From: an uncultured Pelagibacteraceae bacterium
Lineage (GTDB): Bacteria; Pseudomonadota; Alphaproteobacteria; Pelagibacterales; Pelagibacteraceae
Length of the DNA stretch: 64,000 nucleotides
Reading direction: 5' to 3'
Assembly: GCA_902601785.1 (NCBI GenBank)
Contig: CACKOH010000002.1
Location: 59,210-123,209 of the forward strand
Shown here: piece by piece, positions 1 through 64,000 of the stretch
Layout: each line of letters begins with the position of its first letter
Position numbering within the stretch: the stretch's first letter is position 1
Notes under the pieces: model-generated
The model's database searches: none
Seen by the model: only the letters and a program-made list of their open reading frames with translations
What the model was told of the DNA's origin: nothing
Made by a program: the position numbers and the translations under genes

Positions 1-1
1 T

Positions 2-97
2 AATGACGGTAATGTTGAAGCTGTAATGGCTGTTTACAAATATAAAGATGGAAAAATAGCAAGCTTGGAGACAGGTGCTACTCCAATACCTAAATAA
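2..97 (+). CDS. C-terminal fragment of an unidentified protein
   Basis: An open frame enters from the left edge and runs 31 codons to a TAA at 95-97. The visible tail contains GNVEAVMAVYKYKDGKI and ends in TPIPK. It is hydrophilic with no motif I can assign. The 38 b gap to the next gene has no clear terminator. A solute-binding protein tail is possible, but this is only a guess from its general character. Confidence 0.5.
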   Translation, partial: NDGNVEAVMAVYKYKDGKIASLETGATPIPK

Positions 98-135
98 TTA
101 TATAAATTTAGCGAGATATCATTTAAAATCATAAA

Positions 136-468
136 ATGAGTCTCGCTACTTCCTACCTTTTTCTAGGAATTGCTGTTTTCCTAGGTGTTACTTCAAATAG
201 TTTTGCAAAAAGTGCTGAGGGATTTACCCTTCTCTTTCCAAGTATCATTACTGCAATTACTATAGTTCTATGTATGTATGCACTTTCTTTAGTGATGAAA
301 AATATACCGATGGGCATAACCTATGCGTCATTTGCAGGATTAACAATCATAGCAACAGTGATTGTTGGTGTTATTAGATTTAATCAGATACCAAATATAT
401 ATTCATTAATTGGATTAGCTCTTATAATCATTGGAGTGTTAATTGTTAACTTATTAGGAAATAATTAA
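136..468 (+). CDS. SMR-family small membrane transporter, first of a pair
   Basis: A 110-aa protein with four predicted membrane helices, the size and layout of the small multidrug resistance (EmrE/SugE) family. Aligned by eye to EmrE, the family landmarks are visible: K-S-A-E-G-F after helix 1, G-I-T-Y-A in helix 3, and a helix 4 ending GVLIVNLL. The membrane glutamate that binds proton and drug in EmrE (Glu14) aligns with Gly17 here, and Trp63 aligns with Phe. These changes argue against ordinary proton-coupled drug export. It is followed 2 b later by a DUF2798 gene and then by a second SMR gene, so a heterodimeric transporter is likely (inference). Substrate unknown. Confidence 0.8.
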   Translation: MSLATSYLFLGIAVFLGVTSNSFAKSAEGFTLLFPSIITAITIVLCMYALSLVMKNIPMGITYASFAGLTIIATVIVGVIRFNQIPNIYSLIGLALIIIGVLIVNLLGNN

Positions 469-470
469 AT

Positions 471-695
471 ATGATTAAAAAAAAATATGCACAATTTGTT
501 TTTATTTTCTTAATGTCTTTTGGCATGAGTTTAATTATGAGTGGTGTTGTTGTAGCCGTTAATACAAGTTTAACAGATGGATTTTTCGGAAGGTGGTTTT
601 ATTCTTGGATGTTTGCTTTTCCTGTTGCTCTAATAGCTGCTATTTTAATAGCACCAATGATAAGATCCCTCATAGATAAAATTACAATAGATTAA
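471..695 (+). CDS. DUF2798 small membrane protein
   Basis: A 74-aa protein with two predicted membrane helices. It has the look of DUF2798: a short basic N-terminus, a helix rich in MSF-GMSLIMSGVV, a W-x2-x-W linker (residues about 42-46), and a second helix beginning FAFPVAL and ending in API-R. The family has no established function. It sits between two SMR genes with 2 b gaps on each side, so all three are probably translated from one message. An accessory or third subunit of the SMR pair is possible but inferred only from position. Confidence 0.75.
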   Translation: MIKKKYAQFVFIFLMSFGMSLIMSGVVVAVNTSLTDGFFGRWFYSWMFAFPVALIAAILIAPMIRSLIDKITID

Positions 696-697
696 GT

Positions 698-1033
698 ATG
701 AAACCTTTTTTAGGATATTTATTTTTAGCAAATGGGATTATATTTGGAATAGCATCAAATAGTTTAGCCAAGATTTCTGATGGTTTTACAAAATTTACTC
801 CATCTTTCTTATGTATATTATTTATGTGTATTACTATGTTTTCAATAGCAAAAGCAATGTCGGCTCTTCCAGTCGGATTTGCTTACTCGACTTATAGTGG
901 ATTAACTGTAACAGGGGTTGTTCTATTTGCTGTACTTAAATTTAACCAAATTCCAAATATCTATGGGATAATTGGAATAATATTAATTATAATTGGTGTA
1001 GTGATGGTCAACTATTTGGGCAGAATAAGTTAA
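698..1033 (+). CDS. SMR-family small membrane transporter, second of a pair
   Basis: A 111-aa, four-helix SMR-family protein related to the one at 136-468: both share NSFAK/NSLAK, KFNQIPNIY and IIIGV near the same places. Here too the position of the essential EmrE glutamate is glycine (Gly17), and the EmrE Trp63 position is tyrosine. Paired SMR genes usually make antiparallel heterodimers, which fits two diverged copies in one operon. Loss of the acidic residue in both copies suggests a non-proton-coupled or non-drug role, as seen in parts of the broader drug/metabolite superfamily (inference). It ends 6 b before the stop of the convergent DUF952 gene, with no obvious terminator. Confidence 0.8.
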   Translation: MKPFLGYLFLANGIIFGIASNSLAKISDGFTKFTPSFLCILFMCITMFSIAKAMSALPVGFAYSTYSGLTVTGVVLFAVLKFNQIPNIYGIIGIILIIIGVVMVNYLGRIS

Positions 1034-1039
1034 AAAACT

Positions 1040-1393
1040 CTAATACTTTTTAAAATTATCTGGTAATTCATGAATTCCACTTTCATTCAAGTTTAATTCA
1101 AATTCATCTTTCACATTTTTTATATCAAGAGGCGAGTATAAATGAGGATACATTTCACCATTAGAGGCTTGCTCCCAAAGCAAATGATCAAGATGTAAGG
1201 TATGTACTTTTAATAAGATTAAATCATTCTGTTTAGAGAAGTATTTTTTTAAAGTTTCTAAAACTTGATCCTTCTCAGAAAAGTGAATATATCCATCCTT
1301 TAAATCCTTTGATGAACCAGAATAAACACCACTATTTTTTGCTTTAGTCCACTCTTCTTTATCTAATATTTTAAAAATATACTTTAAATTCAT
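1040..1393 (-). CDS. DUF952 family protein
   Basis: A 117-aa soluble protein matching the DUF952 pattern: an N-terminal IFKIL..EEW, then Y-x-G-S-x2-D-x3-GYIHFS, a QVLETL helix, LILLKVH, LLWEQAS and a Y-PHLYSPLD segment. The family is widespread but uncharacterised; its fold has been noted as resembling ADP-ribosyl-transferase-like proteins, which says nothing certain about activity here. It lies 15 b downstream of the HisN-like gene on the same strand and may share its message. Confidence 0.8.
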   Translation of the reverse strand: MNLKYIFKILDKEEWTKAKNSGVYSGSSKDLKDGYIHFSEKDQVLETLKKYFSKQNDLILLKVHTLHLDHLLWEQASNGEMYPHLYSPLDIKNVKDEFELNLNESGIHELPDNFKKY

Positions 1394-1408
1394 AATTAAT
1401 TAAAATTA

Positions 1409-2212
1409 TTAACTAACAGGTTTTAGTAATTTTAAAAATTTTTGATGAATAGTTTTATTTGAAGAAACTAAAATGTTGCCACCTTTAATTGCGTCTTTAT
1501 TATTCCAAGTATTTAAGTACCCGCCTGCAGCTTTAATGACTGGTATTAATGGATGAATATCCCAAATTTTATTAGAGCATTGAATAACAATATCTAGTCT
1601 GCCCTCAGCTAAATGTGAGTAACTTAAAGCATCACTGCAGGGAAATTGCATCAATTTTAAAATTTGGGGAATTTTTTTTTGTTTATTAAGAGATAAAGAT
1701 CCATGAAATGCTGCAGACACTCTAACATTTTTAAAAGTAGCTTTTTTATTTACATGAATTTTTCTTTTTTTTCCATTATCTACAACGTAGGCTAATTTAT
1801 CTGAGTAATTTAAATAATATTTTTTTAAAACTGGAAAATTAGCTAATCCTAAAACTGGAGTACCTTTATAATTTAAAGAAATTAGATTACTCCAAGTAGG
1901 ATTTCCTATTACAAATGATCTTGTTCCGTCTATAGGATCAATTACCCAAGTAAATTCACTCTTTGATTTTTTATGTCCAAACTCTTCTCCTATTACTTGG
2001 TGATTTGGAAATTTTTTTTTTATTTTTGATCTTATAAATTTTTCAAAAGCCTTGTCTGACGTTGTTACAGGGTCGTAGCCTTTTCCTTTCAGTTTATTTG
2101 AAACTTTAAAAGTCCTGTTTAATTTAGAATAATAAAAATTAGTAAGATCTTTCGCTAATTGATTTAAAAAATTAGCAAATATTTTGTACTTTTTTTTATC
2201 TAAATTGTTCAC
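1409..2212 (-). CDS. hisN: Inositol-monophosphatase-family phosphatase, probably histidinol-phosphatase HisN
   Basis: A 267-aa Mg-dependent phosphatase of the IMPase superfamily. Metal-site motifs are complete: GEEFG (Glu76-Glu77), IDPIDGT (Asp92, Asp95) and WDIH (Asp218). The stretch DPIDGTRSF followed by a G-x-P-x-W segment resembles the HisN subgroup of alphaproteobacteria and actinobacteria, which hydrolyses histidinol phosphate in histidine synthesis, more than SuhB/inositol phosphatases. The hisI gene lies elsewhere in this window (30791), so histidine genes are scattered. Other IMPase activities (3'-phosphoadenosine phosphate, inositol phosphate) cannot be excluded. Confidence 0.75.
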   Translation of the reverse strand: MNNLDKKKYKIFANFLNQLAKDLTNFYYSKLNRTFKVSNKLKGKGYDPVTTSDKAFEKFIRSKIKKKFPNHQVIGEEFGHKKSKSEFTWVIDPIDGTRSFVIGNPTWSNLISLNYKGTPVLGLANFPVLKKYYLNYSDKLAYVVDNGKKRKIHVNKKATFKNVRVSAAFHGSLSLNKQKKIPQILKLMQFPCSDALSYSHLAEGRLDIVIQCSNKIWDIHPLIPVIKAAGGYLNTWNNKDAIKGGNILVSSNKTIHQKFLKLLKPVS

Positions 2213-2270
2213 AAAGAATTCTTACTATCAAATTAATTTTGGTTAAAGTTAATTTTTAAATTTATATCTT

Positions 2271-2858
2271 TCAATTTTTGAATAAACTCTCAATTTGAGC
2301 TTCTGCAGCTTTAATCGATTTATCATAATCAAGAGCCATTTGGTCAGCACTGATTACTTCTACCTTCTCTATTCCAAAAAAATTTAAAATAAATTTTAGC
2401 CATGGAGTTAAAAAATCTTCAGCACTGTTAAGTTTTGTACCACCTGAGGTGATTACTAAATAAGCTTGTTTATTTTTTAGTAGTCCTTCTCTTCTTCCAT
2501 TGGGTTTAAACTTAAAAGTTTCTCCAATTCTAGCTGCCAGGTCTGACCAAGCTTTTAATGTAGCTGGTGGACCGTAATTATAAATTGGAGCTGAAATAAT
2601 AATTATATCACTTTCCTTAAGTTCTTTTACAAGTTGATCTGATAATTCAAACATTTTTTTATGATGTTCAGTTTGATCTTTTTCATCAATTTTCATCCCT
2701 GACTCTGTAAGCCCACTTACAAAAAGCATTTCTTCATCTAAATCCCTATATAAAACTTCATCTCCTGGCTTCTTTATTTTATCTAATAATTTTTTGGCTA
2801 AAGCTCTTGAAGTTGAGCCTTTTTTTCTAGCACTTGAGTCTATTTGATAGATTTTCAT
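2271..2858 (-). CDS. azoR: FMN-dependent NADH-azoreductase-like quinone reductase
   Basis: A 195-aa flavodoxin-fold protein. It starts IDSSARKKGSTSRALAKKL, the FMN phosphate-binding loop of AzoR, and later shows SAPIYNYGPPATLKAW and ITSGGTKL, both typical of azoreductases. The family reduces quinones and azo or nitro compounds with NAD(P)H, and its natural role is usually quinone detoxification in the cytoplasm. It follows ccdA by 9 b on the same strand, so it is the third gene of a ppc-ccdA-azoR run. Confidence 0.8.
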   Translation of the reverse strand: MKIYQIDSSARKKGSTSRALAKKLLDKIKKPGDEVLYRDLDEEMLFVSGLTESGMKIDEKDQTEHHKKMFELSDQLVKELKESDIIIISAPIYNYGPPATLKAWSDLAARIGETFKFKPNGRREGLLKNKQAYLVITSGGTKLNSAEDFLTPWLKFILNFFGIEKVEVISADQMALDYDKSIKAAEAQIESLFKN

Positions 2859-2867
2859 CTCTTCTTT

Positions 2868-3575
2868 TTAGCCGAAATTTTGCATAAAAGGAAAAACTTT
2901 AATTATATAAAAACCAATTGCCTGTAATTGATTAGTTAAAATTAAAATACCTGTAACTAAAAGAGTTATTCCACCTATTTTTGAGATTAAATTTATGTTT
3001 TTTCTAAAATTTTTAGAAAATAATAAAAATCTTTGGATTAAATATCCTGACAATACAAAAGGTATAGCAAGACCTAAAGAGTAAGATATCAGTAATATTA
3101 TTGCTCTTGATAATGTTTCTTCAATAGAGGCTAAAGCTAAGATGGAGCCTAAAATAGGTCCAATACAAGGAGTCCACCCAAAACCAAATGCAAGACCAAT
3201 TACATATGGAAACAAAATATTTCTAGACTCTTTTGCATCAAATCTTTTTTCAAAGTTTAGATAAGAAATATTAATGATACCTAGTAACTGAAATGAAAAT
3301 ATTACAATAATTATTCCTGCAATAATTCTTAGAATCTCAGAGTTTTGTAAAAGTGCTTGCCCTAAAAAAGATGCCGAAGCACCTAATATTACAAATACAG
3401 TTGAAAAACCTAAACAAAATAAAACGAGAGGAAAAAAATTTGTTTTTTTTGACTCTAATATTTCTTGAAGTGATTGGCCCGAAATATACGAAACATATCC
3501 TGGAATTAAAGGTAACACACAGGGTGATAAAAAACTTATTAATCCTGCACCAAAAGCAATTAAAAACTCAAACAT
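2868..3575 (-). CDS. ccdA: Cytochrome c biogenesis protein CcdA
   Basis: A 235-aa inner-membrane protein with about six helices. The two helix-embedded cysteines that relay reducing power across the membrane are present: FLSPCVLPLIPGY (Cys19) and GWTPCIGP (Cys137), each in the usual proline/glycine context. CcdA takes electrons from cytoplasmic thioredoxin to periplasmic thiol proteins that keep apocytochrome c or other partners reduced. Its ATG overlaps the ppc stop in a TAATG junction, so its translation is probably coupled to PEP carboxylase, an unusual partner. A cytochrome c' is encoded at 20762. Confidence 0.9.
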   Translation of the reverse strand: MFEFLIAFGAGLISFLSPCVLPLIPGYVSYISGQSLQEILESKKTNFFPLVLFCLGFSTVFVILGASASFLGQALLQNSEILRIIAGIIIVIFSFQLLGIINISYLNFEKRFDAKESRNILFPYVIGLAFGFGWTPCIGPILGSILALASIEETLSRAIILLISYSLGLAIPFVLSGYLIQRFLLFSKNFRKNINLISKIGGITLLVTGILILTNQLQAIGFYIIKVFPFMQNFG

Positions 3576-6259
3576 TACCCAGTATTTTTCATGGCTGCAG
3601 ATATACCTGCAATTGAAGTTAAAAGTGCATCATTTAAATCTTTTTTATCAGATATTTTTTTATTTTTTTTAAGCTTGTGGATCACAATGGGCTGTATGAT
3701 ATTTAGTACTTCTGAGTATATATTTCTCACAATTATTAATGTTCTAGATTGTTTTCGTGTTAATAAGATTTCTTTTGTAGTAATTTTTTTATTTAATTTT
3801 TTTATTACTTCAAATTGAAATCTAAGTTTTTTTCCAACCCTTTTTAGTTTTTCGTCTGCTAAATATTTCTCATAAATTTTTGAAATTTCTGGATCAGCTT
3901 TTGTAATTACCATATCAAGTATATCTAACATTGAATTGAAAAAGGGCCAATTTTTTTCCATATCTATTAGAGTCCTTCTAAACTTTTTTATATAAGCATA
4001 TCTTAAAGCTTCAGCGCTACCTAACCACGCAGGTAACATTAATCTAATCTGTGTCCATGCGAATACCCAGGGTATAGCTCTTAAACTTTTGATATTGTCT
4101 AAATTCTTTCTTTTTGATGGTCTGGATCCAATAGATAATTTACCAAGCGCTTGATGGGGTGTGACATTTTTAAAATATTTTATAAATTCTGAACTCTGAT
4201 TGATATTTTTTCTATATGAACTTTTTGAAATATCTGACATTTTTTCGATTAGTGACCTCCAATCATGTTTTGGTATTGGTGGTGGATTTAGTGTTGCCTC
4301 AGTTACTGCCCCGATGTAACTACACAAATTATATTCAGCAATTGGTTCATAACCATATTTTTGCTGAATAACTTCACCTTGGTCTGTAATTCTTATTTTT
4401 CCATTTACAGAATTTGGTGGTTGAGATCTTAGGGTTGCTTGAATTGGTCCTCCGCCTCTTCCTGGCGAACCTCCTCTTCCATGAAAAAAACTGGCATTAA
4501 CACTATATTTTTTTGCTAATTTAACAATCTGCTCCTGCGCTTTATATTGATGCCAACTTGCACATATTTTACCTGCATCTTTGCTAGAGTCAGAGTAACC
4601 TATCATTACTTCTTGTTTATTCTTTATTAATTTTCTGTACCATTTTTTTGAAAACAAATTTTTGATTATTTGACTTGCATTGACTAAATCATCTAACGTT
4701 TCAAATAACGGAACAACTCTTAATTTATGCTTTATTTTTGCTTCTTTTTGAAGAAATGAAACTGCCAAAATATCAGATGCAGAAGTGGTCATTGAAATCA
4801 CATAGGCACCTAAACATTCAGAAGGTTCATCAGCAAGTATTTTAAATGTTGACCAAACTTCATTATTTTCTTTATTAGAAAATTTAAAATTGTTTATACA
4901 ATTTTTTTTTGAAAGTAATTTAGATTTTAAGAAATTAATTTTTTCATCCTCAGAAAATTTATAATAATTTCTATTAAATTTTTTTTTAACTAACTCAGCG
5001 ATTAATTGAGTATGTCTTGAGGACTCCTGTCTAATATCTAATCTAGCTAGATTTATACCAAAGCACTTTGCTCTTCTCATAAGATCTAACAAATCTCCAC
5101 TAGCAATATTTTCATTTTGATTTTGCTCTAACGACTCTCTTACAACTCTTAAAGGCTTTAAGATTTCTTCAGTGGATCTTAATAAAATTTTTTGGTTCAA
5201 AGGTTTTTTGTCAATTAAGTATTGTTCAATAGATCTATGAGTCAACCTTATTTTGTCTCTTAAAGGTCTTAAAAAGACACGATAAGGTTCGAAAGACTTT
5301 CCTACTCGATTGGATATTTTTTTTGAACATTTTTTCATGGAGTAAGATCTAATAATTTTAGTCAACGTTTTTTCATAAAGTTTTGCAGCTTCCCATCTTG
5401 ATAATAAAATCACTTGTTTGGTAACTTGAGATGTTACATTTGGATTTCCATCTCTATCACCACCCATCCATGACCCAAATTGAATGGGATTAAAATTTTT
5501 TGGTAATCCTTTGTTCATATTTTTAACAAAAATAGAATTCAATCTTCTATATACTTTTGGAATTGTGTCCCAAAGACTATCCTCTATAATTGCTAGACCC
5601 CACCTTGCCTCATCAAATGGGGTCGGTTTTGTTCTTTTAAGATCATCTGTGTTCCAAATAATTGAAAATTCATCTCGCAATTGTTTATCTAATATTTTAA
5701 TTTTTGAGGGATAAGATTTAAAAAGGTCTCTTTGCTCTAAAATTTCAATAATTTTATGATATTTTTGAATTAAAGTTCTTCTTTTTACCTCTGTAGGATG
5801 AGCTGTTAGAACTATTCCAATATCTAAACTCTTTGCAAGATTATAGATTTTACTGTTTGGTATTTTCTTATTTTTAAAAAGATTTTTAAATATTTCCTCT
5901 ATAAATATATTGTATTTTAAATTTTTTCTTTTTGTTTCATATTCATCTAAGTTCCTAGCAGTATCTATTGACTCTGCTAAATTTATGAAATTTATTAAAT
6001 GACTAAATGCTCTTGTTAATCTGAAAGTATCTTTGGGATTAATATTTTTTATAGTTTTAACTAATTTTTTAAATGAATTGTTGTTTTTAATATTGATTTT
6101 ATTAGCTTTTGATAGCTTTCTTACTTTCTCAACTAAATTAAAAAACTTTATACCCTCTTGATTTTTGATGACTTTGCCAAGTACTGTTCCTAAATAACGG
6201 ATATCTTCCCTGAGTAACTTTGTTGGTATTCTTTCATAGTAAAGATCTCTTTTTTTCAT
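3575..6259 (-). CDS. ppc: Phosphoenolpyruvate carboxylase
   Basis: An 894-aa PEP carboxylase that adds bicarbonate to PEP to give oxaloacetate, refilling the TCA cycle. Catalytic motifs are intact: LTAHPTEVKRRT with His154, GGDRDGNP, FHGRGGSPGRGGGP at about residue 590, and the C-terminal MKNTG. The chosen start lies 26 b inside the 3' end of the SMP-30 gene, and there is no later methionine before conserved sequence. The gene therefore closes the long sugar-acid operon, which would supply pyruvate-level carbon; co-expression would balance it with oxaloacetate (inference). Confidence 0.95.
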   Translation of the reverse strand: MKKRDLYYERIPTKLLREDIRYLGTVLGKVIKNQEGIKFFNLVEKVRKLSKANKINIKNNNSFKKLVKTIKNINPKDTFRLTRAFSHLINFINLAESIDTARNLDEYETKRKNLKYNIFIEEIFKNLFKNKKIPNSKIYNLAKSLDIGIVLTAHPTEVKRRTLIQKYHKIIEILEQRDLFKSYPSKIKILDKQLRDEFSIIWNTDDLKRTKPTPFDEARWGLAIIEDSLWDTIPKVYRRLNSIFVKNMNKGLPKNFNPIQFGSWMGGDRDGNPNVTSQVTKQVILLSRWEAAKLYEKTLTKIIRSYSMKKCSKKISNRVGKSFEPYRVFLRPLRDKIRLTHRSIEQYLIDKKPLNQKILLRSTEEILKPLRVVRESLEQNQNENIASGDLLDLMRRAKCFGINLARLDIRQESSRHTQLIAELVKKKFNRNYYKFSEDEKINFLKSKLLSKKNCINNFKFSNKENNEVWSTFKILADEPSECLGAYVISMTTSASDILAVSFLQKEAKIKHKLRVVPLFETLDDLVNASQIIKNLFSKKWYRKLIKNKQEVMIGYSDSSKDAGKICASWHQYKAQEQIVKLAKKYSVNASFFHGRGGSPGRGGGPIQATLRSQPPNSVNGKIRITDQGEVIQQKYGYEPIAEYNLCSYIGAVTEATLNPPPIPKHDWRSLIEKMSDISKSSYRKNINQSSEFIKYFKNVTPHQALGKLSIGSRPSKRKNLDNIKSLRAIPWVFAWTQIRLMLPAWLGSAEALRYAYIKKFRRTLIDMEKNWPFFNSMLDILDMVITKADPEISKIYEKYLADEKLKRVGKKLRFQFEVIKKLNKKITTKEILLTRKQSRTLIIVRNIYSEVLNIIQPIVIHKLKKNKKISDKKDLNDALLTSIAGISAAMKNTG

Positions 6260-7154
6260 CAGCTAAAATAAATTTTTTTTGTAAAAATCCCTTACAGTTT
6301 GTTTTTACACTAAATAAAGAACCAGAGTATCTAAATTTTCGCAAATCTGCACTGTTCATTCCTTTGGTTGCTGATGTCACAAATAGCTGATTATTATTTG
6401 TTCCACCAAATGTGCAATTAGTTATATTTTTGGCTTGAAATTGAATTCTATGAATTAATTTTCCTTTGTTGTTAAATACTGAAATACAGGCGCCATGATA
6501 ATGAGCTACCCATAAATTTTCATTATTATCTAAAGTCATACCATCTGGAACCCCAACTTTATTTGAAAATTTTTTGAAAATTTTTTTATCTAAAATTTTA
6601 TTATTTTTATTTATTTTTATTTTATAAATTTTTCTTTTAGAACTATCTGTGTGATAAAAATTTAACTGATCTATAAAAGCTGGGCCATTCGTAATCCTAT
6701 AATTTTTATCAATTTTCGTTAATGATAAATTTTTATCTAACTTATATAACGATCCCTTTTCAATTTTTCTCTCTAGGTTATCCATAGTTCCAAACCATAA
6801 ATTTCCAGCTGGATCTGTTTTACCATCATTAATTCTATTTAATTTAATCTTTGGTTCTATTAATATTGATTTAATGATTTTTTTAGATTTAAGATTTTGA
6901 ATTCTAATCTCCCCTTGTAATCCTAAGATAAATATATTTTTTTTTATATGCGCTAAAAAGCCGATTTCTTTATTTACTTTAATTTGTTTTTTTTTATTAT
7001 TCTTTATATTTAAGATACAGATTTTCTTTTTTTTTATATCAACAAAATATATCGAGTTATGTTCTTTAACCCATAATGTGCCTTCGCCTAACTTACATTT
7101 ACTATTCCAAATAACTTTTGGTTCTAAGGTTTTGATTTTATTCATGTACTTCAA
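6234..7154 (-). CDS. SMP-30/gluconolactonase-family sugar lactonase
   Basis: A 306-aa six-bladed beta-propeller of the SMP-30/regucalcin family. Recognisable pieces are the GEGTLWV opening (metal-ligand Glu), NDGKTDPAGNLWFGTMD (substrate/metal Asn-Asp), NGPAF and VPDGMTLDNNENLWVAHY. Such enzymes open sugar-acid lactones with a divalent metal in the cytoplasm. It overlaps the dehydratase gene upstream by 17 b and ppc downstream by 26 b, so it is tightly built into the operon. Next to fuconate-type enzymes its likely substrate is the lactone of a 6-deoxy or related sugar acid (inference). It is rich in lysine, as expected from the AT bias. Confidence 0.85.
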   Translation of the reverse strand: MKYMNKIKTLEPKVIWNSKCKLGEGTLWVKEHNSIYFVDIKKKKICILNIKNNKKKQIKVNKEIGFLAHIKKNIFILGLQGEIRIQNLKSKKIIKSILIEPKIKLNRINDGKTDPAGNLWFGTMDNLERKIEKGSLYKLDKNLSLTKIDKNYRITNGPAFIDQLNFYHTDSSKRKIYKIKINKNNKILDKKIFKKFSNKVGVPDGMTLDNNENLWVAHYHGACISVFNNKGKLIHRIQFQAKNITNCTFGGTNNNQLFVTSATKGMNSADLRKFRYSGSLFSVKTNCKGFLQKKFILADEKKRSLL

Positions 7155-8310
7155 ATTCCTTGATAAAGTCTTTATTGGGGTTGATACCTATGCCAACATT
7201 ATCTGATACTGAAGCAAAACCATTATTTTTCTTTACCTGGTCTAGAATTGAAAAATCTTCATCTGGAAGATTTGTAATAAAAATATTTTTTTCTGTTGTG
7301 TCAAATTCTAACATAGATTTTGAAGGAAATAATCCGCCTGGCATATCTGGTTGTGATGTTAATAAATGTAAATTAACAGCTATACTGATAGCTGATCCCC
7401 AAACATGATTTACAACAGGAATAAAGTTTGCTTGAGCTAATGCAACAACTTTTAAATACTCTGTAATTCCCCCTAAACCACAAACTTCTGGCTGTGCAAT
7501 ATCTATACATTTATTTGAGATTAATTTATTCCAACCATATTTTGTAAATTCAGCTTCCCCACCTGCGATACTTGTAGATATTTTATTTCTCAATTGTCTG
7601 TACCCGTCATAATCCTCCGGAGCAACTGGCTCCTCAAACCAAAATATATCTAGCTCATCTAGCCCTTTACCCACATAAATGGCATCTTTTAAACTATATG
7701 CGTGGTTGGCATCTACCATTAACTTGAAATCTTTGCCTATGCTTTCTCTAACGGCTTGCACTAATTTCAGATCCTCCTTAGCACCTATACCTATTTTCAT
7801 TTTCATAGCCTTAAAATTTTTAGACTTAATTTCTTTCGCTTCCTCTTTAAATAAATCGATTAATTCTTCTGTACTTTTTTTTTGTAACATCATCCCATAA
7901 CCATAAACTGGAATATGTTCATTACATTTTCCGCCAATTAGTTGATAAAGAGGTGCTTTAGTTTTTTTTCCAAGAATATCCCACAAGGAAATATCTATAC
8001 CGGATAATGCCTGTATAGGCATTCCTTTTTGACCACTGTCTCTTAAAAGATTGTATACCTTTTGCCAAATATGCTCTTTATTTAATGGATCTTCTCCAAT
8101 AATTAAAGGCTGTATGACTTTTTCAATAATATATTTATTTGCTAGTGCAATATTTCCTGGTCCAAAACACTCACCCCACCCTGTTATACCCTCATCAGTG
8201 TTAACTTCAACAATGTGAGCAGTTCTATGCTTATAATATTGTTGAGAATATCCAAGTTCTTTATCTAACTCATATCTGAGCACATGACTTTTAACAGAAG
8301 TTATTTTCAC
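7138..8310 (-). CDS. Mandelate racemase/muconate lactonizing-family sugar-acid dehydratase
   Basis: A 390-aa enolase-superfamily enzyme with a complete active site: K-M-K (Lys170 and Lys172), the Mg ligands Asp200 (VDANHAY), Glu226 (FEEPVAPED) and Glu252 (GGEAEF), and the general base His302 (NHVWGS). Family members remove water from aldonates or cycloisomerise lactones. The known L-fuconate dehydratase is longer (about 440 aa), so exact specificity is open; galactarolactone cycloisomerase and related activities are alternatives. Flanking SMP-30 lactonase and FAH hydrolase genes place it as the dehydration step of a sugar-acid route. Confidence 0.85.
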   Translation of the reverse strand: MKITSVKSHVLRYELDKELGYSQQYYKHRTAHIVEVNTDEGITGWGECFGPGNIALANKYIIEKVIQPLIIGEDPLNKEHIWQKVYNLLRDSGQKGMPIQALSGIDISLWDILGKKTKAPLYQLIGGKCNEHIPVYGYGMMLQKKSTEELIDLFKEEAKEIKSKNFKAMKMKIGIGAKEDLKLVQAVRESIGKDFKLMVDANHAYSLKDAIYVGKGLDELDIFWFEEPVAPEDYDGYRQLRNKISTSIAGGEAEFTKYGWNKLISNKCIDIAQPEVCGLGGITEYLKVVALAQANFIPVVNHVWGSAISIAVNLHLLTSQPDMPGGLFPSKSMLEFDTTEKNIFITNLPDEDFSILDQVKKNNGFASVSDNVGIGINPNKDFIKEFEVHE

Positions 8311-8316
8311 AATTAT

Positions 8317-9159
8317 TTAAAGAGCAACAACTTTTGAATTTTGCTCACCTAAGTTTTCAACAGATAATTTCATAGTATCACCAGCTTTTAAAAACTGCTG
8401 GGGCTTCATGCCCATACCTACTCCAGGAGGAGTTCCAGTTGTTATTATATCACCAGGTTGTAAAGACATGTACTTACTTAAATAAGACACAATATAATCA
8501 ACATTAAATATCATAGTGTTAGTATTTCCTCTCTGCATTTTATTACCATTGACATCTAAGCTCATTTTCAAATTATTCACATCCGAAATTTCATCTTTAG
8601 TTACTAAATATGGTCCAATTGGTCCATAAGTGTCATGAGATTTTCCTTTAACCCATTGACCCATTTTTTCTATTTGCCACTCTCGTTCACTTATATCATT
8701 TACTAAGCAATAACCTAAAATATGATCCTGGGATTGATTTTCAGATATATGTTTTGTCTCTTTTCCAATAACTATTCCTAATTCTACTTCCCAATCAAGT
8801 TTTTTTGATCCTGATACAATCTGTATGTCATCATTGGGACCATTGATACAGCTAGTAGCTTTCATAAACACTATTGGTTCAGATGGTGCTTCAGCTCCAG
8901 TTTCTGCAGCATGGTCAGAAAAATTAAGTCCTATTGCTATAAATTTCCCTGGATTAGTTATACATGAGCCAATTCTCTCACTGCCAGATATTTCAGGAAG
9001 TGATGATAGGTCTGCACCTTCTAGTTTAGAAATTGTATCAAAATTTAAATGATGAGGATTTAAATCTTTTATATGCGAACTTATATCTCTAATTTTACCA
9101 TCTTTATCTAAAGCGGCGGGCTTTTCTTTTCCCTTTTGTCCTACTCGTAATAATTTCAT
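8317..9159 (-). CDS. FAH-family hydrolase, 2,4-diketo-3-deoxy-L-fuconate hydrolase-like
   Basis: A 280-aa fumarylacetoacetate-hydrolase-fold enzyme. Metal ligands are visible: Glu124 and Glu126 in LDWEVELGIVIG and Asp155 in VNDISERE. KGKSHDTYGPIGPYLV and TGTPPGVGMG are hallmarks of the ureidoglycolate-lyase/diketo-deoxy-fuconate subgroup. In the L-fucose route this enzyme splits a 2,4-diketo-3-deoxy acid into pyruvate and L-lactate. The start is preceded by a good ribosome site (AAAAAGGAG). It lies 22 b after the SDR gene that would make its substrate, which strengthens the assignment. Confidence 0.85.
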   Translation of the reverse strand: MKLLRVGQKGKEKPAALDKDGKIRDISSHIKDLNPHHLNFDTISKLEGADLSSLPEISGSERIGSCITNPGKFIAIGLNFSDHAAETGAEAPSEPIVFMKATSCINGPNDDIQIVSGSKKLDWEVELGIVIGKETKHISENQSQDHILGYCLVNDISEREWQIEKMGQWVKGKSHDTYGPIGPYLVTKDEISDVNNLKMSLDVNGNKMQRGNTNTMIFNVDYIVSYLSKYMSLQPGDIITTGTPPGVGMGMKPQQFLKAGDTMKLSVENLGEQNSKVVAL

Positions 9160-9181
9160 AATTCTCCTTTTTGTTATTTAA

Positions 9182-9925
9182 TTATATTGAAATCCCACCA
9201 TCAACAGAAATTGTTGTACCCGTTGTAAAAGTAGCATCATCACTTGCTAAATAAACAGCTACTGCAGCTATTTCTTCAGCTGTACCTAATCTACCCATAG
9301 GTTGTCGTGCTATAAAATCTTTTTTAGCCTGAACAGGATCTGGACTTTGATTAACCCTATCTTGCCAAGATGGTGAAAAAACTGTGCCTGGTGCTATCGA
9401 ATTACATCTTATATTTTGCTTAACAAAATCGGCTGCAATAGACTTGGTTAAACCAATTACAGCTCCTTTTGTCGTGCCATAGACAAATCTGTTTACAAAA
9501 CCTTTTAAACTAGAAGCACAAGATGAAACATTAATAATACTTCCGCCATTTTGTTTGACCATTATTGGTAATATAGCTTTGCACATAAAATACATGGACT
9601 TTACATTTACATCACTAGAAAAATCCCAATCTTCTTCTTCACACTCAAGAATAGTTCCATGGTGAACAAATCCAACTGCATTAAATAAAACATCCACTTT
9701 ATCTAGAGATTTTGTAAAATCTAAAATTGCATTATTATTAGTTGAGTCTAATGTTTTCACTTCAATATTAGGAAATTCTTTATTTAAATCAGCTAAGGTT
9801 TTATCATTTAAATCTGTAGCAATGACATGTGCACCTTCATTATGAAACGCAATAGCGGTAGCTTTTCCAATTCCTTGTCCTGCTGCAGTAACAACAATTT
9901 TTTTACCTTCTAATCTTTTGCTCAT
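9182..9925 (-). CDS. SDR dehydrogenase, 2-keto-3-deoxy-L-fuconate dehydrogenase-like
   Basis: A 247-aa classical short-chain dehydrogenase: cofactor loop TAAGQGIG (residues 13-20), NNAG-type segment FNAVGFVHHG, and catalytic Ser134/Ser135, Tyr149 and Lys153. Stretches such as TILECEEEDWDFSSDVNVKS and ARQPMGRLGT agree with my memory of the Xanthomonas 2-keto-3-deoxy-L-fuconate dehydrogenase. That enzyme oxidises C4 of the keto-deoxy acid with NAD+ to give the diketo substrate of the FAH-fold hydrolase encoded next. Overlaps the upstream GarR-like gene by 4 b (ATGA). A human BDH2-like hydroxybutyrate dehydrogenase activity is a less likely alternative. Confidence 0.85.
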   Translation of the reverse strand: MSKRLEGKKIVVTAAGQGIGKATAIAFHNEGAHVIATDLNDKTLADLNKEFPNIEVKTLDSTNNNAILDFTKSLDKVDVLFNAVGFVHHGTILECEEEDWDFSSDVNVKSMYFMCKAILPIMVKQNGGSIINVSSCASSLKGFVNRFVYGTTKGAVIGLTKSIAADFVKQNIRCNSIAPGTVFSPSWQDRVNQSPDPVQAKKDFIARQPMGRLGTAEEIAAVAVYLASDDATFTTGTTISVDGGISI

Positions 9926-10791
9926 TTTTTATTCATCCTTTCAATTTCCATATACAATGAACTGTGATCTTTATTTCCATGACCATTTTCAACTAAAGTC
10001 TTATACATTTCTTTAACCAGATTTGAAATAGGTAAATGCGTATTAAAACTATTTGCACTATCCAAAATATTATTCATATCTTTTAAATGGGTAGAAGTTT
10101 TTCCTTTAGGACTAAAATCCTTATCTATCATTCTTTTCCCATGAGTTTGTAAAATTTTACTATCAGCCCAACCTCCAGATAAAGCGCTAATCATTTTAAT
10201 AGGATCTGCTCCTGCTTTCTCACATAACGTTACAGCTTCAGCTACTGCGCCTATTGTTAAGCCAACAATAATTTGATTAGCAAGTTTTGATATCTGACCA
10301 CTACCTATTGGACCAACTAATGTAGGATTTCCCATAGTCTTTAAAATTTCACTTGCTTTGTCAAAAACATTTTGCTCACCTCCAACCATAATTGCTAATG
10401 ATGCTTCCTCTGCACCTATAGTTCCCCCTGAAACAGGTGCATCCAGATAATTTATATTTTTTGATTTTAAATTATTTCCGTGTTTGGTTGCTGTTAATGG
10501 TTTTACTGAACTCATATCAATTACTGTAGCTTGTGATTTTAATCCTTCCAAAAAGTCAGAACTACTCATGATCTCATCAACGGCGATATCGTCTGTTAAC
10601 ATCGTAATTACTACATCACTGTCACTCACCGCTTCTTTAATTGAACTTGATATCTCTGCACCCTGATCTTTTAAAGGAGCAGCTTTATTTTGAGATCTGT
10701 TAAAAGCTTTTAAATTATATCCTGCTTTTAATATATTTTTAGCCATTGGTAGGCCCATAAGACCTGTCCCAATAAAACCGATTTTTAACAT
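9922..10791 (-). CDS. 3-hydroxyisobutyrate/tartronate-semialdehyde-type dehydrogenase
   Basis: A 289-aa beta-hydroxyacid dehydrogenase. It has the N-terminal dinucleotide motif IGFIGTGLMGLPMAKN, the substrate loop DAPVSGG followed by T-x-GAEEA, and the catalytic lysine in SKLANQII. DAPVSGGTIGAEE is closest to tartronate-semialdehyde reductase (GarR/GlxR). Possible roles are reduction of a C3/C4 semialdehyde released in the pathway or oxidation of a hydroxyacid imported by the TRAP system. Its ATG overlaps the dctM stop (TAATG). A second member of the family is encoded at 19080; they differ enough to have separate substrates. Confidence 0.8.
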   Translation of the reverse strand: MLKIGFIGTGLMGLPMAKNILKAGYNLKAFNRSQNKAAPLKDQGAEISSSIKEAVSDSDVVITMLTDDIAVDEIMSSSDFLEGLKSQATVIDMSSVKPLTATKHGNNLKSKNINYLDAPVSGGTIGAEEASLAIMVGGEQNVFDKASEILKTMGNPTLVGPIGSGQISKLANQIIVGLTIGAVAEAVTLCEKAGADPIKMISALSGGWADSKILQTHGKRMIDKDFSPKGKTSTHLKDMNNILDSANSFNTHLPISNLVKEMYKTLVENGHGNKDHSSLYMEIERMNKK

Positions 10792-12104
10792 TATTTTGGT
10801 TTAAATTCGTGGAAATTTTGTGTCATTGCCTCAGGAAAAAACATCACACATGCAAGTACAATCAATTGGATAACGATAAATGGAGCAAAACCTCTGAATA
10901 TATCTGTTAAAGATATGTGTGGTGGTGCAACTGATTTTAAGTAGAAAGCTGCGGGTCCAAATGGAGGACTTAAAAATGAAACTTGCATATTAACACAAAA
11001 TAAAATTCCAAACCAAATTGGATCAAATCCAAGTGCAATTACAATCGGTAAAAATACTGGCATTGCTAATAAAACTATCCCAACCCAATCCATAAATGCT
11101 CCCATAATCAAAAACATTATTTGCATCATAAAAATTAGATACATTGGTTTTAAATCATAAGCTAAGATAGTCTCTGCTACATATTTTGGACCTCCAGCAA
11201 GAGAATAGGCGCCTGCTAAAACTGTTGCACCAAAGGTAATAGTTAAAATAGTTCCTGATGCTTTAAACGTTCTAGTTAATGCATCTTTAAATAAAAACCA
11301 TGTTAATTCTTTTCTAGCAAAAATTATAATTAACGTAGCAACCACACCCATTCCAGCTGCTTCTGTAATTCCAGTTATTCCTGAATAAATTGAACCTAAA
11401 ACAATTATCACTATTCCTATTGGTGGTAATAGTCCTGGAAGATATGACATTTTTTCTTTTAAAGTTAAAGGAGCTTCATCACTTAATGGAGCAAGATGCG
11501 GCTGTAATCTTGTTCTAATTAAAATATAAGTAATTATTAAACCTGAAATCATTAAACCTGGAACAATAGCTTCTTGAAACAACATTGTAATTGATGTTTC
11601 TGTAGTTAAACCATAAATGATTAAAACAATAGAAGGTGGGATCATTGTACCTAAAGAACCAGAGGCACAAATAATTCCAATGGACATATCTTGATCATAT
11701 TTTAATCTCAACATTTGAGGTAATGCGATCAAACCTAGTAGAACTATTTCTCCTCCAATAATTCCACTCATTGCAGCCATGATTGTTGCCATGATAGCAG
11801 TAACAACTCCTACTCCACCTCTAGTTTTTCTTAACCATGCATTTAAGGCATCATATAAATCTCTTGCTATGTTTGAGCGTTCAAGCAAGGAGGCCATGAA
11901 TATAAATAGCGGGACTGATAAAAATGAATACGTAACCACAAGAGAATAGTATCTTGAAAGTAAAATTCCTAATGCATGCTCACCAATATAAAGAAATACT
12001 AATACCGCACCCATGAAACCTGAGGCAAAACCCATTGGAACACCAATGGATATAAGAATTAATAGCCCAACTATAAGTATTAGTGAAAGTGAGCCAATTT
12101 CCAT
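10791..12104 (-). CDS. dctM: TRAP transporter large membrane subunit DctM
   Basis: A 437-aa hydrophobic protein with about twelve helices, the large permease of a tripartite ATP-independent periplasmic transporter. Family segments include VPLFIFMASLLERS near residue 60, GSLGTMIPPSIVLIIYG, and a C-terminal MQVSFLSPPFGPAAFYLK. Works with DctQ and the binding protein DctP to import a carboxylate with sodium. Begins 1 b after the dctQ stop. Given the surrounding enzymes, the cargo is probably a sugar acid (inference). Confidence 0.93.
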   Translation of the reverse strand: MEIGSLSLILIVGLLILISIGVPMGFASGFMGAVLVFLYIGEHALGILLSRYYSLVVTYSFLSVPLFIFMASLLERSNIARDLYDALNAWLRKTRGGVGVVTAIMATIMAAMSGIIGGEIVLLGLIALPQMLRLKYDQDMSIGIICASGSLGTMIPPSIVLIIYGLTTETSITMLFQEAIVPGLMISGLIITYILIRTRLQPHLAPLSDEAPLTLKEKMSYLPGLLPPIGIVIIVLGSIYSGITGITEAAGMGVVATLIIIFARKELTWFLFKDALTRTFKASGTILTITFGATVLAGAYSLAGGPKYVAETILAYDLKPMYLIFMMQIMFLIMGAFMDWVGIVLLAMPVFLPIVIALGFDPIWFGILFCVNMQVSFLSPPFGPAAFYLKSVAPPHISLTDIFRGFAPFIVIQLIVLACVMFFPEAMTQNFHEFKPK

Positions 12105-12105
12105 T

Positions 12106-12675
12106 TTATTTCAACTCTTTAGAAGGGTCGTATTGTTTTTCTTTAGGATTTCTCCAATCAATAATTAAATTATTTACAGATTGAACGGCAATAAGAAATA
12201 CACATATAAGTGTAAGAGGCTTCATCGTAGCAGGAATAGGTGGATCCCAATATGTTGCAAATCTCTCCCAATTTATAAATGATCTAACTGCATCTTCCAT
12301 GCCACCATAGATTACAGCAGCTGCAAAAAGCACAATAATTATAGTGCTAATTAAATCAAAAATTCTCTGAGTTGGTCTACTGACCCAATCATATAGTAGT
12401 ACTATTCTAATATGGCTTCTTAACCTTGTTGCATAAATTCCACCAACTAAATAACAAACACCAGCCAACCATAAGCATAATTCATTAGCCCATAAGGTTG
12501 GTTTAAAAACTACATACCTCATAAAAATTTCATACATCATGACAAGTACGATTATCGGTATCAAATACTTAATTGTATGACTTAAAAATAAAGAAATTCT
12601 ATCAATCCAATTTATTGGAAAATCATCTTTGCTTGCAACTTTTTCATTTTGTTCTTGTAATTGTTTATCAAGCAT
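12106..12675 (-). CDS. dctQ: TRAP transporter small membrane subunit DctQ
   Basis: A 189-aa protein with four predicted membrane helices, the small DctQ subunit. The conserved WANELCLWLAGVCYLVGG segment with E-x2-x-W is present around residue 75, followed by R-S-H-I-R. It bridges the large subunit in the inner membrane. It is separated from dctP by a strong GC-rich hairpin (12700-12721), which probably lowers its expression relative to the binding protein. Confidence 0.92.
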   Translation of the reverse strand: MLDKQLQEQNEKVASKDDFPINWIDRISLFLSHTIKYLIPIIVLVMMYEIFMRYVVFKPTLWANELCLWLAGVCYLVGGIYATRLRSHIRIVLLYDWVSRPTQRIFDLISTIIIVLFAAAVIYGGMEDAVRSFINWERFATYWDPPIPATMKPLTLICVFLIAVQSVNNLIIDWRNPKEKQYDPSKELK

Positions 12676-12699
12676 AAGCTAAAGATTTTTTAATTAAAA

Positions 12700-12721
12700 G
12701 AAGGGCCTTTTCAGGCCCTTC
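12700..12721 (-). terminator. Intercistronic hairpin between dctP and dctQ
   Basis: A perfect 8-bp inverted repeat, GAAGGGCC and GGCCCTTC, with a 6-b loop, the most GC-rich short element nearby. On the minus strand it is followed by a T-rich run (TTTTAATTAAAAAA), so it can act as a leaky terminator or as a 3' stabiliser of the dctP message. Either would make more binding protein than permease. Confidence 0.75.
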
Positions 12722-12742
12722 AAGATTTTAATGTGCTTCTGA

Positions 12743-13759
12743 TTATAGTATACCGTTAGCTTTCATGTAAGCTGTGTGTATATCTATAAGAGCATTTGCT
12801 TCAGGAGATTTTTTTCTCCACTCTTCCCAAGCTCCAAGTGCAGCTTGTCTAAACTTAGCTCTATCCTCTTTAGACCAGTCATGAAGAGTAACACCCATTT
12901 CTTTCAAAGCTTTTACAGCTTCGGCATTTTTTCTCTCAACCAAACTTGTGATAGTTCTTCCACAAATTTCAATAGCAGCTTTCATTGCACCTTTTTCATG
13001 AGGTTTTAACTTGTTCCATACTTTAGTATTACAAGCTAAGTGGTCAGCTGGCATAGAGTGGAAACCTGGGTATGTAGCATATTTATTTTGCTCATAGTGT
13101 CCACCTGCATAGTTAGTTGCTAAAGATGAATAGTCAGCACCATCAATTAGACCAGTTTGTAAAGCAGTTGGAACTTCACCAAAGTCCATAACGATTGGTT
13201 TAGCACCCAATGCTGTAAAGATCATACTTTCCATTCCTGGAGGTGATCTAAATTTAAAGTCTTTGATAGATGCAACATCTGGAATTGGTTTACTTGATAT
13301 TAGAGACTCATGTCCTGGTATCCACCAACCAATTAAAGTCATTCCATATTTATTATAAAGTGCATCCACAGCTTCTTGAGCTCCAGGAAACTTTAAGAAG
13401 TCATATTGTTGATATGGGTTATCATATCCGCCCATTACATCACCTGCGAATTGAAACGCTGCATTTTTACCAGTTTGATAACCGGCACCAGTCATATCAC
13501 AGTCGATAATTCCTGTTTGAGCAGAGTTAAATACCTCAGCAGATTTTCCTGTTACAGAAGATGAGTAGAACATTTCTACTTTTAAGCTTCCACCAGAAAA
13601 CATTTCTACGTTTTTTGCGAATTGAGCGGCAACTTCACCATTTGGTGAACTAGCTGTAAAGTGTGTTTCAATCTTTAAAGTCTTTGCATTTGCAGAGCCA
13701 AATAAAGCCACTGAAACAATAGCTACAGCAGCTATAGTTTTTGATATTAATTTAAACAT
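12743..13759 (-). CDS. dctP: TRAP transporter solute-binding protein DctP
   Basis: A 338-aa periplasmic binding protein with a clear signal peptide (basic start, hydrophobic core, cleavage after SANA). The mature part shows the DctP pattern: TLKIETHF near the start, the FRSPPGMESMIFTALGAKPI segment carrying the arginine (about 170) that normally grips the substrate carboxylate, and a GEVPTALQTGLIDGAD loop. The start is supported by the ribosome site GAGAGGAAG. First gene of the dctPQM block, with its own 124-b upstream region containing inverted repeats. Confidence 0.93.
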   Translation of the reverse strand: MFKLISKTIAAVAIVSVALFGSANAKTLKIETHFTASSPNGEVAAQFAKNVEMFSGGSLKVEMFYSSSVTGKSAEVFNSAQTGIIDCDMTGAGYQTGKNAAFQFAGDVMGGYDNPYQQYDFLKFPGAQEAVDALYNKYGMTLIGWWIPGHESLISSKPIPDVASIKDFKFRSPPGMESMIFTALGAKPIVMDFGEVPTALQTGLIDGADYSSLATNYAGGHYEQNKYATYPGFHSMPADHLACNTKVWNKLKPHEKGAMKAAIEICGRTITSLVERKNAEAVKALKEMGVTLHDWSKEDRAKFRQAALGAWEEWRKKSPEANALIDIHTAYMKANGIL

Positions 13760-13772
13760 TGTCTTCCTCTCG

Positions 13773-13829
13773 TTTATGTTTTTTTATAAATTTAAACATA
13801 AAAGAAATTAGTTTTCAACATGTGCACAT
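13773..13829 (-). promoter_or_regulatory. Inverted repeats upstream of dctP
   Basis: Two elements lie in the gap before dctP. A 9-bp repeat TTTATGTTT / AAACATAAA (13773-13781 and 13794-13802) could fold in the 5' leader. A perfect 10-bp palindrome ATGTGCACAT (13820-13829) is a plausible operator because GC-centred palindromes are rare in such AT-rich DNA. No regulator gene is adjacent, so both roles are guesses. Confidence 0.3.
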
Positions 13830-13883
13830 TTAATTTATATTTAGAAATTATATATATCTTTTAAACTTCAACTTTGAGTTGTG

Positions 13884-14849
13884 TTAAATTACTTCAGAAA
13901 TTAAAGGTTTATTATTAAAGAAACAATAAATGTTATCTACAGCCATCATACTCATTGCTAGCCTTGTTTCATGAGTAGCACTTCCGATGTGAGGTAAGAC
14001 AAAACAATTTTCTAATTTTAAGTATCTTTTATCTAAATTAGGCTCATTGTTAAAAACATCAAGACCTGCACCATAAATTTTTTTATTTTCTAACGCATCA
14101 ATTAAGGCATCATCATCAATTGTAGATCCTCTTGAAGTATTAATAACCACTGCATGTTTAGGTAATAAACTCAGTGTTGATGCATTTAGAATATGTTTTG
14201 TGTCTGGTGTAGCTGGTGTATGGATACTTACAAAGTCACACTCAGGTAACATTGAATTTAAATCTGAATAATATTTAGCGCCATCCTCTAATTCTTCTGA
14301 GAGTTTATTTCTATTATAATAAATAATTTTCATACCAAATGCTTTGGCACTTTTTGCTGCTATTCGTCCTATTCTTCCCATCCCAATAATTCCAAGTGTT
14401 TTACCAGTTACTGAGTTACCAATCATAAATTTAGTAAGATCTGGTTTTTGATTTTTCCAATTATCTGATCTAACTAAATTATAAGCTTCTCCAATTCTTC
14501 TTGATGCTGCCAATATCAAAAGAATAGTGGTTTCAGCAACTGCTTCATTAAGAACATTTGGAGTATTTGTAACTTTAATTTTTTTTTGTTCTGCAGATTT
14601 AATAGAAATATTATCGTAACCAACACCAACTTGAGCTATAATTTTTAGTTTTCCATTTAAATTACTAAAAAAGTTTTCACCAATTTTATCAAAACCTGTT
14701 GAAATCATTCCATCATAATCATTAATAATTTTTATTAATTCAGTTTCTGGAATAGGCTCATCTTTAAGATTAAGCGTTACATCAAATTCATTTTTAAGTT
14801 TTTCCTCTGCTAAATCAGAAATTTTTCTAGAAACTAATATTTTTGGCAT
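13884..14849 (-). CDS. D-isomer 2-hydroxyacid dehydrogenase (glyoxylate/hydroxypyruvate reductase type)
   Basis: A 321-aa NAD(P)-dependent 2-hydroxyacid dehydrogenase. The nucleotide-binding motif GMGRIGRIAAKSAKAFGM is followed by YYNRN, where the Arg may favour NADPH. The catalytic Arg (INTSRGS), Glu (FNNEP) and His (LPHIGSAT) are all present, as is VGYDNIS. Such enzymes reduce glyoxylate, hydroxypyruvate or 2-keto sugar acids. Lies 3 b downstream of the xylonate-dehydratase-like gene, so it may handle a 2-keto product or glycolaldehyde/glyoxylate by-product of that route (inference). Confidence 0.85.
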   Translation of the reverse strand: MPKILVSRKISDLAEEKLKNEFDVTLNLKDEPIPETELIKIINDYDGMISTGFDKIGENFFSNLNGKLKIIAQVGVGYDNISIKSAEQKKIKVTNTPNVLNEAVAETTILLILAASRRIGEAYNLVRSDNWKNQKPDLTKFMIGNSVTGKTLGIIGMGRIGRIAAKSAKAFGMKIIYYNRNKLSEELEDGAKYYSDLNSMLPECDFVSIHTPATPDTKHILNASTLSLLPKHAVVINTSRGSTIDDDALIDALENKKIYGAGLDVFNNEPNLDKRYLKLENCFVLPHIGSATHETRLAMSMMAVDNIYCFFNNKPLISEVI

Positions 14850-14852
14850 ATA

Positions 14853-16637
14853 TTAGTGTGAGTCTCTTGGTAAACCTTTGGTATGTGATACATCTAAATA
14901 TCTGCCTCGAGAATTAATACATGCTCCATCTTCAAGCTGTCCTACTGTATTTCTAAAAATCTCTTGCCAAGGAGTCTGGTTATTTGCCTTAAATAACTTT
15001 TTATTTTTTCTCCTTTTTTTAAATTCTGATTTAGAAATTAATAAATCAACCCTTCTTTTGTTTAAGTCTATTGTCATTTTATCACCAGTTTTTACAATAC
15101 CCAGATCTCCACCTACTGCTGACTCTGGGGAAACATGAAGTATTGAAGGACTTTCTGAAGTACCGCTCTGTCTACCGTCTCCTAGTGTTGGTAAATGACT
15201 TATACCTTTTTTTAACAATCTGTCTGGTGGTTGCATATTAACAACCTCAGCAGACCCAGGGTAACCTACTGGCCCGCAGCCTCTTACAATTAATATTGAA
15301 TTTTCATCAATTTTTAATTTCTTGCTATTTAATCTCTTATGGTAATCCTCTGGTCCTTCAAATACTACCGCTTTTCCATTAAATACGTTTAGGTGTTTAG
15401 GATTGGATAGATATCTTTCTTTAAATTCTTTACTAATTACTGACGTTTTCATAATTGCTGAGGAGAAAAAATTGCTCTTCATTACTAAAAAGCCAGCTTT
15501 TTCTGCTAATGAATTTTTAAATGATTTAATTACATTATTATCTACATCAATTTTTTTTCTTAAATTCTCTTTAATTGTTTTTCCTGTAACAGTCTTTATG
15601 TTCGTATGAAGTTTTTTATTTTTAATTAATTCTTTCATCACAGCGGGAATTGCTCCAGCTCTATGAAAGCTTTCCATTAAGTATTCTCCTGCAGGCTGGC
15701 AATTAACTAATAGAGGAATATTGTGTCCTAGTTTTTGCCATTCAGAAAGATTAAATCTAATTCCCATATGTTTTGCGATTGCACTCAAATGAGTTGTACA
15801 GTTACTTGATCCACCTATTGCACTGGCAACAACAACAGCATTTTCAAATGCTTTACGGGTCATAATTTTTGAAGGAGTTAAATTTTCATGAACCATTCCT
15901 ACAATTCGTTTTCCAGTTTCGTAAGAGATTTGTTCTCTTTCTCTATAAGGTGCAGGTGTAACTGCTCCACCAGGTAAAGACATTCCTAGTGCTTCAGCTA
16001 CTGAATTCATGGAGGATGCTGTGCCCATTGTATTACAATGCCCAGCACTTGGTGAAGATGATGAAACCATATCCATAAACTCTTCATACTTTATTTCTCC
16101 TTTAGCCAACAATTTTCTAGCCTCCCATACTACCATTCCTGAACCAGCTAATTTTCCTTTATAAACTCCATCTAACATTGGACCACCAGATAAAACTATT
16201 GCTGGAATATTTACTGTAGCTGCTGCCATTAAGGCTGCTGGAGTAGTTTTATCACATCCAGTTGTTAATATTACTCCATCAATTGGATAACCATATAAAA
16301 CTTCTACTAAAGATAAATATGATAAATTTCGGTCCAGCATAGCTGTTGGTCTTTTGCCTGTTTCTTGAATTGGATGTGTAGGAAATTCCATAGGAATACC
16401 GCCTGCTCTTCTTACTCCATCCTTAATTCTTTTGCTTAATGATAAAAAATGTCGATTACAGGGAGAAAGATCACTGCCGGATTGAGCTATGCCAATTATA
16501 GGATTTCCAGATTGTAATTCTTTTCTAGTAAGTCCATAATTTAAATAACGCTCTAAATAAAGAGCAGTCATATCTGGATTTTTTGGATTATTAAACCAAT
16601 GATGACTTCTAAAACTCTTTTTCCTTTTTTTTGGCAT
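14853..16637 (-). CDS. IlvD/Edd-family sugar-acid dehydratase, D-xylonate dehydratase-like
   Basis: A 594-aa dehydratase of the dihydroxyacid/6-phosphogluconate family. Three Fe-S cysteines are present: Cys60 (SPCNRH), Cys128 (TTGCDKTTPA) and Cys201 (SAGHCNTMGTA). Sequence such as NPDMTALYLERYLNYG and GSGMVVW agrees with my recollection of Caulobacter XylD and Escherichia YagF rather than of IlvD. The reaction would turn a pentonate or similar aldonate into a 2-keto-3-deoxy acid. The N-terminus is very basic (MPKKRKK). Head of the minus-strand sugar-acid genes, divergent from altronate dehydratase 46 b away. Confidence 0.87.
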   Translation of the reverse strand: MPKKRKKSFRSHHWFNNPKNPDMTALYLERYLNYGLTRKELQSGNPIIGIAQSGSDLSPCNRHFLSLSKRIKDGVRRAGGIPMEFPTHPIQETGKRPTAMLDRNLSYLSLVEVLYGYPIDGVILTTGCDKTTPAALMAAATVNIPAIVLSGGPMLDGVYKGKLAGSGMVVWEARKLLAKGEIKYEEFMDMVSSSSPSAGHCNTMGTASSMNSVAEALGMSLPGGAVTPAPYREREQISYETGKRIVGMVHENLTPSKIMTRKAFENAVVVASAIGGSSNCTTHLSAIAKHMGIRFNLSEWQKLGHNIPLLVNCQPAGEYLMESFHRAGAIPAVMKELIKNKKLHTNIKTVTGKTIKENLRKKIDVDNNVIKSFKNSLAEKAGFLVMKSNFFSSAIMKTSVISKEFKERYLSNPKHLNVFNGKAVVFEGPEDYHKRLNSKKLKIDENSILIVRGCGPVGYPGSAEVVNMQPPDRLLKKGISHLPTLGDGRQSGTSESPSILHVSPESAVGGDLGIVKTGDKMTIDLNKRRVDLLISKSEFKKRRKNKKLFKANNQTPWQEIFRNTVGQLEDGACINSRGRYLDVSHTKGLPRDSH

Positions 16638-16683
16638 AATATTTATAATGGTCTGTTTAAAATAATAGTTATATAATAATTTA
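16638..16683. promoter_or_regulatory. Divergent promoter region between the two dehydratase genes
   Basis: Only 46 b separate the divergent start codons. TATAAT at 16672-16677 can serve as a -10 for the plus-strand uxaA-like gene, which would leave a nearly leaderless message. The minus strand carries an AT-rich ATTATAAAT-like segment near 16650. Shared control of both halves of the sugar-acid island is the simplest reading, but no operator is recognisable. Confidence 0.35.
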
Positions 16684-18189
16684 ATGAATAATCTAATAGT
16701 TTTAAATCAGAATGACAATGTTGGCGTAAGTCAATTTATTATTCCAGAAAAAACTAAAATTGAAGGTCATGAAATCAGTACTGTTGATCCAATACCTTTT
16801 GGTCATAAAGTCTGTTTAAAAACTATTAAAAAAGGCGATCCTATAATAAAATATGATCAAATTATCGGTTTTGCATTAGACGATATTAAACCAGGACAAC
16901 ATGTACATTCACATAATTTAGAATTTAGAGAATTCAAAAGAGATTTTAAAGTTACAGATAAGAAGCATATTGTGGATGAGAAAGCTGATACATTCTTTAA
17001 TGGAATTTTAAGAGATAACGGACAAATAGCTACAAGAAATTATATTGGAATAGTAAGCACTGTTAATTGCTCAGCCACTGTAACAAAGATGATTGTCGAA
17101 AAAATTAAATACTCTAATATTTTAAAAGATTATCCAAATATTGATGGAATAGTGCCAATTACTCACTCTACAGGATGTGGAATGAATACTGAAAGTGAAG
17201 GAATGCAAATGTTCCAAAGAACTATTGATGGATTTAAAAATCATCCAAATTTTTCACATGTATTTGTTATAGGTTTGGGTTGTGAATGTGCACAAATTAG
17301 TTTGTTTGACGAATCTGTAAAAAAGCATAATAGAATTCATTTTCTTACTATTCAGGATGAAGGTGGAACAAAAAAAATTGTAGATAAAGTTCTTTCACAA
17401 ATCAAAAATTTATTAACAGAAGCAAACAATGTTGAAAGATCTTCTCAATCAGTTGGCCATTTGACACTTGCTTTACAGTGCGGAGGTTCTGATGGTTATT
17501 CTGGGATAACTGCAAATCCAGCATTAGGAATTGCAGCAGATCTTTTGGTAAAAAAAGGAGGAAGTTCAATTTTATCTGAAACTCCAGAAATTTATGGTGC
17601 AGAACATTTATTAATTAATAGAGCTAATTCACAAGAAACCGCGGACAAACTAATTAAAAGACTAGAATGGTGGAAGCATTACACCTCAATCAACAATAGC
17701 TCGATGGACAACAATCCTGCACCAGGAAACAAGAGAGGCGGACTAACAACTATATTAGAAAAATCATTAGGAGCAGTTGCTAAAGGTGGAAATTCTATAC
17801 TTCAAGATGTGTTGCAATATGCTGAACCATTAAAAAATAAAGGATTTAATTTTATGGATTCACCTGGTTACGATCCAGTATCTGTAACAGGACAAGTTGC
17901 ATCTGGAGCAAATGTAATTTGTTTTACTACAGGTCGTGGATCTTGTTTTGGGTGCAAGCCTGTTCCAAGTCTAAAGCTTTCAACTAATTCTGCTATGTAT
18001 GAAAAAATGTCAGAGGACATGGATATAAATTGTGGAACAATTGCAGAAGGTAAACAAAAAGTAGAAGAAGTTGGTCAAAATATATTTGAATTAGTAGTTA
18101 ACACAGCATCAGGAAATAAATCAAAAAGTGAGATCAATGGCTACGGTGACGAGGAGTTTAATCCTTGGCAAGTAGGCGTTGTAATGTAA
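16684..18189 (+). CDS. uxaA: Altronate/galactarate dehydratase UxaA-like
   Basis: A 501-aa enzyme of full UxaA/GarD length. Residues 1-80 form the small SAF domain (IPFGHKVCLKTIKKGDPIIKY, PGQHVHSHN). The catalytic part follows with DNGQIATRNYIGIVSTVNCS, THSTGCGMNTES, GLGCECAQIS, LQCGGSDGYSG and TTGRGSCFGCKPVPS, whose cysteines and glycines fit an iron-dependent site. It removes water from altronate or a related uronate-derived acid to give a 2-keto-3-deoxy acid. Together with the other two dehydratases, the island covers several acids. Confidence 0.88.
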   Translation: MNNLIVLNQNDNVGVSQFIIPEKTKIEGHEISTVDPIPFGHKVCLKTIKKGDPIIKYDQIIGFALDDIKPGQHVHSHNLEFREFKRDFKVTDKKHIVDEKADTFFNGILRDNGQIATRNYIGIVSTVNCSATVTKMIVEKIKYSNILKDYPNIDGIVPITHSTGCGMNTESEGMQMFQRTIDGFKNHPNFSHVFVIGLGCECAQISLFDESVKKHNRIHFLTIQDEGGTKKIVDKVLSQIKNLLTEANNVERSSQSVGHLTLALQCGGSDGYSGITANPALGIAADLLVKKGGSSILSETPEIYGAEHLLINRANSQETADKLIKRLEWWKHYTSINNSSMDNNPAPGNKRGGLTTILEKSLGAVAKGGNSILQDVLQYAEPLKNKGFNFMDSPGYDPVSVTGQVASGANVICFTTGRGSCFGCKPVPSLKLSTNSAMYEKMSEDMDINCGTIAEGKQKVEEVGQNIFELVVNTASGNKSKSEINGYGDEEFNPWQVGVVM

Positions 18190-18203
18190 TTAAAAATCTC
18201 ACA

Positions 18204-19067
18204 GTGCCAAAACAAACTTCATTATTTAATGTAATTTTATTAGCAGCAGGAGGTTTTTTCATGTTTGTTTGCATGGACTCTACTGCAAAATATCTTGGGA
18301 CTGTAATGCCAGTAACACAAGCGATATGGGGAAGATTTTTCTTTCACATGGTTTCCTTAATTATATTTTTTTTAATTTTTAAGCCAAAAGTTAATTTAAA
18401 GAAAAATTTTAAAGTACAAATAATTAGATCAACTCTAATGGTTACTGCTACATCATTTATGTTTTATTCTTTACAAAAATTCGATTTGGTTGATATATAT
18501 GTGGTATTCTTTACTGCTCCACTAATAGTCTCTTTGTTATCAGCATATTTTTTAAAAGATATTTTAACGCCTAAAGGGATAGCTTTAATGCTACTAAGTT
18601 TTGGCTCAATTGTTTATTCATTAGGACCAAGTATGAAAATATTAAGTCTAGATTTAATATTTCCTATTGTTCCACCAATATGCTGGGCTCTTTATCAGTT
18701 TTTTACAAAAGTTGTATCAGGAGATAATGATCCTTTTGCTGCAATTTTTTATACCTCAATATTAGGAGCAATCATTTTTAGTATATTTATATTTTTTAAT
18801 TGGGTTCCTTTAGAAAAAAATATTTACTGGCTTTATTTAACTCTTCTTGGTTTTGCTGGTTTTGTTAGTCATTCTTTAATTATTTATGCAATTCAGCTTT
18901 CTAATTTATCATTTGTAACTAACTTTCAGTATTCACAATTAGTCTGGTCAACAATTATAAACTTCCTAATTTTTGGTGTGCCATTTGATTATAATAAAAT
19001 TATAGGTGTTATAGGAATTATAATTTTTGGTATAATGTTTATTAGAACAGAAGGACAAAAAACTTAA
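18204..19067 (+). CDS. EamA/DMT-family membrane transporter
   Basis: A ten-helix protein of the drug/metabolite transporter family with two EamA repeats; the first has an F-x3-D-S-TAKYLG...QAIWGRFFFH opening. I place the start at GTG 18204 (about 287 aa), 15 b after the altronate dehydratase stop. A TTG at 18165 would also be in frame but overlaps that gene by 25 b. Substrate unknown. Its position between a dehydratase and a HIBADH-family gene suggests a metabolite of the sugar-acid pathway. Confidence 0.8.
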   Translation: MPKQTSLFNVILLAAGGFFMFVCMDSTAKYLGTVMPVTQAIWGRFFFHMVSLIIFFLIFKPKVNLKKNFKVQIIRSTLMVTATSFMFYSLQKFDLVDIYVVFFTAPLIVSLLSAYFLKDILTPKGIALMLLSFGSIVYSLGPSMKILSLDLIFPIVPPICWALYQFFTKVVSGDNDPFAAIFYTSILGAIIFSIFIFFNWVPLEKNIYWLYLTLLGFAGFVSHSLIIYAIQLSNLSFVTNFQYSQLVWSTIINFLIFGVPFDYNKIIGVIGIIIFGIMFIRTEGQKT

Positions 19068-19079
19068 ACTAAGGAATTT

Positions 19080-19937
19080 ATGAAAAATGTTGGATTTATT
19101 GGTGTTGGATATATGGGGTATGGAATAGCCAAAAATATATTAAAAAATAAAAATAAACTTTTTGTAATAGCTAACAAAAATAGAAAACCCATTGAAAAGA
19201 TTGTCAAAGAAGGAGCTGAAGAAGTTAATTCATTTGAGGATTTCGCTAATAAAAATTTAGATGCTCTATTTATGTGTGTTACCAACACTCCAATTGCAAA
19301 ATCAATTTCAGAAAAAATATCTAAAATATTAAATAATAAAACGATAATTATTGATATTACCACACACAACAAATCAGGTTCAATTGAAACTGACTCTATT
19401 TATAAAAAAAACAATATTAGTTATGTGGAATGTCCTGTAATGGGTGGTCCTGTTCAGGCAGAAGAAGGTGTTTTAGGTGGGATTGTTGGTGCCTCTAAGG
19501 AGAATTTTAAAAAGGCTGAACCTTATTTAAAATATTTTTGTAAAGAATACTTTTATTTCGGCGAGGTAGGAATGGGAGCTAAATCAAAACTTTTAAATAA
19601 TTTTTTAACTTTAGGTAATGGCGCTTTAGTAAATCATTTAGCTATAGGGGCTAAAGAATTAGGTTTGGATTTAAAAAAAGTATTTCATGTAGCAAAGCTT
19701 GGATCTGGAAATTCAGCAGCATTAAACCGAGTATTTGACAATTTATTAAAAGGTGATTTTACAGGTTTCAAATTTACAGCTAGTAATTCGGTAAAAGATT
19801 TAACTTATATACAAGATCTCTTAAAAGATTTTCCTGAAGCTGAGAAAGTTGCTGAGGTAAATAAAAATTATTTCCAAAAAGCAGTAGATGAAGGATATGG
19901 AGAAAATTTTATTAGTGAATTGATAAATAAAAAATAA
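19080..19937 (+). CDS. HIBADH-family beta-hydroxyacid dehydrogenase
   Basis: A 285-aa NAD-binding 6-phosphogluconate-dehydrogenase-like protein: VGFIGVGYMGYGIAKN at the start, the substrate loop VECPVMGGPVQAEEG (the usual S-GG loop is M-GG here), and the catalytic lysine in GAKSKLLNNFL. Twelve bases after the EamA gene. It is a paralogue of the 9922-10791 enzyme, but the altered loop suggests a different acid. Substrate not assignable. Confidence 0.8.
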   Translation: MKNVGFIGVGYMGYGIAKNILKNKNKLFVIANKNRKPIEKIVKEGAEEVNSFEDFANKNLDALFMCVTNTPIAKSISEKISKILNNKTIIIDITTHNKSGSIETDSIYKKNNISYVECPVMGGPVQAEEGVLGGIVGASKENFKKAEPYLKYFCKEYFYFGEVGMGAKSKLLNNFLTLGNGALVNHLAIGAKELGLDLKKVFHVAKLGSGNSAALNRVFDNLLKGDFTGFKFTASNSVKDLTYIQDLLKDFPEAEKVAEVNKNYFQKAVDEGYGENFISELINKK

Positions 19938-20071
19938 TTTAAAGACTAAATTAAGATAACGGGAATCTACTAAAGCATTAGGTTGTATTCAAGAAATATA
20001 TTTTATTAAAACTAAAATAAATCATTTGAAATTTGTTTAATTATAATTACCTTTTTTTTGAGGAGGTTATT

Positions 20072-20101
20072 ATGTTAAAACTATCACCACCTGACACTTA
20101 G
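20072..20101 (+). CDS. Nine-residue ORF with strong ribosome site
   Basis: ATG at 20072 is followed by eight codons and TAG, encoding MLKLSPPDT. GAGGAGG ends 5 b before the ATG and nearly matches the full anti-Shine-Dalgarno sequence, whereas most genes in this window have weak sites. No downstream plus-strand gene exists for it to regulate as a leader. It may make a peptide, load ribosomes on a regulatory RNA, or be fortuitous. Confidence 0.3.
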   Translation: MLKLSPPDT

Positions 20102-20174
20102 CTGAATAGCTTTATATTTCAAAAACAAACAAAAAATAAAATCCTTTTGGATTTAAATGCCAAAGAGGCAATAT

Positions 20175-20214
20175 AAGGGAGCTCTTTAGGTAATATCTTA
20201 AAGAGCGAACCCTT
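20175..20214. terminator. Hairpin between convergent units
   Basis: AAGGG pairs with CCCTT and, inside a small internal loop, GCTCTTTA pairs with TAAAGAGC, for 13 pairs in total around a loop of about 10 b. It lies just beyond the stop of the minus-strand gene ending at 20220 and at the end of the candidate plus transcript, so it could end both. Neither side has a long T-run. Confidence 0.55.
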
Positions 20215-20219
20215 AAAAC

Positions 20220-20750
20220 TTAATTAATAGATTTTAAAATTTCTAGTGGGAGTGGTGCTTCTGGATACTTTTTTTGGCATAATTTTTCATATGTTTCACA
20301 AAAACCCATAATTATCTTTAATACTGAATCTTGTTTTGAATTTTCTTTAATTATTAACTTAGAAATTAAATTATTACGCATTTCCTCTAATTCTTTAATT
20401 TGTTCTCCTATAAAAAATTCACCAGTTTCTATTTCCCAATAAGTATTATCCAACTCCTCATCGCTTAATTTGTTTAATTTATTTTGTAGTTCAATTATTG
20501 TTGGATCATCAGTTTGCTTATTTCTCATTGGTGAATTCTTTAATTTTCCAAGACATTTATCCCTTAATCCTTCAATAAAATGATCATAAGGTCTACCCTC
20601 AGCTAAATCTCTAAAATGATTACTTTTAAAATATTTATTTATAGCTAGCTCTGTTGAAACTTTTTCTTTGCCTTTAATTACAGCTATTTGAACGTAGATT
20701 TCCTGACTAATATATTCCTCAAGATGGTCTGTTACTTTTTGCGGAATCAC
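20220..20750 (-). CDS. Hypothetical protein with C-E-T-Y-E-x2-C motif
   Basis: A 176-aa hydrophilic protein I do not recognise. It is charged and mostly helical by composition, with no signal peptide or membrane segment. A central stretch (about 90-135) is rich in Glu/Leu and could form a coiled coil. Near the C-terminus is FCETYEKLCQKK followed by PLPLEILKSIN. A similar ending, VCESYEMWCKET ... IKLDILN, occurs in the unknown protein at 53170, hinting at a shared domain. Lies 12 b after the cytochrome c' gene on the same strand. Confidence 0.6.
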   Translation of the reverse strand: MIPQKVTDHLEEYISQEIYVQIAVIKGKEKVSTELAINKYFKSNHFRDLAEGRPYDHFIEGLRDKCLGKLKNSPMRNKQTDDPTIIELQNKLNKLSDEELDNTYWEIETGEFFIGEQIKELEEMRNNLISKLIIKENSKQDSVLKIIMGFCETYEKLCQKKYPEAPLPLEILKSIN

Positions 20751-20761
20751 TGCTTGATATA

Positions 20762-21229
20762 TTAATGAGGCATTCGATATTTACTGTGACATGCTTTACA
20801 GCTGCTCCACATAAATTCTTGAAGAGTAGCTCGAATGTCGTCACTATCTTCAATCACTGAAGTCAGTTTTATCATATTGTCTGATGATTTTTGCATCAAA
20901 GCATTAAAAGCGTCTTTCTCTTCCCAAATTATAGGCAAGGATTCTGTTTTAAATCCCTCTTTGGTGTTTTCAGGAAATAATCCTATCAATGTTTTATAAT
21001 TTTCACTCATTTCAATCATCAATTCTTTTGCTTTATCAAAGTCTCCATTTGAAGATAAGGCTTGGACACGCTTTGCTGTACTGTAATTCTTACTAAAAAG
21101 GGCTTTTCTACCTTTGATGATTTCTTCTGCAGACTGATCAGCAATACTTTGGGTTCCAACTACTGTGAAAAAAAGAGACAACAAAACTATACCAAAGCAA
21201 CTCGTTATATGTTTTACTAAAGCATGCAT
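20762..21229 (-). CDS. Cytochrome c'-type (class II) cytochrome
   Basis: A 155-aa periplasmic cytochrome. An N-terminal signal segment (about residues 8-31) precedes a four-helix-bundle-like region. The single haem site is at the C-terminus, Cys144-Lys-Ala-Cys147-His148, which defines class II cytochromes c. These bind NO or carry electrons in the periplasm. The start codon overlaps the divergent cytochrome b561 start by 6 b; no other start fits the signal peptide. Its pairing with a membrane cytochrome b561 suggests they exchange electrons (inference). Confidence 0.85.
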   Translation of the reverse strand: MHALVKHITSCFGIVLLSLFFTVVGTQSIADQSAEEIIKGRKALFSKNYSTAKRVQALSSNGDFDKAKELMIEMSENYKTLIGLFPENTKEGFKTESLPIIWEEKDAFNALMQKSSDNMIKLTSVIEDSDDIRATLQEFMWSSCKACHSKYRMPH

Positions 21230-21751
21230 GTTAAAAATACCTTAACAGAGTATGGTATTATTTCAAAGGTATTACATTGGCTTAGTGCAATATTATTACT
21301 AATCCAAATTCCTCTTGGTTTTTATTTAGTTGATCTTGATTTTGGAGAAGAAAGATTAAGTATAGAAAATATTCATATTATAATAGGCTTATCAATATTT
21401 TACTTGGTTATTATAAGACTACTGAACAAAATTTTTAACCCCACCCCAAAATTAGATCCAAGCATTTTTAAAGGTCAAAAATTTATAGCTAAATTAAATC
21501 ATATTCTTTTATATGTGGCAATTTTATCAATAACCATTTCGGGTATTTTAAAAAAATTATTTAATGGTGAAACATTAGTGATATTTTTTAAAGAAATTAA
21601 AATTCAAGATAATTTTGTATTAGCTGATCAATTTTATAACATTCATATATTCTGTAATTATACAATTATAGCTTTAATTTCCCTTCACATCTTTGCTGTC
21701 ATAATTCATAAGCTATTTTTTAACGAAAATTTATTAAAAAAAATTCTCTAA
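21224..21751 (+). CDS. Cytochrome b561-family membrane protein
   Basis: A 175-aa four-helix membrane protein of the bacterial cytochrome b561 group. Histidines that could ligate two haems are placed as usual: SKVLHWLSA in helix 1, ENIHIIIG in helix 2, FYNIHIF before helix 4 and LISLHIFAVIIH in helix 4. The ATG at 21224 is the only usable start because an in-frame stop lies two codons upstream. It overlaps head-to-head with the cytochrome c' gene, so promoters for each must lie inside the other gene. Confidence 0.85.
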   Translation: MHVKNTLTEYGIISKVLHWLSAILLLIQIPLGFYLVDLDFGEERLSIENIHIIIGLSIFYLVIIRLLNKIFNPTPKLDPSIFKGQKFIAKLNHILLYVAILSITISGILKKLFNGETLVIFFKEIKIQDNFVLADQFYNIHIFCNYTIIALISLHIFAVIIHKLFFNENLLKKIL

Positions 21752-21756
21752 AATAT

Positions 21757-22194
21757 TTAGTGGCAGTTAATTCCAAACTTTTTTAATCTCCAGTAATTAT
21801 ATGGCCATGGAGTTAAAAAACCTACAATCAGCATAATAGGCACAACCCACCAAGTAAGAATTGCACCACCAGTTAATATATAATCTGTTGAATTCATCAT
21901 AATTTCCATACTAAGCATTGAAATTAAACTCATTCCTGATGCTGTCTTTACTGCTCCATTAAAAGAGAAACCTTGTCGTATTAAAATTATAGTCTCTAAT
22001 ATTATGCTTGTGATTAATCCATTTATAATCGCTAAAATCATTATGCCTAGCAGTGGAAAAGGTATTTTAGTTAATTGAAAAAACAATATAGTTCCAAAAT
22101 CACCAATAGCACATCCTAACAAACACCAACCAGTATTTTTTGCGCTTCTTTTCCATGTGTGTTTACATGCCCAATGAAATGTGGAGCTAATCAT
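21757..22194 (-). CDS. DUF4396 membrane protein
   Basis: A protein of about 145 aa that fits DUF4396: FHWACKHTWKRSAKN-W-LLGC near the start, GDFG, IILETIIL, SMLSMEIMMNSTDYIL, and a C-terminal PWPYNYWRLKKFGINCH. Three or four membrane helices are likely. A longer reading from 22242 would overlap the divergent gene starting at 22217, so I chose ATG 22194. The family is uncharacterised; conserved His and Cys suggest metal binding. It lies beside haem and sulfur genes. Confidence 0.75.
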   Translation of the reverse strand: MISSTFHWACKHTWKRSAKNTGWCLLGCAIGDFGTILFFQLTKIPFPLLGIMILAIINGLITSIILETIILIRQGFSFNGAVKTASGMSLISMLSMEIMMNSTDYILTGGAILTWWVVPIMLIVGFLTPWPYNYWRLKKFGINCH

Positions 22195-22216
22195 AATTAT
22201 TTGATAATAATAAAAA

Positions 22217-22900
22217 ATGATTTTTAAACAACTGTTTGACACAAAATCATCGACTTATACTTATCTAATAGCATCGGCAAAAGGTCGCGAAGCAATAATT
22301 ATAGATCCAGTTTTAGAAAATGTTGATGAATATATAAGTCATTTAAAAGAACTCGATTTAAAACTAGTTAAAGTTATAGATACTCATATTCATGCTGATC
22401 ACATTACTGGTGCCTCGAAATTAAAAATTAATACCAATTGTACTACAATTATGGGAGAAAATTCCCCAGCAGAAAGTGTAGACATAAAACTTAAAGATGA
22501 TGGAATAATTGAAATAGACCAATTAAAAATTAGAGCAATGTTTACCCCCGGGCATACTTCAGATAGTTACAGTTTTATAATGGATAATTATTTATTTTCT
22601 GGTGATACTCTTTTAATTAATGGGACTGGGAGAACCGATTTTCAAAATGGTAGCTCTAAGGATGCTTATCATTCCCTTTTTCACAAATTATTAAAATTAC
22701 CTGAGGAAACAATTCTTTATCCTGGTCATGATTATAATGGAAAAAAATCTAGTACTATCGGCAAAGAAAAAGAGTGCAACCCAAGACTACAAGTAGAAAA
22801 TGTAGATCAATATATTGAAATTATGTCTAATTTAAATTTATCAAAACCAAAAATGATTGATCATAATATTTCTAGAAATCTAAAACTAGGAAATATTTAG
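22217..22900 (+). CDS. Metallo-beta-lactamase-fold persulfide dioxygenase-like (ETHE1 group)
   Basis: A 227-aa MBL-fold protein. THIHADH carries the metal ligands His57 and His59 with Asp61-His62. FTPGHTSDS, FSGDTLLINGTGRTDFQNG, LYPGHDY and the late STIGKEKECNPRL are the signature of ETHE1-type persulfide dioxygenases, which oxidise glutathione persulfide to sulfite with one Fe(II). The iron and glutathione sites appear complete by these motifs. Divergent from DUF4396 and followed by a clear hairpin terminator. Confidence 0.85.
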   Translation: MIFKQLFDTKSSTYTYLIASAKGREAIIIDPVLENVDEYISHLKELDLKLVKVIDTHIHADHITGASKLKINTNCTTIMGENSPAESVDIKLKDDGIIEIDQLKIRAMFTPGHTSDSYSFIMDNYLFSGDTLLINGTGRTDFQNGSSKDAYHSLFHKLLKLPEETILYPGHDYNGKKSSTIGKEKECNPRLQVENVDQYIEIMSNLNLSKPKMIDHNISRNLKLGNI

Positions 22901-22902
22901 TT

Positions 22903-22925
22903 ATGCCCCTTTTAGAAAGAGGCAT
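22903..22925. terminator. Terminator after the persulfide dioxygenase gene
   Basis: An inverted repeat with ten positions per arm, one mismatch and a 3-b loop: ATGCC-C-CTTT and AAAG-A-GGCAT. It begins 3 b after the stop codon. The downstream side is only moderately T-rich, but the stem is strong for this DNA. Confidence 0.65.
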
Positions 22926-22939
22926 AAATTATAAATAAC

Positions 22940-23061
22940 AAGAGAGATAATTAATCAAAAATAAATATGAATTCTTTAATTAATTAATTCTCTTATATAG
23001 TTAATAGAGATTTTTAATAACTATATTTGATCAAAACAGCTATGCGTTAACTGGGGTTAAC
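22940..23061. repeat. Series of inverted repeats in an intergenic gap
   Basis: Three further inverted repeats fill the gap before azlD. The arms at 22940-22955 and 22979-22994 match at 14 of 16 positions. ATATAGTTA/TAACTATAT (22995-23003 and 23018-23026) is perfect over 9 bp. GTTAAC-TGGG-GTTAAC (23046-23061) forms a small hairpin. Together with the terminator at 22903 they make an almost continuous structured stretch. Some pairing is expected by chance in AT-rich sequence. Confidence 0.45.
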
Positions 23062-23074
23062 AGATTAAGATTAG

Positions 23075-23392
23075 TTATGATAAAAAAACAAATATGATAA
23101 TCCAATAAGATAAAAGGCCAGAGAATATAGTTGCAATAACATTTCTTGAAAAATAACCAACAATAATTGCAACTAAAGCTCCAAATATTTTAGGATCATT
23201 CATTTCTATATAAGCCCCATAATCATTAATGAATATTGCAGGAAATATAATTGCAGGAAATACTGCAGATGGAACATAAGCTAATACAGCTTTAATTTTT
23301 TCACCAAGGAGATCTCGTCTAACTAGAGCAATCATAGTCATTCTAGTAAAATAAGTTAATATTCCAGCAATTATAATCGATAGCCAGGTCAT
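23075..23392 (-). CDS. azlD: AzlD-like branched-chain amino acid exporter subunit
   Basis: A 105-aa protein with four short hydrophobic segments, including GILTYFTRMTMIALVRRDL, VPSAVFPAIIFPAIF and a VGYFSRNVIATI segment, characteristic of AzlD. With AzlC it forms a two-part exporter for branched-chain amino acids. Overlaps azlC by 4 b (ATGA), so the two are translationally coupled. Confidence 0.85.
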   Translation of the reverse strand: MTWLSIIIAGILTYFTRMTMIALVRRDLLGEKIKAVLAYVPSAVFPAIIFPAIFINDYGAYIEMNDPKIFGALVAIIVGYFSRNVIATIFSGLLSYWIIIFVFLS

Positions 23393-24075
23393 TTCTTTAA
23401 CCTCAATAATAATGCTGCAACAAATAAAGCTATAACGGGTGAAATAAGAATATATGATTTAAATGGTGCTTCAAAAAATAATAAAGAACTAATACCGCAA
23501 ACAAGCATTACAATTACGTGATCCAGTTTTTTTAAATCTTGAACAACAATTGCTATAAAAGTTAAGGGTATTGCGAATTTTAATCCAAGCTCTTCGGGAA
23601 CAAATGAACCTAATATTATCCCTGCTAGAGTTGCTATTTGCCAGCAAACCCACATTGTAATTCCTGTACCTAGCAAGTGATAATGTAAATATTGCTCTGT
23701 TTTATTTTTTTTAAAAAATTTATTAGACTCAGCAAATCCTTGATCAACCACAACATAAGAAATCAATAGCTTCTTAATAAAAGATAATTTTTCTAAATAT
23801 TCAGATAAAACAGCTCCATATAACAAATGTCTTGAATTAATTACACCTACTGAAGTAACAGCTACTAAAGATGAAGCTCCACCTGATAATAATTGTAAAA
23901 AAACTATTTGTGAAGCTCCTCCAAATATAATAATGGACATAGCGTAAACCAAGTATGGATTAAAACCTAGGTCTACACCAATCGCTCCACAAATTATTCC
24001 AAAAGGAATTACTGAAAGCATATGAGGAGCAATATCAAGCATACCTCTTGAAAATAACTGTTTTTTTGAAAGCAT
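23389..24075 (-). CDS. azlC: AzlC-like branched-chain amino acid exporter subunit
   Basis: A 228-aa membrane protein with the AzlC signature PFGIICGAIGVDLGF, FGGASQIVFLQLL and NSRHLLYGAVLS near residue 80-90, and a VVDQGFAES segment. It exports branched-chain amino acids with AzlD. Begins 14 b after the iron ABC ATPase stop on the same strand, so it may be co-transcribed with the iron transporter, although there is no obvious functional link. Confidence 0.87.
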   Translation of the reverse strand: MLSKKQLFSRGMLDIAPHMLSVIPFGIICGAIGVDLGFNPYLVYAMSIIIFGGASQIVFLQLLSGGASSLVAVTSVGVINSRHLLYGAVLSEYLEKLSFIKKLLISYVVVDQGFAESNKFFKKNKTEQYLHYHLLGTGITMWVCWQIATLAGIILGSFVPEELGLKFAIPLTFIAIVVQDLKKLDHVIVMLVCGISSLLFFEAPFKSYILISPVIALFVAALLLRLKK

Positions 24076-24089
24076 TTATTTTGTTTGTA

Positions 24090-25151
24090 TTAAAAACAAA
24101 CTATATGATCAATATTAATTGGTCTTTTAATACCAAATTTTTCATCAACTTCATGCTGATGAACGTGATGTGAATGAACGAAAACAGGGATCAACAAATC
24201 ACTATTAGTCTTTAATGTGTATATAAAATTTGTTCCTCTAAATTTTCTATCAACAACCTCTAACTTAAGATTACTTCGATCATCATGCTCTAGATCTTCT
24301 GGTTGTAATAACAATTGCACATCACTACCTTTTGGATAATGTTTGATAAAATTACCTTTTATGGTTCCTAAATCTTTATTTTCTAATGAATTTTCTCCCG
24401 TTACCTTAGCAGGAATTAATATTCCCCTATTTAAAAAATTCACTACTTCAACTGAGTTTGGGAAATGATAAACATTATAAGGATCATCAAACTGTTTTAT
24501 CTGGCCATCTAAAATAATGGCGCATTTATTTCCTAAATAAAAAGCTTCATAGGAGTCATGAGTAACTATTATCGTTGTAATTTTTAATCTACTCAATATT
24601 TTTTTTAATCTAACTTGAATTTCCTCTTTAAAACTTTGATCAACATTTGACAGAGGTTCATCTAATAACAAAAGATCAGGTTGAGTTAATAGAGATCTTG
24701 CAAGAGAAGCTCTTTGTGCCTCACCTGCGCTTATCTCATGTGGATATTTAGATAATATTTTTGAGATATCTAGGAACTCTATTATTTCTTTAAAGCTTAT
24801 TTTCTTTCTTCTTTTTCCCTTATTTTTCTCTGCACCTAACAATATATTTTTTTCAACAGTGTAATGTGGAAATAGACTGTTATCCTGGAAAGCTAAAGAT
24901 ATGTTTCTGTGCTCAGGTTCAATATTTTCTTTTTTAGAGGATAACAATTTACCGTTTAATTTGATTGATCCTTTATCAATTTTTTCTAATCCAGCTATTG
25001 TTCTAAGTATAGTTGTTTTCCCAATACCTGATGGACCAAGAATACATAAAGTTTCGCCCTCGTTTTCAATGTTAAAAGAGGCATTTTTAACCTTAGTTTT
25101 ACCACCTATGGTAAAATCAACGTTTTTAATTTCTAAAAAATTTTTAATCAT
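24090..25151 (-). CDS. fbpC: Iron(III) ABC transporter ATP-binding protein
   Basis: A 353-aa ABC ATPase: Walker A GPSGIGKTT (39-47), signature ISAGEAQRASLARSLL, Walker B LLLLDEPLSNVD, and a VTHDSYEAF switch histidine. A C-terminal extension of about 110 aa (GNFIKHYPKGSDVQLLLQPEDL) is the TOBE-like domain of the iron/sulfate/spermidine group. HSHHVHQHE near the C-terminus is an unusual histidine cluster that might bind metal. Overlaps the permease gene by 4 b. Confidence 0.88.
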   Translation of the reverse strand: MIKNFLEIKNVDFTIGGKTKVKNASFNIENEGETLCILGPSGIGKTTILRTIAGLEKIDKGSIKLNGKLLSSKKENIEPEHRNISLAFQDNSLFPHYTVEKNILLGAEKNKGKRRKKISFKEIIEFLDISKILSKYPHEISAGEAQRASLARSLLTQPDLLLLDEPLSNVDQSFKEEIQVRLKKILSRLKITTIIVTHDSYEAFYLGNKCAIILDGQIKQFDDPYNVYHFPNSVEVVNFLNRGILIPAKVTGENSLENKDLGTIKGNFIKHYPKGSDVQLLLQPEDLEHDDRSNLKLEVVDRKFRGTNFIYTLKTNSDLLIPVFVHSHHVHQHEVDEKFGIKRPINIDHIVCF

Positions 25152-26770
25152 TTTCCTCTCAGAATATATTTAGATGTAAGCATAATAAATGCAGTTGCAA
25201 TTAAAATTAAAAATAATGAAGGTGCAGCAGCAGCCTCAAGTAAATCCTCAGATGCAGAAATATAAGCAGTTGTTGCAAATGTTTCAAAGTTAAAAGGCCT
25301 TAAAATTAATGTAATTGGAAGCTCTCTGATTATTTCAAGAGAAATTAATATTACAACAAACAAAAGTGAGTTTCTTAAATATGGAATGTGAATATTCATA
25401 AATGTTTTTTGTTTTGAATAACCAAGAAGATAAGAACTTTCGTCTACAGAGATATTAATTTTTTCATACCCAGATTTTATTCCATTAAATGCTAAAGAAT
25501 AAAATCTTATAAAATACACAAGAACTAAACCAAGGATAGATCCAATAAACACTTTTTTTATTGATAAGAGGCCTAGAGATTGAACAATATTTTCATCAAA
25601 CCATGCTATAAAAGTTATAAATGCTACTGCTAAAATAACACCTGGTATTGCATAACCAGAAATAGATAGAGTAGATAAAATATTTAATACTTTATTTTTT
25701 GACACTCGGTTTCCATAATTTGAAATAAGAGAAAAAATTATTAAAACTAAGCTTGATAAAAATACTAAATAAATTGTATTTAAAGTGAGAGTGACAACTT
25801 GAAGATCAAAAAAGTTTTCAGGAAATTTGATAGTCCAATATAACATTTGACTCAAAGGAAATAAAAAACTTAAAAAGAATAAAATAAAGCAAATAAAAAA
25901 TGCATAAAAAGCTTTAGCTCCTGAAAGTTGTATTTTTTCTTTCTGTTTAAATCCGCCTTTTGTATTCAAGTGGTATCTTGCTTTTTTTCTAGATAAATTT
26001 TCTAAAATAAAAAGTGCAAATATAAATATTAAAAGAAAGAATGATATCCTATTTGAAAAAGCTAAATCATCAAATGCTATCCAAGAATTATAAATTCCCG
26101 TTGTTAGAGTGTTGATTGAAAAAAAATCAACCGCCCCAAATTCTGCTAAAGTTTCCATCGCTACAAGAGATAAACCAGCAACTATGGCTGGCCTAGCTGC
26201 TGGTAAAATCAAAGAATAAAAAGATTTTATTTTTGAAAATCCTAAACTTCTTCCTAAATCAATTAAATTTTGAGATTGGTAAAGAAATGATGCTCTTGCA
26301 AGAATATATACATAGGCAAATAAAGAAAAAGAAAGTGAAAGAACAGCTCCAAACAAACCATCAAATTTTGGAATATGCTGGTTGTAATTTCCTGGTCCAA
26401 ATAAATTTTTTAAAACAGAATATAATGTTCCATAATTCTCAAAAAAAGCTGTCAATGAATAAGCATAAATATAGGGAGGTACAGCAAAAGATAAAATCAG
26501 AGCCCATTTAAAAAAGTTACTAAGTGGAAATTTATAAAATGAGACCAAATAAGCTGCGCTAATCCCAAATATAAAAGTTAGGACTAAAACACAAATTAAT
26601 AGAGTAAAAGAATTAAATATGTATTCGAATAAAAAAGTATCTTTTAAAATTTGATAATAATTAGAAGTATCTTCGAAAAAGCTAGAGAAAACAGTAATAA
26701 TTGGAATAGCAACAATAATTGAAATCAATAAAGAACTTAAAAACCAAAAATTAACTTTTCTTAAATACAT
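25148..26770 (-). CDS. fbpB: Iron(III) ABC transporter permease
   Basis: A 540-aa fused permease with about twelve helices. Two transport-domain repeats are recognisable from the EAA-type loops GRSLGFSKIKSFYSLILPAARPAI (first half) and the second-half SYLLGYSKQKTFMNIHIPYLR. This two-in-one layout is typical of FbpB/SfuB iron transporters. Good ribosome site AAAAAAGGG before the ATG. A large hairpin separates it from the upstream small gene. Confidence 0.88.
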   Translation of the reverse strand: MYLRKVNFWFLSSLLISIIVAIPIITVFSSFFEDTSNYYQILKDTFLFEYIFNSFTLLICVLVLTFIFGISAAYLVSFYKFPLSNFFKWALILSFAVPPYIYAYSLTAFFENYGTLYSVLKNLFGPGNYNQHIPKFDGLFGAVLSLSFSLFAYVYILARASFLYQSQNLIDLGRSLGFSKIKSFYSLILPAARPAIVAGLSLVAMETLAEFGAVDFFSINTLTTGIYNSWIAFDDLAFSNRISFFLLIFIFALFILENLSRKKARYHLNTKGGFKQKEKIQLSGAKAFYAFFICFILFFLSFLFPLSQMLYWTIKFPENFFDLQVVTLTLNTIYLVFLSSLVLIIFSLISNYGNRVSKNKVLNILSTLSISGYAIPGVILAVAFITFIAWFDENIVQSLGLLSIKKVFIGSILGLVLVYFIRFYSLAFNGIKSGYEKINISVDESSYLLGYSKQKTFMNIHIPYLRNSLLFVVILISLEIIRELPITLILRPFNFETFATTAYISASEDLLEAAAAPSLFLILIATAFIMLTSKYILRGK

Positions 26771-26789
26771 ATTTACCCTTTTTTATCTT

Positions 26790-26837
26790 AGTGAACATAA
26801 TCAATAGTAGGGTAATAACTATTGAGTTATGTTCACT
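26790..26837 (-). repeat. Long intercistronic hairpin in the iron transport operon
   Basis: AGTGAACATAA (26790-26800) pairs perfectly with TTATGTTCACT (26827-26837). Inside, CAATAGT (26802-26808) pairs with ACTATTG (26818-26824), giving 18 base pairs around a 9-b loop. No T-run follows on the minus strand, so it is more likely an mRNA-stabilising or processing element than a terminator. It sits between the binding-protein side and the permease side, as does the hairpin in the TRAP operon. Confidence 0.7.
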
Positions 26838-26846
26838 TTCCAAAAA

Positions 26847-27041
26847 CTATCTTTTTAAATCAAAAACATTAGTAATATGATCAATATCACTTTTTTTAAT
26901 TTTAGATAATTTTCTATTATTTATTTTATTTTTGATTTTTTCAACTTCCAACGAGCATGGTTCACATGTTATCTGACCCACTAGTGAACCGCTCGCATCA
27001 GAAGAATTATTTGTATCAAAACTAAATAAATTCTTTTTCAC
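26847..27041 (-). CDS. Small CxxC protein between iron-transport genes
   Basis: A 64-aa frame with a GTG start 7 b after the binding-protein stop. It has an N-terminal FDTNNSSDASGSLVGQ segment, a CEPC motif (Cys29, Cys32), then a charged helix with KIKNKINNRKLSKIKKSDIDHI. No signal peptide or membrane segment. I do not recognise a family. CxxC could bind metal or a redox partner such as iron. The weak start and small size leave some doubt that it is expressed. Confidence 0.45.
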   Translation of the reverse strand: MKKNLFSFDTNNSSDASGSLVGQITCEPCSLEVEKIKNKINNRKLSKIKKSDIDHITNVFDLKR

Positions 27042-27048
27042 TTATTTA

Positions 27049-28077
27049 TTACTTCCAACCTGCTGCAGTCATTACTTCTAATGCTGCTGCTTGATTTTTT
27101 CCATAAGAAGCTAGTTTAGTTTTCATATCTTGTTGAAAATCTAATCCTAAATTATTTACTACTAATGGACTTGGTGAAACACCTTCAATCATCGGAAACT
27201 CAAATGTATTGTTAGTGAAATGCTCTTGAGACTCTGGAGTTAATAAAAACTCGACAAGTTTAACAGCATTATCTTTGTTAGGAGCTCCTTTTACTAAAGC
27301 CGCACAACTAACATTCATATGCGTTCCTCTACCATTTTGATTAGGAAAGAAAGCTTTTACTTTTTTAGCTGCTTCTTGTTGCTCTGCACCTTTTTTACCA
27401 GATAACATTAGAGCTAAATAATAAGTGTTAGCTACCGCAATATCAGCTTCTCCTGCTGCTACTGCCATTATCTGAGCTCTATCATTTCCTTTAGAGTCTC
27501 TAGCCATATTTGCTACAACTCCTTTTGCCCATTCGGCTGTAGCTTTTTTTCCATTATTTTCAATCAATGAAGCCACAAGAGATTTATTATAAATATTACT
27601 AGATTTTCTAATTACTAATCTACCTTTCCATTTTGGATCAGCTAGACCTTCATAAGACATTCCAGATAACTCAGCACCAGTAACTCTTTCAGGTGAATAA
27701 TAAATAATTCTAGCTCTTTTTGCTATTCCAACCCATTTATTTGTTCTAAAGCTTTTTGGAACAGCAGCTTTTATAGCTTTAGATGTTAAACCACCTTGAA
27801 GATGACCTTTTGCATCCATGGCACCACATCTTCCAGCATCAGCCGTGATGTATAGGTCAGCAGATGAATCTGCCCCTTCGCTAATGATTCTTTTCTCTAA
27901 AGCACCTGATTTACCATTAATTAAATTTACTTTAATACCAGTAGCTTTTGTAAACTTTCCATAAAGCTCAGCGTCTGCTTTATAGTGTCTTGCATTAAAT
28001 ATATTAACTTCATTAGCAATCACGGTAGATGATGCAAATACAGAAAATACTAATGCTATAATTGATATTTTTCTCAT
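27049..28077 (-). CDS. fbpA: Iron(III) ABC transporter substrate-binding protein
   Basis: A 342-aa periplasmic binding protein with a signal peptide (MRKISIIALVFSVFASSTVIA). The mature protein begins EVNIFNARHYKADAELY and has YYSPERV and NTYYLALM, which supply tyrosines typical of FbpA/IdiA/FutA ferric-binding proteins. The frame stays open upstream to an ATG at 28146, but the ribosome site AAAGGGAG and the signal peptide fix the start at 28077. A Fur-like operator lies 26-68 b upstream. Confidence 0.92.
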   Translation of the reverse strand: MRKISIIALVFSVFASSTVIANEVNIFNARHYKADAELYGKFTKATGIKVNLINGKSGALEKRIISEGADSSADLYITADAGRCGAMDAKGHLQGGLTSKAIKAAVPKSFRTNKWVGIAKRARIIYYSPERVTGAELSGMSYEGLADPKWKGRLVIRKSSNIYNKSLVASLIENNGKKATAEWAKGVVANMARDSKGNDRAQIMAVAAGEADIAVANTYYLALMLSGKKGAEQQEAAKKVKAFFPNQNGRGTHMNVSCAALVKGAPNKDNAVKLVEFLLTPESQEHFTNNTFEFPMIEGVSPSPLVVNNLGLDFQQDMKTKLASYGKNQAAALEVMTAAGWK

Positions 28078-28102
28078 ATCTCCCTTTATGTTTTCGTTTA
28101 TT

Positions 28103-28145
28103 TGCGAATGAGAATTATTCTCAATGCGAATGATTATCAATCGCA
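28103..28145. promoter_or_regulatory. Tandem Fur-like iron operators upstream of fbpA
   Basis: AATGAGAATTATTCTCAAT (28107-28125) contains the perfect 7-1-7 palindrome TGAGAAT-T-ATTCTCA and resembles a classical Fur box. It runs directly into a second near-palindrome (28125-28145, 18 of 20 paired positions, ends TGCGA/TCGCA). TGCGAATGA occurs twice, 22 b apart, about two helical turns. Placement just before an iron-uptake gene supports iron repression. Which regulator binds (Fur, Irr or other) is not shown. Confidence 0.65.
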
Positions 28146-28206
28146 TATTATGTCGCAGTTTTCAACGATTTTCGAGATTAAAGAAAAAATATTTGTCTTT
28201 TAAGAA

Positions 28207-29094
28207 TTATTTCCAGTCACCAATCTTACTGAATAAGAAATTCCTAAAAGCTTGAACTCTAGCGGTATTTTTTAGGGATTGAGGGTAAACGAAATGTGCC
28301 TCGGTAATTGGTCCCTCTACTTTAGGTAACACTTTAATAATATTGCTAGAACTTGATACTAAATATTCGGGAAGTGCAGCTAGCCCCACACCAGACTCAA
28401 CACCGTATAATAAACCACTTACACTATTAACTTTCATAACAGATTTTCTTTTTTTTCCATCATGCATACCTGTCTTTAAAGCCCAATCAGGATTATATAC
28501 TGGTGAAGGTGCACCTTTTCCAAATGAAATGAACTTATGTTTGTTCAAATCATTTACAGTTTTTGGCATACCATTTTTCTCTAAATATTTGCTTGAACCA
28601 TAGATATAGTACTTAATATCAACTAACTTTTTTTGAATATAGTTAAGCTGTTTAGGTCTTCTCATGAATATTCCAATGTCAGCTTGTCGAGTGCTTAAAT
28701 CTAATTCTTTATCATCAAAAACTAACTCTATTTCTATTTCAGGGTTCAGGGTCATAAATTCCTGAATTCTTGGTGTTAACCAATGAGTTCCAAAACTTCT
28801 TACTGTAGTGATAGTTAATTTACCTGTAGGTTTATTTTTTTGATCTCCTAATGAAGTTTCAACCTCTTTAAGTTTACTAATTACTTCATGAGCAGTTTTA
28901 AAAACGTATTCACCATTTTCTGTAAGCGTTAGTCCTCTAGCATGTCTCTCAAATAATTGAACTTTTAAATCTTGTTCTAAAGATTGTATTTGTCTACTTA
29001 TAGCGGATTGACTTAGATTTAGGTTAACAGTTGCGTTTGTGAAGCTACCAGCTTCAGCCACTGCATGAAAAATTTTTAATTTATCCCAATCCAT
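28207..29094 (-). CDS. LysR-family transcriptional regulator
   Basis: A 295-aa LysR regulator. Residues 1-60 form the winged helix (KIFHAVAEAGSFTNATVNLNLSQSAISRQIQSLE), followed by the linker helix and a periplasmic-binding-like effector domain from about residue 90. Its ATG overlaps the stop of the acuI-like gene in TAATG, so it is translated together with that reductase and may regulate it or a neighbour. Ligand not predictable. Confidence 0.88.
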   Translation of the reverse strand: MDWDKLKIFHAVAEAGSFTNATVNLNLSQSAISRQIQSLEQDLKVQLFERHARGLTLTENGEYVFKTAHEVISKLKEVETSLGDQKNKPTGKLTITTVRSFGTHWLTPRIQEFMTLNPEIEIELVFDDKELDLSTRQADIGIFMRRPKQLNYIQKKLVDIKYYIYGSSKYLEKNGMPKTVNDLNKHKFISFGKGAPSPVYNPDWALKTGMHDGKKRKSVMKVNSVSGLLYGVESGVGLAALPEYLVSSSSNIIKVLPKVEGPITEAHFVYPQSLKNTARVQAFRNFLFSKIGDWK

Positions 29095-30095
29095 TATTTA
29101 TTTAAATCCACTAATACTCTTCCAGAAATCTCACCTTTTAAAATTTTTGGATAAGTTTCTAACAATTCTTCTAAACCTACAGTCAAGATTGATTTTTCTA
29201 ACAAATCAAAGTCAATTAAATTCGAAGCTTCACCCCAAATAAATTCTCTTCTCTTGATGCTACAATTAGCAGAGTCCATACCCCAAAGCTTAATACCTCT
29301 TAACATGAATGGAATAACACTTGTATTTAACTCGTTGTTATTTGCATTGCCACAAACTGCTACAATTCCATTAGGTTTAGTTTGAACAATTGCATTTGCC
29401 AAAATTTTTCCACCAACAGTATCTACTACTCCGTCCCATAATCCTTTATCTATAAGTCTTGGATCCTTGTCAAATTCAGCTCTATTTACAATGTTTTTAG
29501 CACCTAAAGACTTTAAATAATCTGACTTAGAATCTTTTCCTGTAACTGCAGTCACGTTGTAACCTAATTTTGTTAATGCCATAATTGCTACACTCCCAAC
29601 TCCTCCTGTAGCACCAGTCACCAATACATCGTTTACTTTTTCACCTAATAAAATACTTTCTCTTGCTTGTATTGCAAAAGCACTCATTAAAGAGGTAAAG
29701 CCAGCTGTCCCTAAAATCATTGCTTCCTTGGTTGTTAAGTTCTCAGGCTTTTTAACCAAAAAATCTCCATTTACTTTCGCTATTTGCGAATACCCACCAT
29801 AGAAAATTTCACCTACTCTAAAGCCTGTTAAAATTACTTCCTCACCATCTTTAAACTTAGGATTTTCACTTTTTAAAACTTTTCCCGCAAAATCTATACC
29901 AGGAATGTGAGGAAATTCTTTTACTAATCTTCCACCATTTTTTAGAATCATTCCATCTTTAAAATTTAAATCCGAGTAATCTACTTGAACAGTTACATCA
30001 CCGTGTTTTAAGAAACTTTTATCAATTGATTTAACTTCTCTTGTAAAATTTTCGCCTTCTTGATTTATGATTAATGCTTTGAATTGATCAGACAC
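29094..30095 (-). CDS. acuI: Acryloyl-CoA reductase-like (AcuI/YhdH) MDR oxidoreductase
   Basis: A 333-aa zinc-independent medium-chain reductase: DYSDLNFKDGMIL near residue 40, PHIPGIDFAGKV, GTAGFTSLMSA, the cofactor loop VTGATGGVGSVA and CGNANNNELNTSVIPFMLRGI. These are typical of AcuI/YhdH, which reduces acryloyl-CoA to propionyl-CoA with NADPH. In marine bacteria it detoxifies acrylate from DMSP. Lies between folE and a LysR gene with tight spacing; no DMSP lyase gene is in the window. Confidence 0.85.
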   Translation of the reverse strand: MSDQFKALIINQEGENFTREVKSIDKSFLKHGDVTVQVDYSDLNFKDGMILKNGGRLVKEFPHIPGIDFAGKVLKSENPKFKDGEEVILTGFRVGEIFYGGYSQIAKVNGDFLVKKPENLTTKEAMILGTAGFTSLMSAFAIQARESILLGEKVNDVLVTGATGGVGSVAIMALTKLGYNVTAVTGKDSKSDYLKSLGAKNIVNRAEFDKDPRLIDKGLWDGVVDTVGGKILANAIVQTKPNGIVAVCGNANNNELNTSVIPFMLRGIKLWGMDSANCSIKRREFIWGEASNLIDFDLLEKSILTVGLEELLETYPKILKGEISGRVLVDLNK

Positions 30096-30096
30096 T

Positions 30097-30714
30097 TTAA
30101 TCTTTTGGTATACTTATAAATCTTAAATATCTATTTTGATAACTTAGGTCTTCTTTAAATTGGCCTAAGTAATAATTTGTTACAGTTGTTGCTTGTTCTT
30201 TTTTTATTCCTCTCATAGTCATACATTGATGAGTAGAGTCTATTGTAACAGCTACACCTTTTGCATCTAAAGACTCCATTAAAGTCTTGGCTATTTGCAT
30301 TGTTAATCTTTCTTGAGTTTGTAATCTTTTTGAAAATACTTCTACAACTCTTGCAAGTTTACTTAATCCTACAACTCTTTCTTTTGGAATATAAGCAACA
30401 TGAGCTTTTCCAATAATTGGAGCCATGTGATGTTCACAATGACTTTGAACTGAAATATTCTTTTGAATAACCATGTCGTCATATCCATCTACATCACCAA
30501 AAGTTTTATCTAAAATTTTATCTGGATCAACTTTGTACCCACCAAAATATTCTTTGTATGCCTTCATTACTCTTTTTGGAGTTTCTAAAAGCCCTTCTCT
30601 GTTAGGATCTTCGCCCAACCAAGTTAAAATAGTTTTGAAAGCCTGTTCAGCTTCTTTGTCAGTAACTTCGCTTGTTTCAATAATTTTATTGTCTGTATCT
30701 TTTACTAATTTCAT
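30097..30714 (-). CDS. folE: GTP cyclohydrolase I
   Basis: A 205-aa FolE converting GTP to dihydroneopterin triphosphate, the first step of folate synthesis. Zinc ligands are visible in QSHCEHHMAPIIG and, later, STHQCM. GLSKLARVVEVFSKRLQTQE and the N-terminal GEDPNREGL-TP-R segment are family hallmarks. Full length. Divergent from hisI. Folate supply fits the many tetrahydrofolate-using enzymes in this window. Confidence 0.95.
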   Translation of the reverse strand: MKLVKDTDNKIIETSEVTDKEAEQAFKTILTWLGEDPNREGLLETPKRVMKAYKEYFGGYKVDPDKILDKTFGDVDGYDDMVIQKNISVQSHCEHHMAPIIGKAHVAYIPKERVVGLSKLARVVEVFSKRLQTQERLTMQIAKTLMESLDAKGVAVTIDSTHQCMTMRGIKKEQATTVTNYYLGQFKEDLSYQNRYLRFISIPKD

Positions 30715-30790
30715 AGCGCCTTTTTATACAGTAATTACTTAATTTTAAAATATTTAATATAGTGAGATTTATGCTAAATAGTCACTACAT

Positions 30791-31258
30791 ATGTTCAAAA
30801 AAAGAGAAAATGTGCGGGAAATTGAAGAAGGAAATCTTTTATCACCAAAATTTGATAATGATGGCCTAATTCCTGTAATCACCATGTGTTCTCAAACAAA
30901 AGATATTTTAATGCATGGTTATATGAACGTTGAAGCATTAAAAAAAACTATAGAAACTAAAGAGGCTCACTATTTTAGTAGATCTAGAAAAGCTATTTGG
31001 CATAAAGGTAAGACTAGTGGTTTTACACAAAAGGTAACTGAAATTAGAATTGATGATGATCAAGATTCTATTTGGTTAACTGTTGATATTGGTGATGGAG
31101 CTAGTTGCCATGTTGGTTATCGATCGTGTTTTTATAGATCTATCCCAACAGGACCAATTGAAAATGGTCGAAAAGTTGAAATGAAGTTTTTAGAAAAGGA
31201 AAAAAAATTTGATCCTGAGGAAGTTTACAAAGGTCAACCAAATCCAACTAAGATTTAA
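30791..31258 (+). CDS. hisI: Phosphoribosyl-AMP cyclohydrolase
   Basis: A 155-aa single-domain HisI of histidine synthesis, opening the adenine ring of phosphoribosyl-AMP. HGYMNVEALKKTIETKEAHYFSRSRKAIWHKG precedes the Mg site D-D-D-Q-D and the zinc-cysteine region GDGASCHVGYRSCFYR. No HisE fusion. Followed immediately (0 b) by a DUF2237 gene. Confidence 0.95.
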   Translation: MFKKRENVREIEEGNLLSPKFDNDGLIPVITMCSQTKDILMHGYMNVEALKKTIETKEAHYFSRSRKAIWHKGKTSGFTQKVTEIRIDDDQDSIWLTVDIGDGASCHVGYRSCFYRSIPTGPIENGRKVEMKFLEKEKKFDPEEVYKGQPNPTKI

Positions 31259-31633
31259 ATGAAAGAAAAACAAAAAAATGTTCTAGGTGAAGATTTAGAA
31301 GAATGCTCTAATGATCCTTTAACTGGGTGGTTAAGAGATGGATGTTGTAATACGGATGAAAATGATCACGGTGTACATACTGTTTGTGCAAAAGTAACGA
31401 CTGAATGTTTAGAATGGTTAAAAGAAGCAGGTAATGATTTAATCACACCACATCCAGAATTCGGATTTCCTGGATTAAAAGATGGTGATGGATGGTGCTT
31501 ATGTGCTAGTTGGTATGCAAAAGCTGTTGAAGCTGAAAAGGCTTGCCCTATTTTTTTGAAAAGAACTCATCAAAATACTTTAAAATATGTTCCAATTGAA
31601 ACTTTAAAAAAGTTTGCAATAGATTTGTCCTAA
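31259..31633 (+). CDS. DUF2237 family protein
   Basis: A 124-aa protein matching DUF2237: KNVLGEDLEECSNDPLTGWLRDG, CCNTDENDHGVHTVCAKVT, GNDLITPHPEFGFPGLKDGDGWCLCASWY. Many conserved cysteines (about seven) and histidines suggest metal binding. Function unknown in general. It is placed directly after hisI and ends 1 b before the convergent ETF-QO stop. Confidence 0.85.
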   Translation: MKEKQKNVLGEDLEECSNDPLTGWLRDGCCNTDENDHGVHTVCAKVTTECLEWLKEAGNDLITPHPEFGFPGLKDGDGWCLCASWYAKAVEAEKACPIFLKRTHQNTLKYVPIETLKKFAIDLS

Positions 31634-31634
31634 T

Positions 31635-33254
31635 TCACATATTGCCATATTTAGGTCCACCTCCACCCTCAGGAGTTACCCAAACAATATTTTGCGAAGG
31701 TTCTTTAATATCACAAGTTTTACAGTGAATACAGTTTTGTGAATTGATGACAAATTTGTTTACTTCATTTTCTTTTTGAACTTCATAAACTCCTGCAGGA
31801 CAATATCTTTGAGCAGGTTCATCAAATTTTTCTAAAGTATAATTAATTGGTAAATTAGGGTCTTTGAGTTTCAGATGAACTGGCTGATTATCTGCGTGAT
31901 TTGTACCAGTTAAGTAAACAGAGCTTGTTTTGTCAAAAGTTAAAACATTATCATATTTTGGATAATCTATTTTTGGCATATCTTTAGCTGGTATTAGGGT
32001 CTCATGATCAGCGTGCTTATGCTTAAGAGTAAAAGGCATTTTTCCTCTAAATAAAATTTGATCTATACCTGTAAATATTATTCCTAATATTAATCCCCAA
32101 CTAAAACTAGGTTTGACATTTCTTGCCTCAAACAATTCTTTATAGAGCCAGCTATTTTTAAATTTTTGTTCAAATATCGATAAATCTTTATTGTCTTTTA
32201 AATGCTCATTTATAGTTTCAGCAGCTATGATTCCACTTTTCATAGCTGTGTGAGAGCCTTTGATTTTTGGCATATTTAAAGTTCCCGCATCACAGCCAAC
32301 TAACAATGCTCCTGGCATAAACATCTGAGGTAAACTCTGAAAACCTCCCTCAATTAAAGCTCTTGCACCGTATGAAATTCTTTTTCCACCTTCTATAATT
32401 TTCCTGATAGCTGGATGAGTTTTAAATCTTTGAAACTCATCGTATGGAGATAAATGAGGATTTTTATAATCTAAACCTATGACATATCCTAGGAAAACCT
32501 GTTTATTTTCTGCGTGATACATAAAACTTCCACCGTAAGTGTTGTTATCTAATGGCCATCCAGCCGTGTGCATTACTAGACCTTCTTCGTGAGTTTTCTC
32601 ATCAATTTCCCAAATTTCTTTAAACCCAATCCCGTATTGTTGTGGATCTTTTCCTTTATTTAATTCAAATTTTTGAATTAATTCTTTTCCGAGATGGCCT
32701 CTGCAGCCTTCCGCAAAAACCGTAACTTTTCCCAATAACTCAATACCTGGTTCAAAACTATCTTTTTTATTTCCTTCTTTATCTATACCCATATCTTGAG
32801 TAGCAACTCCTTTTACAGATCCATTTTCATTGTACAAAATTTCACTCGCTGGAAATCCTGGAAAAATTTCTACACCTAAATTTTCTGCTTGCTCAGCAAG
32901 CCATCTGCATAAATTTGCTAAACTAATAATATAATTTTTATGATTTTGTTGAACTTTGGGAAGCAACCAAGTTGGCCAGCTTAATGATTTTGTTTTTCCT
33001 AAAAATAAAAATTTTTCTTTTGTTACTTTAGTTTTAATCGGTGAATTTAGTTCTCTCCAATTAGGCAATAATTCATCTAATGCACGTGTCTCAAAAACAT
33101 TACCACTTAGAATATGTGCTCCTATTTCTGAAGCTTTCTCAAGTAAGCAAACATTTATATTTGGATCTAATTGTTTTAGTTTTATTGCTGTTGATAAACC
33201 TGATGGCCCACCACCAATGATAACAACATCATATTCCATCGATTCCCTAGACAT
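31635..33254 (-). CDS. Electron-transfer-flavoprotein:ubiquinone oxidoreductase
   Basis: A 539-aa ETF-QO. The FAD fold opens with VVIIGGGPSGLSTAIKLKQ; the middle region (EGGFQSLPQMFMPGALLVGC) is typical; and the C-terminal domain carries CPAGVYEV, then NCIHCKTCDIK, giving the cysteines of a 4Fe-4S cluster. It passes electrons from reduced ETF to ubiquinone at the inner membrane. Encoded 23 b downstream of etfA, completing an operon that links the DMGDH-like dehydrogenase to the respiratory chain. Confidence 0.93.
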   Translation of the reverse strand: MSRESMEYDVVIIGGGPSGLSTAIKLKQLDPNINVCLLEKASEIGAHILSGNVFETRALDELLPNWRELNSPIKTKVTKEKFLFLGKTKSLSWPTWLLPKVQQNHKNYIISLANLCRWLAEQAENLGVEIFPGFPASEILYNENGSVKGVATQDMGIDKEGNKKDSFEPGIELLGKVTVFAEGCRGHLGKELIQKFELNKGKDPQQYGIGFKEIWEIDEKTHEEGLVMHTAGWPLDNNTYGGSFMYHAENKQVFLGYVIGLDYKNPHLSPYDEFQRFKTHPAIRKIIEGGKRISYGARALIEGGFQSLPQMFMPGALLVGCDAGTLNMPKIKGSHTAMKSGIIAAETINEHLKDNKDLSIFEQKFKNSWLYKELFEARNVKPSFSWGLILGIIFTGIDQILFRGKMPFTLKHKHADHETLIPAKDMPKIDYPKYDNVLTFDKTSSVYLTGTNHADNQPVHLKLKDPNLPINYTLEKFDEPAQRYCPAGVYEVQKENEVNKFVINSQNCIHCKTCDIKEPSQNIVWVTPEGGGGPKYGNM

Positions 33255-33277
33255 AAACTAGTTTTTAACTGTAAGGA

Positions 33278-34231
33278 TTATTTTTGTATAGTGTTTAATT
33301 TGTTCAGCTCTTCCATAAACTGTGGAAGTGCTTCAAATAGATCAGCTTCAAGGCCATAATCTGCTACACTAAATATTGGAGCCTCTCCATCTTTATTGAT
33401 TGCGACAATTACTTTACTCTCTTTCATTCCCGCTAAATGCTGGATTGCCCCTGAAATTCCAATCGCAATATATAAATCTGGTACAACAACTTTTCCAGTT
33501 TGACCAACTTGATGATCGTTACTTATATAACCTGCATCTACAGCAGCTCTTGATGCACCAATAGCTGCACCTAGTTTATCTGCAACTTCTGTTATTAATT
33601 TAAAATTATCTCCACTCTGCATCCCTCTACCTCCTGAAACAACAATTCTTGCAGTTCCTAGTTCCGGTCTGTCAGATTTAATTTCTTCTCTCTTAATAAA
33701 TTTTGTATTAGAAAATTCTACACTAGCCTCTCCTTTTTCAATTGTTGCAGTTCCACCAGAACTTTCGCATGGTTCAAAAGATGTAGGTCTGATCGTTACA
33801 CATTTCTTAGTATCATTTGTTTTTACTGTTGCAAAAGCGTTTCCTGCATAAATAGGTCTTAGAAAAGTATCAGGTGATATAACTTTTATAATATCACTCA
33901 CCTGAGAAGTATCTAAATGAGCAGCAATTCTTGGCATTAGGTTTTTACCAAACGTATTTGCAGAACAAATAATGTGAGAATAATTTTCTGCAAGTTTAAC
34001 AATTGCTGGTGCAAAATTTTCTGCTGTAAAATTTTCATAATGTGGTGCCTCTATACTAATTACTTTTTTAACTACTGGTAATTCAGAAAGTTTTTTTGCA
34101 GCGTTCTCATTATTTTGACCAATAATAACTGCGTGAACTTCTGCATCAATTTGAGATGCAGCTGTTGCTGCGTTTAAGGTAAATGGCCTTAATTCTTTAT
34201 TATTATGTTCTGCAATAAGTAATACTGCCAT
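33278..34231 (-). CDS. etfA: Electron transfer flavoprotein alpha subunit
   Basis: A 317-aa EtfA with the C-terminal FAD-binding signature ([53 protein letters not shown]). Forms a heterodimer with EtfB to accept electrons from flavoprotein dehydrogenases. TAATG overlap with etfB upstream indicates coupled translation and equal subunit supply. Confidence 0.95.
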   Translation of the reverse strand: [317 protein letters not shown]

Positions 34232-34980
34232 TATATAACTTTTGCCTCGTTTTTTAATTTTTGAACTAGTTCAGCAACATTTGCTACCTTAATACCAGCT
34301 TTTCTTTTTGGTGGTTCCTCAACTTTTAACTGTTGAACTCTTGGAGTGATATCAACTCCTAAATCTGAAACATTTATTTCATCTATAGGTTTTTTCTTTG
34401 CCTTCATAATATTTGGTAATGACGCATATCTAGGCTCATTTAATCTTAAATCACAGGTTACAATTGCTGGAATATTAATTTCAACAGTTTCAAGACCTTC
34501 GTCAATTTCTCTAGTAACCTCTAAAGAATTATCTTTTACTTCTATGTTCGATGCAAAAGTTGCTTGTGGCCAGTTTAATAAAGCACTTAACATTTGTCCT
34601 GTTTGATTGCAGTCATCGTCAATTGCTTGTTTACCCATAAAAACTAAATCTGGTTTTTCTTTTTCAACAATTTTTTGTATAATTTTTGAAACAGCTAGAG
34701 GCTCTAAAACACCCTCAGTCTTCACATGAATTCCTTTATCTGCTCCAACTGCTAAAGCTTTTCTAACAGTCTCTTGAGCTTTATCTTCTCCTACTGTTAT
34801 TGCAACGATCTCAGTTGCTTTACCTGACTCTTTTATTTTAACTGCTTCTTCAATAGCGTTATCATCAGGAGGATTAGTTGACATTTTAACATTATCTGTA
34901 ACTACACCTGATCCATCCTCTTTTACTCTTATTTGGACGTTATAATCAATTACTCTTTTTACAGCGACTAAAATTTTCAT
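34231..34980 (-). CDS. etfB: Electron transfer flavoprotein beta subunit
   Basis: A 249-aa EtfB: MKILVAVKRVIDYNV at the start, MSTNPPDDNAIEEAVKIKE, an AMP-binding FMGKQAIDDDCNQTGQML and a DLRLNEPRYASLPNIMKAK recognition-loop region. Its ATG overlaps the stop of the DMGDH-like gene (TAATG), strong evidence that this ETF serves that dehydrogenase. Confidence 0.95.
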   Translation of the reverse strand: MKILVAVKRVIDYNVQIRVKEDGSGVVTDNVKMSTNPPDDNAIEEAVKIKESGKATEIVAITVGEDKAQETVRKALAVGADKGIHVKTEGVLEPLAVSKIIQKIVEKEKPDLVFMGKQAIDDDCNQTGQMLSALLNWPQATFASNIEVKDNSLEVTREIDEGLETVEINIPAIVTCDLRLNEPRYASLPNIMKAKKKPIDEINVSDLGVDITPRVQQLKVEEPPKRKAGIKVANVAELVQKLKNEAKVI

Positions 34981-37412
34981 TATGCTCTCAATAAATTATT
35001 TTCTTTATCGTATGGGCTTTCCTCTAACACGGTAGCCTCATACATTTCTCCCAAGATATCAACTTGTAATTTGTCGCCTACATTTGCAAAATCAGGTTTA
35101 ACCATTGCTAATGCTATTGATTTATCTAATCTAAAACCAAACTCACCGCCAGTTGCTCTTCCAACAACTTTACTGTCTTTATATATAGGATTATTTCCTA
35201 ATACATCTGCATCTTTTGTATTATGCACTTCAAGAGTAACTAATTTGTTATCGAATCCTTTCTCTCTCCATTTATTTAAGGCTTCCAATCCAATAAAATT
35301 TCCTTTATTTGGATGAATAAATCTATCCAAACCAGACTCATAAGGTGAGTATTCAATTGATAATTCTGTACCTACAAGTTTGTATGATTTTTCTAATCTT
35401 AAACTATTCATAGCTCTTATACCAAAAGGTTTTATTCCTAAATCCTTACCTGTATCCATTAATTTATCAAAAATATGATTTTGATATTCAATTGGGTGAT
35501 GCAATTCCCAGCCTAGTTCACCTACAAAATTTACTCTCATTGCATTAACTGGAGCATAACCAACATTAACCTTTTTAGCAGTTAACCATTTAAAATTTTC
35601 ATTTGAAAAATCATCTGTAGAAACTTTTTGCATCAAATCTCTTGCTTTTGGACCAGCAACCACAAGTACACCTGTACTATTAGTTAAATCTTCAAATATA
35701 ACTGAACCATCAGTTGGCATCCATTTTTGTATCCAATCATGATCCAATCTCAAATTTGCTCCTGCAGAAACAAGGTAATAAGAATTTTCTGTCTCTTTCA
35801 TAATTGTAAATTCAGAATGCACACCTCCTTTAGTATTTAAAGCGTGACATAAATTAATTCTGCCAATTTTTTTTGGTAATTTGTTTGCAACTAAAAAATC
35901 TAAAAATTCCTCAGCCTTAGGTCCTCTTATTCTGCATTTGGCAAATGCTGTCATATCTAACAAACCAACATTTTCTTTAACATTTTGACACTCTTTTTTA
36001 ATTGCATCGAACCATTTTGATCGTCTAAACGACCAATCATCTTTTTGTTCCATGCCATCAGTTGCAAAAAAGTTTGGTCTTTCCCAACCAAATTTTTGTC
36101 CAAAAACTGCACCCAAATTTTTCATTCTTTCATAACAGGGTGCTGTTCTTAGAGGTCTTGCTGCTGGTCTTTCTTCATCAGGATAGTGAGTGATAAAAAC
36201 ATGACTGTACGCTTCCTCATTTTTTGCTTTTAAATATGATTTAGTTGCATAATTCCCATAACGTCTTGGTTCAACTCCCAACATATCAATAGTAGGTTCG
36301 CCGTCTACAATCCACTCTGCTAATTGCCAACCAGCTCCACCTGCTGCAGTAATCCCAAAACTGTGTCCTTCATTAATCCAAAAATTTTTTAATCCCCAAG
36401 CTGGACCAACTATTGGATTTCCATCAGGTGTGTAACAGATTGCACCATTATAAACTTTCTTTACACCAACTTCTCCAAAAGCAGGCACTCGGTGAATTGC
36501 TCCTTCAATATGTGGAGCCAATCTATCAAGATCTTCTTGAAACAATTCGTACTCTGAGTTTTTTGATGGACCTTCAACATAACAAGCTGGTGCACCATCT
36601 TCATAAGGTCCTAATATCAATCCACCTGCTTCTTCTCGCATATACCATCGACTATCACTATCCCTAAGAACTCCCATTTCGGGAAGACCTTCTTTTTTTC
36701 TCTTTTGAATTTCAGGATGAGGTTCAGTTACAATATATTGATGCTCAACTGGAATTACTGGAATATCTAAACCTACCATTTCACCAGTTTGTCTTGCAAA
36801 ATTACCAGAACATGAAATTACATGTTCACATTCAATTGAACCTTTATCTGTTTCTACTATCCAACCGTCTTTAGTTTGTTTCATACTCATTACGGCTGTA
36901 TTTCTATAAATTTCTGCTCCTCTATTTCTTGCGCCAGTTGCTAAAGCTTGAGTTAAATCAGCTGGCTGAATATATCCATCTTCTGGGTGTTGAATTGCGC
37001 CAACTAAATCATCTGTATGACACAATGGCCAAATTTCTTTTACTTGTTGAGGAGTTAAAAATTTTACATCCACTCCAATAGTTTGTGCAACACCAGCATA
37101 TTGATGATACTCATCCATTCTATCTTTGGTGCTAGCTAATCTAATATTTGAAACGACACTAAAGCCAACATTCTTTCCCGTTTCTTTCTCTAAAGTTTTG
37201 TAAAGATTAACTGCATACTTGTGAAGCTGTCCAACTGAGTAGCTCATATTAAACAAAGGTAGTAGTCCAGCAGCATGCCAAGTAGAACCTGAAGTTAATT
37301 CTTTTCTTTCAACTAGAACAACATCTGACCAGCCTTTTTTTGCAAGATGATAAAGAGCACTAACTCCTACAACTCCTCCGCCAACTACTACAACTTTAGT
37401 TTTTGTTTTCAT
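34980..37412 (-). CDS. Dimethylglycine/sarcosine dehydrogenase-like flavoprotein with GcvT domain
   Basis: An 810-aa two-part enzyme. The N-terminal DAO-type FAD domain opens VVVGGGVVGVSALYHLAKKG; GSTWHAAG (residues about 42-49) holds the histidine that covalently binds FAD in dimethylglycine dehydrogenase. From about residue 430 a GcvT-like tetrahydrofolate domain follows (GLLDMTAFAKCRIRGPKAEEFL, GELGWELHHP). It oxidatively demethylates a glycine derivative, loading the methyl group on folate and sending electrons to ETF. Ribosome site AGTAGGAG supports the start. Sarcosine has its own oxidase at 54862-59968, so dimethylglycine is the likelier substrate (inference). Confidence 0.88.
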   Translation of the reverse strand: MKTKTKVVVVGGGVVGVSALYHLAKKGWSDVVLVERKELTSGSTWHAAGLLPLFNMSYSVGQLHKYAVNLYKTLEKETGKNVGFSVVSNIRLASTKDRMDEYHQYAGVAQTIGVDVKFLTPQQVKEIWPLCHTDDLVGAIQHPEDGYIQPADLTQALATGARNRGAEIYRNTAVMSMKQTKDGWIVETDKGSIECEHVISCSGNFARQTGEMVGLDIPVIPVEHQYIVTEPHPEIQKRKKEGLPEMGVLRDSDSRWYMREEAGGLILGPYEDGAPACYVEGPSKNSEYELFQEDLDRLAPHIEGAIHRVPAFGEVGVKKVYNGAICYTPDGNPIVGPAWGLKNFWINEGHSFGITAAGGAGWQLAEWIVDGEPTIDMLGVEPRRYGNYATKSYLKAKNEEAYSHVFITHYPDEERPAARPLRTAPCYERMKNLGAVFGQKFGWERPNFFATDGMEQKDDWSFRRSKWFDAIKKECQNVKENVGLLDMTAFAKCRIRGPKAEEFLDFLVANKLPKKIGRINLCHALNTKGGVHSEFTIMKETENSYYLVSAGANLRLDHDWIQKWMPTDGSVIFEDLTNSTGVLVVAGPKARDLMQKVSTDDFSNENFKWLTAKKVNVGYAPVNAMRVNFVGELGWELHHPIEYQNHIFDKLMDTGKDLGIKPFGIRAMNSLRLEKSYKLVGTELSIEYSPYESGLDRFIHPNKGNFIGLEALNKWREKGFDNKLVTLEVHNTKDADVLGNNPIYKDSKVVGRATGGEFGFRLDKSIALAMVKPDFANVGDKLQVDILGEMYEATVLEESPYDKENNLLRA

Positions 37413-37467
37413 TATCAGACTCCTACTAAATTTTTAATTATTACGAAACAAAAATTTAGGTTAATAG

Positions 37468-37929
37468 TCAAATTGAGCTTCCAAGAGGAATTGGGCTTGA
37501 TACCATTGTGGTTAGCCAACAATCTTTTAGAGATCCTTCTTCAGTGTATTTTTCAACTTGCCAATTGAATTTGTGATAAATTTTATTCTTATCAAGTATA
37601 ATTACCTCAAATTGAACTGATTTATTACTACCTCCAACCTCAGTGATTGTATGACTTAAATGATCAATCATCATTTGATAAGAGGCACCTTTAATCATCC
37701 TTTTAAAATTATTTAAAGGTCCTGTAACCTTCTTATTATTAGGATGAGCAAAATTCCATGTTTGCTCAATACCACTATCCTTAAATTCAAGATCGTTTTG
37801 CTGCAACCCACTTAGTTGAATTTTTACCACTTCTTTTGGAGTAATAGCACTACTTGGATTAAGTAATTCAGCTTTTGAAAAAGAGATAGTTATTAAAAGT
37901 AAGATTAGTACTTTAAAAATATTTTTCAT
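37468..37929 (-). CDS. DUF4864-like secreted protein
   Basis: A 153-aa protein with a cleavable signal peptide (first about 20 residues, ending SKA). The rest, with VVKIQLSGLQQNDLEF, TWNFAHPNNKK and FKRMIKGASYQMMIDH then a tryptophan-containing W-Q-V and DCWLTTMV strand, resembles DUF4864/SnoaL-like small folds. Function unknown. Upstream of the DMGDH gene by 55 b. Confidence 0.65.
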   Translation of the reverse strand: MKNIFKVLILLLITISFSKAELLNPSSAITPKEVVKIQLSGLQQNDLEFKDSGIEQTWNFAHPNNKKVTGPLNNFKRMIKGASYQMMIDHLSHTITEVGGSNKSVQFEVIILDKNKIYHKFNWQVEKYTEEGSLKDCWLTTMVSSPIPLGSSI

Positions 37930-37940
37930 TTGAGAAGTAT

Positions 37941-39551
37941 TTATTCTGAAGTTTTGTATTTGCTATTATTTACTATAAATACAAAAAATATTGGGAGAAT
38001 TAATGTCAAAAGTGTCACAACAATTAATAAAATCCCAAGTTCAGAATAATCAGCTGTTGTTTGGATTTCACCACTTACTTTATCCTTAACTTCTCTAGTA
38101 ACTGTAAATATTTCATTTAAATATTTCGTTCCTAACGCACTTGCTGACAGTGCAAGGTTGGTGAAGGAGGCAAAAACTGCAAAAAAAGTTGCTTTTAAAT
38201 GAGATGGAGCATTTTTTGCTATCCAAGCAAGTAATGGAATCATTGATACTTGACCCAAAGGAGATTCAAGAGCTGTATTAATTAAAGCAATAAACTTAGC
38301 ATCAACCACTCCTCCACTTAATGAAGATGTCCAATTATGAAAGCCATAGTACATTCCAACACTTGGTAAAAATAAAATTGCACCTGCAATACTTAAAACA
38401 ACAATTATTTTGGCAATTGAATTCTTTGCCATAAATGGTCTTAACAAAACAATCCCTGCTAAAGTTAAAATTGATGCAAGTAATGATAAAATTGAAAAAA
38501 ACTGTTCATTAAATCCAAGTTGATCAATTTCAAACCAAGTTAAACCTGGTCCAGGTCCTGGCATTGCTCTAAAAATAAATATAATTACAGCTGTACCAAC
38601 TATTGTTAATCTTAATTCTTGAGGTAGTTCTTTAATAAGTTTAAACATTAAAAATAAAATAATTATTACTGAGCCTATAAAAACAATCTCTTGTGCAAAT
38701 GGGACGTTAAAAGATCCTACCGAGAGTGTGAAAATTACAAAAACTAAACTACCACCTAAAATCCACCAGTTTATCTCAGTTTTTTCATTTCCTCTATCTT
38801 CCTTAAATTCTAATCCTTGAGATTTTAAAATATTTATTTTTTTTTGTCGTAAATAATTTGCTAAAATTACACCAAAGATCGAAACTAGAGGTATTACAAG
38901 AGCGTATAAATAAATTGTTCCATATAAATTTATTTTTTCAGATTGCTCTAAACTTTCAACATCTCTAAATAAAATGACATTTACTAATGCTACAAGAACT
39001 GTCCCACCTATAATTGCAAAACGACCAAGAGTTTGCATTGTAGTATGCATTATTTTTACTTGATCTTTGTTGTAATCTATTCCCTGTTCATCTGATAAAG
39101 GAACTGCTTCAACAGTCATAGCATCTGCAACTACATCTTGAACAACATATCCAACTGGAGCTAAAATGACACTAATAACAAACCAAGTTTCAACAGAAAA
39201 TATTTCTGACATGGTTTCTGTATGAATAATTAATCCAAACATTATTAATAGACTTAATGCTATTAATGATGCACCAAGATAGACCATATAATTTTTTCTT
39301 TCCCATATGAGATCAACAAGATGGCCTAAAGGCATTTTTAATGCCCAAGGTATCCCTGCCCAAAATCCAAGCCCTGCAAGAAATGCAGCTGATAAATTTA
39401 AATAATCTTTAACAAAAAAAGTTCCAACTATTCCTGTTAAACCTGAAATACCAGCAGCCATGTAGACCATTAATGGTGGAAGATAAGTCCACTTAAATTC
39501 TCGTACTAAATCTAAAAAAGTGCTATCTAAAAATTTTAATACTTTGTTCAT
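37941..39551 (-). CDS. Major-facilitator-type transporter, possibly BT1-like
   Basis: A 536-aa membrane protein with about twelve to fourteen helices. Early motifs GFWAGIPWALKMPLGHLVDLIWERKNYMVYLG and VVQDVVADAMTVEAVPL resemble the folate/biopterin (BT1) branch of the MFS, where a D-x3-D-x2-V motif is conserved. Folate transport would suit the setting but is unproven. TAATG overlap with the CoA-binding gene upstream. Confidence 0.7.
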   Translation of the reverse strand: MNKVLKFLDSTFLDLVREFKWTYLPPLMVYMAAGISGLTGIVGTFFVKDYLNLSAAFLAGLGFWAGIPWALKMPLGHLVDLIWERKNYMVYLGASLIALSLLIMFGLIIHTETMSEIFSVETWFVISVILAPVGYVVQDVVADAMTVEAVPLSDEQGIDYNKDQVKIMHTTMQTLGRFAIIGGTVLVALVNVILFRDVESLEQSEKINLYGTIYLYALVIPLVSIFGVILANYLRQKKINILKSQGLEFKEDRGNEKTEINWWILGGSLVFVIFTLSVGSFNVPFAQEIVFIGSVIIILFLMFKLIKELPQELRLTIVGTAVIIFIFRAMPGPGPGLTWFEIDQLGFNEQFFSILSLLASILTLAGIVLLRPFMAKNSIAKIIVVLSIAGAILFLPSVGMYYGFHNWTSSLSGGVVDAKFIALINTALESPLGQVSMIPLLAWIAKNAPSHLKATFFAVFASFTNLALSASALGTKYLNEIFTVTREVKDKVSGEIQTTADYSELGILLIVVTLLTLILPIFFVFIVNNSKYKTSE

Positions 39552-39985
39552 TAGTCACTAAGAACTGGAAAGGCTTGTCTTACTTTTAAGAAATGTTTTT
39601 GATATTCCATTTTTGTACATTTATTTTCAACATATCTTATATGATTTTTTTCAACTAACTCTTTTGCATTTTCGTCACGTATTCCAAGTTGCAACCATAA
39701 AACTTTAGCCCCAATTTTCACAGTATCCTCTGCAATTGCCAATACTTCTCTAGAGGGTCTAAACACATCAACAATATCTACATTTTTTTTTATATCTGTA
39801 ATTTTAGCATATACCTCCTCTCCCAAAATTTTTTGACCTTTAACAGATGGGTTAACTGGAAAGACTTTATAACCATATTTCTGCATATACTTCATCACAA
39901 TAGTGGATGGTTTAGTTTGATCGTTACTAACTCCTATCATAGCAATAGTTTTATATTTTGAGAGAATATCTTTGATCTGACTCAT
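39551..39985 (-). CDS. CoA-binding domain protein (YccU type)
   Basis: A 144-aa Rossmann-fold protein: IAMIGVSNDQTKPSTIVMKYMQKYGYKVFPVNP and DIVDVFRPSREV then LWLQLGI, the standard layout of stand-alone succinyl-CoA-synthetase-like CoA-binding proteins. Biochemical role not established. Sits in a run of tightly linked minus genes. Confidence 0.85.
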   Translation of the reverse strand: MSQIKDILSKYKTIAMIGVSNDQTKPSTIVMKYMQKYGYKVFPVNPSVKGQKILGEEVYAKITDIKKNVDIVDVFRPSREVLAIAEDTVKIGAKVLWLQLGIRDENAKELVEKNHIRYVENKCTKMEYQKHFLKVRQAFPVLSD

Positions 39986-39987
39986 AA

Positions 39988-40185
39988 TTATTTATCATTT
40001 TTGATTTGTTCTTCACAAAATTTCTTTGCCTCATCTAAGTCAGTAATTTTAGTTTCAGACAATTTTTGGCTCGCAGCTAAACATGCATCTACAGCTCTTT
40101 TAAAGTTATAATCATTAAAATTAAAAACTATAAACATTCCAAAAATAATTAAGATTATGATGAAAAAATTTTTTTTATTCATCAT
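39988..40185 (-). CDS. Small membrane-anchored protein
   Basis: A 65-aa protein with one N-terminal hydrophobic helix (about 6-23) and a periplasmic tail containing two cysteines, ACLAASQKLSETKI ... FCEEQI. The spacing could allow one disulfide. The ATG overlaps the crotonase stop (TAATG), which supports real translation. No family recognised. Confidence 0.6.
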   Translation of the reverse strand: MMNKKNFFIIILIIFGMFIVFNFNDYNFKRAVDACLAASQKLSETKITDLDEAKKFCEEQIKNDK

Positions 40186-40964
40186 TATTTATTTTTCCAG
40201 ACAGGTTTCCTTTTTTCTAAAAAAGCTGAAATACCTTCTTTAGCATCCATTGCCATCATGTTAACAGTCATCATTTTACTTGTGTGTGCATATGCTTTTC
40301 TTAAAGACATTTCTAATTGTTTGTAAAAAGTTTGTTTACCTATCTTTATTGTTAAATTAGATTTAGATGCTATTTTTTTAGCAATACTAAGTACTTCTTT
40401 GTTAAGTTTTTTTTTTGAGAAGCAGTCATTTATTAGTCCTATTTCTTTTGCATAATTTGCTTTTATTGGCTCACCAGTTAACAACATTTTCATCATAGGC
40501 TTTCGATTAATTTTTCTACTTACTGCAACCATTGGCGTACTACAAAATAATCCAATATTTACTCCAGGAGTTGCAAATAAAGCATCCTTAGTACTATATG
40601 CTAAATCACAACTGGCTGCTAATTGACAGCCTGCTGCAAATGCTGCGCCATGAACTTTTGCAATTACAGGTTTTCTGCCTTCTACGATTTGAAGCATAAC
40701 TTTTGAGCAAAGATTAAAAAGCCTTTGATATTTGTCTCTTTTTTTCAATCCTCTTACCTCTTTTAAATTGTGCCCTGCACTAAACCCTTTGCCTGCACCT
40801 TCTATTATTATGACTTTGACTTTGTTATCAGTGTCTAATTTTTTTAATACTTTTAATAAGTCGTTAAGATTTTTAAATGATAATGAGTTATATGTTTTTG
40901 GTTCATTAAGTATTATTGATGAAATTTCACTATTAAGTTTTATAATTTTAATATTACTATTCAT
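40185..40964 (-). CDS. Enoyl-CoA hydratase/isomerase-family protein
   Basis: A 259-aa crotonase-fold protein. Oxyanion-hole segments are present: GFSAGHNLKEVRGL (first) and AAFAAGCQLAASCDLAYS (second), then FATPGVNIGLFCSTPMVAVSR. The catalytic glutamate expected in classical hydratases near residue 140 is not obvious. This is closest to the ECHDC3-like group of uncertain reaction. Linked downstream of the nucleotidyltransferase gene by 5 b. Confidence 0.8.
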   Translation of the reverse strand: MNSNIKIIKLNSEISSIILNEPKTYNSLSFKNLNDLLKVLKKLDTDNKVKVIIIEGAGKGFSAGHNLKEVRGLKKRDKYQRLFNLCSKVMLQIVEGRKPVIAKVHGAAFAAGCQLAASCDLAYSTKDALFATPGVNIGLFCSTPMVAVSRKINRKPMMKMLLTGEPIKANYAKEIGLINDCFSKKKLNKEVLSIAKKIASKSNLTIKIGKQTFYKQLEMSLRKAYAHTSKMMTVNMMAMDAKEGISAFLEKRKPVWKNK

Positions 40965-40969
40965 TATAC

Positions 40970-41344
40970 CTATTTTAGTTTGCCTTCTTCTCTCATTTTA
41001 GCTCTAATTTTTGTAGCTGATATTTTTTGAGTTTCTTCGTCTAATACTATTTCCTCAATTTTATATCCCACTCCTCTGCCATAACAAATATTCGTAATAT
41101 TTGGCACCACCATAATCTTAAACCTACCTTCAAACTCTGGATTTAATCTATGTTCTATATTTTTTTTAACGGTATCGAAATCAAATGGATTATCATCTAC
41201 GCCCTGCACATCTCTTATTTGAATACAAACTTGACCTGTTTTTTTAATAATTTCTTTAAATAAAGTATAATGACCATCATGAAACGGCTGCCATCTTCCA
41301 AGCATTTGTGCTGTTGGTTTTTTATTATCCCATTGATATGTCAT
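40970..41344 (-). CDS. Cytidylyltransferase-like nucleotidyltransferase
   Basis: A 124-aa HxGH-type nucleotidyltransferase. GRWQPFHDGH contains the HDGH motif (His22, His25), and the C-terminal ISATKIR is the second triphosphate-binding motif. Size fits glycerol-3-phosphate cytidylyltransferase or small NMN adenylyltransferase relatives. Overlaps the APS-kinase-like gene by 4 b, so the two probably act in sequence on one substrate (inference). Confidence 0.8.
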   Translation of the reverse strand: MTYQWDNKKPTAQMLGRWQPFHDGHYTLFKEIIKKTGQVCIQIRDVQGVDDNPFDFDTVKKNIEHRLNPEFEGRFKIMVVPNITNICYGRGVGYKIEEIVLDEETQKISATKIRAKMREEGKLK

Positions 41345-41751
41345 TTTTTGATCTCCTTAACAATTTTTAAAGCCCAATTCTTAGCATCTTGAGTAGTAAC
41401 ATGGTAATCAAATGTTTTTGGCTTTACAAACATTTGATTTGTATCATCAAAACGTCCTTCTTTAATTGTGTCTACCCAAATTGTGAAATCTGCTGGGAAT
41501 AAGCTTCTCGCTTCTGGAGTGGGTGCTATGAAATCTGCAATAACATAATAACCATCACTCTTTAACTTAAGTGCAAACTCAGCCATTCTTTTTGCTTGTC
41601 TAATCCTTCCATCTTTAGAAAAATCCCAATCATCTGCTGCTTTTCTAACTTCGTCAGCATTTAATCTTTTAGCATTTAAATACGGTGCTATTTCATTTGC
41701 TAAAGTTGTTTTACCTGCACCAGGTAATCCCATTACCAAAATTATTTTCAT
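41341..41751 (-). CDS. APS-kinase-like P-loop kinase
   Basis: A 136-aa P-loop protein: Walker A GLPGAGKTT (8-16), LNADEVRKAADDWDFSKDGRIRQAKRMAEFA, and IADFIAPTPEARSLF, which parallel adenylylsulfate kinase. It is shorter than typical CysC (about 200 aa) and shows no ATP sulfurylase nearby, so it may phosphorylate another small molecule. Overlaps genes on both sides by 4 b. Confidence 0.75.
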   Translation of the reverse strand: MKIILVMGLPGAGKTTLANEIAPYLNAKRLNADEVRKAADDWDFSKDGRIRQAKRMAEFALKLKSDGYYVIADFIAPTPEARSLFPADFTIWVDTIKEGRFDDTNQMFVKPKTFDYHVTTQDAKNWALKIVKEIKK

Positions 41752-42374
41752 TTTACTTTATACAATCCTAGCCAAGCATTTACATCTTTACTCGCTATAT
41801 AATCAGATTTAAAAAATTCCATTTCTGACCATTTGTTGTTTGCTTTTAAATCAAGAATTTTTTTGTCAAAACCATAGTCTTTATAAATTCCTTCGTTAAT
41901 TGTAAAACAAATTAAACCACCAGGTTTTGTTATTCTTATAAATTCATCTAATGCATCAGATTTCACGTGTCCAAACGTAAAAGTTCCAACACACATAACA
42001 CTATCATAAAGATTATCATTTAATTCAATACGTTTGTTTAAATCAATCTTAAATAATTTTTGATATAAATTTTTTGGGACTGTGTCTAATAACTTTTGTG
42101 AAAGATCAGCACCATGAAAGTTTTTGTAACCAAATTTTTTAAGTTGTAGTCCTACTAATCCAGTTCCACATCCTGCATCAAAAAAAAATGCATCTTTATT
42201 AACTAGATATTTTTTTATTACTTCAACGGTTTCTTTGGGACCTGTATAGTTCCAGTCAACCATATCTCTATTATACTTATCTTCTTCTCCCCACTCATCG
42301 TAATACCTCATCACTTCCTCAGTAGTCTTGAGTTTGTAAATCGGAACTTTATTACCCACATCTTTTAGTGCCAT
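41748..42374 (-). CDS. SAM-dependent methyltransferase
   Basis: A 208-aa class I methyltransferase. The SAM loop FFDAGCGTGLVGLQL, followed by ADLSQKLLDT and a LYDSVMCVGTFTFGHV segment, is clear. Substrate unknown. It overlaps the APS-kinase-like gene by 4 b and lies 6 b from the Rieske oxygenase, so it belongs to an enzyme cassette. Confidence 0.82.
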   Translation of the reverse strand: MALKDVGNKVPIYKLKTTEEVMRYYDEWGEEDKYNRDMVDWNYTGPKETVEVIKKYLVNKDAFFFDAGCGTGLVGLQLKKFGYKNFHGADLSQKLLDTVPKNLYQKLFKIDLNKRIELNDNLYDSVMCVGTFTFGHVKSDALDEFIRITKPGGLICFTINEGIYKDYGFDKKILDLKANNKWSEMEFFKSDYIASKDVNAWLGLYKVK

Positions 42375-42380
42375 AAAATT

Positions 42381-43613
42381 TTATCCTATTAAATTTTGAG
42401 CTACCCATTTGTGAAATTGATGAGTTGGTTGATCCATTATTGGTGAAAAATTTCCTCCATTGTAAACAGGTGAATTTCTACCCTCTTGCATCCCTTCAAC
42501 TGCATTTATATCTTCTAACATTACATCTTTCCAAAATTTTAAATTTTGTTTTCTCATTTCTTTTAATTGTTCACCATTTGCACTCTCTTCTCCAACATAA
42601 TACATTTGCATATGTTCTTTTGTTTTATTCATTGCTAAAGGTTCTAACCAAAAAACATAAAAATGATCTACATGTAAACCAATCATAACATTTGGGAATA
42701 GAGCTATGTATTCAGAATTTTTTAACATACTTTTTTCCCAATTAGGAAATGTATCAAAAATTTTGTTACCTTTAACAATTTGATCATATTTTTTACTCCC
42801 TTGACCAGCAAATCGATTTGGTAAACCTTGAATGTGATAATGATCATTAATGTTAGATATTTTATTTAGTTCAGGATGAATTGTTGGTAAATGATAGCTT
42901 TCGCAATAATTTTCTATAGCAAATTTCCAATTGGTTTTTACTTCTAGGCTGAAGTAACCATAGTCATCTGATTTTACTATTAACTTTTGATCATCTTTAT
43001 TTATGAATTTCGACCATCTTTCTTCGAGAGGTTTTATGTACTGGTCAAAATCTAACTCATTTGAGTTAATATTTACAAATACTATATCCATCCAAAGTTT
43101 AGTTTTAACTTCTTTTAAATTACTCTTTGTTTTATTGAAATTTGTAGACTGATGATTATTTAAGCCACCAATATGAGGAGTTGCAACTAATTGTCCATTA
43201 AAATCATAGGCCCAAGAATGATACGGGCATCTAATAACATTTTTTAACTTGCAGGCCTTATCCATAAGTTTAAATCCCCTATGACTACAGACATTATGAA
43301 AAACTCTTACATCCATGTTTTTATCTCTGATTAATATCAAAGGAATCCCGAGTAGATTGCAGGGTTTGGCATCTCCAATTTTTGGAATTGAGCTTCCAAC
43401 CCCAATTGCTGTCCATTTATTATAAAAAATTTTTTCCTTTTCGTGAGCTAAATAGCCTTGATTTGTATAGCACTCATTAGGTAAGCCATTTGCCACTTCT
43501 ATTGGTTTGTCTACATTGTTGATCTTTTCAATATCTAGTATCTTCGATAAGGGTAAATTTTTAAGATTCTGATGCACAAAAAAAATTATCATTCGCATAA
43601 ATTTTGGCAACAT
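42381..43613 (-). CDS. Rieske-type ring-hydroxylating/demethylating oxygenase alpha subunit
   Basis: A 410-aa Rieske oxygenase. The 2Fe-2S ligands are Cys109-x-His111 and Cys129-x2-His132. The mononuclear iron site is in NYCESYHLPTIHPEL (His241, His246; Glu238 nearby). Such proteins hydroxylate or N-demethylate small molecules; choline, carnitine, glycine betaine and stachydrine systems all belong here. Its place upstream of a DMGDH/ETF operon favours a betaine-type substrate (inference). No reductase is encoded nearby. The start is uncertain: methionines at residues 1, 6 and 8 are all possible. Confidence 0.85.
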   Translation of the reverse strand: MLPKFMRMIIFFVHQNLKNLPLSKILDIEKINNVDKPIEVANGLPNECYTNQGYLAHEKEKIFYNKWTAIGVGSSIPKIGDAKPCNLLGIPLILIRDKNMDVRVFHNVCSHRGFKLMDKACKLKNVIRCPYHSWAYDFNGQLVATPHIGGLNNHQSTNFNKTKSNLKEVKTKLWMDIVFVNINSNELDFDQYIKPLEERWSKFINKDDQKLIVKSDDYGYFSLEVKTNWKFAIENYCESYHLPTIHPELNKISNINDHYHIQGLPNRFAGQGSKKYDQIVKGNKIFDTFPNWEKSMLKNSEYIALFPNVMIGLHVDHFYVFWLEPLAMNKTKEHMQMYYVGEESANGEQLKEMRKQNLKFWKDVMLEDINAVEGMQEGRNSPVYNGGNFSPIMDQPTHQFHKWVAQNLIG

Positions 43614-43679
43614 ATTTCATTAAGATAGATAGATGAATTTCTTTGACAGCTTTTTGAAAACAGATAATGATCTGAAAAA

Positions 43680-44408
43680 ATGAATTTTTCTCTAGAAATT
43701 GGACCAAAGACGGAAGTTGATGTGGTCCCTGCATTAAGTGATGTTTACATCACTATGTTGCCAGGTGGAGATTATAGAGAAACTGCAGAAAAGGCTACGG
43801 AACTTGCTAGAAAAGGATTTAATCCAGTGCCCCACTTTCCAGCTCGATCGATGCAAGATGAAAAGGAACTTAAAGATTATGTTTCCAGATGTAAGGACGG
43901 TGGAGTTAAACAAGTTTTAATTATTGGTGGTGGTAGAGAGCCTGCAGGAAAATTTGACAGTTCATTTCAACTTTTAGAAACAGGATATTTCGAAAAAATG
44001 AAAATAGGAATAGCTGGACATCCCGAGGGAAGTCCTGATATATCCGACTCAGAATTAGAAAAAGCTATGATAGATAAAAAGCCTTATGCTGATTATATCG
44101 TAACTCAATGGTTACTTGATCCTCAGCCTATTATAGATTTTATTTCTAAACAAAGCGTACCAGTGCATGTTGGAATTACTGGGCCATTAAAAATATCTAG
44201 CTTGATCAAGTTTGCTAATATTGTTGGGGCAAAAAATTCTATTAACTTTCTTAAATCTAATTTTACTAAGGCGTTAGATTTATTGAAACCTAAAGACCCT
44301 AATGATTTAATTGGGAAAGTTAAATCGCATACTGATAACTTCCACATTTATACATTCGGCGGCTTGAAGGAAACTAACAAGTGGTTGAAGGAGAATAGTT
44401 ATGTCTAA
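43680..44408 (+). CDS. Methylenetetrahydrofolate reductase-like protein (short MetF)
   Basis: A 242-aa TIM-barrel protein of the MTHFR family, shorter than the 290-300 aa of classical MetF. Recognisable are FSLEIGPKT at the start, TVRGG-equivalent LPGGDYRETAEKATELA, NPVPHFPARSM, LIIGGGREPAGKF, IGIAGHPEGSPD and TQWLLDP. It overlaps the demethylase gene downstream by 8 b. Running in reverse it would oxidise the methyl-THF made by that partner. A TTGACA lies 32-37 b upstream of the ATG, but its -10 is poor. Confidence 0.85.
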   Translation: MNFSLEIGPKTEVDVVPALSDVYITMLPGGDYRETAEKATELARKGFNPVPHFPARSMQDEKELKDYVSRCKDGGVKQVLIIGGGREPAGKFDSSFQLLETGYFEKMKIGIAGHPEGSPDISDSELEKAMIDKKPYADYIVTQWLLDPQPIIDFISKQSVPVHVGITGPLKISSLIKFANIVGAKNSINFLKSNFTKALDLLKPKDPNDLIGKVKSHTDNFHIYTFGGLKETNKWLKENSYV

Positions 44409-45759
44409 TGAATTTGACTACACTAAATTAAAACATGTTACTTCTGTTGATCAATCAGACAGAGAAGTACCGTACAATTTACGACAAAGTGGACCAACAA
44501 AAGTTGAAATGTTAATTTCAACAAGAGTGAGAAAATCACCGTATTGGCATTTATCAATGCAGGCAGGATGTTGGAGAGCAACTGTCTATAATCGTATTTA
44601 TCATCCAAGAGGTTATGTAAAACCTGAAGATGGTGGTGCAATGGTAGAATATGATGCGATTGTTAATCATGTAACTATGTGGAATGTTGCTGTTGAAAGA
44701 CAAATAAGAGTAAAGGGTCCAGATGCAGAAAAATTTACTGATTATGTAATCACACGAGATGCAACTAAAATTTCTCCAATGAGAGCAAGGTATGTAATTT
44801 TATGTAATGCTTATGGAGGTGTCTTAAATGATCCAATTCTATTAAGAATTTCTGAAGATGAATTTTGGTTTTCTTTATCAGATTCTGATATTGGAATGTA
44901 TTTGCAAGGCGTAAATGCTGATGGAAGATTTAATTGCACAGTTGAAGAGATAGATGCCTGTCCAGTTCAAATTCAAGGACCTAAATCGAAAGCTTTAATG
45001 AAAGACCTTTGTGGAGATCAAGTAGACTTTGATAACATGCCTTTTTATGGTTTAGCAGAAGCAAATATAGGAGGAAGAAATTGTGTTATTTCACAATCTG
45101 GTTTCTCTGGCGAAGCTGGATATGAAATATACCTAAAAAATGCAACTTTATATGCTGAAGATATGTGGAATTCTGTTCTTGAAGCTGGAAAAAAACATAA
45201 CCTTATGGTTATTGCGCCAGCACACCATCGAAGAATTCAAGCAGGTATTCTTTCTTGGGGACAAGACATGGATCAACAACATAATCCTTTTCAGTGTAAC
45301 TTAGGATATCAAGTCTCTTTATCTGGAAAAGGAGAATGGAATAAAAAAGGAGATTACGTAGGAAAATCAGCTTTAGAAAAAATGAAAGCAGATCTTGTTG
45401 ATGGAAAAAAACCTTATAAACTTCAATTGGTTGGTTTAGAGTTTGGTGGTAAACCAATTGAAGATTATGCACCTGATTTTTGGTTAATTTCCCCTGAAAG
45501 TGGTGGTGATCCTGTAGGATTTATTACTTCTCCTTGGTATCATCCCGAAAAGAAACAGAACATTGCAATGGGATATGTGCCATTTGACGGAACTCTAAAT
45601 GCGAATGGTTTTCCAAAAGGTAAAGTTGGGACAAAATTTAAAGTGCACTTACCTGAACAATACTCTGAAAAAGCTGGAGTTCCAGTTGACGCAGTTGTAG
45701 TTGATATTCCATTTAAAGAGTCTTTTAACGCTAACACAAGAGAAGTTGTAAAAGGCTAA
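44401..45759 (+). CDS. GcvT-fold THF-dependent demethylase, LigM/DmdA-like
   Basis: A 452-aa aminomethyltransferase-fold protein without any oxidase domain. It has AIVNHVTMWNVAVERQIRVKGPDAEKFTDYV at about 80-110, CNAYGGVLNDPILLRI, VQIQGPKSKALMKDL and SGFSGEAGYEIYL, the GcvT landmarks. Length and pairing with metF resemble LigM, an O-demethylase; DmdA (about 369 aa) is the S-demethylase relative. It probably moves a methyl group from an O-, S- or N-methyl compound to tetrahydrofolate. The substrate is not evident. Confidence 0.82.
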   Translation: MSNEFDYTKLKHVTSVDQSDREVPYNLRQSGPTKVEMLISTRVRKSPYWHLSMQAGCWRATVYNRIYHPRGYVKPEDGGAMVEYDAIVNHVTMWNVAVERQIRVKGPDAEKFTDYVITRDATKISPMRARYVILCNAYGGVLNDPILLRISEDEFWFSLSDSDIGMYLQGVNADGRFNCTVEEIDACPVQIQGPKSKALMKDLCGDQVDFDNMPFYGLAEANIGGRNCVISQSGFSGEAGYEIYLKNATLYAEDMWNSVLEAGKKHNLMVIAPAHHRRIQAGILSWGQDMDQQHNPFQCNLGYQVSLSGKGEWNKKGDYVGKSALEKMKADLVDGKKPYKLQLVGLEFGGKPIEDYAPDFWLISPESGGDPVGFITSPWYHPEKKQNIAMGYVPFDGTLNANGFPKGKVGTKFKVHLPEQYSEKAGVPVDAVVVDIPFKESFNANTREVVKG

Positions 45760-45768
45760 AAATATTAT

Positions 45769-45792
45769 GGGGAAGTTAAATTTAGCTTCCCC
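45769..45792. terminator. Terminator after the demethylase gene
   Basis: GGGGAAGTTAAA pairs with TTTAGCTTCCCC over the full length with one wobble, leaving in practice a ten-pair stem and four-base loop. Only 10 b after the stop codon. One of the clearest hairpins in the window. Confidence 0.8.
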
Positions 45793-45800
45793 AAAAATCA

Positions 45801-45911
45801 ATGACAAAAGGGTTTTTAATTGTAATTTGCATTACGATTGCGATTGCTTTAATAGTATTTCCCTTGATAGTCTCTTACAGAGCACAAAAAAATAAAAAGA
45901 AAAAAAATTAA
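45801..45911 (+). CDS. 36-residue membrane peptide
   Basis: ATG 45801 opens 36 codons: a short MTKGF start, one hydrophobic helix (IVICITIAIALIVFPLIV), then a basic tail with K/N repeats. The TAA overlaps the ATG of the Yip1-family gene by one base (TAATG), as in true coupled genes of this window. It could assist or regulate that membrane protein. The ribosome site is weak and the product is tiny, so doubt remains. Confidence 0.5.
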   Translation: MTKGFLIVICITIAIALIVFPLIVSYRAQKNKKKKN

Positions 45912-46456
45912 TGTTTGGTGAATTTTTAAATATAATTTTCAAATCAATAAAGTTAGATAAAACACTTTATTCAGATAATAAAAATTTTGCTGAAGCCTCA
46001 ATTTATTTTGCAGGTATTATAATGATTTTAGATGGTATAGCAGGAGCAGTTGCTGCAAATACAATTATAAAAACTGCAATTGCAATGTCTGGCCTTACCG
46101 CAATTATTACTTGGTTGATTTGGGCAATTTTTATTTATGTTATTGGAGTAAAACTTTTTCCAGATAAACAAACTAAAGTTTCATTCAAAAAGGTTTTAAC
46201 CGCAGTTGGTTATGCACATGCTCCAGGACTACTAAGATTTTTTGCAGTAACACCAGACTTAATGATACCAATAATTTTTCTTACACAATTTTGGATATTT
46301 GCTGGTTTAATTATTTCAACAAAACAAATTCTTAATTTAAAATCTAATTTCAAATCTTTTGGAATTATTCTTTTATCTTTCCTAATTATAGCGTTTTTGT
46401 CTATTTCATTTGTAATGAGCCGAATGAATATGCTGCCAGTTAATCAAATAAGTTAG
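45911..46456 (+). CDS. Yip1-domain membrane protein
   Basis: A 181-aa integral membrane protein with about five helices. KVLTAVGYAHAPGLLRFFAVTP near residue 100-120 is the typical Yip1-like centre (G-Y-A-x2-P). Bacterial members are of unknown function, often with roles guessed in membrane organisation. It ends 4 b inside the convergent 55-aa gene. Confidence 0.8.
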   Translation: MFGEFLNIIFKSIKLDKTLYSDNKNFAEASIYFAGIIMILDGIAGAVAANTIIKTAIAMSGLTAIITWLIWAIFIYVIGVKLFPDKQTKVSFKKVLTAVGYAHAPGLLRFFAVTPDLMIPIIFLTQFWIFAGLIISTKQILNLKSNFKSFGIILLSFLIIAFLSISFVMSRMNMLPVNQIS

Positions 46457-46620
46457 AGAGGGAAAATAGTTTTAGAAACTCTGCAAGATTTACAAAGTTT
46501 AAAACCTGTCATTATCAGATTTTGAAATACACTTTCATCCTCTTTTCTACATTCGTCACAGATATTATTTAAATCATTGCTATTCATATCTTTAGGGTCT
46601 TTATCTAAATCTTTAGTCAT
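46453..46620 (-). CDS. 55-residue protein with two CxxC knuckles
   Basis: ATG 46620 opens 55 codons to TAA at 46453-46455. The product has an acidic N-terminus (MTKDLDKDPKDMN) and two CxxC pairs, Cys21-D-E-Cys24 and Cys43-K-S-Cys46, an 18-residue gap that fits a four-cysteine zinc ribbon. The start overlaps the stop of the DUF3726 gene by 8 b, which supports translation by coupling. It is the last gene of the operon that begins with the M19 peptidase. No family recognised. Confidence 0.65.
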   Translation of the reverse strand: MTKDLDKDPKDMNSNDLNNICDECRKEDESVFQNLIMTGFKLCKSCRVSKTIFPL

Positions 46621-47221
46621 TATCTGTTAAACCTGCTCCAGCAGCATCTTTTTTAAGACTATCAGTTTCTTCCACAAAAGTATTTTCAGATAATTTGTAT
46701 AAACTTTTCCATTCATCTTCATTAAAGTTATCTTTATTTTCAATAAAATTTATCTCTATATCTTTAGAATTTTTGGGAAATTCTAAATTTAAAAAGTTAG
46801 AATAAATATTTACATTTAAATTTAAGAAAATTTCTTTTTCATCAAATTTAACATTAATTTTTTTTCCAATAATTTCTGAAGATCTGCTCAAAAATGACAA
46901 AAAAATAATTGGGTAGGCAATGCTTGAAAAATAAATTTTTTCATAATTTTCAACTATTTTTAGTTGATCTAAAAAACCAATTCCTAAAATGATTGGGCAG
47001 TAAGGATTTGAAGAAGAATTTGACTGATTTATTAAACTTAAACTCTCATAATTATTTTTTTCCTTATCACGAAAATAAGAGTTTAAATGTGTGATACCGG
47101 GTAAACCAAACATCTCTAGTTGTCTTATACATTTACCAATTTCTTCAGACTCGCCCCAAGAAAATCCAGCAGCTTTTGATGCTCTTTTAGCTGTAGTTTC
47201 AATCTCGCTCAAAGATTTCAT
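46613..47221 (-). CDS. DUF3726 family protein
   Basis: A 202-aa protein whose N-terminus fits DUF3726: SLSEIETTAKRASKAAGFSWGESEEIGKCIRQLEMFGLPGI. The remainder has alternating strands and no obvious catalytic motif. The C-terminal part is more variable. The family is uncharacterised. It lies 2 b after the 553-aa gene and overlaps the small double-CxxC gene. Confidence 0.75.
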   Translation of the reverse strand: MKSLSEIETTAKRASKAAGFSWGESEEIGKCIRQLEMFGLPGITHLNSYFRDKEKNNYESLSLINQSNSSSNPYCPIILGIGFLDQLKIVENYEKIYFSSIAYPIIFLSFLSRSSEIIGKKINVKFDEKEIFLNLNVNIYSNFLNLEFPKNSKDIEINFIENKDNFNEDEWKSLYKLSENTFVEETDSLKKDAAGAGLTDND

Positions 47222-47223
47222 TT

Positions 47224-48885
47224 TTAATTACTTGTCCTATAGACCCACTGTTCGTCATAACTTTTTAATTCATCAGGTAATGGTGCTCCTTGGAACATGC
47301 AAATTCTTAACCATTTATCTGATCGTGGATCAAATTTTAAAGCTCCAAAAAAAGATAGCTTTAACCGTAGCATATCAATAGGCACTATATTTTTACCGAT
47401 AGTATTATCTTGTATCTCAGAATATGGAAATTTTTCAACAATAAATACTCTTCTAACAATGTGTCGAAGCTCAGAATTTTTAGACAAAAATTCTGCAACA
47501 ATGGAATTATTTTTTGTATCTAACAATTTTTTATAAAGTTTTTTAACATCTCTAGCTATTGCAAGTGGCTGCTCTAATTCAGATCCACCTTCTTCAAATC
47601 TATCAGCTAATCTAGGCTCCTCTTTATTCTTAGAAATAAACCAAAAGTTTTGTGTATTTTGTTTTTTTTCAAAGTTTATTTTTAAAATATTGGAATATTT
47701 TTTTTCAATAATATTAATTAGGTCTTTAACTGTTCTGCTGGTTGGAATTGTAAAATATTTATCCTCATCAGAACTCATCTGACTTACTAATGGATTAGTT
47801 ATTTCATTATACGGTTCCATCATTATAGAAACCACATACTCAATACACTCCTCACATGCTTTCTCTTCTAACCAAAGATATATTTGGTTAAAAGGATATT
47901 CGTCTTCAAAATTAAAATTGTTATCAATAAAGTGGATAAATTTTTTTATATCTTTTAACAAATTTTTAATTTTAATTTGCTGATACTCACTATCAGTATT
48001 CCAACTGGTAATATTTTTTAAAGATTTTTTAAGGCAATCAATAAATAAATCACTTTCTTTTTTCTTAACTTTTTTTATTTCCCTTATTTTTTTTAAGGCG
48101 ATCTCCCTGCTCATTACCCAATTATTCAATAAGGTTGGATGATTTACAATAAATGGAGCCATACCTAATCCAGTAGAATTTCCAATACCTAAATTTTTAC
48201 AAATCTTTCTATCTAATACGACAGCTTTACTGGGATTTTTGTAATGAGCGACATGGTTTACTTGATCAAATGTAAATTGTCTAACCAAATAAACTAGCAT
48301 CATTTCCAATCTAAAAGGTCCATTAATTTCTTCTCTATTCTTAATTCTAAAACGATCTGCTAAGCCAAATTTTCCAGAACCATATACTGCTGTTGTTCTA
48401 TACAAATATCCCACATTTGATAGTAATTCTAAATCTGGTTGTTTGCCTTCACTTAATCTTTCAACCACATGATTGAATACTCGTACAGATTTATTTGCTC
48501 TAGACAATGTTAACTCTTTAAATGAAAGTCTACCAACTTCCTGCCTTGGTACTTCATTTTTAAGTCTATCAATATCTTTTTGGGTAGGAACACCATCATG
48601 TAATGTAAATGCGGCATCCCATTTTGTTGCAATTACCCTATCTGATCTTTCGTCATCTTTAATTTTATTTGCAAAACAAACAAGGGAATAAGTTCTTTTA
48701 TCTTTTCTCAAAGAATAGACTGCTTCTCCATAACCAAATCTATCTAAATTAAATAAATCTCTCCTATATTCCCAGTCTTTAAATTCATTAAGAAAGCTTC
48801 TTAAAAATGATAGTTTAGACTGATGAAATGATCCTAATCTTGATAGTCTCATTATCTTATTAGGATCTCTAAGTTGAACTTTCAT
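47224..48885 (-). CDS. Large conserved-looking protein of unknown function
   Basis: A 553-aa soluble protein I cannot place in a family. Notable parts are a basic N-terminus (MKVQLRDPNKIMRLSRLGSF), a glycine-rich GIGNSTGLGMAPFIVNHP at 234-250, a CEEC at 344-347, a LADRFEEGGSELEQPLAIARDV block at about 427-447, and a C-terminal LRICMFQGAPLPDELKSY. No signal peptide or membrane helix. It is sandwiched between an M19 dipeptidase (2 b gap) and DUF3726 (2 b gap), so it is the central piece of this operon. Confidence 0.7.
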   Translation of the reverse strand: MKVQLRDPNKIMRLSRLGSFHQSKLSFLRSFLNEFKDWEYRRDLFNLDRFGYGEAVYSLRKDKRTYSLVCFANKIKDDERSDRVIATKWDAAFTLHDGVPTQKDIDRLKNEVPRQEVGRLSFKELTLSRANKSVRVFNHVVERLSEGKQPDLELLSNVGYLYRTTAVYGSGKFGLADRFRIKNREEINGPFRLEMMLVYLVRQFTFDQVNHVAHYKNPSKAVVLDRKICKNLGIGNSTGLGMAPFIVNHPTLLNNWVMSREIALKKIREIKKVKKKESDLFIDCLKKSLKNITSWNTDSEYQQIKIKNLLKDIKKFIHFIDNNFNFEDEYPFNQIYLWLEEKACEECIEYVVSIMMEPYNEITNPLVSQMSSDEDKYFTIPTSRTVKDLINIIEKKYSNILKINFEKKQNTQNFWFISKNKEEPRLADRFEEGGSELEQPLAIARDVKKLYKKLLDTKNNSIVAEFLSKNSELRHIVRRVFIVEKFPYSEIQDNTIGKNIVPIDMLRLKLSFFGALKFDPRSDKWLRICMFQGAPLPDELKSYDEQWVYRTSN

Positions 48886-48887
48886 AA

Positions 48888-49853
48888 CTAAATTAATTTA
48901 TAGAAATTGTACCAGTTGTTTCCAAGTATTCCATTTGTCTCTTCATCAGAAAATCCAACTTTTTTAAGTCCTTTTTCGATATTTGAAAAACCCCTCGCGT
49001 CCTCAAACCATTGAGGTTGTTTGGGAAAACCAGGGCTATTTTTATTACCCTCACCAAAATTTGTACTTTTAGACCATGTTCCATTTCTCATCCACTCAAC
49101 AACACTATCGGGTTGCTGAAGGCAAAGATCAGATCCGATACCTATTTGTTTAGTGTTTATTATTTCAGCTGTCTTAGCAACCATCTCACAGAAACTTTCA
49201 AGGGTACAATTTGTGTTATCTTTCAAATGATGAGGATATAAAGATAATCCAAGAATACCTCCGCTATCACTTAAAATTTTTAATAAATCAGACGATTTAT
49301 TTCTTTTTGCAGGATGCCAAAAATATGGATTTGCGTGTGTTATTGCTATTGGTTTTTGACTTAACTCGATTGCATCGATTGTACTTTTTTCAGCTGAATG
49401 TGACATGTCAATTACTACACCCACTCTATTCATTTCTTTTATTACTTCGCGTCCAAAATTAGTAACTCCACTGTCAATATTTTCGTAACAACCGGTAGCT
49501 AATAATGATTGATTGTTATAGGTAAGTTGCATAAATCGACAACCCAATTTATGTATTTTATCAACTAAACTTATATCATCCTCTATGGGGGAACAATTTT
49601 GAAAACCAAAAAAAATTGCTGTTTTTTTCTCTTTATTTGCCTTTTCTATATCTTTGTAGTCCCAGCCTTGAAATATTATATCTGAATTATCTTTAAAAAG
49701 TTTTTCCCATTTTTGAGTCTCAGTTAACAACTCATTGTAATCTTCATGATAGACTATCGTAACGTGAACGGCGTCAAGACCTGCAGATCTATTAAGCTCG
49801 AAAGTTTCTCTTGACCAATTACAATATTGAAGATTATCAATTTTAAAATTCAT
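48888..49853 (-). CDS. Membrane dipeptidase-family (peptidase M19) hydrolase
   Basis: A 321-aa metal-dependent amidohydrolase of family M19. Familiar segments: CRFMQLTYNNQS, VVIDMSHSAEKSTIDAI, IAITHANPYFWHPAKRN and IGIGSDLC, which supply metal ligands. The N-terminal H-x-D common in M19 is replaced by a less clear VHVTIVYHEDY stretch. No signal peptide, so the enzyme is cytoplasmic, unlike renal dipeptidase. First gene of the operon with the unknown 553-aa protein. Confidence 0.82.
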   Translation of the reverse strand: MNFKIDNLQYCNWSRETFELNRSAGLDAVHVTIVYHEDYNELLTETQKWEKLFKDNSDIIFQGWDYKDIEKANKEKKTAIFFGFQNCSPIEDDISLVDKIHKLGCRFMQLTYNNQSLLATGCYENIDSGVTNFGREVIKEMNRVGVVIDMSHSAEKSTIDAIELSQKPIAITHANPYFWHPAKRNKSSDLLKILSDSGGILGLSLYPHHLKDNTNCTLESFCEMVAKTAEIINTKQIGIGSDLCLQQPDSVVEWMRNGTWSKSTNFGEGNKNSPGFPKQPQWFEDARGFSNIEKGLKKVGFSDEETNGILGNNWYNFYKLI

Positions 49854-49945
49854 ATTAGTTTAACTTTAATCAATATGGTTTTTAAATACTATTAATTTTA
49901 TTGAAATTTTAAGTTAATTTTGAAATAAACTGCTTATTAATTCTC

Positions 49946-50437
49946 ATGAAAAAAAATAAAAATCTAAAAGTTTCAATCGTTATGGGTAGTCAATCTGATT
50001 ATAAGACTATGCGGTCAGCAGAAAAAATACTTAAAAAAATTGGTGTTTCTTTTGAAACAAAAATTGTTTCAGCTCACAGAACTCCAAAAAGAATGTACGA
50101 TTATGCTCTAAGAGCTGAAAAAAATAATATAGGTGTAATTATAGCAGGCGCTGGGGGATCGGCACATTTACCTGGTATGATCTCAGCACTAACCTCATTA
50201 CCAGTTCTTGGTGTACCTATTGAAAGCAAAAAATTAAAAGGCTTAGATAGTCTTTTATCAATAGCTCAAATGCCAAAAGGAATTCCTGTTGGAACACTTG
50301 CTATTGGTGAAGACGGTGCAATTAATGCAGCATTATTAGCAGCCTCAATAATTGCAAACCAAAATCCATCCATTAAACTGAAATTGAGTAACTGGAGATC
50401 TAATCAAACTAAATCAGTCAAAAAAAATCCTAAGTAA
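49946..50437 (+). CDS. purE: N5-carboxyaminoimidazole ribonucleotide mutase
   Basis: A 163-aa PurE: GSQSDYKTMRSAEKIL near the start, SAHRTPKRM with the catalytic His, AGAGGSAHLPGM and the LPVLGVPI segment. It shifts the carboxylate group in purine synthesis. purK follows 1 b later. Confidence 0.95.
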   Translation: MKKNKNLKVSIVMGSQSDYKTMRSAEKILKKIGVSFETKIVSAHRTPKRMYDYALRAEKNNIGVIIAGAGGSAHLPGMISALTSLPVLGVPIESKKLKGLDSLLSIAQMPKGIPVGTLAIGEDGAINAALLAASIIANQNPSIKLKLSNWRSNQTKSVKKNPK

Positions 50438-50438
50438 A

Positions 50439-51485
50439 ATGTCTGATATTACTCTCGGAATTATAGGAGGTGGACAGCTAGGTAGTATGTTAGCAATTGC
50501 TGCAAAAAAATTAAATATTAAAACTATAATTTTTTCTGACGATACAGATGCCCCAGCTCAGAACTTTTGTAGTCAATTTATTTCAGCAAATTATAATGAT
50601 AAACAAAAAGTTGATGATTTTGTTAATCAAGTTGATGTCGTAACCTACGAATTTGAAAATATACCTTTTGAAACGCTTAATGAAATAAATAAATTAAAAC
50701 CTGTTTTACCTAAACCTTCTGTAAATCGACTTATTCAACATCGATTGGCTGAAAAAGATTTTATAAATAAACTAAATATCAGAACTACAAGATATGTATC
50801 AATTGAGAAAAAGTCAGATATAGATGCTTTGAAAGATTTTTTACCTGGTATACTGAAGACTACTACACTTGGCTATGATGGAAAAGGACAACATCCGATA
50901 AATTCCACCAAAGATTTAAATTCTATTAATATAGATTTTTCCAGTGGATATATTCTTGAGAAACTTGTTAAGCTAAAAAAAGAAATCTCAATAATTATAA
51001 CCAGATTTAATAATAATAAATACGAAATTTATGAACCCATTGAGAATACTCATGAAGATCAAATATTAAAGTATTCTAAAATACCTGCCGAAATAAATGA
51101 GAAAATTTTTAATCAATCTAAAGACTGGGCTAAGCTGATCGCAGAGGAACTTAAATATGTGGGAACTTTGTGTGTAGAATTTTTTATCGATAGAAATGAT
51201 AATTTATATGTGAACGAAGTTGCACCTAGGGTGCATAACTCTGGCCATTTAACAATTAATGCATTCAATGTAAGTCAATTTGAAAATCATGTTAGAGCTG
51301 TTTGTGGGTTAGAGCAAATACCATTAAAAAAAATTTCAAATGCAAAAATGATTAATCTACTTGGTGATCAGATATCTCAATATAGAAATTCTCCTAACTT
51401 AAGGGAGAATGAATTTTTCTTCGATTATTTAAAAAAAGAGATTAAAGAAAAAAGAAAAATGGGTCATATCACAATATTAATTTAG
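50439..51485 (+). CDS. purK: N5-carboxyaminoimidazole ribonucleotide synthase
   Basis: A 348-aa ATP-grasp enzyme. GIIGGGQLGSMLAIAAKKL at the start, TYEFENIPFE, KTTTLGYDGKGQ and NEVAPRVHNSGH-TI are diagnostic of PurK. It carboxylates aminoimidazole ribonucleotide for PurE with ATP and bicarbonate. The GNAT gene starts directly at its stop codon. Confidence 0.95.
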   Translation: MSDITLGIIGGGQLGSMLAIAAKKLNIKTIIFSDDTDAPAQNFCSQFISANYNDKQKVDDFVNQVDVVTYEFENIPFETLNEINKLKPVLPKPSVNRLIQHRLAEKDFINKLNIRTTRYVSIEKKSDIDALKDFLPGILKTTTLGYDGKGQHPINSTKDLNSINIDFSSGYILEKLVKLKKEISIIITRFNNNKYEIYEPIENTHEDQILKYSKIPAEINEKIFNQSKDWAKLIAEELKYVGTLCVEFFIDRNDNLYVNEVAPRVHNSGHLTINAFNVSQFENHVRAVCGLEQIPLKKISNAKMINLLGDQISQYRNSPNLRENEFFFDYLKKEIKEKRKMGHITILI

Positions 51486-51953
51486 ATGTTTAAATCATTA
51501 GAAGGTAATTTCGATAATCCTAAAGTTCATGAACTTCTTAGTAAACACTTTGTTGAACTTAGAGCAGCATCTCCAGAGGGGAGTGCTCATGTTTTAGATA
51601 TTCCTGGGTTAAAAGTATCATCAATTAAATTTTGGAGCTTATGGCAGAATGAAAATTTAATTGGTTGTGGTGCTCTAAAATTTTTAGATGAGGGTCATGG
51701 AGAATTCAAATCTATAAGAATTCACGATAATTTTAGAAATAAGGGTTATGGAATGAATGTAATTAGTCATTTAATTAATGAAGCCAAAAAATTAAATATT
51801 AAAAGATTAAGTATTGAAACTGGTGCAGGAGACTTTTTTTTACCAGCAAGGAAACTTTTTAAAAAATGTGAATTTGAAGAGTGTCAACCTTTTGCGCATT
51901 ATGAAGAAGATGTAAATTCTGTATATTTGACTAAAATTATTGACACAAACTAA
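51486..51953 (+). CDS. GNAT-family N-acetyltransferase
   Basis: A 155-aa acetyltransferase with the GNAT A-motif FKSIRIHDNFRNKGYGMNVISHLI and a following LNIKRLSIETGAGDFFLPARKLF block. Substrate unknown; the ETG-FF-PA-LF ending is that of a common proteobacterial subgroup. It starts at the purK stop (0 b gap), although there is no metabolic link with purines. Confidence 0.85.
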   Translation: MFKSLEGNFDNPKVHELLSKHFVELRAASPEGSAHVLDIPGLKVSSIKFWSLWQNENLIGCGALKFLDEGHGEFKSIRIHDNFRNKGYGMNVISHLINEAKKLNIKRLSIETGAGDFFLPARKLFKKCEFEECQPFAHYEEDVNSVYLTKIIDTN

Positions 51954-51982
51954 AAAATTTTTTTAATTTATGATATATTTTG

Positions 51983-52037
51983 TTGACAAAACCCTTTAAA
52001 ATCTAAACAAAGCCAGAATTACTTAATTATAAGTAAT
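51983..52037 (+). promoter_or_regulatory. Promoter and leader hairpin of the cold-shock gene
   Basis: A consensus -35 TTGACA lies at 51983-51988; the -10 is weak (a TAAACA-like match about 15 b later). An 8-bp stem ATTACTTA/TAAGTAAT with a 4-b loop (52018-52037) folds in the leader, about 33 b before the ATG. Long leaders with temperature-sensitive structure are known for csp genes. Confidence 0.5.
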
Positions 52038-52069
52038 AAATTAATACAACAAAAAGTAAGAAGATAAAT

Positions 52070-52276
52070 ATGAGTCTACAAGGAAAAGTAAAATGGTTCA
52101 ATCCAACCAAAGGGTTTGGTTTTATTGAAAGAGAAGATAAAGAAAAAGATGTGTTTGTACATGTTTCAGCTGTAAGAGATGCTGGTATGAACGGTTTAGA
52201 TGAGGGTCAAGCTTTGACTTTCGATGTTGAAGATGGTCCTAAAGGTCCTTCAGCAGTTAACTTAAAAACTGCATAA
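52070..52276 (+). CDS. cspA: Cold-shock domain protein
   Basis: A 68-aa CSD protein: [31 protein letters not shown] carries both RNP motifs (GFGFI and VFVHV). It binds single-stranded RNA and works as an RNA chaperone. Full length. Own promoter and terminator, and codon use is clean, in keeping with strong expression. Confidence 0.96.
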
Positions 52277-52289
52277 TTTCACACTTCCT

Positions 52290-52339
52290 ATTGGCTGAAA
52301 ACATTAATTTAGTTTTCTAGTTTATATTTTTCAGCCAAT
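52290..52339 (+). terminator. Terminator after the cold-shock gene
   Basis: ATTGGCTGAAAA (52290-52301) pairs with TTTTCAGCCAAT (52328-52339), a 12-bp perfect stem with a 26-b AT-rich loop. It starts 13 b after the stop codon. The loop is long for a classical terminator, so a 3' stabiliser is also possible. Confidence 0.65.
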
Positions 52340-52419
52340 ACCGAACAATGAAAATCAACGTTTAAACACAATTATTAATTAAAAAAATTAAATCAAAATT
52401 TACAAATTAATCAAAGATT

Positions 52420-53166
52420 ATGATTGGAATTTTAGGTGGAATGGGAACTCAAGCAGGACTAGATTTTTGTAATAAACTTGCAGTCCTGAACAGAGGAAAA
52501 ATTGATCAAGAATATCCTTTATTTTTACTCTACAATAAATCTAACATTCCTGGTCGACCTGAGTCAATTGGGTCTCAGACTAAAAATCTTTCTAATAAAT
52601 CTACAAACAAGAAAAGTAAATTAAAGTACGAAAGAGTTTTAAAAAGTTTACTTGAAGGATGTAAATTACTTGAGAAAAATAAATGTAAATTTATTGTTAT
52701 TCCCTGTAATACAGCTCATTATTGGTATGATGATTTGCGAAAAAAAATCAATATTCCAATAATTAATATGCCTAAAGAGGTCTATAAATTCACAATAAAA
52801 AATTGTAAGAAAAAATCAAAAGTGGGACTGTTAGCAACTGAAGGTACTTTAAAAACTGGAGTTTATAATAATTTTTTTGATAGAAATTACAATCTTGTAA
52901 TACCTTCAGAAGATATTCAGAAAAACTCTGTAAATAAAGCAATTAAATTTGTAAAAATGGGAAATGTGCGGGCTGCAGAAAAGACCATCAAACCTGCAAT
53001 AAAATATTTGATGGGTATGAAATGTAAAAAAATAATTTTGGGATGCACAGAACTTCCTATTGCAATATTTGCATTTAAATCATTTAAAAATATAAAATCT
53101 TCAAAAATATTTTTAGATCCTAATCTTATTTTGGCAGAGTCTGCCATGGCAAAACACAAGAATTAA
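52420..53166 (+). CDS. Aspartate/glutamate racemase-family protein
   Basis: A 248-aa Asp/Glu racemase. It opens MIGILGGMGTQAGLDFC; the two catalytic cysteines are in IPCNTAH and LGCTELP, and GLLATEGTLKTGVYNNFF is typical of the aspartate-racemase (YgeA) group. Cofactor-independent. Preceded by its own AT-rich upstream region and followed 3 b later by an unknown gene. Confidence 0.88.
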   Translation: MIGILGGMGTQAGLDFCNKLAVLNRGKIDQEYPLFLLYNKSNIPGRPESIGSQTKNLSNKSTNKKSKLKYERVLKSLLEGCKLLEKNKCKFIVIPCNTAHYWYDDLRKKINIPIINMPKEVYKFTIKNCKKKSKVGLLATEGTLKTGVYNNFFDRNYNLVIPSEDIQKNSVNKAIKFVKMGNVRAAEKTIKPAIKYLMGMKCKKIILGCTELPIAIFAFKSFKNIKSSKIFLDPNLILAESAMAKHKN

Positions 53167-53169
53167 ATT

Positions 53170-53610
53170 ATGCGATCAAAGATTGAAAAGCCTTATGTGC
53201 TAAGAATTGCTGAGTTTATTTATTTTAAAATAATCGAAATTAAACATAAAAATCCAGAAACTAACAATATTCAAGCATTTGAAATATTCATGACCTCTAA
53301 AGAGTATGAGTTAATAAGTTCAGGTGAATTTCATGATAAGTGGTTCGAGAAATTAAAAAAGAATAACTTTGTTGATGAAATAACAGGAAAAAAAATAACC
53401 AGCGAAACTATAAAATTATTAGAAGTCCAAAAAGATTCTATGATTAAACTTTTAATGAAAATTCCCAAACTTTATTATACTAAAAGCCATTTCCCATTAG
53501 AAATATCTCAAAGAGCTTTTGATCATCTTTGGCGGGTCTGTGAAAGTTACGAGATGTGGTGCAAAGAAACAAAGCAAGAAAAATTGATAAAACTTGATAT
53601 CTTGAATTAA
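53170..53610 (+). CDS. Hypothetical protein with C-E-S-Y-E-x2-C motif
   Basis: A 146-aa charged protein without signal or membrane segments. I do not recognise it. It is likely mostly helical. Near the end is VCESYEMWCKET and the last residues are KLDILN, resembling the C-terminus of the unknown protein at 20220. The middle contains IPKLYYTKSHFPLEISQRAFDHLW. It follows the racemase by 3 b and its stop overlaps the convergent lipoprotein by 4 b. Confidence 0.6.
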   Translation: MRSKIEKPYVLRIAEFIYFKIIEIKHKNPETNNIQAFEIFMTSKEYELISSGEFHDKWFEKLKKNNFVDEITGKKITSETIKLLEVQKDSMIKLLMKIPKLYYTKSHFPLEISQRAFDHLWRVCESYEMWCKETKQEKLIKLDILN

Positions 53611-53909
53611 TTTGTTATGAATTTTTTTCTAGTGGCATTTATTCTTTTTTCTAAAAAAAGTCTAAATTCAGCATAGAATTTTTTTTCATTTTTTTTTTCA
53701 TCGACCTTATCTTTAACATGTGAGAAAACATCTTTGCCAGTCTCATTTTTTATTGCAGTATTAGCTCCATATTGAAGTCCAGCCTGAAACACATTTCCTG
53801 TAGTAGCTATAGTGACGCCTGGGCCTAAAAGTGATGTAGTTTGAACACATCCAGATAAAAAAATTAAAACAAAGATGACAAAAAATGTATTTAATATTTT
53901 CATAGGCAA
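53607..53909 (-). CDS. Small lipoprotein
   Basis: A 100-aa protein with a lipoprotein signal: hydrophobic core, then LSGC at Cys21. The mature part has GPGVTIATTGNVFQAGLQYGANTAI and a charged C-terminal helix (KVDEKKNEKKF). Attached to the inner or outer membrane by lipid. Function unknown. Confidence 0.75.
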   Translation of the reverse strand: MPMKILNTFFVIFVLIFLSGCVQTTSLLGPGVTIATTGNVFQAGLQYGANTAIKNETGKDVFSHVKDKVDEKKNEKKFYAEFRLFLEKRINATRKKFITN

Positions 53910-54011
53910 TTATTTGATTAATACTTATTTACAAATTCAACTCAAGATAGAATTAGTTCAAACTGAGTATTATTACTGAGACTATGCAGAATAAATAACT
54001 ATAAAACAAAA

Positions 54012-54860
54012 ATGGTTAAAATTTTTCCATTTATCTTTGTTCTACTTTGGTCGTCTGCATTCATAACAACCAAACCGATTATAGATAATAGTGACCCGTT
54101 CGCAGCTCTTGCTTTTAGGTTTGGTTTAGTTTTTTTAGGTTTTCTTTTATTTTCTATTTATTCTAAAAAAAAAATTATAGTTGATAGAAAAAATTTTTTT
54201 GAATCTTTTTTAAGTGGCGTTCTTTTTCATGGAGTTTACTTAGGAGGTGTTTTTTTTTCAATTTCAAAAGGAATGCCTACTGGGATTGCTGCACTCATAG
54301 TAACACTGCAACCAATAATAACAAATGCATTGAGTGGTCCTATTTTAAACGAAAAAGTTTCTACAAAACAGTGGATTGGAGTTTTATTGGGTTTTTCTGG
54401 TACTGTAATGGTCTTAGGTTTTGACATAGGCACTGAAATTCCAACTGTTGGATTAGCTGCAACAGTAGTTGCGTTAATAGCTATAACGACATCAACTATT
54501 TGGCAAAAAAAATTAAGTGACAATTTACCTTTATCGGTAAGTAATATGAATCAAGCTTTGGGGGGATTTGTTTTTCATATTGTAATTATTATTCTTTTTG
54601 CAGAACCTTACATAGATTTTTCAACTACTTTTTTAATTGCAATGAGCCATCAAATTTTTTTGGTTTCGTTTGGAGCATTTACAATTTTAATGTTTTTAAT
54701 TAAAAGAAATTCTGCAAGCAAAACAGTTTCTATTTTTTTTTTAATTCCCCCTACCTCTGCGTTAATGGCTTGGCTTTTTTTAAACGAGAACCTAAGTAAT
54801 TTAGATCTTTTAGGTTTTCTAATTGCAACAATTGGTGTTTATATAGCTACGAGAGATTAA
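54012..54860 (+). CDS. EamA/DMT-family transporter
   Basis: A 282-aa, ten-helix protein with two EamA repeats. It opens FVLLWSSAFITTKPIIDNSDPFAALAFRFG, typical of the family, and GMPTGIAALIVTLQPI-T follows. It is a second DMT exporter unrelated in sequence detail to that at 18204. Substrate unknown. Ends 1 b from the convergent soxG stop. Confidence 0.85.
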   Translation: MVKIFPFIFVLLWSSAFITTKPIIDNSDPFAALAFRFGLVFLGFLLFSIYSKKKIIVDRKNFFESFLSGVLFHGVYLGGVFFSISKGMPTGIAALIVTLQPIITNALSGPILNEKVSTKQWIGVLLGFSGTVMVLGFDIGTEIPTVGLAATVVALIAITTSTIWQKKLSDNLPLSVSNMNQALGGFVFHIVIIILFAEPYIDFSTTFLIAMSHQIFLVSFGAFTILMFLIKRNSASKTVSIFFLIPPTSALMAWLFLNENLSNLDLLGFLIATIGVYIATRD

Positions 54861-54861
54861 A

Positions 54862-55449
54862 TTATTTACCTATATAACCAAATTCTAAAGTCGAATCTGT
54901 AATTGAATGATAAAGAGACTCACCAAAACTTCTTAGAGCAAAAATTCTAAATGTATCAGGATTATCATTTGTCATATCAACAATTATAGACATTCCATTA
55001 AATGTGGAATTCAAGCAATTATTTTTATTAAATTCATTAAAATTAAAAGGACATCCTTTTTTTAAAACTTCTTTTGCGTAATCACCTTCCAGCTCTATAA
55101 TTGATTTTGAATGAGAAATATCTGTAACCGCAAAATCTTTCTCTCCAAATTTTTTATCAATTTCAGAAAAAACCTCTTTTTGATTTGTAGTAACCAACCA
55201 ATTTCTTGGCCCATTCCAAAGAATTCTAGTGTTTTCATTGTTTTCTACTGATAATGGTTTTGAACTTAGGTTTAAATTATCTATTTTAATTTCTTCACAT
55301 GCAAAATTAGAATTTTTATATTGAACAATCTGAGCAATAAATAAGTTTTTGATTTCTGAAATTTTAATTAAATTTTTTTCATTTTTTCCCTCAAAATCAC
55401 CAAATTGTCCTTTTTGATGGATATTTTCTAAAGCTGATATTGAACTCAT
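54862..55449 (-). CDS. soxG: Sarcosine oxidase gamma subunit
   Basis: A 195-aa protein in the usual last position of soxBDAG. The VENNENTRILWNGPRNWLVTT segment, DISHSKSIIELEGDYAKEVLKKGCPFNF and a C-terminal RSFGESLYHSI agree with SoxG. It has the GcvT-like gamma fold but no catalytic site. Overlaps soxA by 4 b. Confidence 0.87.
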   Translation of the reverse strand: MSSISALENIHQKGQFGDFEGKNEKNLIKISEIKNLFIAQIVQYKNSNFACEEIKIDNLNLSSKPLSVENNENTRILWNGPRNWLVTTNQKEVFSEIDKKFGEKDFAVTDISHSKSIIELEGDYAKEVLKKGCPFNFNEFNKNNCLNSTFNGMSIIVDMTNDNPDTFRIFALRSFGESLYHSITDSTLEFGYIGK

Positions 55450-58442
55450 GATCTAACTCTTTCTCCTTTTGGATCTACATAATGTGATGAAACAATTTCA
55501 ACTGGAATTACTTTGTTTTTCAATGGAGACATAACAAATAATTTTTCTCCAATCATATTTTTTCCATCCTTTAAAATCGCGAGAGAAAAAGGATTGTCAT
55601 ATTCTACACTCCAGCAAGAAGCAGATATATGTCCCAATTTTTTGTTTGGTAAAGGAGCCTTGGCGTCTTTCACTAAATGAGAACCCTCTGGTATACTTGT
55701 TTTTTTATCTAAAGGCACAACTCCAACAATCTTTTGTCTGTCGCCTGAGGTAAAAGCCTCTCTATTTAACGACCTTTTGCCAATAAAGTCTTTCTTTTTA
55801 CTGATTAATCCCTCTAATGAAGTGTCATAAGAAATTGTTCTTCCATCAAGCTCTGATCCTGCCACATGTCCCATTTCAATTCTTAAAGTTGATAATGCTT
55901 CTGTTCCATAAGGCTGAACTTGAAACTCTTGACCTAGTTCAATGATTTTTTCCCACATAAATTGTCCATTGTCAGACTCTACATTTACCTCGTAAGCTAA
56001 TTCACCTGAAAATGAGATTCTAAAAATTCTAGCTTTAACTCCAAACAATTCAGCCTCCGTGTACCCCATAAAAGGTAGTCCCTCGTTTGAAACATCATTA
56101 TTAGGAAATAATTTTTCTAATAATTTTCTAGATTTTGGTCCAGCTATTGCTGCGCCAGCCCATTGTTCTGTTGTGGAAACTACATTCACATTCAATTCAG
56201 GCCAAACAACTTGCAGATAATATTCTAGATGAGAAAGCACATTTGCTGCTTGTGCTGTAGTAGTTGTCATATGATAGTGATTTTCAGATATCCTAGTTGT
56301 TGTTCCATCATCCATAACTATACCATCTTCTCTAAGCATCACTCCATATCTTGCTTTACCAACTGGTAACTTTAACCAAGCATTTGTGTAAACTCTATTA
56401 AGCAGTTCTGCTGCATCAGGACCTTTTATATCAATTTTTCCTAAAGTGGTAACATCACAAACACCAACATTCGTTCTAACATTTTTAGCTTCTCGCTTTG
56501 ATGCTTCAAAAAGATTTTCGTTTCCTTGTTTGTAATATCTTGGTCTTAACCAAACTCCAGCATCAACAAATACAGCATTATTTTTTTCATGCCATGAATG
56601 CATAGGAGACTTACGAGTAGGTTTGGAATGCTTTCCAACTTCTCTACCTACAATTGCCCCGATAGATATTGGGGTATATGGAGGTCTGAAAGTAGTATGA
56701 CCTACTGCAGGTACTACTTTATTTTCAATATCAGAAACTAATTGTAGTCCATTCAAATTACTTGTTTTGCCTTGGTCAGTCGCCATTCCAAGAGTTGTGT
56801 ATCTTTTAACATGCTCTATAGATCGATATCCCTCTTTTAAAGCTATTTCGATGTCTGAAACAGCAACATCATTTTGAAAATCTAAAAATCTCTTATAATT
56901 TTTTCCTTTAGGCAAAGGCACACACCAAAACTTGTCATGTTGAGAGGATATTTTCTCAACAACATTAGGAAACGAAATTTTATTATCTTTGTTTGTAATC
57001 TTTTTCGACAAATCTTGTCCAGCTGTGAATGAACTTTTTAAAGTTTCTTCAAGTGTAAAAATCCCATTAGCAGCACCTAAAGTTGTTTCATTTTGTTTAG
57101 ATGTCCCAGGCACAAAAGCATCAATTTCTTCCTTAAATTTAGTTTTATTGCCTGATTGTGAAGCTAAATGAATAGTTGGTGTCCAGAAACCTGAAACACA
57201 AATACAATCACACTTAATATTTTCAATTGTACCAAGTTGCTTTTTATTATCTGAAATTTTTGCGATATCTGCTGAGCATACTTTTTTATATCCTTGTGCA
57301 GCGACAACAACATATGAAAATTTTATTTTAATACCAAGATTAATCGCTTCATCAATTATTTCTGATTGTGGATTAACTCTAGTGTCTAAAATAATTGGAT
57401 TTATTCCATTTTTCTTAAATTCAATAGCTGTCTCATATCCGCTGTCATTATTTGTAAAAACTAATGGATTTTTACCAACTAAAACACCGTATACTTTTAA
57501 ATATTCTTTTGCTGCTGAAGACAACATTACGCCAGGAGTATCATTATTCCCAAAAACTATTGGTCTTTCGATTGATCCTGAAGAAATTAAAACCTCTTTT
57601 GCCCTAATATACCAAAGTCTTTGTTTTGGATGATGTTTTTTTGTTTTTGGAAGATGATCACTAACCTTTTCTGACATCACTAACATATTGTGATCATAGT
57701 AACCAAAAACTTGAGATCTATTTTTAACAACAACATTTGGCATTTCTTTTAATTCAGCAATAATACCATTTGCCCAATCCTCACCTGATTGATTTCCAAT
57801 ATTTACATCGCTAGTTAAAAGGGATCCTCCAAATCTTGGTTTATCTTCAGCTAAAATTACTCTTGCACCATTTTTTGCGGCTGCATAAGCGCTTGCTAAA
57901 CCTGATGGACCAGAACCAGCAATTAATAAGTCACAATACTCATATTTATGTTCATATCTCTCTTTATCATGTTTTGTAGAAGCAACACCTAAGCCTGCAG
58001 CTTTTCTAATAAAAGGTTCATAAATTCGATACCAAAAACTTTTAGGCCACATGAAAGTCTTGTAATAAAATCCTGCAGGTAGAAAAATTTTTAAAAAGTT
58101 ATTAATTGCACCAATATCAAAATTTACACTTGGCCAACAATTTACACTTTTTGCTTCTAGTCCTTCAAAAAGCTCTTGCTCAGTAGCTTTAATATTTGGC
58201 TCTGTCTCATTATTTCTATAAAGCTGCACGATTGCATAAGGCTCATCTACCCCAGCACCAAAAAACCCTCTTGGTCTATGATATTTAAAGCTTCTACCGA
58301 CTAAATGTACTCCATTAGCAATTAAAGCAGATGCTAAAGTATCTCCTTCGTAACCATAGTGTGTTTTTCCATTAAATTTAAATGATAATTTTTTATCTCT
58401 ATTAATTAGACCACCGTTTTCTAATCTAAATTTTTGGGTCAT
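55446..58442 (-). CDS. soxA: Sarcosine oxidase alpha subunit
   Basis: A 998-aa subunit. The N-terminus (FKFNGKTHYGYEGDTLASAL, RSFKYHRPRGFFGAG) is a ferredoxin-like fold lacking the cluster. A FAD/NAD region follows, with GSGPSGLASAYAAAKNGARV at about residue 180. From about residue 610 comes a GcvT domain (GDV-type GVCDVTTLGKIDIKGPDAAELL, GELAYEVNV) that loads formaldehyde on tetrahydrofolate. With SoxB, SoxD and SoxG it converts sarcosine to glycine, hydrogen peroxide and 5,10-methylene-THF. Overlaps soxD by 4 b. Confidence 0.95.
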   Translation of the reverse strand: MTQKFRLENGGLINRDKKLSFKFNGKTHYGYEGDTLASALIANGVHLVGRSFKYHRPRGFFGAGVDEPYAIVQLYRNNETEPNIKATEQELFEGLEAKSVNCWPSVNFDIGAINNFLKIFLPAGFYYKTFMWPKSFWYRIYEPFIRKAAGLGVASTKHDKERYEHKYEYCDLLIAGSGPSGLASAYAAAKNGARVILAEDKPRFGGSLLTSDVNIGNQSGEDWANGIIAELKEMPNVVVKNRSQVFGYYDHNMLVMSEKVSDHLPKTKKHHPKQRLWYIRAKEVLISSGSIERPIVFGNNDTPGVMLSSAAKEYLKVYGVLVGKNPLVFTNNDSGYETAIEFKKNGINPIILDTRVNPQSEIIDEAINLGIKIKFSYVVVAAQGYKKVCSADIAKISDNKKQLGTIENIKCDCICVSGFWTPTIHLASQSGNKTKFKEEIDAFVPGTSKQNETTLGAANGIFTLEETLKSSFTAGQDLSKKITNKDNKISFPNVVEKISSQHDKFWCVPLPKGKNYKRFLDFQNDVAVSDIEIALKEGYRSIEHVKRYTTLGMATDQGKTSNLNGLQLVSDIENKVVPAVGHTTFRPPYTPISIGAIVGREVGKHSKPTRKSPMHSWHEKNNAVFVDAGVWLRPRYYKQGNENLFEASKREAKNVRTNVGVCDVTTLGKIDIKGPDAAELLNRVYTNAWLKLPVGKARYGVMLREDGIVMDDGTTTRISENHYHMTTTTAQAANVLSHLEYYLQVVWPELNVNVVSTTEQWAGAAIAGPKSRKLLEKLFPNNDVSNEGLPFMGYTEAELFGVKARIFRISFSGELAYEVNVESDNGQFMWEKIIELGQEFQVQPYGTEALSTLRIEMGHVAGSELDGRTISYDTSLEGLISKKKDFIGKRSLNREAFTSGDRQKIVGVVPLDKKTSIPEGSHLVKDAKAPLPNKKLGHISASCWSVEYDNPFSLAILKDGKNMIGEKLFVMSPLKNKVIPVEIVSSHYVDPKGERVRS

Positions 58443-58711
58443 TGTGAAATTTCCTCATCAGCTTTATAAGTATTAAATATTTCATGAGTAGCAGTGTCTC
58501 TTTCCACCTTAATCCATTGTCTACATCCAGATAGATGCTGCCACAACTCTAAGTGCTTACCTCTTAGACTTTTTCGATTATAAACAAAGTTATCCCATTC
58601 TTCATCAGAGATTTCTTTATTAAGCTCAGGTCTTTTTACGCTAGCATCACCACCATAAGAAAATTCATTTTGTGATCTCATCCCACAATACGGACATTTA
58701 ATATGAAGCAT
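58439..58711 (-). CDS. soxD: Sarcosine oxidase delta subunit
   Basis: A 90-aa zinc protein: CPYCG (Cys6, Cys9) and H-L-S-G-C (His59, Cys63) provide the usual four zinc ligands. LWQHLSGCRQW and ERDTATHEI are SoxD hallmarks. Joins the alpha and beta subunits. Starts immediately after the soxB stop. Confidence 0.94.
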   Translation of the reverse strand: MLHIKCPYCGMRSQNEFSYGGDASVKRPELNKEISDEEWDNFVYNRKSLRGKHLELWQHLSGCRQWIKVERDTATHEIFNTYKADEEISQ

Positions 58712-59968
58712 TTAAGATATCCAAGTCTTAGTACCAAGTCCTTTTTCATCAATTAAATAGCCTGTACTAAATCTATTTAGACTAAATCCAGCATTTAGTT
58801 CGTGAACTCTGTCTTGAGCGATTGTATGTGCGAATGTCCAACCTGAAGCTGGCGTTGCTTTAAAACCACCATAACACCAACCACAGTTTAAATACAAACC
58901 ATCAATATGTGTTTTATCTATAATAGGTGAACCATCCATTGACATATCCATTATACCACCCCAGGTTCTGAGCATTTTCAATTTACTTAAAAAAGGCATC
59001 ATTGCAATTCCCTCCGTTAAAACATGCTGAAGAGTTGGTAAATTTCCTCTTTGAGCATAACTATTATATCCATCAAGGTCTCCTCCCATTACCATTTCTC
59101 CTTTGTCAGATTGGCTTATGTAAAAGTGACCTGCACCAAAAGTTACAACTCTATCTAAAATTGGTTTAACAGGCTCTGATACGCATGCTTGAAGAAGATG
59201 AGTCTCTATTGGTAAAGTCATATTTAATTTTTCAGCTAAAATATTTGTGCTTCCTGCAACACATAATCCAACTTTTTTAGTTTTTATGTTTCCTCGAGAT
59301 GTTCTTATGCCGTTAATCTTACCTGCTGTAACGTCAAAGCCTGTTACTTCACAATTTTGAATTATATCAACACCCATAGAGTCTGCTTGACGTGCATATC
59401 CCCAAGCAACTGCATCATGTCTTGCTGTTCCTGCACTTGGCTGCATTAATCCTCCAAAAATTGGAAACCTTACATTTTCTGAAAAGTCAGCCATAGGAAT
59501 TATTTCTTTTACTTGTTCACGGTTTAATAAAACAGCATCAATTCCATTTAATCTCATCGAATTTCCTCGTCTTGCGTAGGCATTCATTTGTGCATCAGAG
59601 TGTGCAAGATTAATAATTCCTCTTGGTGAGAACATCACATTATAATTTAAATCTTGGCTCATTTTTCTCCAAAGATCCATTCCAAACTCACTGAAGAGAG
59701 CGTTTTCATCATGCATATAGTTTGATCTAATTATTGTTGTATTTCTTCCAACGTTTCCGCCACCTATCCAACCTTTTTCGATAATTGCAACTTTTGTAAT
59801 ATTATGTTCTTTTGCAAGGTAATATGCAGTTGCAAGTCCATGGCCTCCACCACCAATAATAACTACATCATATTCCTCTTTTGGAGTTGGATCCTTCCAA
59901 GCTAAATCCCAGTTTTCATGATTAGAGAATGCGTTTTTAACTAAATTGAATATGGAGTATTTTTGCAT
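58712..59968 (-). CDS. soxB: Sarcosine oxidase beta subunit
   Basis: A 418-aa DAO-type flavoprotein: DVVIIGGGGHGLATAYYLAKEH for FAD, then GGNVGRNTTIIRSNY and LNCGWCYGGFKATPASGW near the end. It holds the noncovalent and covalent flavins of the heterotetramer and oxidises sarcosine. First of the minus-strand sox operon, 128 b divergent from fhs, which suits joint control of one-carbon use. Confidence 0.95.
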   Translation of the reverse strand: MQKYSIFNLVKNAFSNHENWDLAWKDPTPKEEYDVVIIGGGGHGLATAYYLAKEHNITKVAIIEKGWIGGGNVGRNTTIIRSNYMHDENALFSEFGMDLWRKMSQDLNYNVMFSPRGIINLAHSDAQMNAYARRGNSMRLNGIDAVLLNREQVKEIIPMADFSENVRFPIFGGLMQPSAGTARHDAVAWGYARQADSMGVDIIQNCEVTGFDVTAGKINGIRTSRGNIKTKKVGLCVAGSTNILAEKLNMTLPIETHLLQACVSEPVKPILDRVVTFGAGHFYISQSDKGEMVMGGDLDGYNSYAQRGNLPTLQHVLTEGIAMMPFLSKLKMLRTWGGIMDMSMDGSPIIDKTHIDGLYLNCGWCYGGFKATPASGWTFAHTIAQDRVHELNAGFSLNRFSTGYLIDEKGLGTKTWIS

Positions 59969-60076
59969 TCGTTAATTTTATAACAAAGAATATAAATAGT
60001 TCTTATTTTTTTTATATATATTTTTTAGAAGTTTCCAAATATGACAAAAAAGGATAAGAAGTCTGCAATGATAAGA

Positions 60077-60082
60077 TATAAT
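60077..60082 (+). promoter_or_regulatory. Putative -10 box of fhs in the soxB-fhs divergent region
   Basis: A perfect TATAAT lies 14 b before the fhs ATG in the 128-b divergent gap (59969-60096). No good -35 is seen, and the leader would be very short. The gap is otherwise AT-rich with long T-runs and no recognisable riboswitch or operator. Confidence 0.4.
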
Positions 60083-60096
60083 TTATAGGATTAATA

Positions 60097-61782
60097 ATGA
60101 GTGATGTTAAATCAGATATCCAAATAGCTCGAGAAGCAAAAATGGAGCCTATAAATGAGGTATTAGCAAAGATAAATGTTCCAGATGAGAGTACTGCTTT
60201 CAGTCCAATGGGACGACACATTGCAAAAATTAATCTGGAGTATTTAAACACATTAAAAGATAAACCAGAAGGGAAACTAATTTTAGTCACTGCAATTACA
60301 CCAACACCTGCTGGTGAAGGAAAAACCACTACTTCAGTTGGTTTAAATGATGGATTAAATAAAATTGGAAAAAAATCTATAGTCTGTTTAAGAGAACCAA
60401 GTCTTGGGCCTTCATTCGGGATGAAGGGTGGTGCTGCTGGAGGAGGTTATGCTCAAGTTGTTCCCATGGAGCAAATTAATTTACATTTTACCGGAGATTT
60501 TCATGCAATTACATCAGCTCATAATTTATTATCAGCATTAATCGACAATCATATCTATTGGGGTAACAAATTAGATATAGATGTAAGACGGGTTGTTTGG
60601 AAAAGAGTTATGGATATGAATGACCGTTCATTAAGATCAATAAATATAAATTTAGGAGGAGTAGCAAATGGTTTTCCTAGGGAAGACGGATTTGATATTA
60701 CAGTTGCTTCGGAAATCATGGCAATTTTCTGCTTATCAAATGATTTGGAAGATTTAGAAAAAAGAATTGGCAATATTACAATTGCTTATACAAGAGATAA
60801 GAAACCAGTTTACGCGAAAGACTTAAAAGCACATGGTCCAATGACTGTATTATTAAAAGATGCGATCAGACCAAATATAACTCAAACATTAGAAAATAAT
60901 CCTGCAATTATTCATGGTGGTCCTTTTGCAAATATTGCACATGGATGTAACTCCGTTATAGCAACTAAAACTGGATTAAAACTTGCAGACTATGTTGTAA
61001 CAGAAGCAGGTTTTGGTGCAGACCTTGGGGCAGAAAAGTTTTTAGATATTAAGTGCAGAAAATCTAATTTAAAACCGAGTTGTGTTGTCATCGTAGCAAC
61101 AATTAGAGCTTTAAAAATGCATGGTGGTGTTGCAAAGGATGACTTAAAAAATGAAAATGTTGAGGCTTTAAAAAAAGGTCTAGTGAATCTTGAAAGACAT
61201 ATAGAAAATGTAAAAAAATTTGGATTACCTGTTGCGATTGCAGTTAATCATTTTATTAAAGATACAGATAGTGAAGTTAAAGCTTTAATTGATTTTTGTA
61301 AAAACTTAGGGGTCAAAGCAAGTTTATGCACACACTGGGCAAATGGTGGTGAAGGAACAAAAGAATTGGCGGCACACGTTGCTGATTTGTGCGAAAAAAA
61401 AGATGTTAAGTTTAATTTTCTTTATGAAAGTAAAGCACCTCTGTTTAAAAAGATAGAAACAATTGCAAAAGAAATTTATAGAGCCGATGAAGTGATTGCT
61501 GATACAAAAATAAGAGATCAATTAAAAGGTTTTGAGGAGGCAGGCTATGGAGAATTGCCAATTTGTGTAGCAAAAACACAATACAGTTTTTCAACTGATC
61601 CAAATCTTAAGGGTGCACCAACAGGCCATGTTTTGCCTGTAAGAGAAATAAGACTTTCGTCAGGTGCTGAATTTATTGTTGTTGTTTGTGGAGCAATTAT
61701 GACTATGCCAGGACTCCCTCGTGTCCCTGCAGCAGACTCTATAAAACTAAATGATAAGGGTGATATCGAAGGATTATTCTAA
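60097..61782 (+). CDS. fhs: Formate-tetrahydrofolate ligase
   Basis: A 561-aa Fhs. The P-loop [16 protein letters not shown] is at about residues 68-83, followed by [41 protein letters not shown]. The C-terminal region has [12 protein letters not shown]. It links formate, ATP and THF; in the reverse direction it yields ATP from formyl-THF. With soxBDAG it processes methylene-THF carbon. Its last 9 b overlap the convergent amidotransferase gene. Confidence 0.96.
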
Positions 61783-62562
61783 ATTTAGGAAATTTAACCA
61801 ATTTTCTAATTCCCTCATCCTAGAAATTTTATCAAGCTTCTTATTTTCACTTTCAATATGTTGTATGTGACTGTTAATTTCCGTCTCGTCACTAAAAGCT
61901 TCTTTTTTTAATAGCTTCTCTTTTCTAAAAACAATAATGTTAATCATTTTGTTATATGTAATTTCTGGATGATATTGAAGCCCCCAGATATCACAATCAT
62001 TTACTTTAAAGTTTAAACCTTGAACTTTATTAATTGGATTTGAAGCTAATAATACAGAATTTTGTGGCATGGTAACTACTTCATCAAAATTAAATGCAGG
62101 TGTATTAAATTTTTTTTTTTTATTTTTGTAAAGTGGATGGTCTAATCCCATCTCATTTATTTCAATATCAACTGCAATTCCTTTGTGTGAACCTTTACTG
62201 CCTTTTTTGACCTCACCTCCTGCAGCTGTGACAGCTACTTGCATACCCCAACATATTGCTAAGATTTTTTTAATTTTTTTTTGACATTCTTTCATAAACT
62301 GAATCTGTCTTCTAATTTCAGGAGTGTCGTTATAAATATTTAAGCTACTACCACCCCAAATAAGTCCATCGTAACTGTTCAGATCGTCTATATTTTTTAA
62401 TATATTTTCATCTGATGAAGGATTAACAACATCTGTAGTTAAATCTTTTGTGAAAAAACTAAGACTATCCTTCAAACTTTCAGTATGTGTTTGAATACCT
62501 GCAGATGAAAAATGTTGATTTTCTTCTCTCAAATTTCCTTCAACAATTAATATTTTTTTCAT
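61774..62562 (-). CDS. Class I glutamine amidotransferase-like protein
   Basis: A 262-aa GATase1-domain protein with a complete triad: Cys104 in [10 protein letters not shown], and His198 and Glu200 in LQYHPEI. The N-terminal [20 protein letters not shown] resembles the GMP-synthase-like group that acts on small gamma-glutamyl compounds. In SAR11 context, hydrolysis of a gamma-glutamyl amide from methylamine use is possible (inference). TAATG overlap with the Fe-ADH gene. Confidence 0.8.
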
Positions 62563-63719
62563 TAAAACAAATTTCCAGAAATGCTTTTTTCATACATTTC
62601 TTTTAAATCCTTTTGATTAATTTTTTTTGGATTTCCTGCAGTAGATGGATCTTCAAAAGCCATTAAAGAGAGTTCATCAAGATTAATATTATTACAGTCC
62701 ATCACATCTGATAATTTGTGAGGTATATTTAAATCTTTTCTTAAATCTAAAATCCATTCTAAAAAACTATCAAAACTTTTATTTAAACTTAAATAATCAC
62801 AAATTTCTAATATCTTGTGTTCTATTTCACTTTTATTAAATGATAATACATATGGCATAAATATTGCATTTGATAAACCATGATGAATGTTAAACTTTGA
62901 GTTAACTGGATGACTTAAAGAATGAATAGCACCAAGACCTTTTTGGAATGCAGTTGAGCCCATCGATGAAGCCGAGAGTAAACTCATTCTTGCTTCAATG
63001 TTTTTTCCATCTTTGTAGGCAGTAATTAAATATTTTTTAATTAATTTAATACCTTCAATTGCAATACCATTTGCCATTGGATGAAAACCTGGCACACAAA
63101 ATGCCTCAAGATTATGTGCTAATGCATCCATACCAGTCGCTGCTGTCAATCTAGGCGAAAGATCCAGAGTTAAAACGGGATCTAAAATAACAATTGATGG
63201 CAACATCTTTGGATGAAAAATAATTTTTTTAACAGCTGTATCTTCATTTATAATTGCTGAAGCCCGTCCAGTTTCAGAGCCTGTTCCAGCTGTTGTAGGT
63301 ATTGCTATAATACTTGGAATTTTAGAGCTTTCAGCTCTTTTCCAATAGTTTCCAATATCCTCAAAATCCCAAATTGGCCTTTCTTGACCGCACATAAATG
63401 CTACTGCCTTACCAACATCAAGTGCACTTCCACCACCAATTGCTATTACACCGTCGCAATTAGATTTTTTATAAACTTTTACACCTTCACCTACATTTTG
63501 ACCTATTGGATTTCCTGAAAAGTTTGAAAAAATTTCCAAATTATTAAATTTTTTTTTTAAATTCTGTAATATATGTTTAATCATATCAAGATTAATTAAA
63601 TCTTTATCAGTAACGAATAATGGATTTGACATTTTTAGTTCTTGGCAGGCATCAACTAGATCATTAATCCTATTTTCGCCTACCCACATCAAAGTTGGGT
63701 AATTCCAATTATGATTCAT
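62562..63719 (-). CDS. Iron-containing alcohol dehydrogenase
   Basis: A 385-aa group III alcohol dehydrogenase. NAD binding is in AIGGGSALDVGKAVAFMCG; metal ligands lie in MDALAHNLEAF, HSLSHPVNSKFNIHHG. AIPTTAGTGSETGRASAI is standard. Oxidises small alcohols, or reduces aldehydes. Published work on SAR11 one-carbon metabolism proposed an Fe-ADH for methanol or formaldehyde; this may be that gene. Divergent from tmm by 77 b. Confidence 0.9.
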   Translation of the reverse strand: MNHNWNYPTLMWVGENRINDLVDACQELKMSNPLFVTDKDLINLDMIKHILQNLKKKFNNLEIFSNFSGNPIGQNVGEGVKVYKKSNCDGVIAIGGGSALDVGKAVAFMCGQERPIWDFEDIGNYWKRAESSKIPSIIAIPTTAGTGSETGRASAIINEDTAVKKIIFHPKMLPSIVILDPVLTLDLSPRLTAATGMDALAHNLEAFCVPGFHPMANGIAIEGIKLIKKYLITAYKDGKNIEARMSLLSASSMGSTAFQKGLGAIHSLSHPVNSKFNIHHGLSNAIFMPYVLSFNKSEIEHKILEICDYLSLNKSFDSFLEWILDLRKDLNIPHKLSDVMDCNNINLDELSLMAFEDPSTAGNPKKINQKDLKEMYEKSISGNLF

Positions 63720-63796
63720 AGTAAATAATAATTTTATTTTTCTTTTTTTTGTTAGTAAGATATATTTATAGAATTATTAATGATAGGAAAATTTAG

Positions 63797-64000
<204 letters not shown>

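What the first reader, a model, noticed from the sequence alone, without database searches (positions are those of the whole stretch)
46453..49853. Candidate undescribed system: M19 peptidase, 553-aa unknown, DUF3726 and 55-aa double-CxxC protein
Four genes with gaps of 2, 2 and -8 b form one operon. Only the first has a known family. The 553-aa protein has no family I recognise yet shows conserved-looking motifs (glycine-rich 234-250, CEEC 344-347, a block at 422-451). DUF3726 is uncharacterised. The last gene is a four-cysteine knuckle protein under 60 aa, easily missed by annotation. A plausible model is a multi-subunit enzyme or complex with a zinc-binding small subunit that processes a dipeptide-like or amide compound.
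Basis: partly seen in the sequence, partly recalled or inferred. Interest (0 to 1): 0.7.

Follow-up and report, generated by a model that had tools for sequence, protein, structure and literature searches.

The report
Likely betaine-breakdown operon in SAR11
In SAR11 ocean bacteria and many other bacteria, three poorly understood genes travel together, likely to break down a methylated nitrogen nutrient such as the algal compound homarine; SAR11 adds a tiny protein with four invariant cysteines that is predicted to bind zinc.

Summary
The operon core is real and widespread. Of 289 sampled alphaproteobacterial genomes, 32 have DUF3726, and all 32 are among the 39 with the 553-aa protein. The two genes are neighbours in 31 of 31 fetched loci, and an M19-like gene lies nearby in 28 of 31. 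Sixty-four of 120 listed database proteins are natural 553-DUF3726 fusions. The trio also occurs in 9 of 9 fetched loci from other proteobacterial classes. The 55-aa gene is conserved (75 of 80 SAR11 loci; four cysteines in 76 of 76 sequences) but was found only in SAR11. The M19 protein lacks key metal ligands of true M19 dipeptidases. Outside SAR11 the core often sits with betaine-family transporters, a semialdehyde dehydrogenase, an Ldh-family reductase, RidA, LysR and sometimes folate-linked N-demethylases. Ruegeria pomeroyi DSS-3, reported to draw down homarine, carries such an operon. Best reading: betaine catabolism, most likely of homarine, probably the pathway published in 2026 (paper not held, identity not checked). 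New here: the reduced SAR11 form, the Cys4 protein and the degenerate M19 site. The chemistry of 553/DUF3726 is unresolved.

The parts
48888..49853 (-). M19-like protein (321 aa), first gene; degenerate metal site
   Evidence: Pfam Peptidase_M19 234.9 bits; closest solved relative 2i5g 'amidohydrolase' E 4e-54; Q85 in 53 of 54 and Y112 in 53 of 54 where dipeptidases carry E and H
47224..48885 (-). 553-aa protein of unknown family, second gene
   Evidence: no Pfam/NCBIfam/PDB relative by sequence or profile; 39 of 289 alphaproteobacterial genomes; 45 of 147 genomes of the window's family
48136..48189 (-). conserved LGIGNSTGLGMAPF..NHP stretch of the 553-aa protein (residues 233-250)
   Evidence: invariant columns of alignment A1, 31 homologues
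47599..47643 (-). conserved W..S..K.EPR block of the 553-aa protein (residues 415-429)
   Evidence: W415, S418, K421, E423, P424, R425 invariant in A1
46613..47221 (-). DUF3726 protein (202 aa), third gene
   Evidence: PF12525 80.8 bits; neighbour of 553 in 31 of 31 alphaproteobacterial loci; fused to it in 64 of 120 listed proteins
46616..46642 (-). C-terminal tail AGAGLTDND of DUF3726, conserved up to the stop codon
   Evidence: alignment A4 of 31 sequences; all 64 fusion proteins also end in a GAG..D-type tail
46453..46620 (-). 55-aa Cys4 protein (CxxC-18-CxxC), overlaps DUF3726 by 8 bases
   Evidence: 75 of 80 SAR11 loci; C, C, C, C invariant in 76 of 76, pN/pS 0.19; 2 of 289 genomes class-wide
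44401..45759 (+). GcvT/DmdA-like protein (452 aa), convergent neighbour, possibly linked
   Evidence: below the DmdA cut-off (227 vs 410 bits); near the operon at 2.9-3.0 kb in at least 69 of 80 SAR11 loci
43680..44408 (+). MTHFR-like protein (242 aa), convergent neighbour, weakly linked
   Evidence: PF02219 25.9 bits; strong match in 37 of 45 family genomes with 553 and in 43 of 102 without

Best explanation
The four genes are the SAR11 form of a conserved operon core (M19-like protein, 553-aa protein, DUF3726) that is likely part of a pathway for N-methylated betaines, most likely homarine (N-methylpicolinate). Shown: the 553-aa protein and DUF3726 are always neighbours where both were examined in the class sample and are often one fused protein, so they most likely form one two-part enzyme (inferred). 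Shown: the M19-like protein keeps two His, one Arg and one Asp of the M19 core but has lost other metal ligands. Inferred mechanism: the betaine enters through a BCCT or ProXWV-type transporter; the 553/DUF3726 enzyme attacks the N-methyl heterocycle; the M19-like protein hydrolyses the opened or N-formyl intermediate; in fuller operons an alpha-ketoglutarate-semialdehyde-type dehydrogenase and an Ldh-family reductase finish it to N-methylglutamate, which a GcvT-fold demethylase (sarcosine-oxidase/Mgd type) would demethylate. In SAR11 only the core is kept at this locus, with a 55-aa Cys4 protein predicted to bind zinc that would stabilise the complex.
For: Linkage: DUF3726 in 32 of 289 and 553 in 39 of 289 alphaproteobacterial genomes, the 32 all within the 39; same-strand neighbours in 31 of 31 loci, M19-like gene present in 28 of 31; 9 of 9 loci of other classes have all three; 64 of 120 listed proteins are fusions. 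Context: betaine-family uptake 9 of 31 versus 0 of 20 control stretches, Ldh 15 of 31 versus 0 of 20, ALDH 12 of 31 versus 2 of 20, demethylase class 10 of 31 versus 1 of 20. BCCT in 9 of 9 and ALDH in 8 of 9 loci of other classes. Both sarcosine-oxidase-type subunits lie beside the core in L046, L053 and L221; L221 (Shinella) also has ProXWV and purU. R. pomeroyi DSS-3 has LysR-ALDH-M19-553-DUF3726-Ldh-BCCT and draws down homarine (PMC12817926, passage). Mgd is reported to take part in homarine catabolism (PMC13390433, passage).
Against: No call ties these genes to homarine; the 2026 homarine paper is not held. The R. pomeroyi BCCT beside the operon, SPO3186 by gene order, is a DMSP transporter by mutant growth (PMC10130141, passage), and the P. 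inhibens copy lies next to dmdA. 14 of 31 alphaproteobacterial loci had neither betaine-family uptake nor the demethylase class nearby. SAR11 has no orthologue of the operon ALDH (best 31-35% identity). Distant copies sit with polyamine-type ABC, aminotransferase or DHDPS-family genes.
Confidence: 0.5

Rival explanations
1. The core serves another betaine or sulfonium compound (DMSP, proline betaine, glycine betaine or dimethylglycine), not homarine.
For: The R. pomeroyi BCCT next to the operon supports growth on DMSP (PMC10130141, passage); P. inhibens core next to dmdA; an M19-type dipeptidase gene and a hypothetical gene precede dgcAB in Vibrio natriegens and P. aeruginosa (PMC12093977, passage) and are induced with the dgc genes in rhizosphere Pseudomonas (PMC8079746, table passage).
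Against: DMSP and glycine-betaine routes are described without these proteins (general knowledge). An alpha-ketoglutarate-semialdehyde-type ALDH does not fit glycine betaine. The core occurs in soil and plant-associated bacteria.
Confidence: 0.25
2. 553/DUF3726 is an amide or gamma-glutamyl ligase and the M19-like protein cleaves the protected product, as in gamma-glutamylated amine pathways.
For: A ligase plus a hydrolase of dipeptidase descent is a known logic (general knowledge); ALDH is present in many operons.
Against: No nucleotide-binding or ligase family matches the 553-aa protein or DUF3726; the M19 active site is degenerate.
Confidence: 0.1
3. One reading: a dipeptide- or amide-processing multi-subunit enzyme whose zinc subunit is the 55-aa protein.
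For: The 55-aa Cys4 protein is conserved in SAR11 and overlaps DUF3726 by 8 bases.
Against: The 55-aa protein is absent outside SAR11 although the other three persist; 4 of the 5 SAR11 loci without it have the DUF3726 end intact; no peptide-related neighbours recur.
Confidence: 0.1

Closest known systems
Homarine catabolic pathway (Nat Microbiol 2026, 11:1531, doi 10.1038/s41564-026-02313-7)
   Same: Title and citation seen in the reference list of PMC13390433. That paper says Mgd takes part in homarine catabolism. An operon name homABCDER is recalled and comes from no call; five enzyme genes plus LysR in R. pomeroyi would fit such a name.
   Different: The paper is not held, so its genes could not be compared. 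SAR11 here lacks the ALDH, Ldh, transporter and LysR at the locus and has a 55-aa Cys4 gene.
pepD-hypothetical-dgcAB operon of Pseudomonas and Vibrio (dimethylglycine demethylation)
   Same: An M19-type dipeptidase gene and an uncharacterised gene in an operon for an N-methylated betaine (PMC12093977 and PMC8079746, passages).
   Different: The partner there is DgcAB, not shown to be 553 or DUF3726; no sequence comparison of the hypothetical gene was made.
2i5g amidohydrolase (M19-like structure)
   Same: Full-length match to the window M19 protein (E 4e-54), with the same GFQN in place of the Glu ligand and Y in place of H.
   Different: Function not given by the call; its genome context was not examined.
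Peptidase family M19 (renal dipeptidase, DPEP1)
   Same: Same Pfam family; two His, an Arg and an Asp of the core kept.
   Different: The Glu ligand, a substrate His and the HxD place are replaced throughout the group.

Membership tests
Peptidase M19 dipeptidases | Pfam PF01244 match over its cut-off | tested here: met
   234.9 bits against 26
Peptidase M19 dipeptidases | Glu bridging ligand (DPEP1 E125, numbering recalled) | tested here: not met
   Q at that place in the printed alignment to 1itq; Q85 in 53 of 54, one gap
Peptidase M19 dipeptidases | N-terminal HxD ligand pair (recalled) | tested here: not met
   L8-Q9-Y10 at the place after D6 in nearly all of 54; 2i5g also lacks it. Place judged by position; the DPEP1 N-terminus was not in the printed alignment
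Peptidase M19 dipeptidases | Two core His (DPEP1 H198, H219, recalled) | tested here: met
   H152 in 52 of 54, H173 in 54 of 54
DUF3726 (PF12525) | Pfam match over its cut-off | tested here: met
   80.8 bits against 22.1
Homarine (hom) operon | Sequence identity of its genes with this operon | not testable with these tools
   Paper not held
Homarine (hom) operon | Present in a homarine-consuming strain | tested here: met
   R. pomeroyi DSS-3 genome carries the core; it draws down homarine (PMC12817926 passage). Consistent only; not specific
Zinc knuckle/ribbon proteins (55-aa protein) | Two conserved CxxC pairs | tested here: met
   four Cys invariant in 76 of 76
Zinc knuckle/ribbon proteins (55-aa protein) | Match to a zinc-finger family or solved structure | tested here: not met
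   best Pfam ZZ 15 bits under the 21.4 cut-off; no PDB profile match
Zinc knuckle/ribbon proteins (55-aa protein) | Bound zinc | not testable with these tools
   needs purified protein

The most novel reading that the evidence does not exclude
The 553-aa protein and DUF3726 form a new enzyme class without detectable sequence relatives that opens N-methylpyridinium carboxylates, with the C-terminal GAGAGLxDND tail of DUF3726 reaching into the partner's active site, a repurposed M19 hydrolase as second step, and in SAR11 a dedicated zinc-binding mini-subunit.
Probability: 0.3. Interest if true: 0.75.

Novelty: new variant of a known kind. Interest (0 to 1): 0.5.

Why it matters
SAR11 cells are among the most abundant cells in the sea. 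A core of two proteins without known family found in 45 of 147 genomes of the window's family (23 of 27 in its own genus) probably handles a common algal nutrient. If it acts on homarine, gene markers for that flux in SAR11 would be M19-like/553/DUF3726 with the 55-aa gene, not a textbook set. The degenerate M19 group would also correct many 'membrane dipeptidase' labels.

Tried and rejected
Profile searches against PDB gave nothing significant for the 553-aa protein (best E 0.33, coiled-coil type), the fusion (E 0.17), the 55-aa protein (none) or DUF3726 (none). A Pfam scan of 60 members gave only DUF3726, in 44. The MTHFR-like and GcvT-like neighbours as obligate partners: rejected, because the MTHFR-like gene is strong in 37 of 45 family genomes with 553 but also in 43 of 102 without; it is associated, not required. 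An orthologue of the operon ALDH in SAR11: not found in G000, G207 or G098 (best 31-35% identity against 53% in G030 and G259). Phage records: no match. A 350-to-394-genome probe for R. pomeroyi missed it; the genus search found it. Homology of the S. meliloti-type partner to DUF3726: only a weak tail match (probability 12%, E 0.0024 for one comparison). DUF3726 in the literature: 0 papers. Control caveat: the families counted were chosen after seeing loci, and the 20 control stretches are arbitrary places in 20 of the same genomes, not random draws.
Full report
Observation. The four open frames are in the window at the stated places, on the - strand, with gaps of 2, 2 and -8 bases. Pfam recognises only the M19-like protein (234.9 bits) and DUF3726 (80.8 bits); the 553-aa and 55-aa proteins have no family in Pfam or NCBIfam above a cut-off. 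The window comes from a 1.04 Mb genome, and close relatives are Candidatus Pelagibacter / Pelagibacteraceae, that is SAR11.

Linkage. In an even sample of 289 alphaproteobacterial genomes DUF3726 occurs in 32 and the 553-aa protein in 39; comparing the two lists, all 32 are among the 39. I fetched 31 of those 32 loci (all but the window itself). With profiles, 553 and DUF3726 are same-strand neighbours (60 bases or less) in 31 of 31; an M19-like gene is present in 28 of 31, 24 of them directly beside 553. One of the three misses, L037, is a 5 kb contig. In an even sample of 398 genomes of the phylum 29 have 553, nine of them outside the class. All nine loci have an M19-like gene 1.5 to 2.1 kb from 553 and a DUF3726-like gene (8 beside 553, one weak hit with E 0.004 at 422 bases). 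The haloarchaeon Natrinema has 553 with a weak DUF3726-like neighbour (E 8.6e-6) and BCCT, but no M19 hit in the stretch. More distant copies in Neorhizobium and Sinorhizobium have an M19 gene and a different short partner that my DUF3726 profile does not reach. In three of the eleven other loci no DUF3726 was found (L207, L213, L214).

Fusion. A search with an 814-aa Mesorhizobium protein listed 120 relatives, of which 64 carry both parts (PF12525 and at least 630 aa). All 64 end in the GAG..D-type tail. The same tail, GAGAGLxDND up to the stop codon, closes most stand-alone DUF3726 proteins (alignment of 31). Two parts that fuse repeatedly most likely act as one enzyme; that step is inference.

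The M19-like protein. Its best solved relative is 2i5g, 'amidohydrolase' (E 4e-54, whole length), ahead of renal dipeptidases. In 54 aligned proteins (window plus 53 loci) the place of the dipeptidase Glu ligand is Q (53 of 54), the substrate His is Y (53 of 54), and the N-terminal HxD place reads L-Q-Y. Two His (52 and 54 of 54), an Arg (54) and an Asp (54) remain. The ligand identities of DPEP1 are recalled. It is therefore M19 by fold family but is unlikely to be a two-metal dipeptidase.

The 55-aa protein. Of the best 80 of 585 confirmed relatives of 553 in the genome collection, all 80 are SAR11 by title. All 80 have DUF3726 and M19; 75 have the 55-aa gene, usually with the same 8-base overlap. 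Of the five without it, L123 ends about 500 bases after 553; the other four have an intact DUF3726 end and no such frame visible. All four cysteines are invariant in 76 of 76 sequences, and pooled pN/pS is 0.19 over the last 38 codons. A profile finds it in 2 of 289 class-wide genomes, both in the window's genus. Zinc binding is predicted from the two CxxC pairs only; no zinc-finger family or solved structure matches over a cut-off.

Distribution in SAR11. 553 is present in 45 of 147 genomes of the family, 23 of 27 in the window's genus.

Context. In Phaeobacter inhibens the order is RidA, LysR, aldehyde dehydrogenase, M19, 553, DUF3726, then dmdA nearby. Sulfitobacter has BCCT between M19 and 553. 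Shinella WSC3-e has four sarcosine-oxidase-type genes, LysR, ALDH, M19, 553, DUF3726, Ldh, ProXWV and purU. Pseudomonas sp. MPC6 has Rieske, LysR, RidA, BCCT, M19, ALDH, LysR, 553 and DUF3726. The ALDH is closest to alpha-ketoglutaric semialdehyde dehydrogenase models, below their cut-offs. The Ldh protein is closest to sulfolactate dehydrogenase models, also below cut-off. Against 20 control stretches from 20 of the same genomes, the 31 loci had betaine-family uptake in 9 versus 0 (Fisher p 0.007), Ldh in 15 versus 0 (p 0.0001), ALDH in 12 versus 2 (p 0.02) and a folate- or B12-linked demethylase class in 10 versus 1 (p 0.02). Fourteen of 31 had neither uptake nor demethylase. The families were chosen after seeing loci, so the p-values are optimistic. 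In the nine loci of other classes, BCCT is in 9 and ALDH in 8.

SAR11 itself. The window operon has no ALDH, Ldh, transporter or LysR beside it; the best ALDHs of G000, G207 and G098 are 31-35% identical to the operon ALDH. A convergent pair, MTHFR-like and GcvT/DmdA-like, lies next to the operon in most of the 80 SAR11 loci (GcvT-like at 2.9-3.0 kb in at least 69, MTHFR-like at 3.9-4.0 kb in at least 65). SAR11 synteny is high in general. The MTHFR-like gene is strong in 37 of 45 family genomes with 553 and in 43 of 102 without, so a link is possible but not needed.

Substrate. By gene order these should be SPO3186 (BCCT), SPO3187 (Ldh, annotated comC), SPO3188 (hypothetical) and on; the tags come from passages of PMC10130141, PMC4334477 and PMC4809877, and the match of tags to genes is my inference. 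R. pomeroyi draws down homarine rapidly (PMC12817926, passage). PMC13390433 states that Mgd takes part in homarine catabolism and cites the 2026 paper (passage), which is not held. A chemistry that fits is ring opening of homarine, oxidation of a C5 semialdehyde, hydrolysis of an N-formyl or opened intermediate, N-methylglutamate, and GcvT-fold demethylation; every chemical step is inference. Against this, SPO3186 supports growth on DMSP (PMC10130141), and an M19-type dipeptidase also precedes dgcAB in betaine operons (PMC12093977, PMC8079746).

Verdict. The function is most likely betaine catabolism, with homarine as the leading substrate (0.5). What remains new is the reduced SAR11 version, the Cys4 protein, the fusion evidence and the altered M19 site.

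Noticed in passing
window 42381-43613: Rieske oxygenase, GbcA-like (122.9 bits, far below the 670 cut-off), near a GcvT/MTHFR pair: a possible second methylated-amine module.
   Followed up: partly
window 45911-46456: 181-aa protein without Pfam match, convergent with the 55-aa gene (4-base overlap), kept beside the operon in 72 of 80 SAR11 loci.
   Followed up: partly
L179:11944-15390: S. meliloti pSymB has a distant 553 (about 24% identity) with an IclR gene, a different short partner, an M19 gene and a transporter: perhaps a sister system for another betaine.
   Followed up: partly
L174:9956-12400: Natural 553-DUF3726 fusion on a Mesorhizobium plasmid; beside it lie an MttB-type methyltransferase gene and a DMGDH-type gene.
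   Followed up: yes
G154, G252, G451, G581: These genomes carry two 553 copies; the second copies may have another substrate.
   Followed up: no
PDB 2i5g: A solved 'amidohydrolase' shares the altered metal site of this M19 group, so it may be a ready structural model.
   Followed up: partly
L221:2438-7450: Four sarcosine-oxidase-type genes (annotated alpha, beta, gamma and delta) next to the core in Shinella; whether they are Mgd was not tested.
   Followed up: partly
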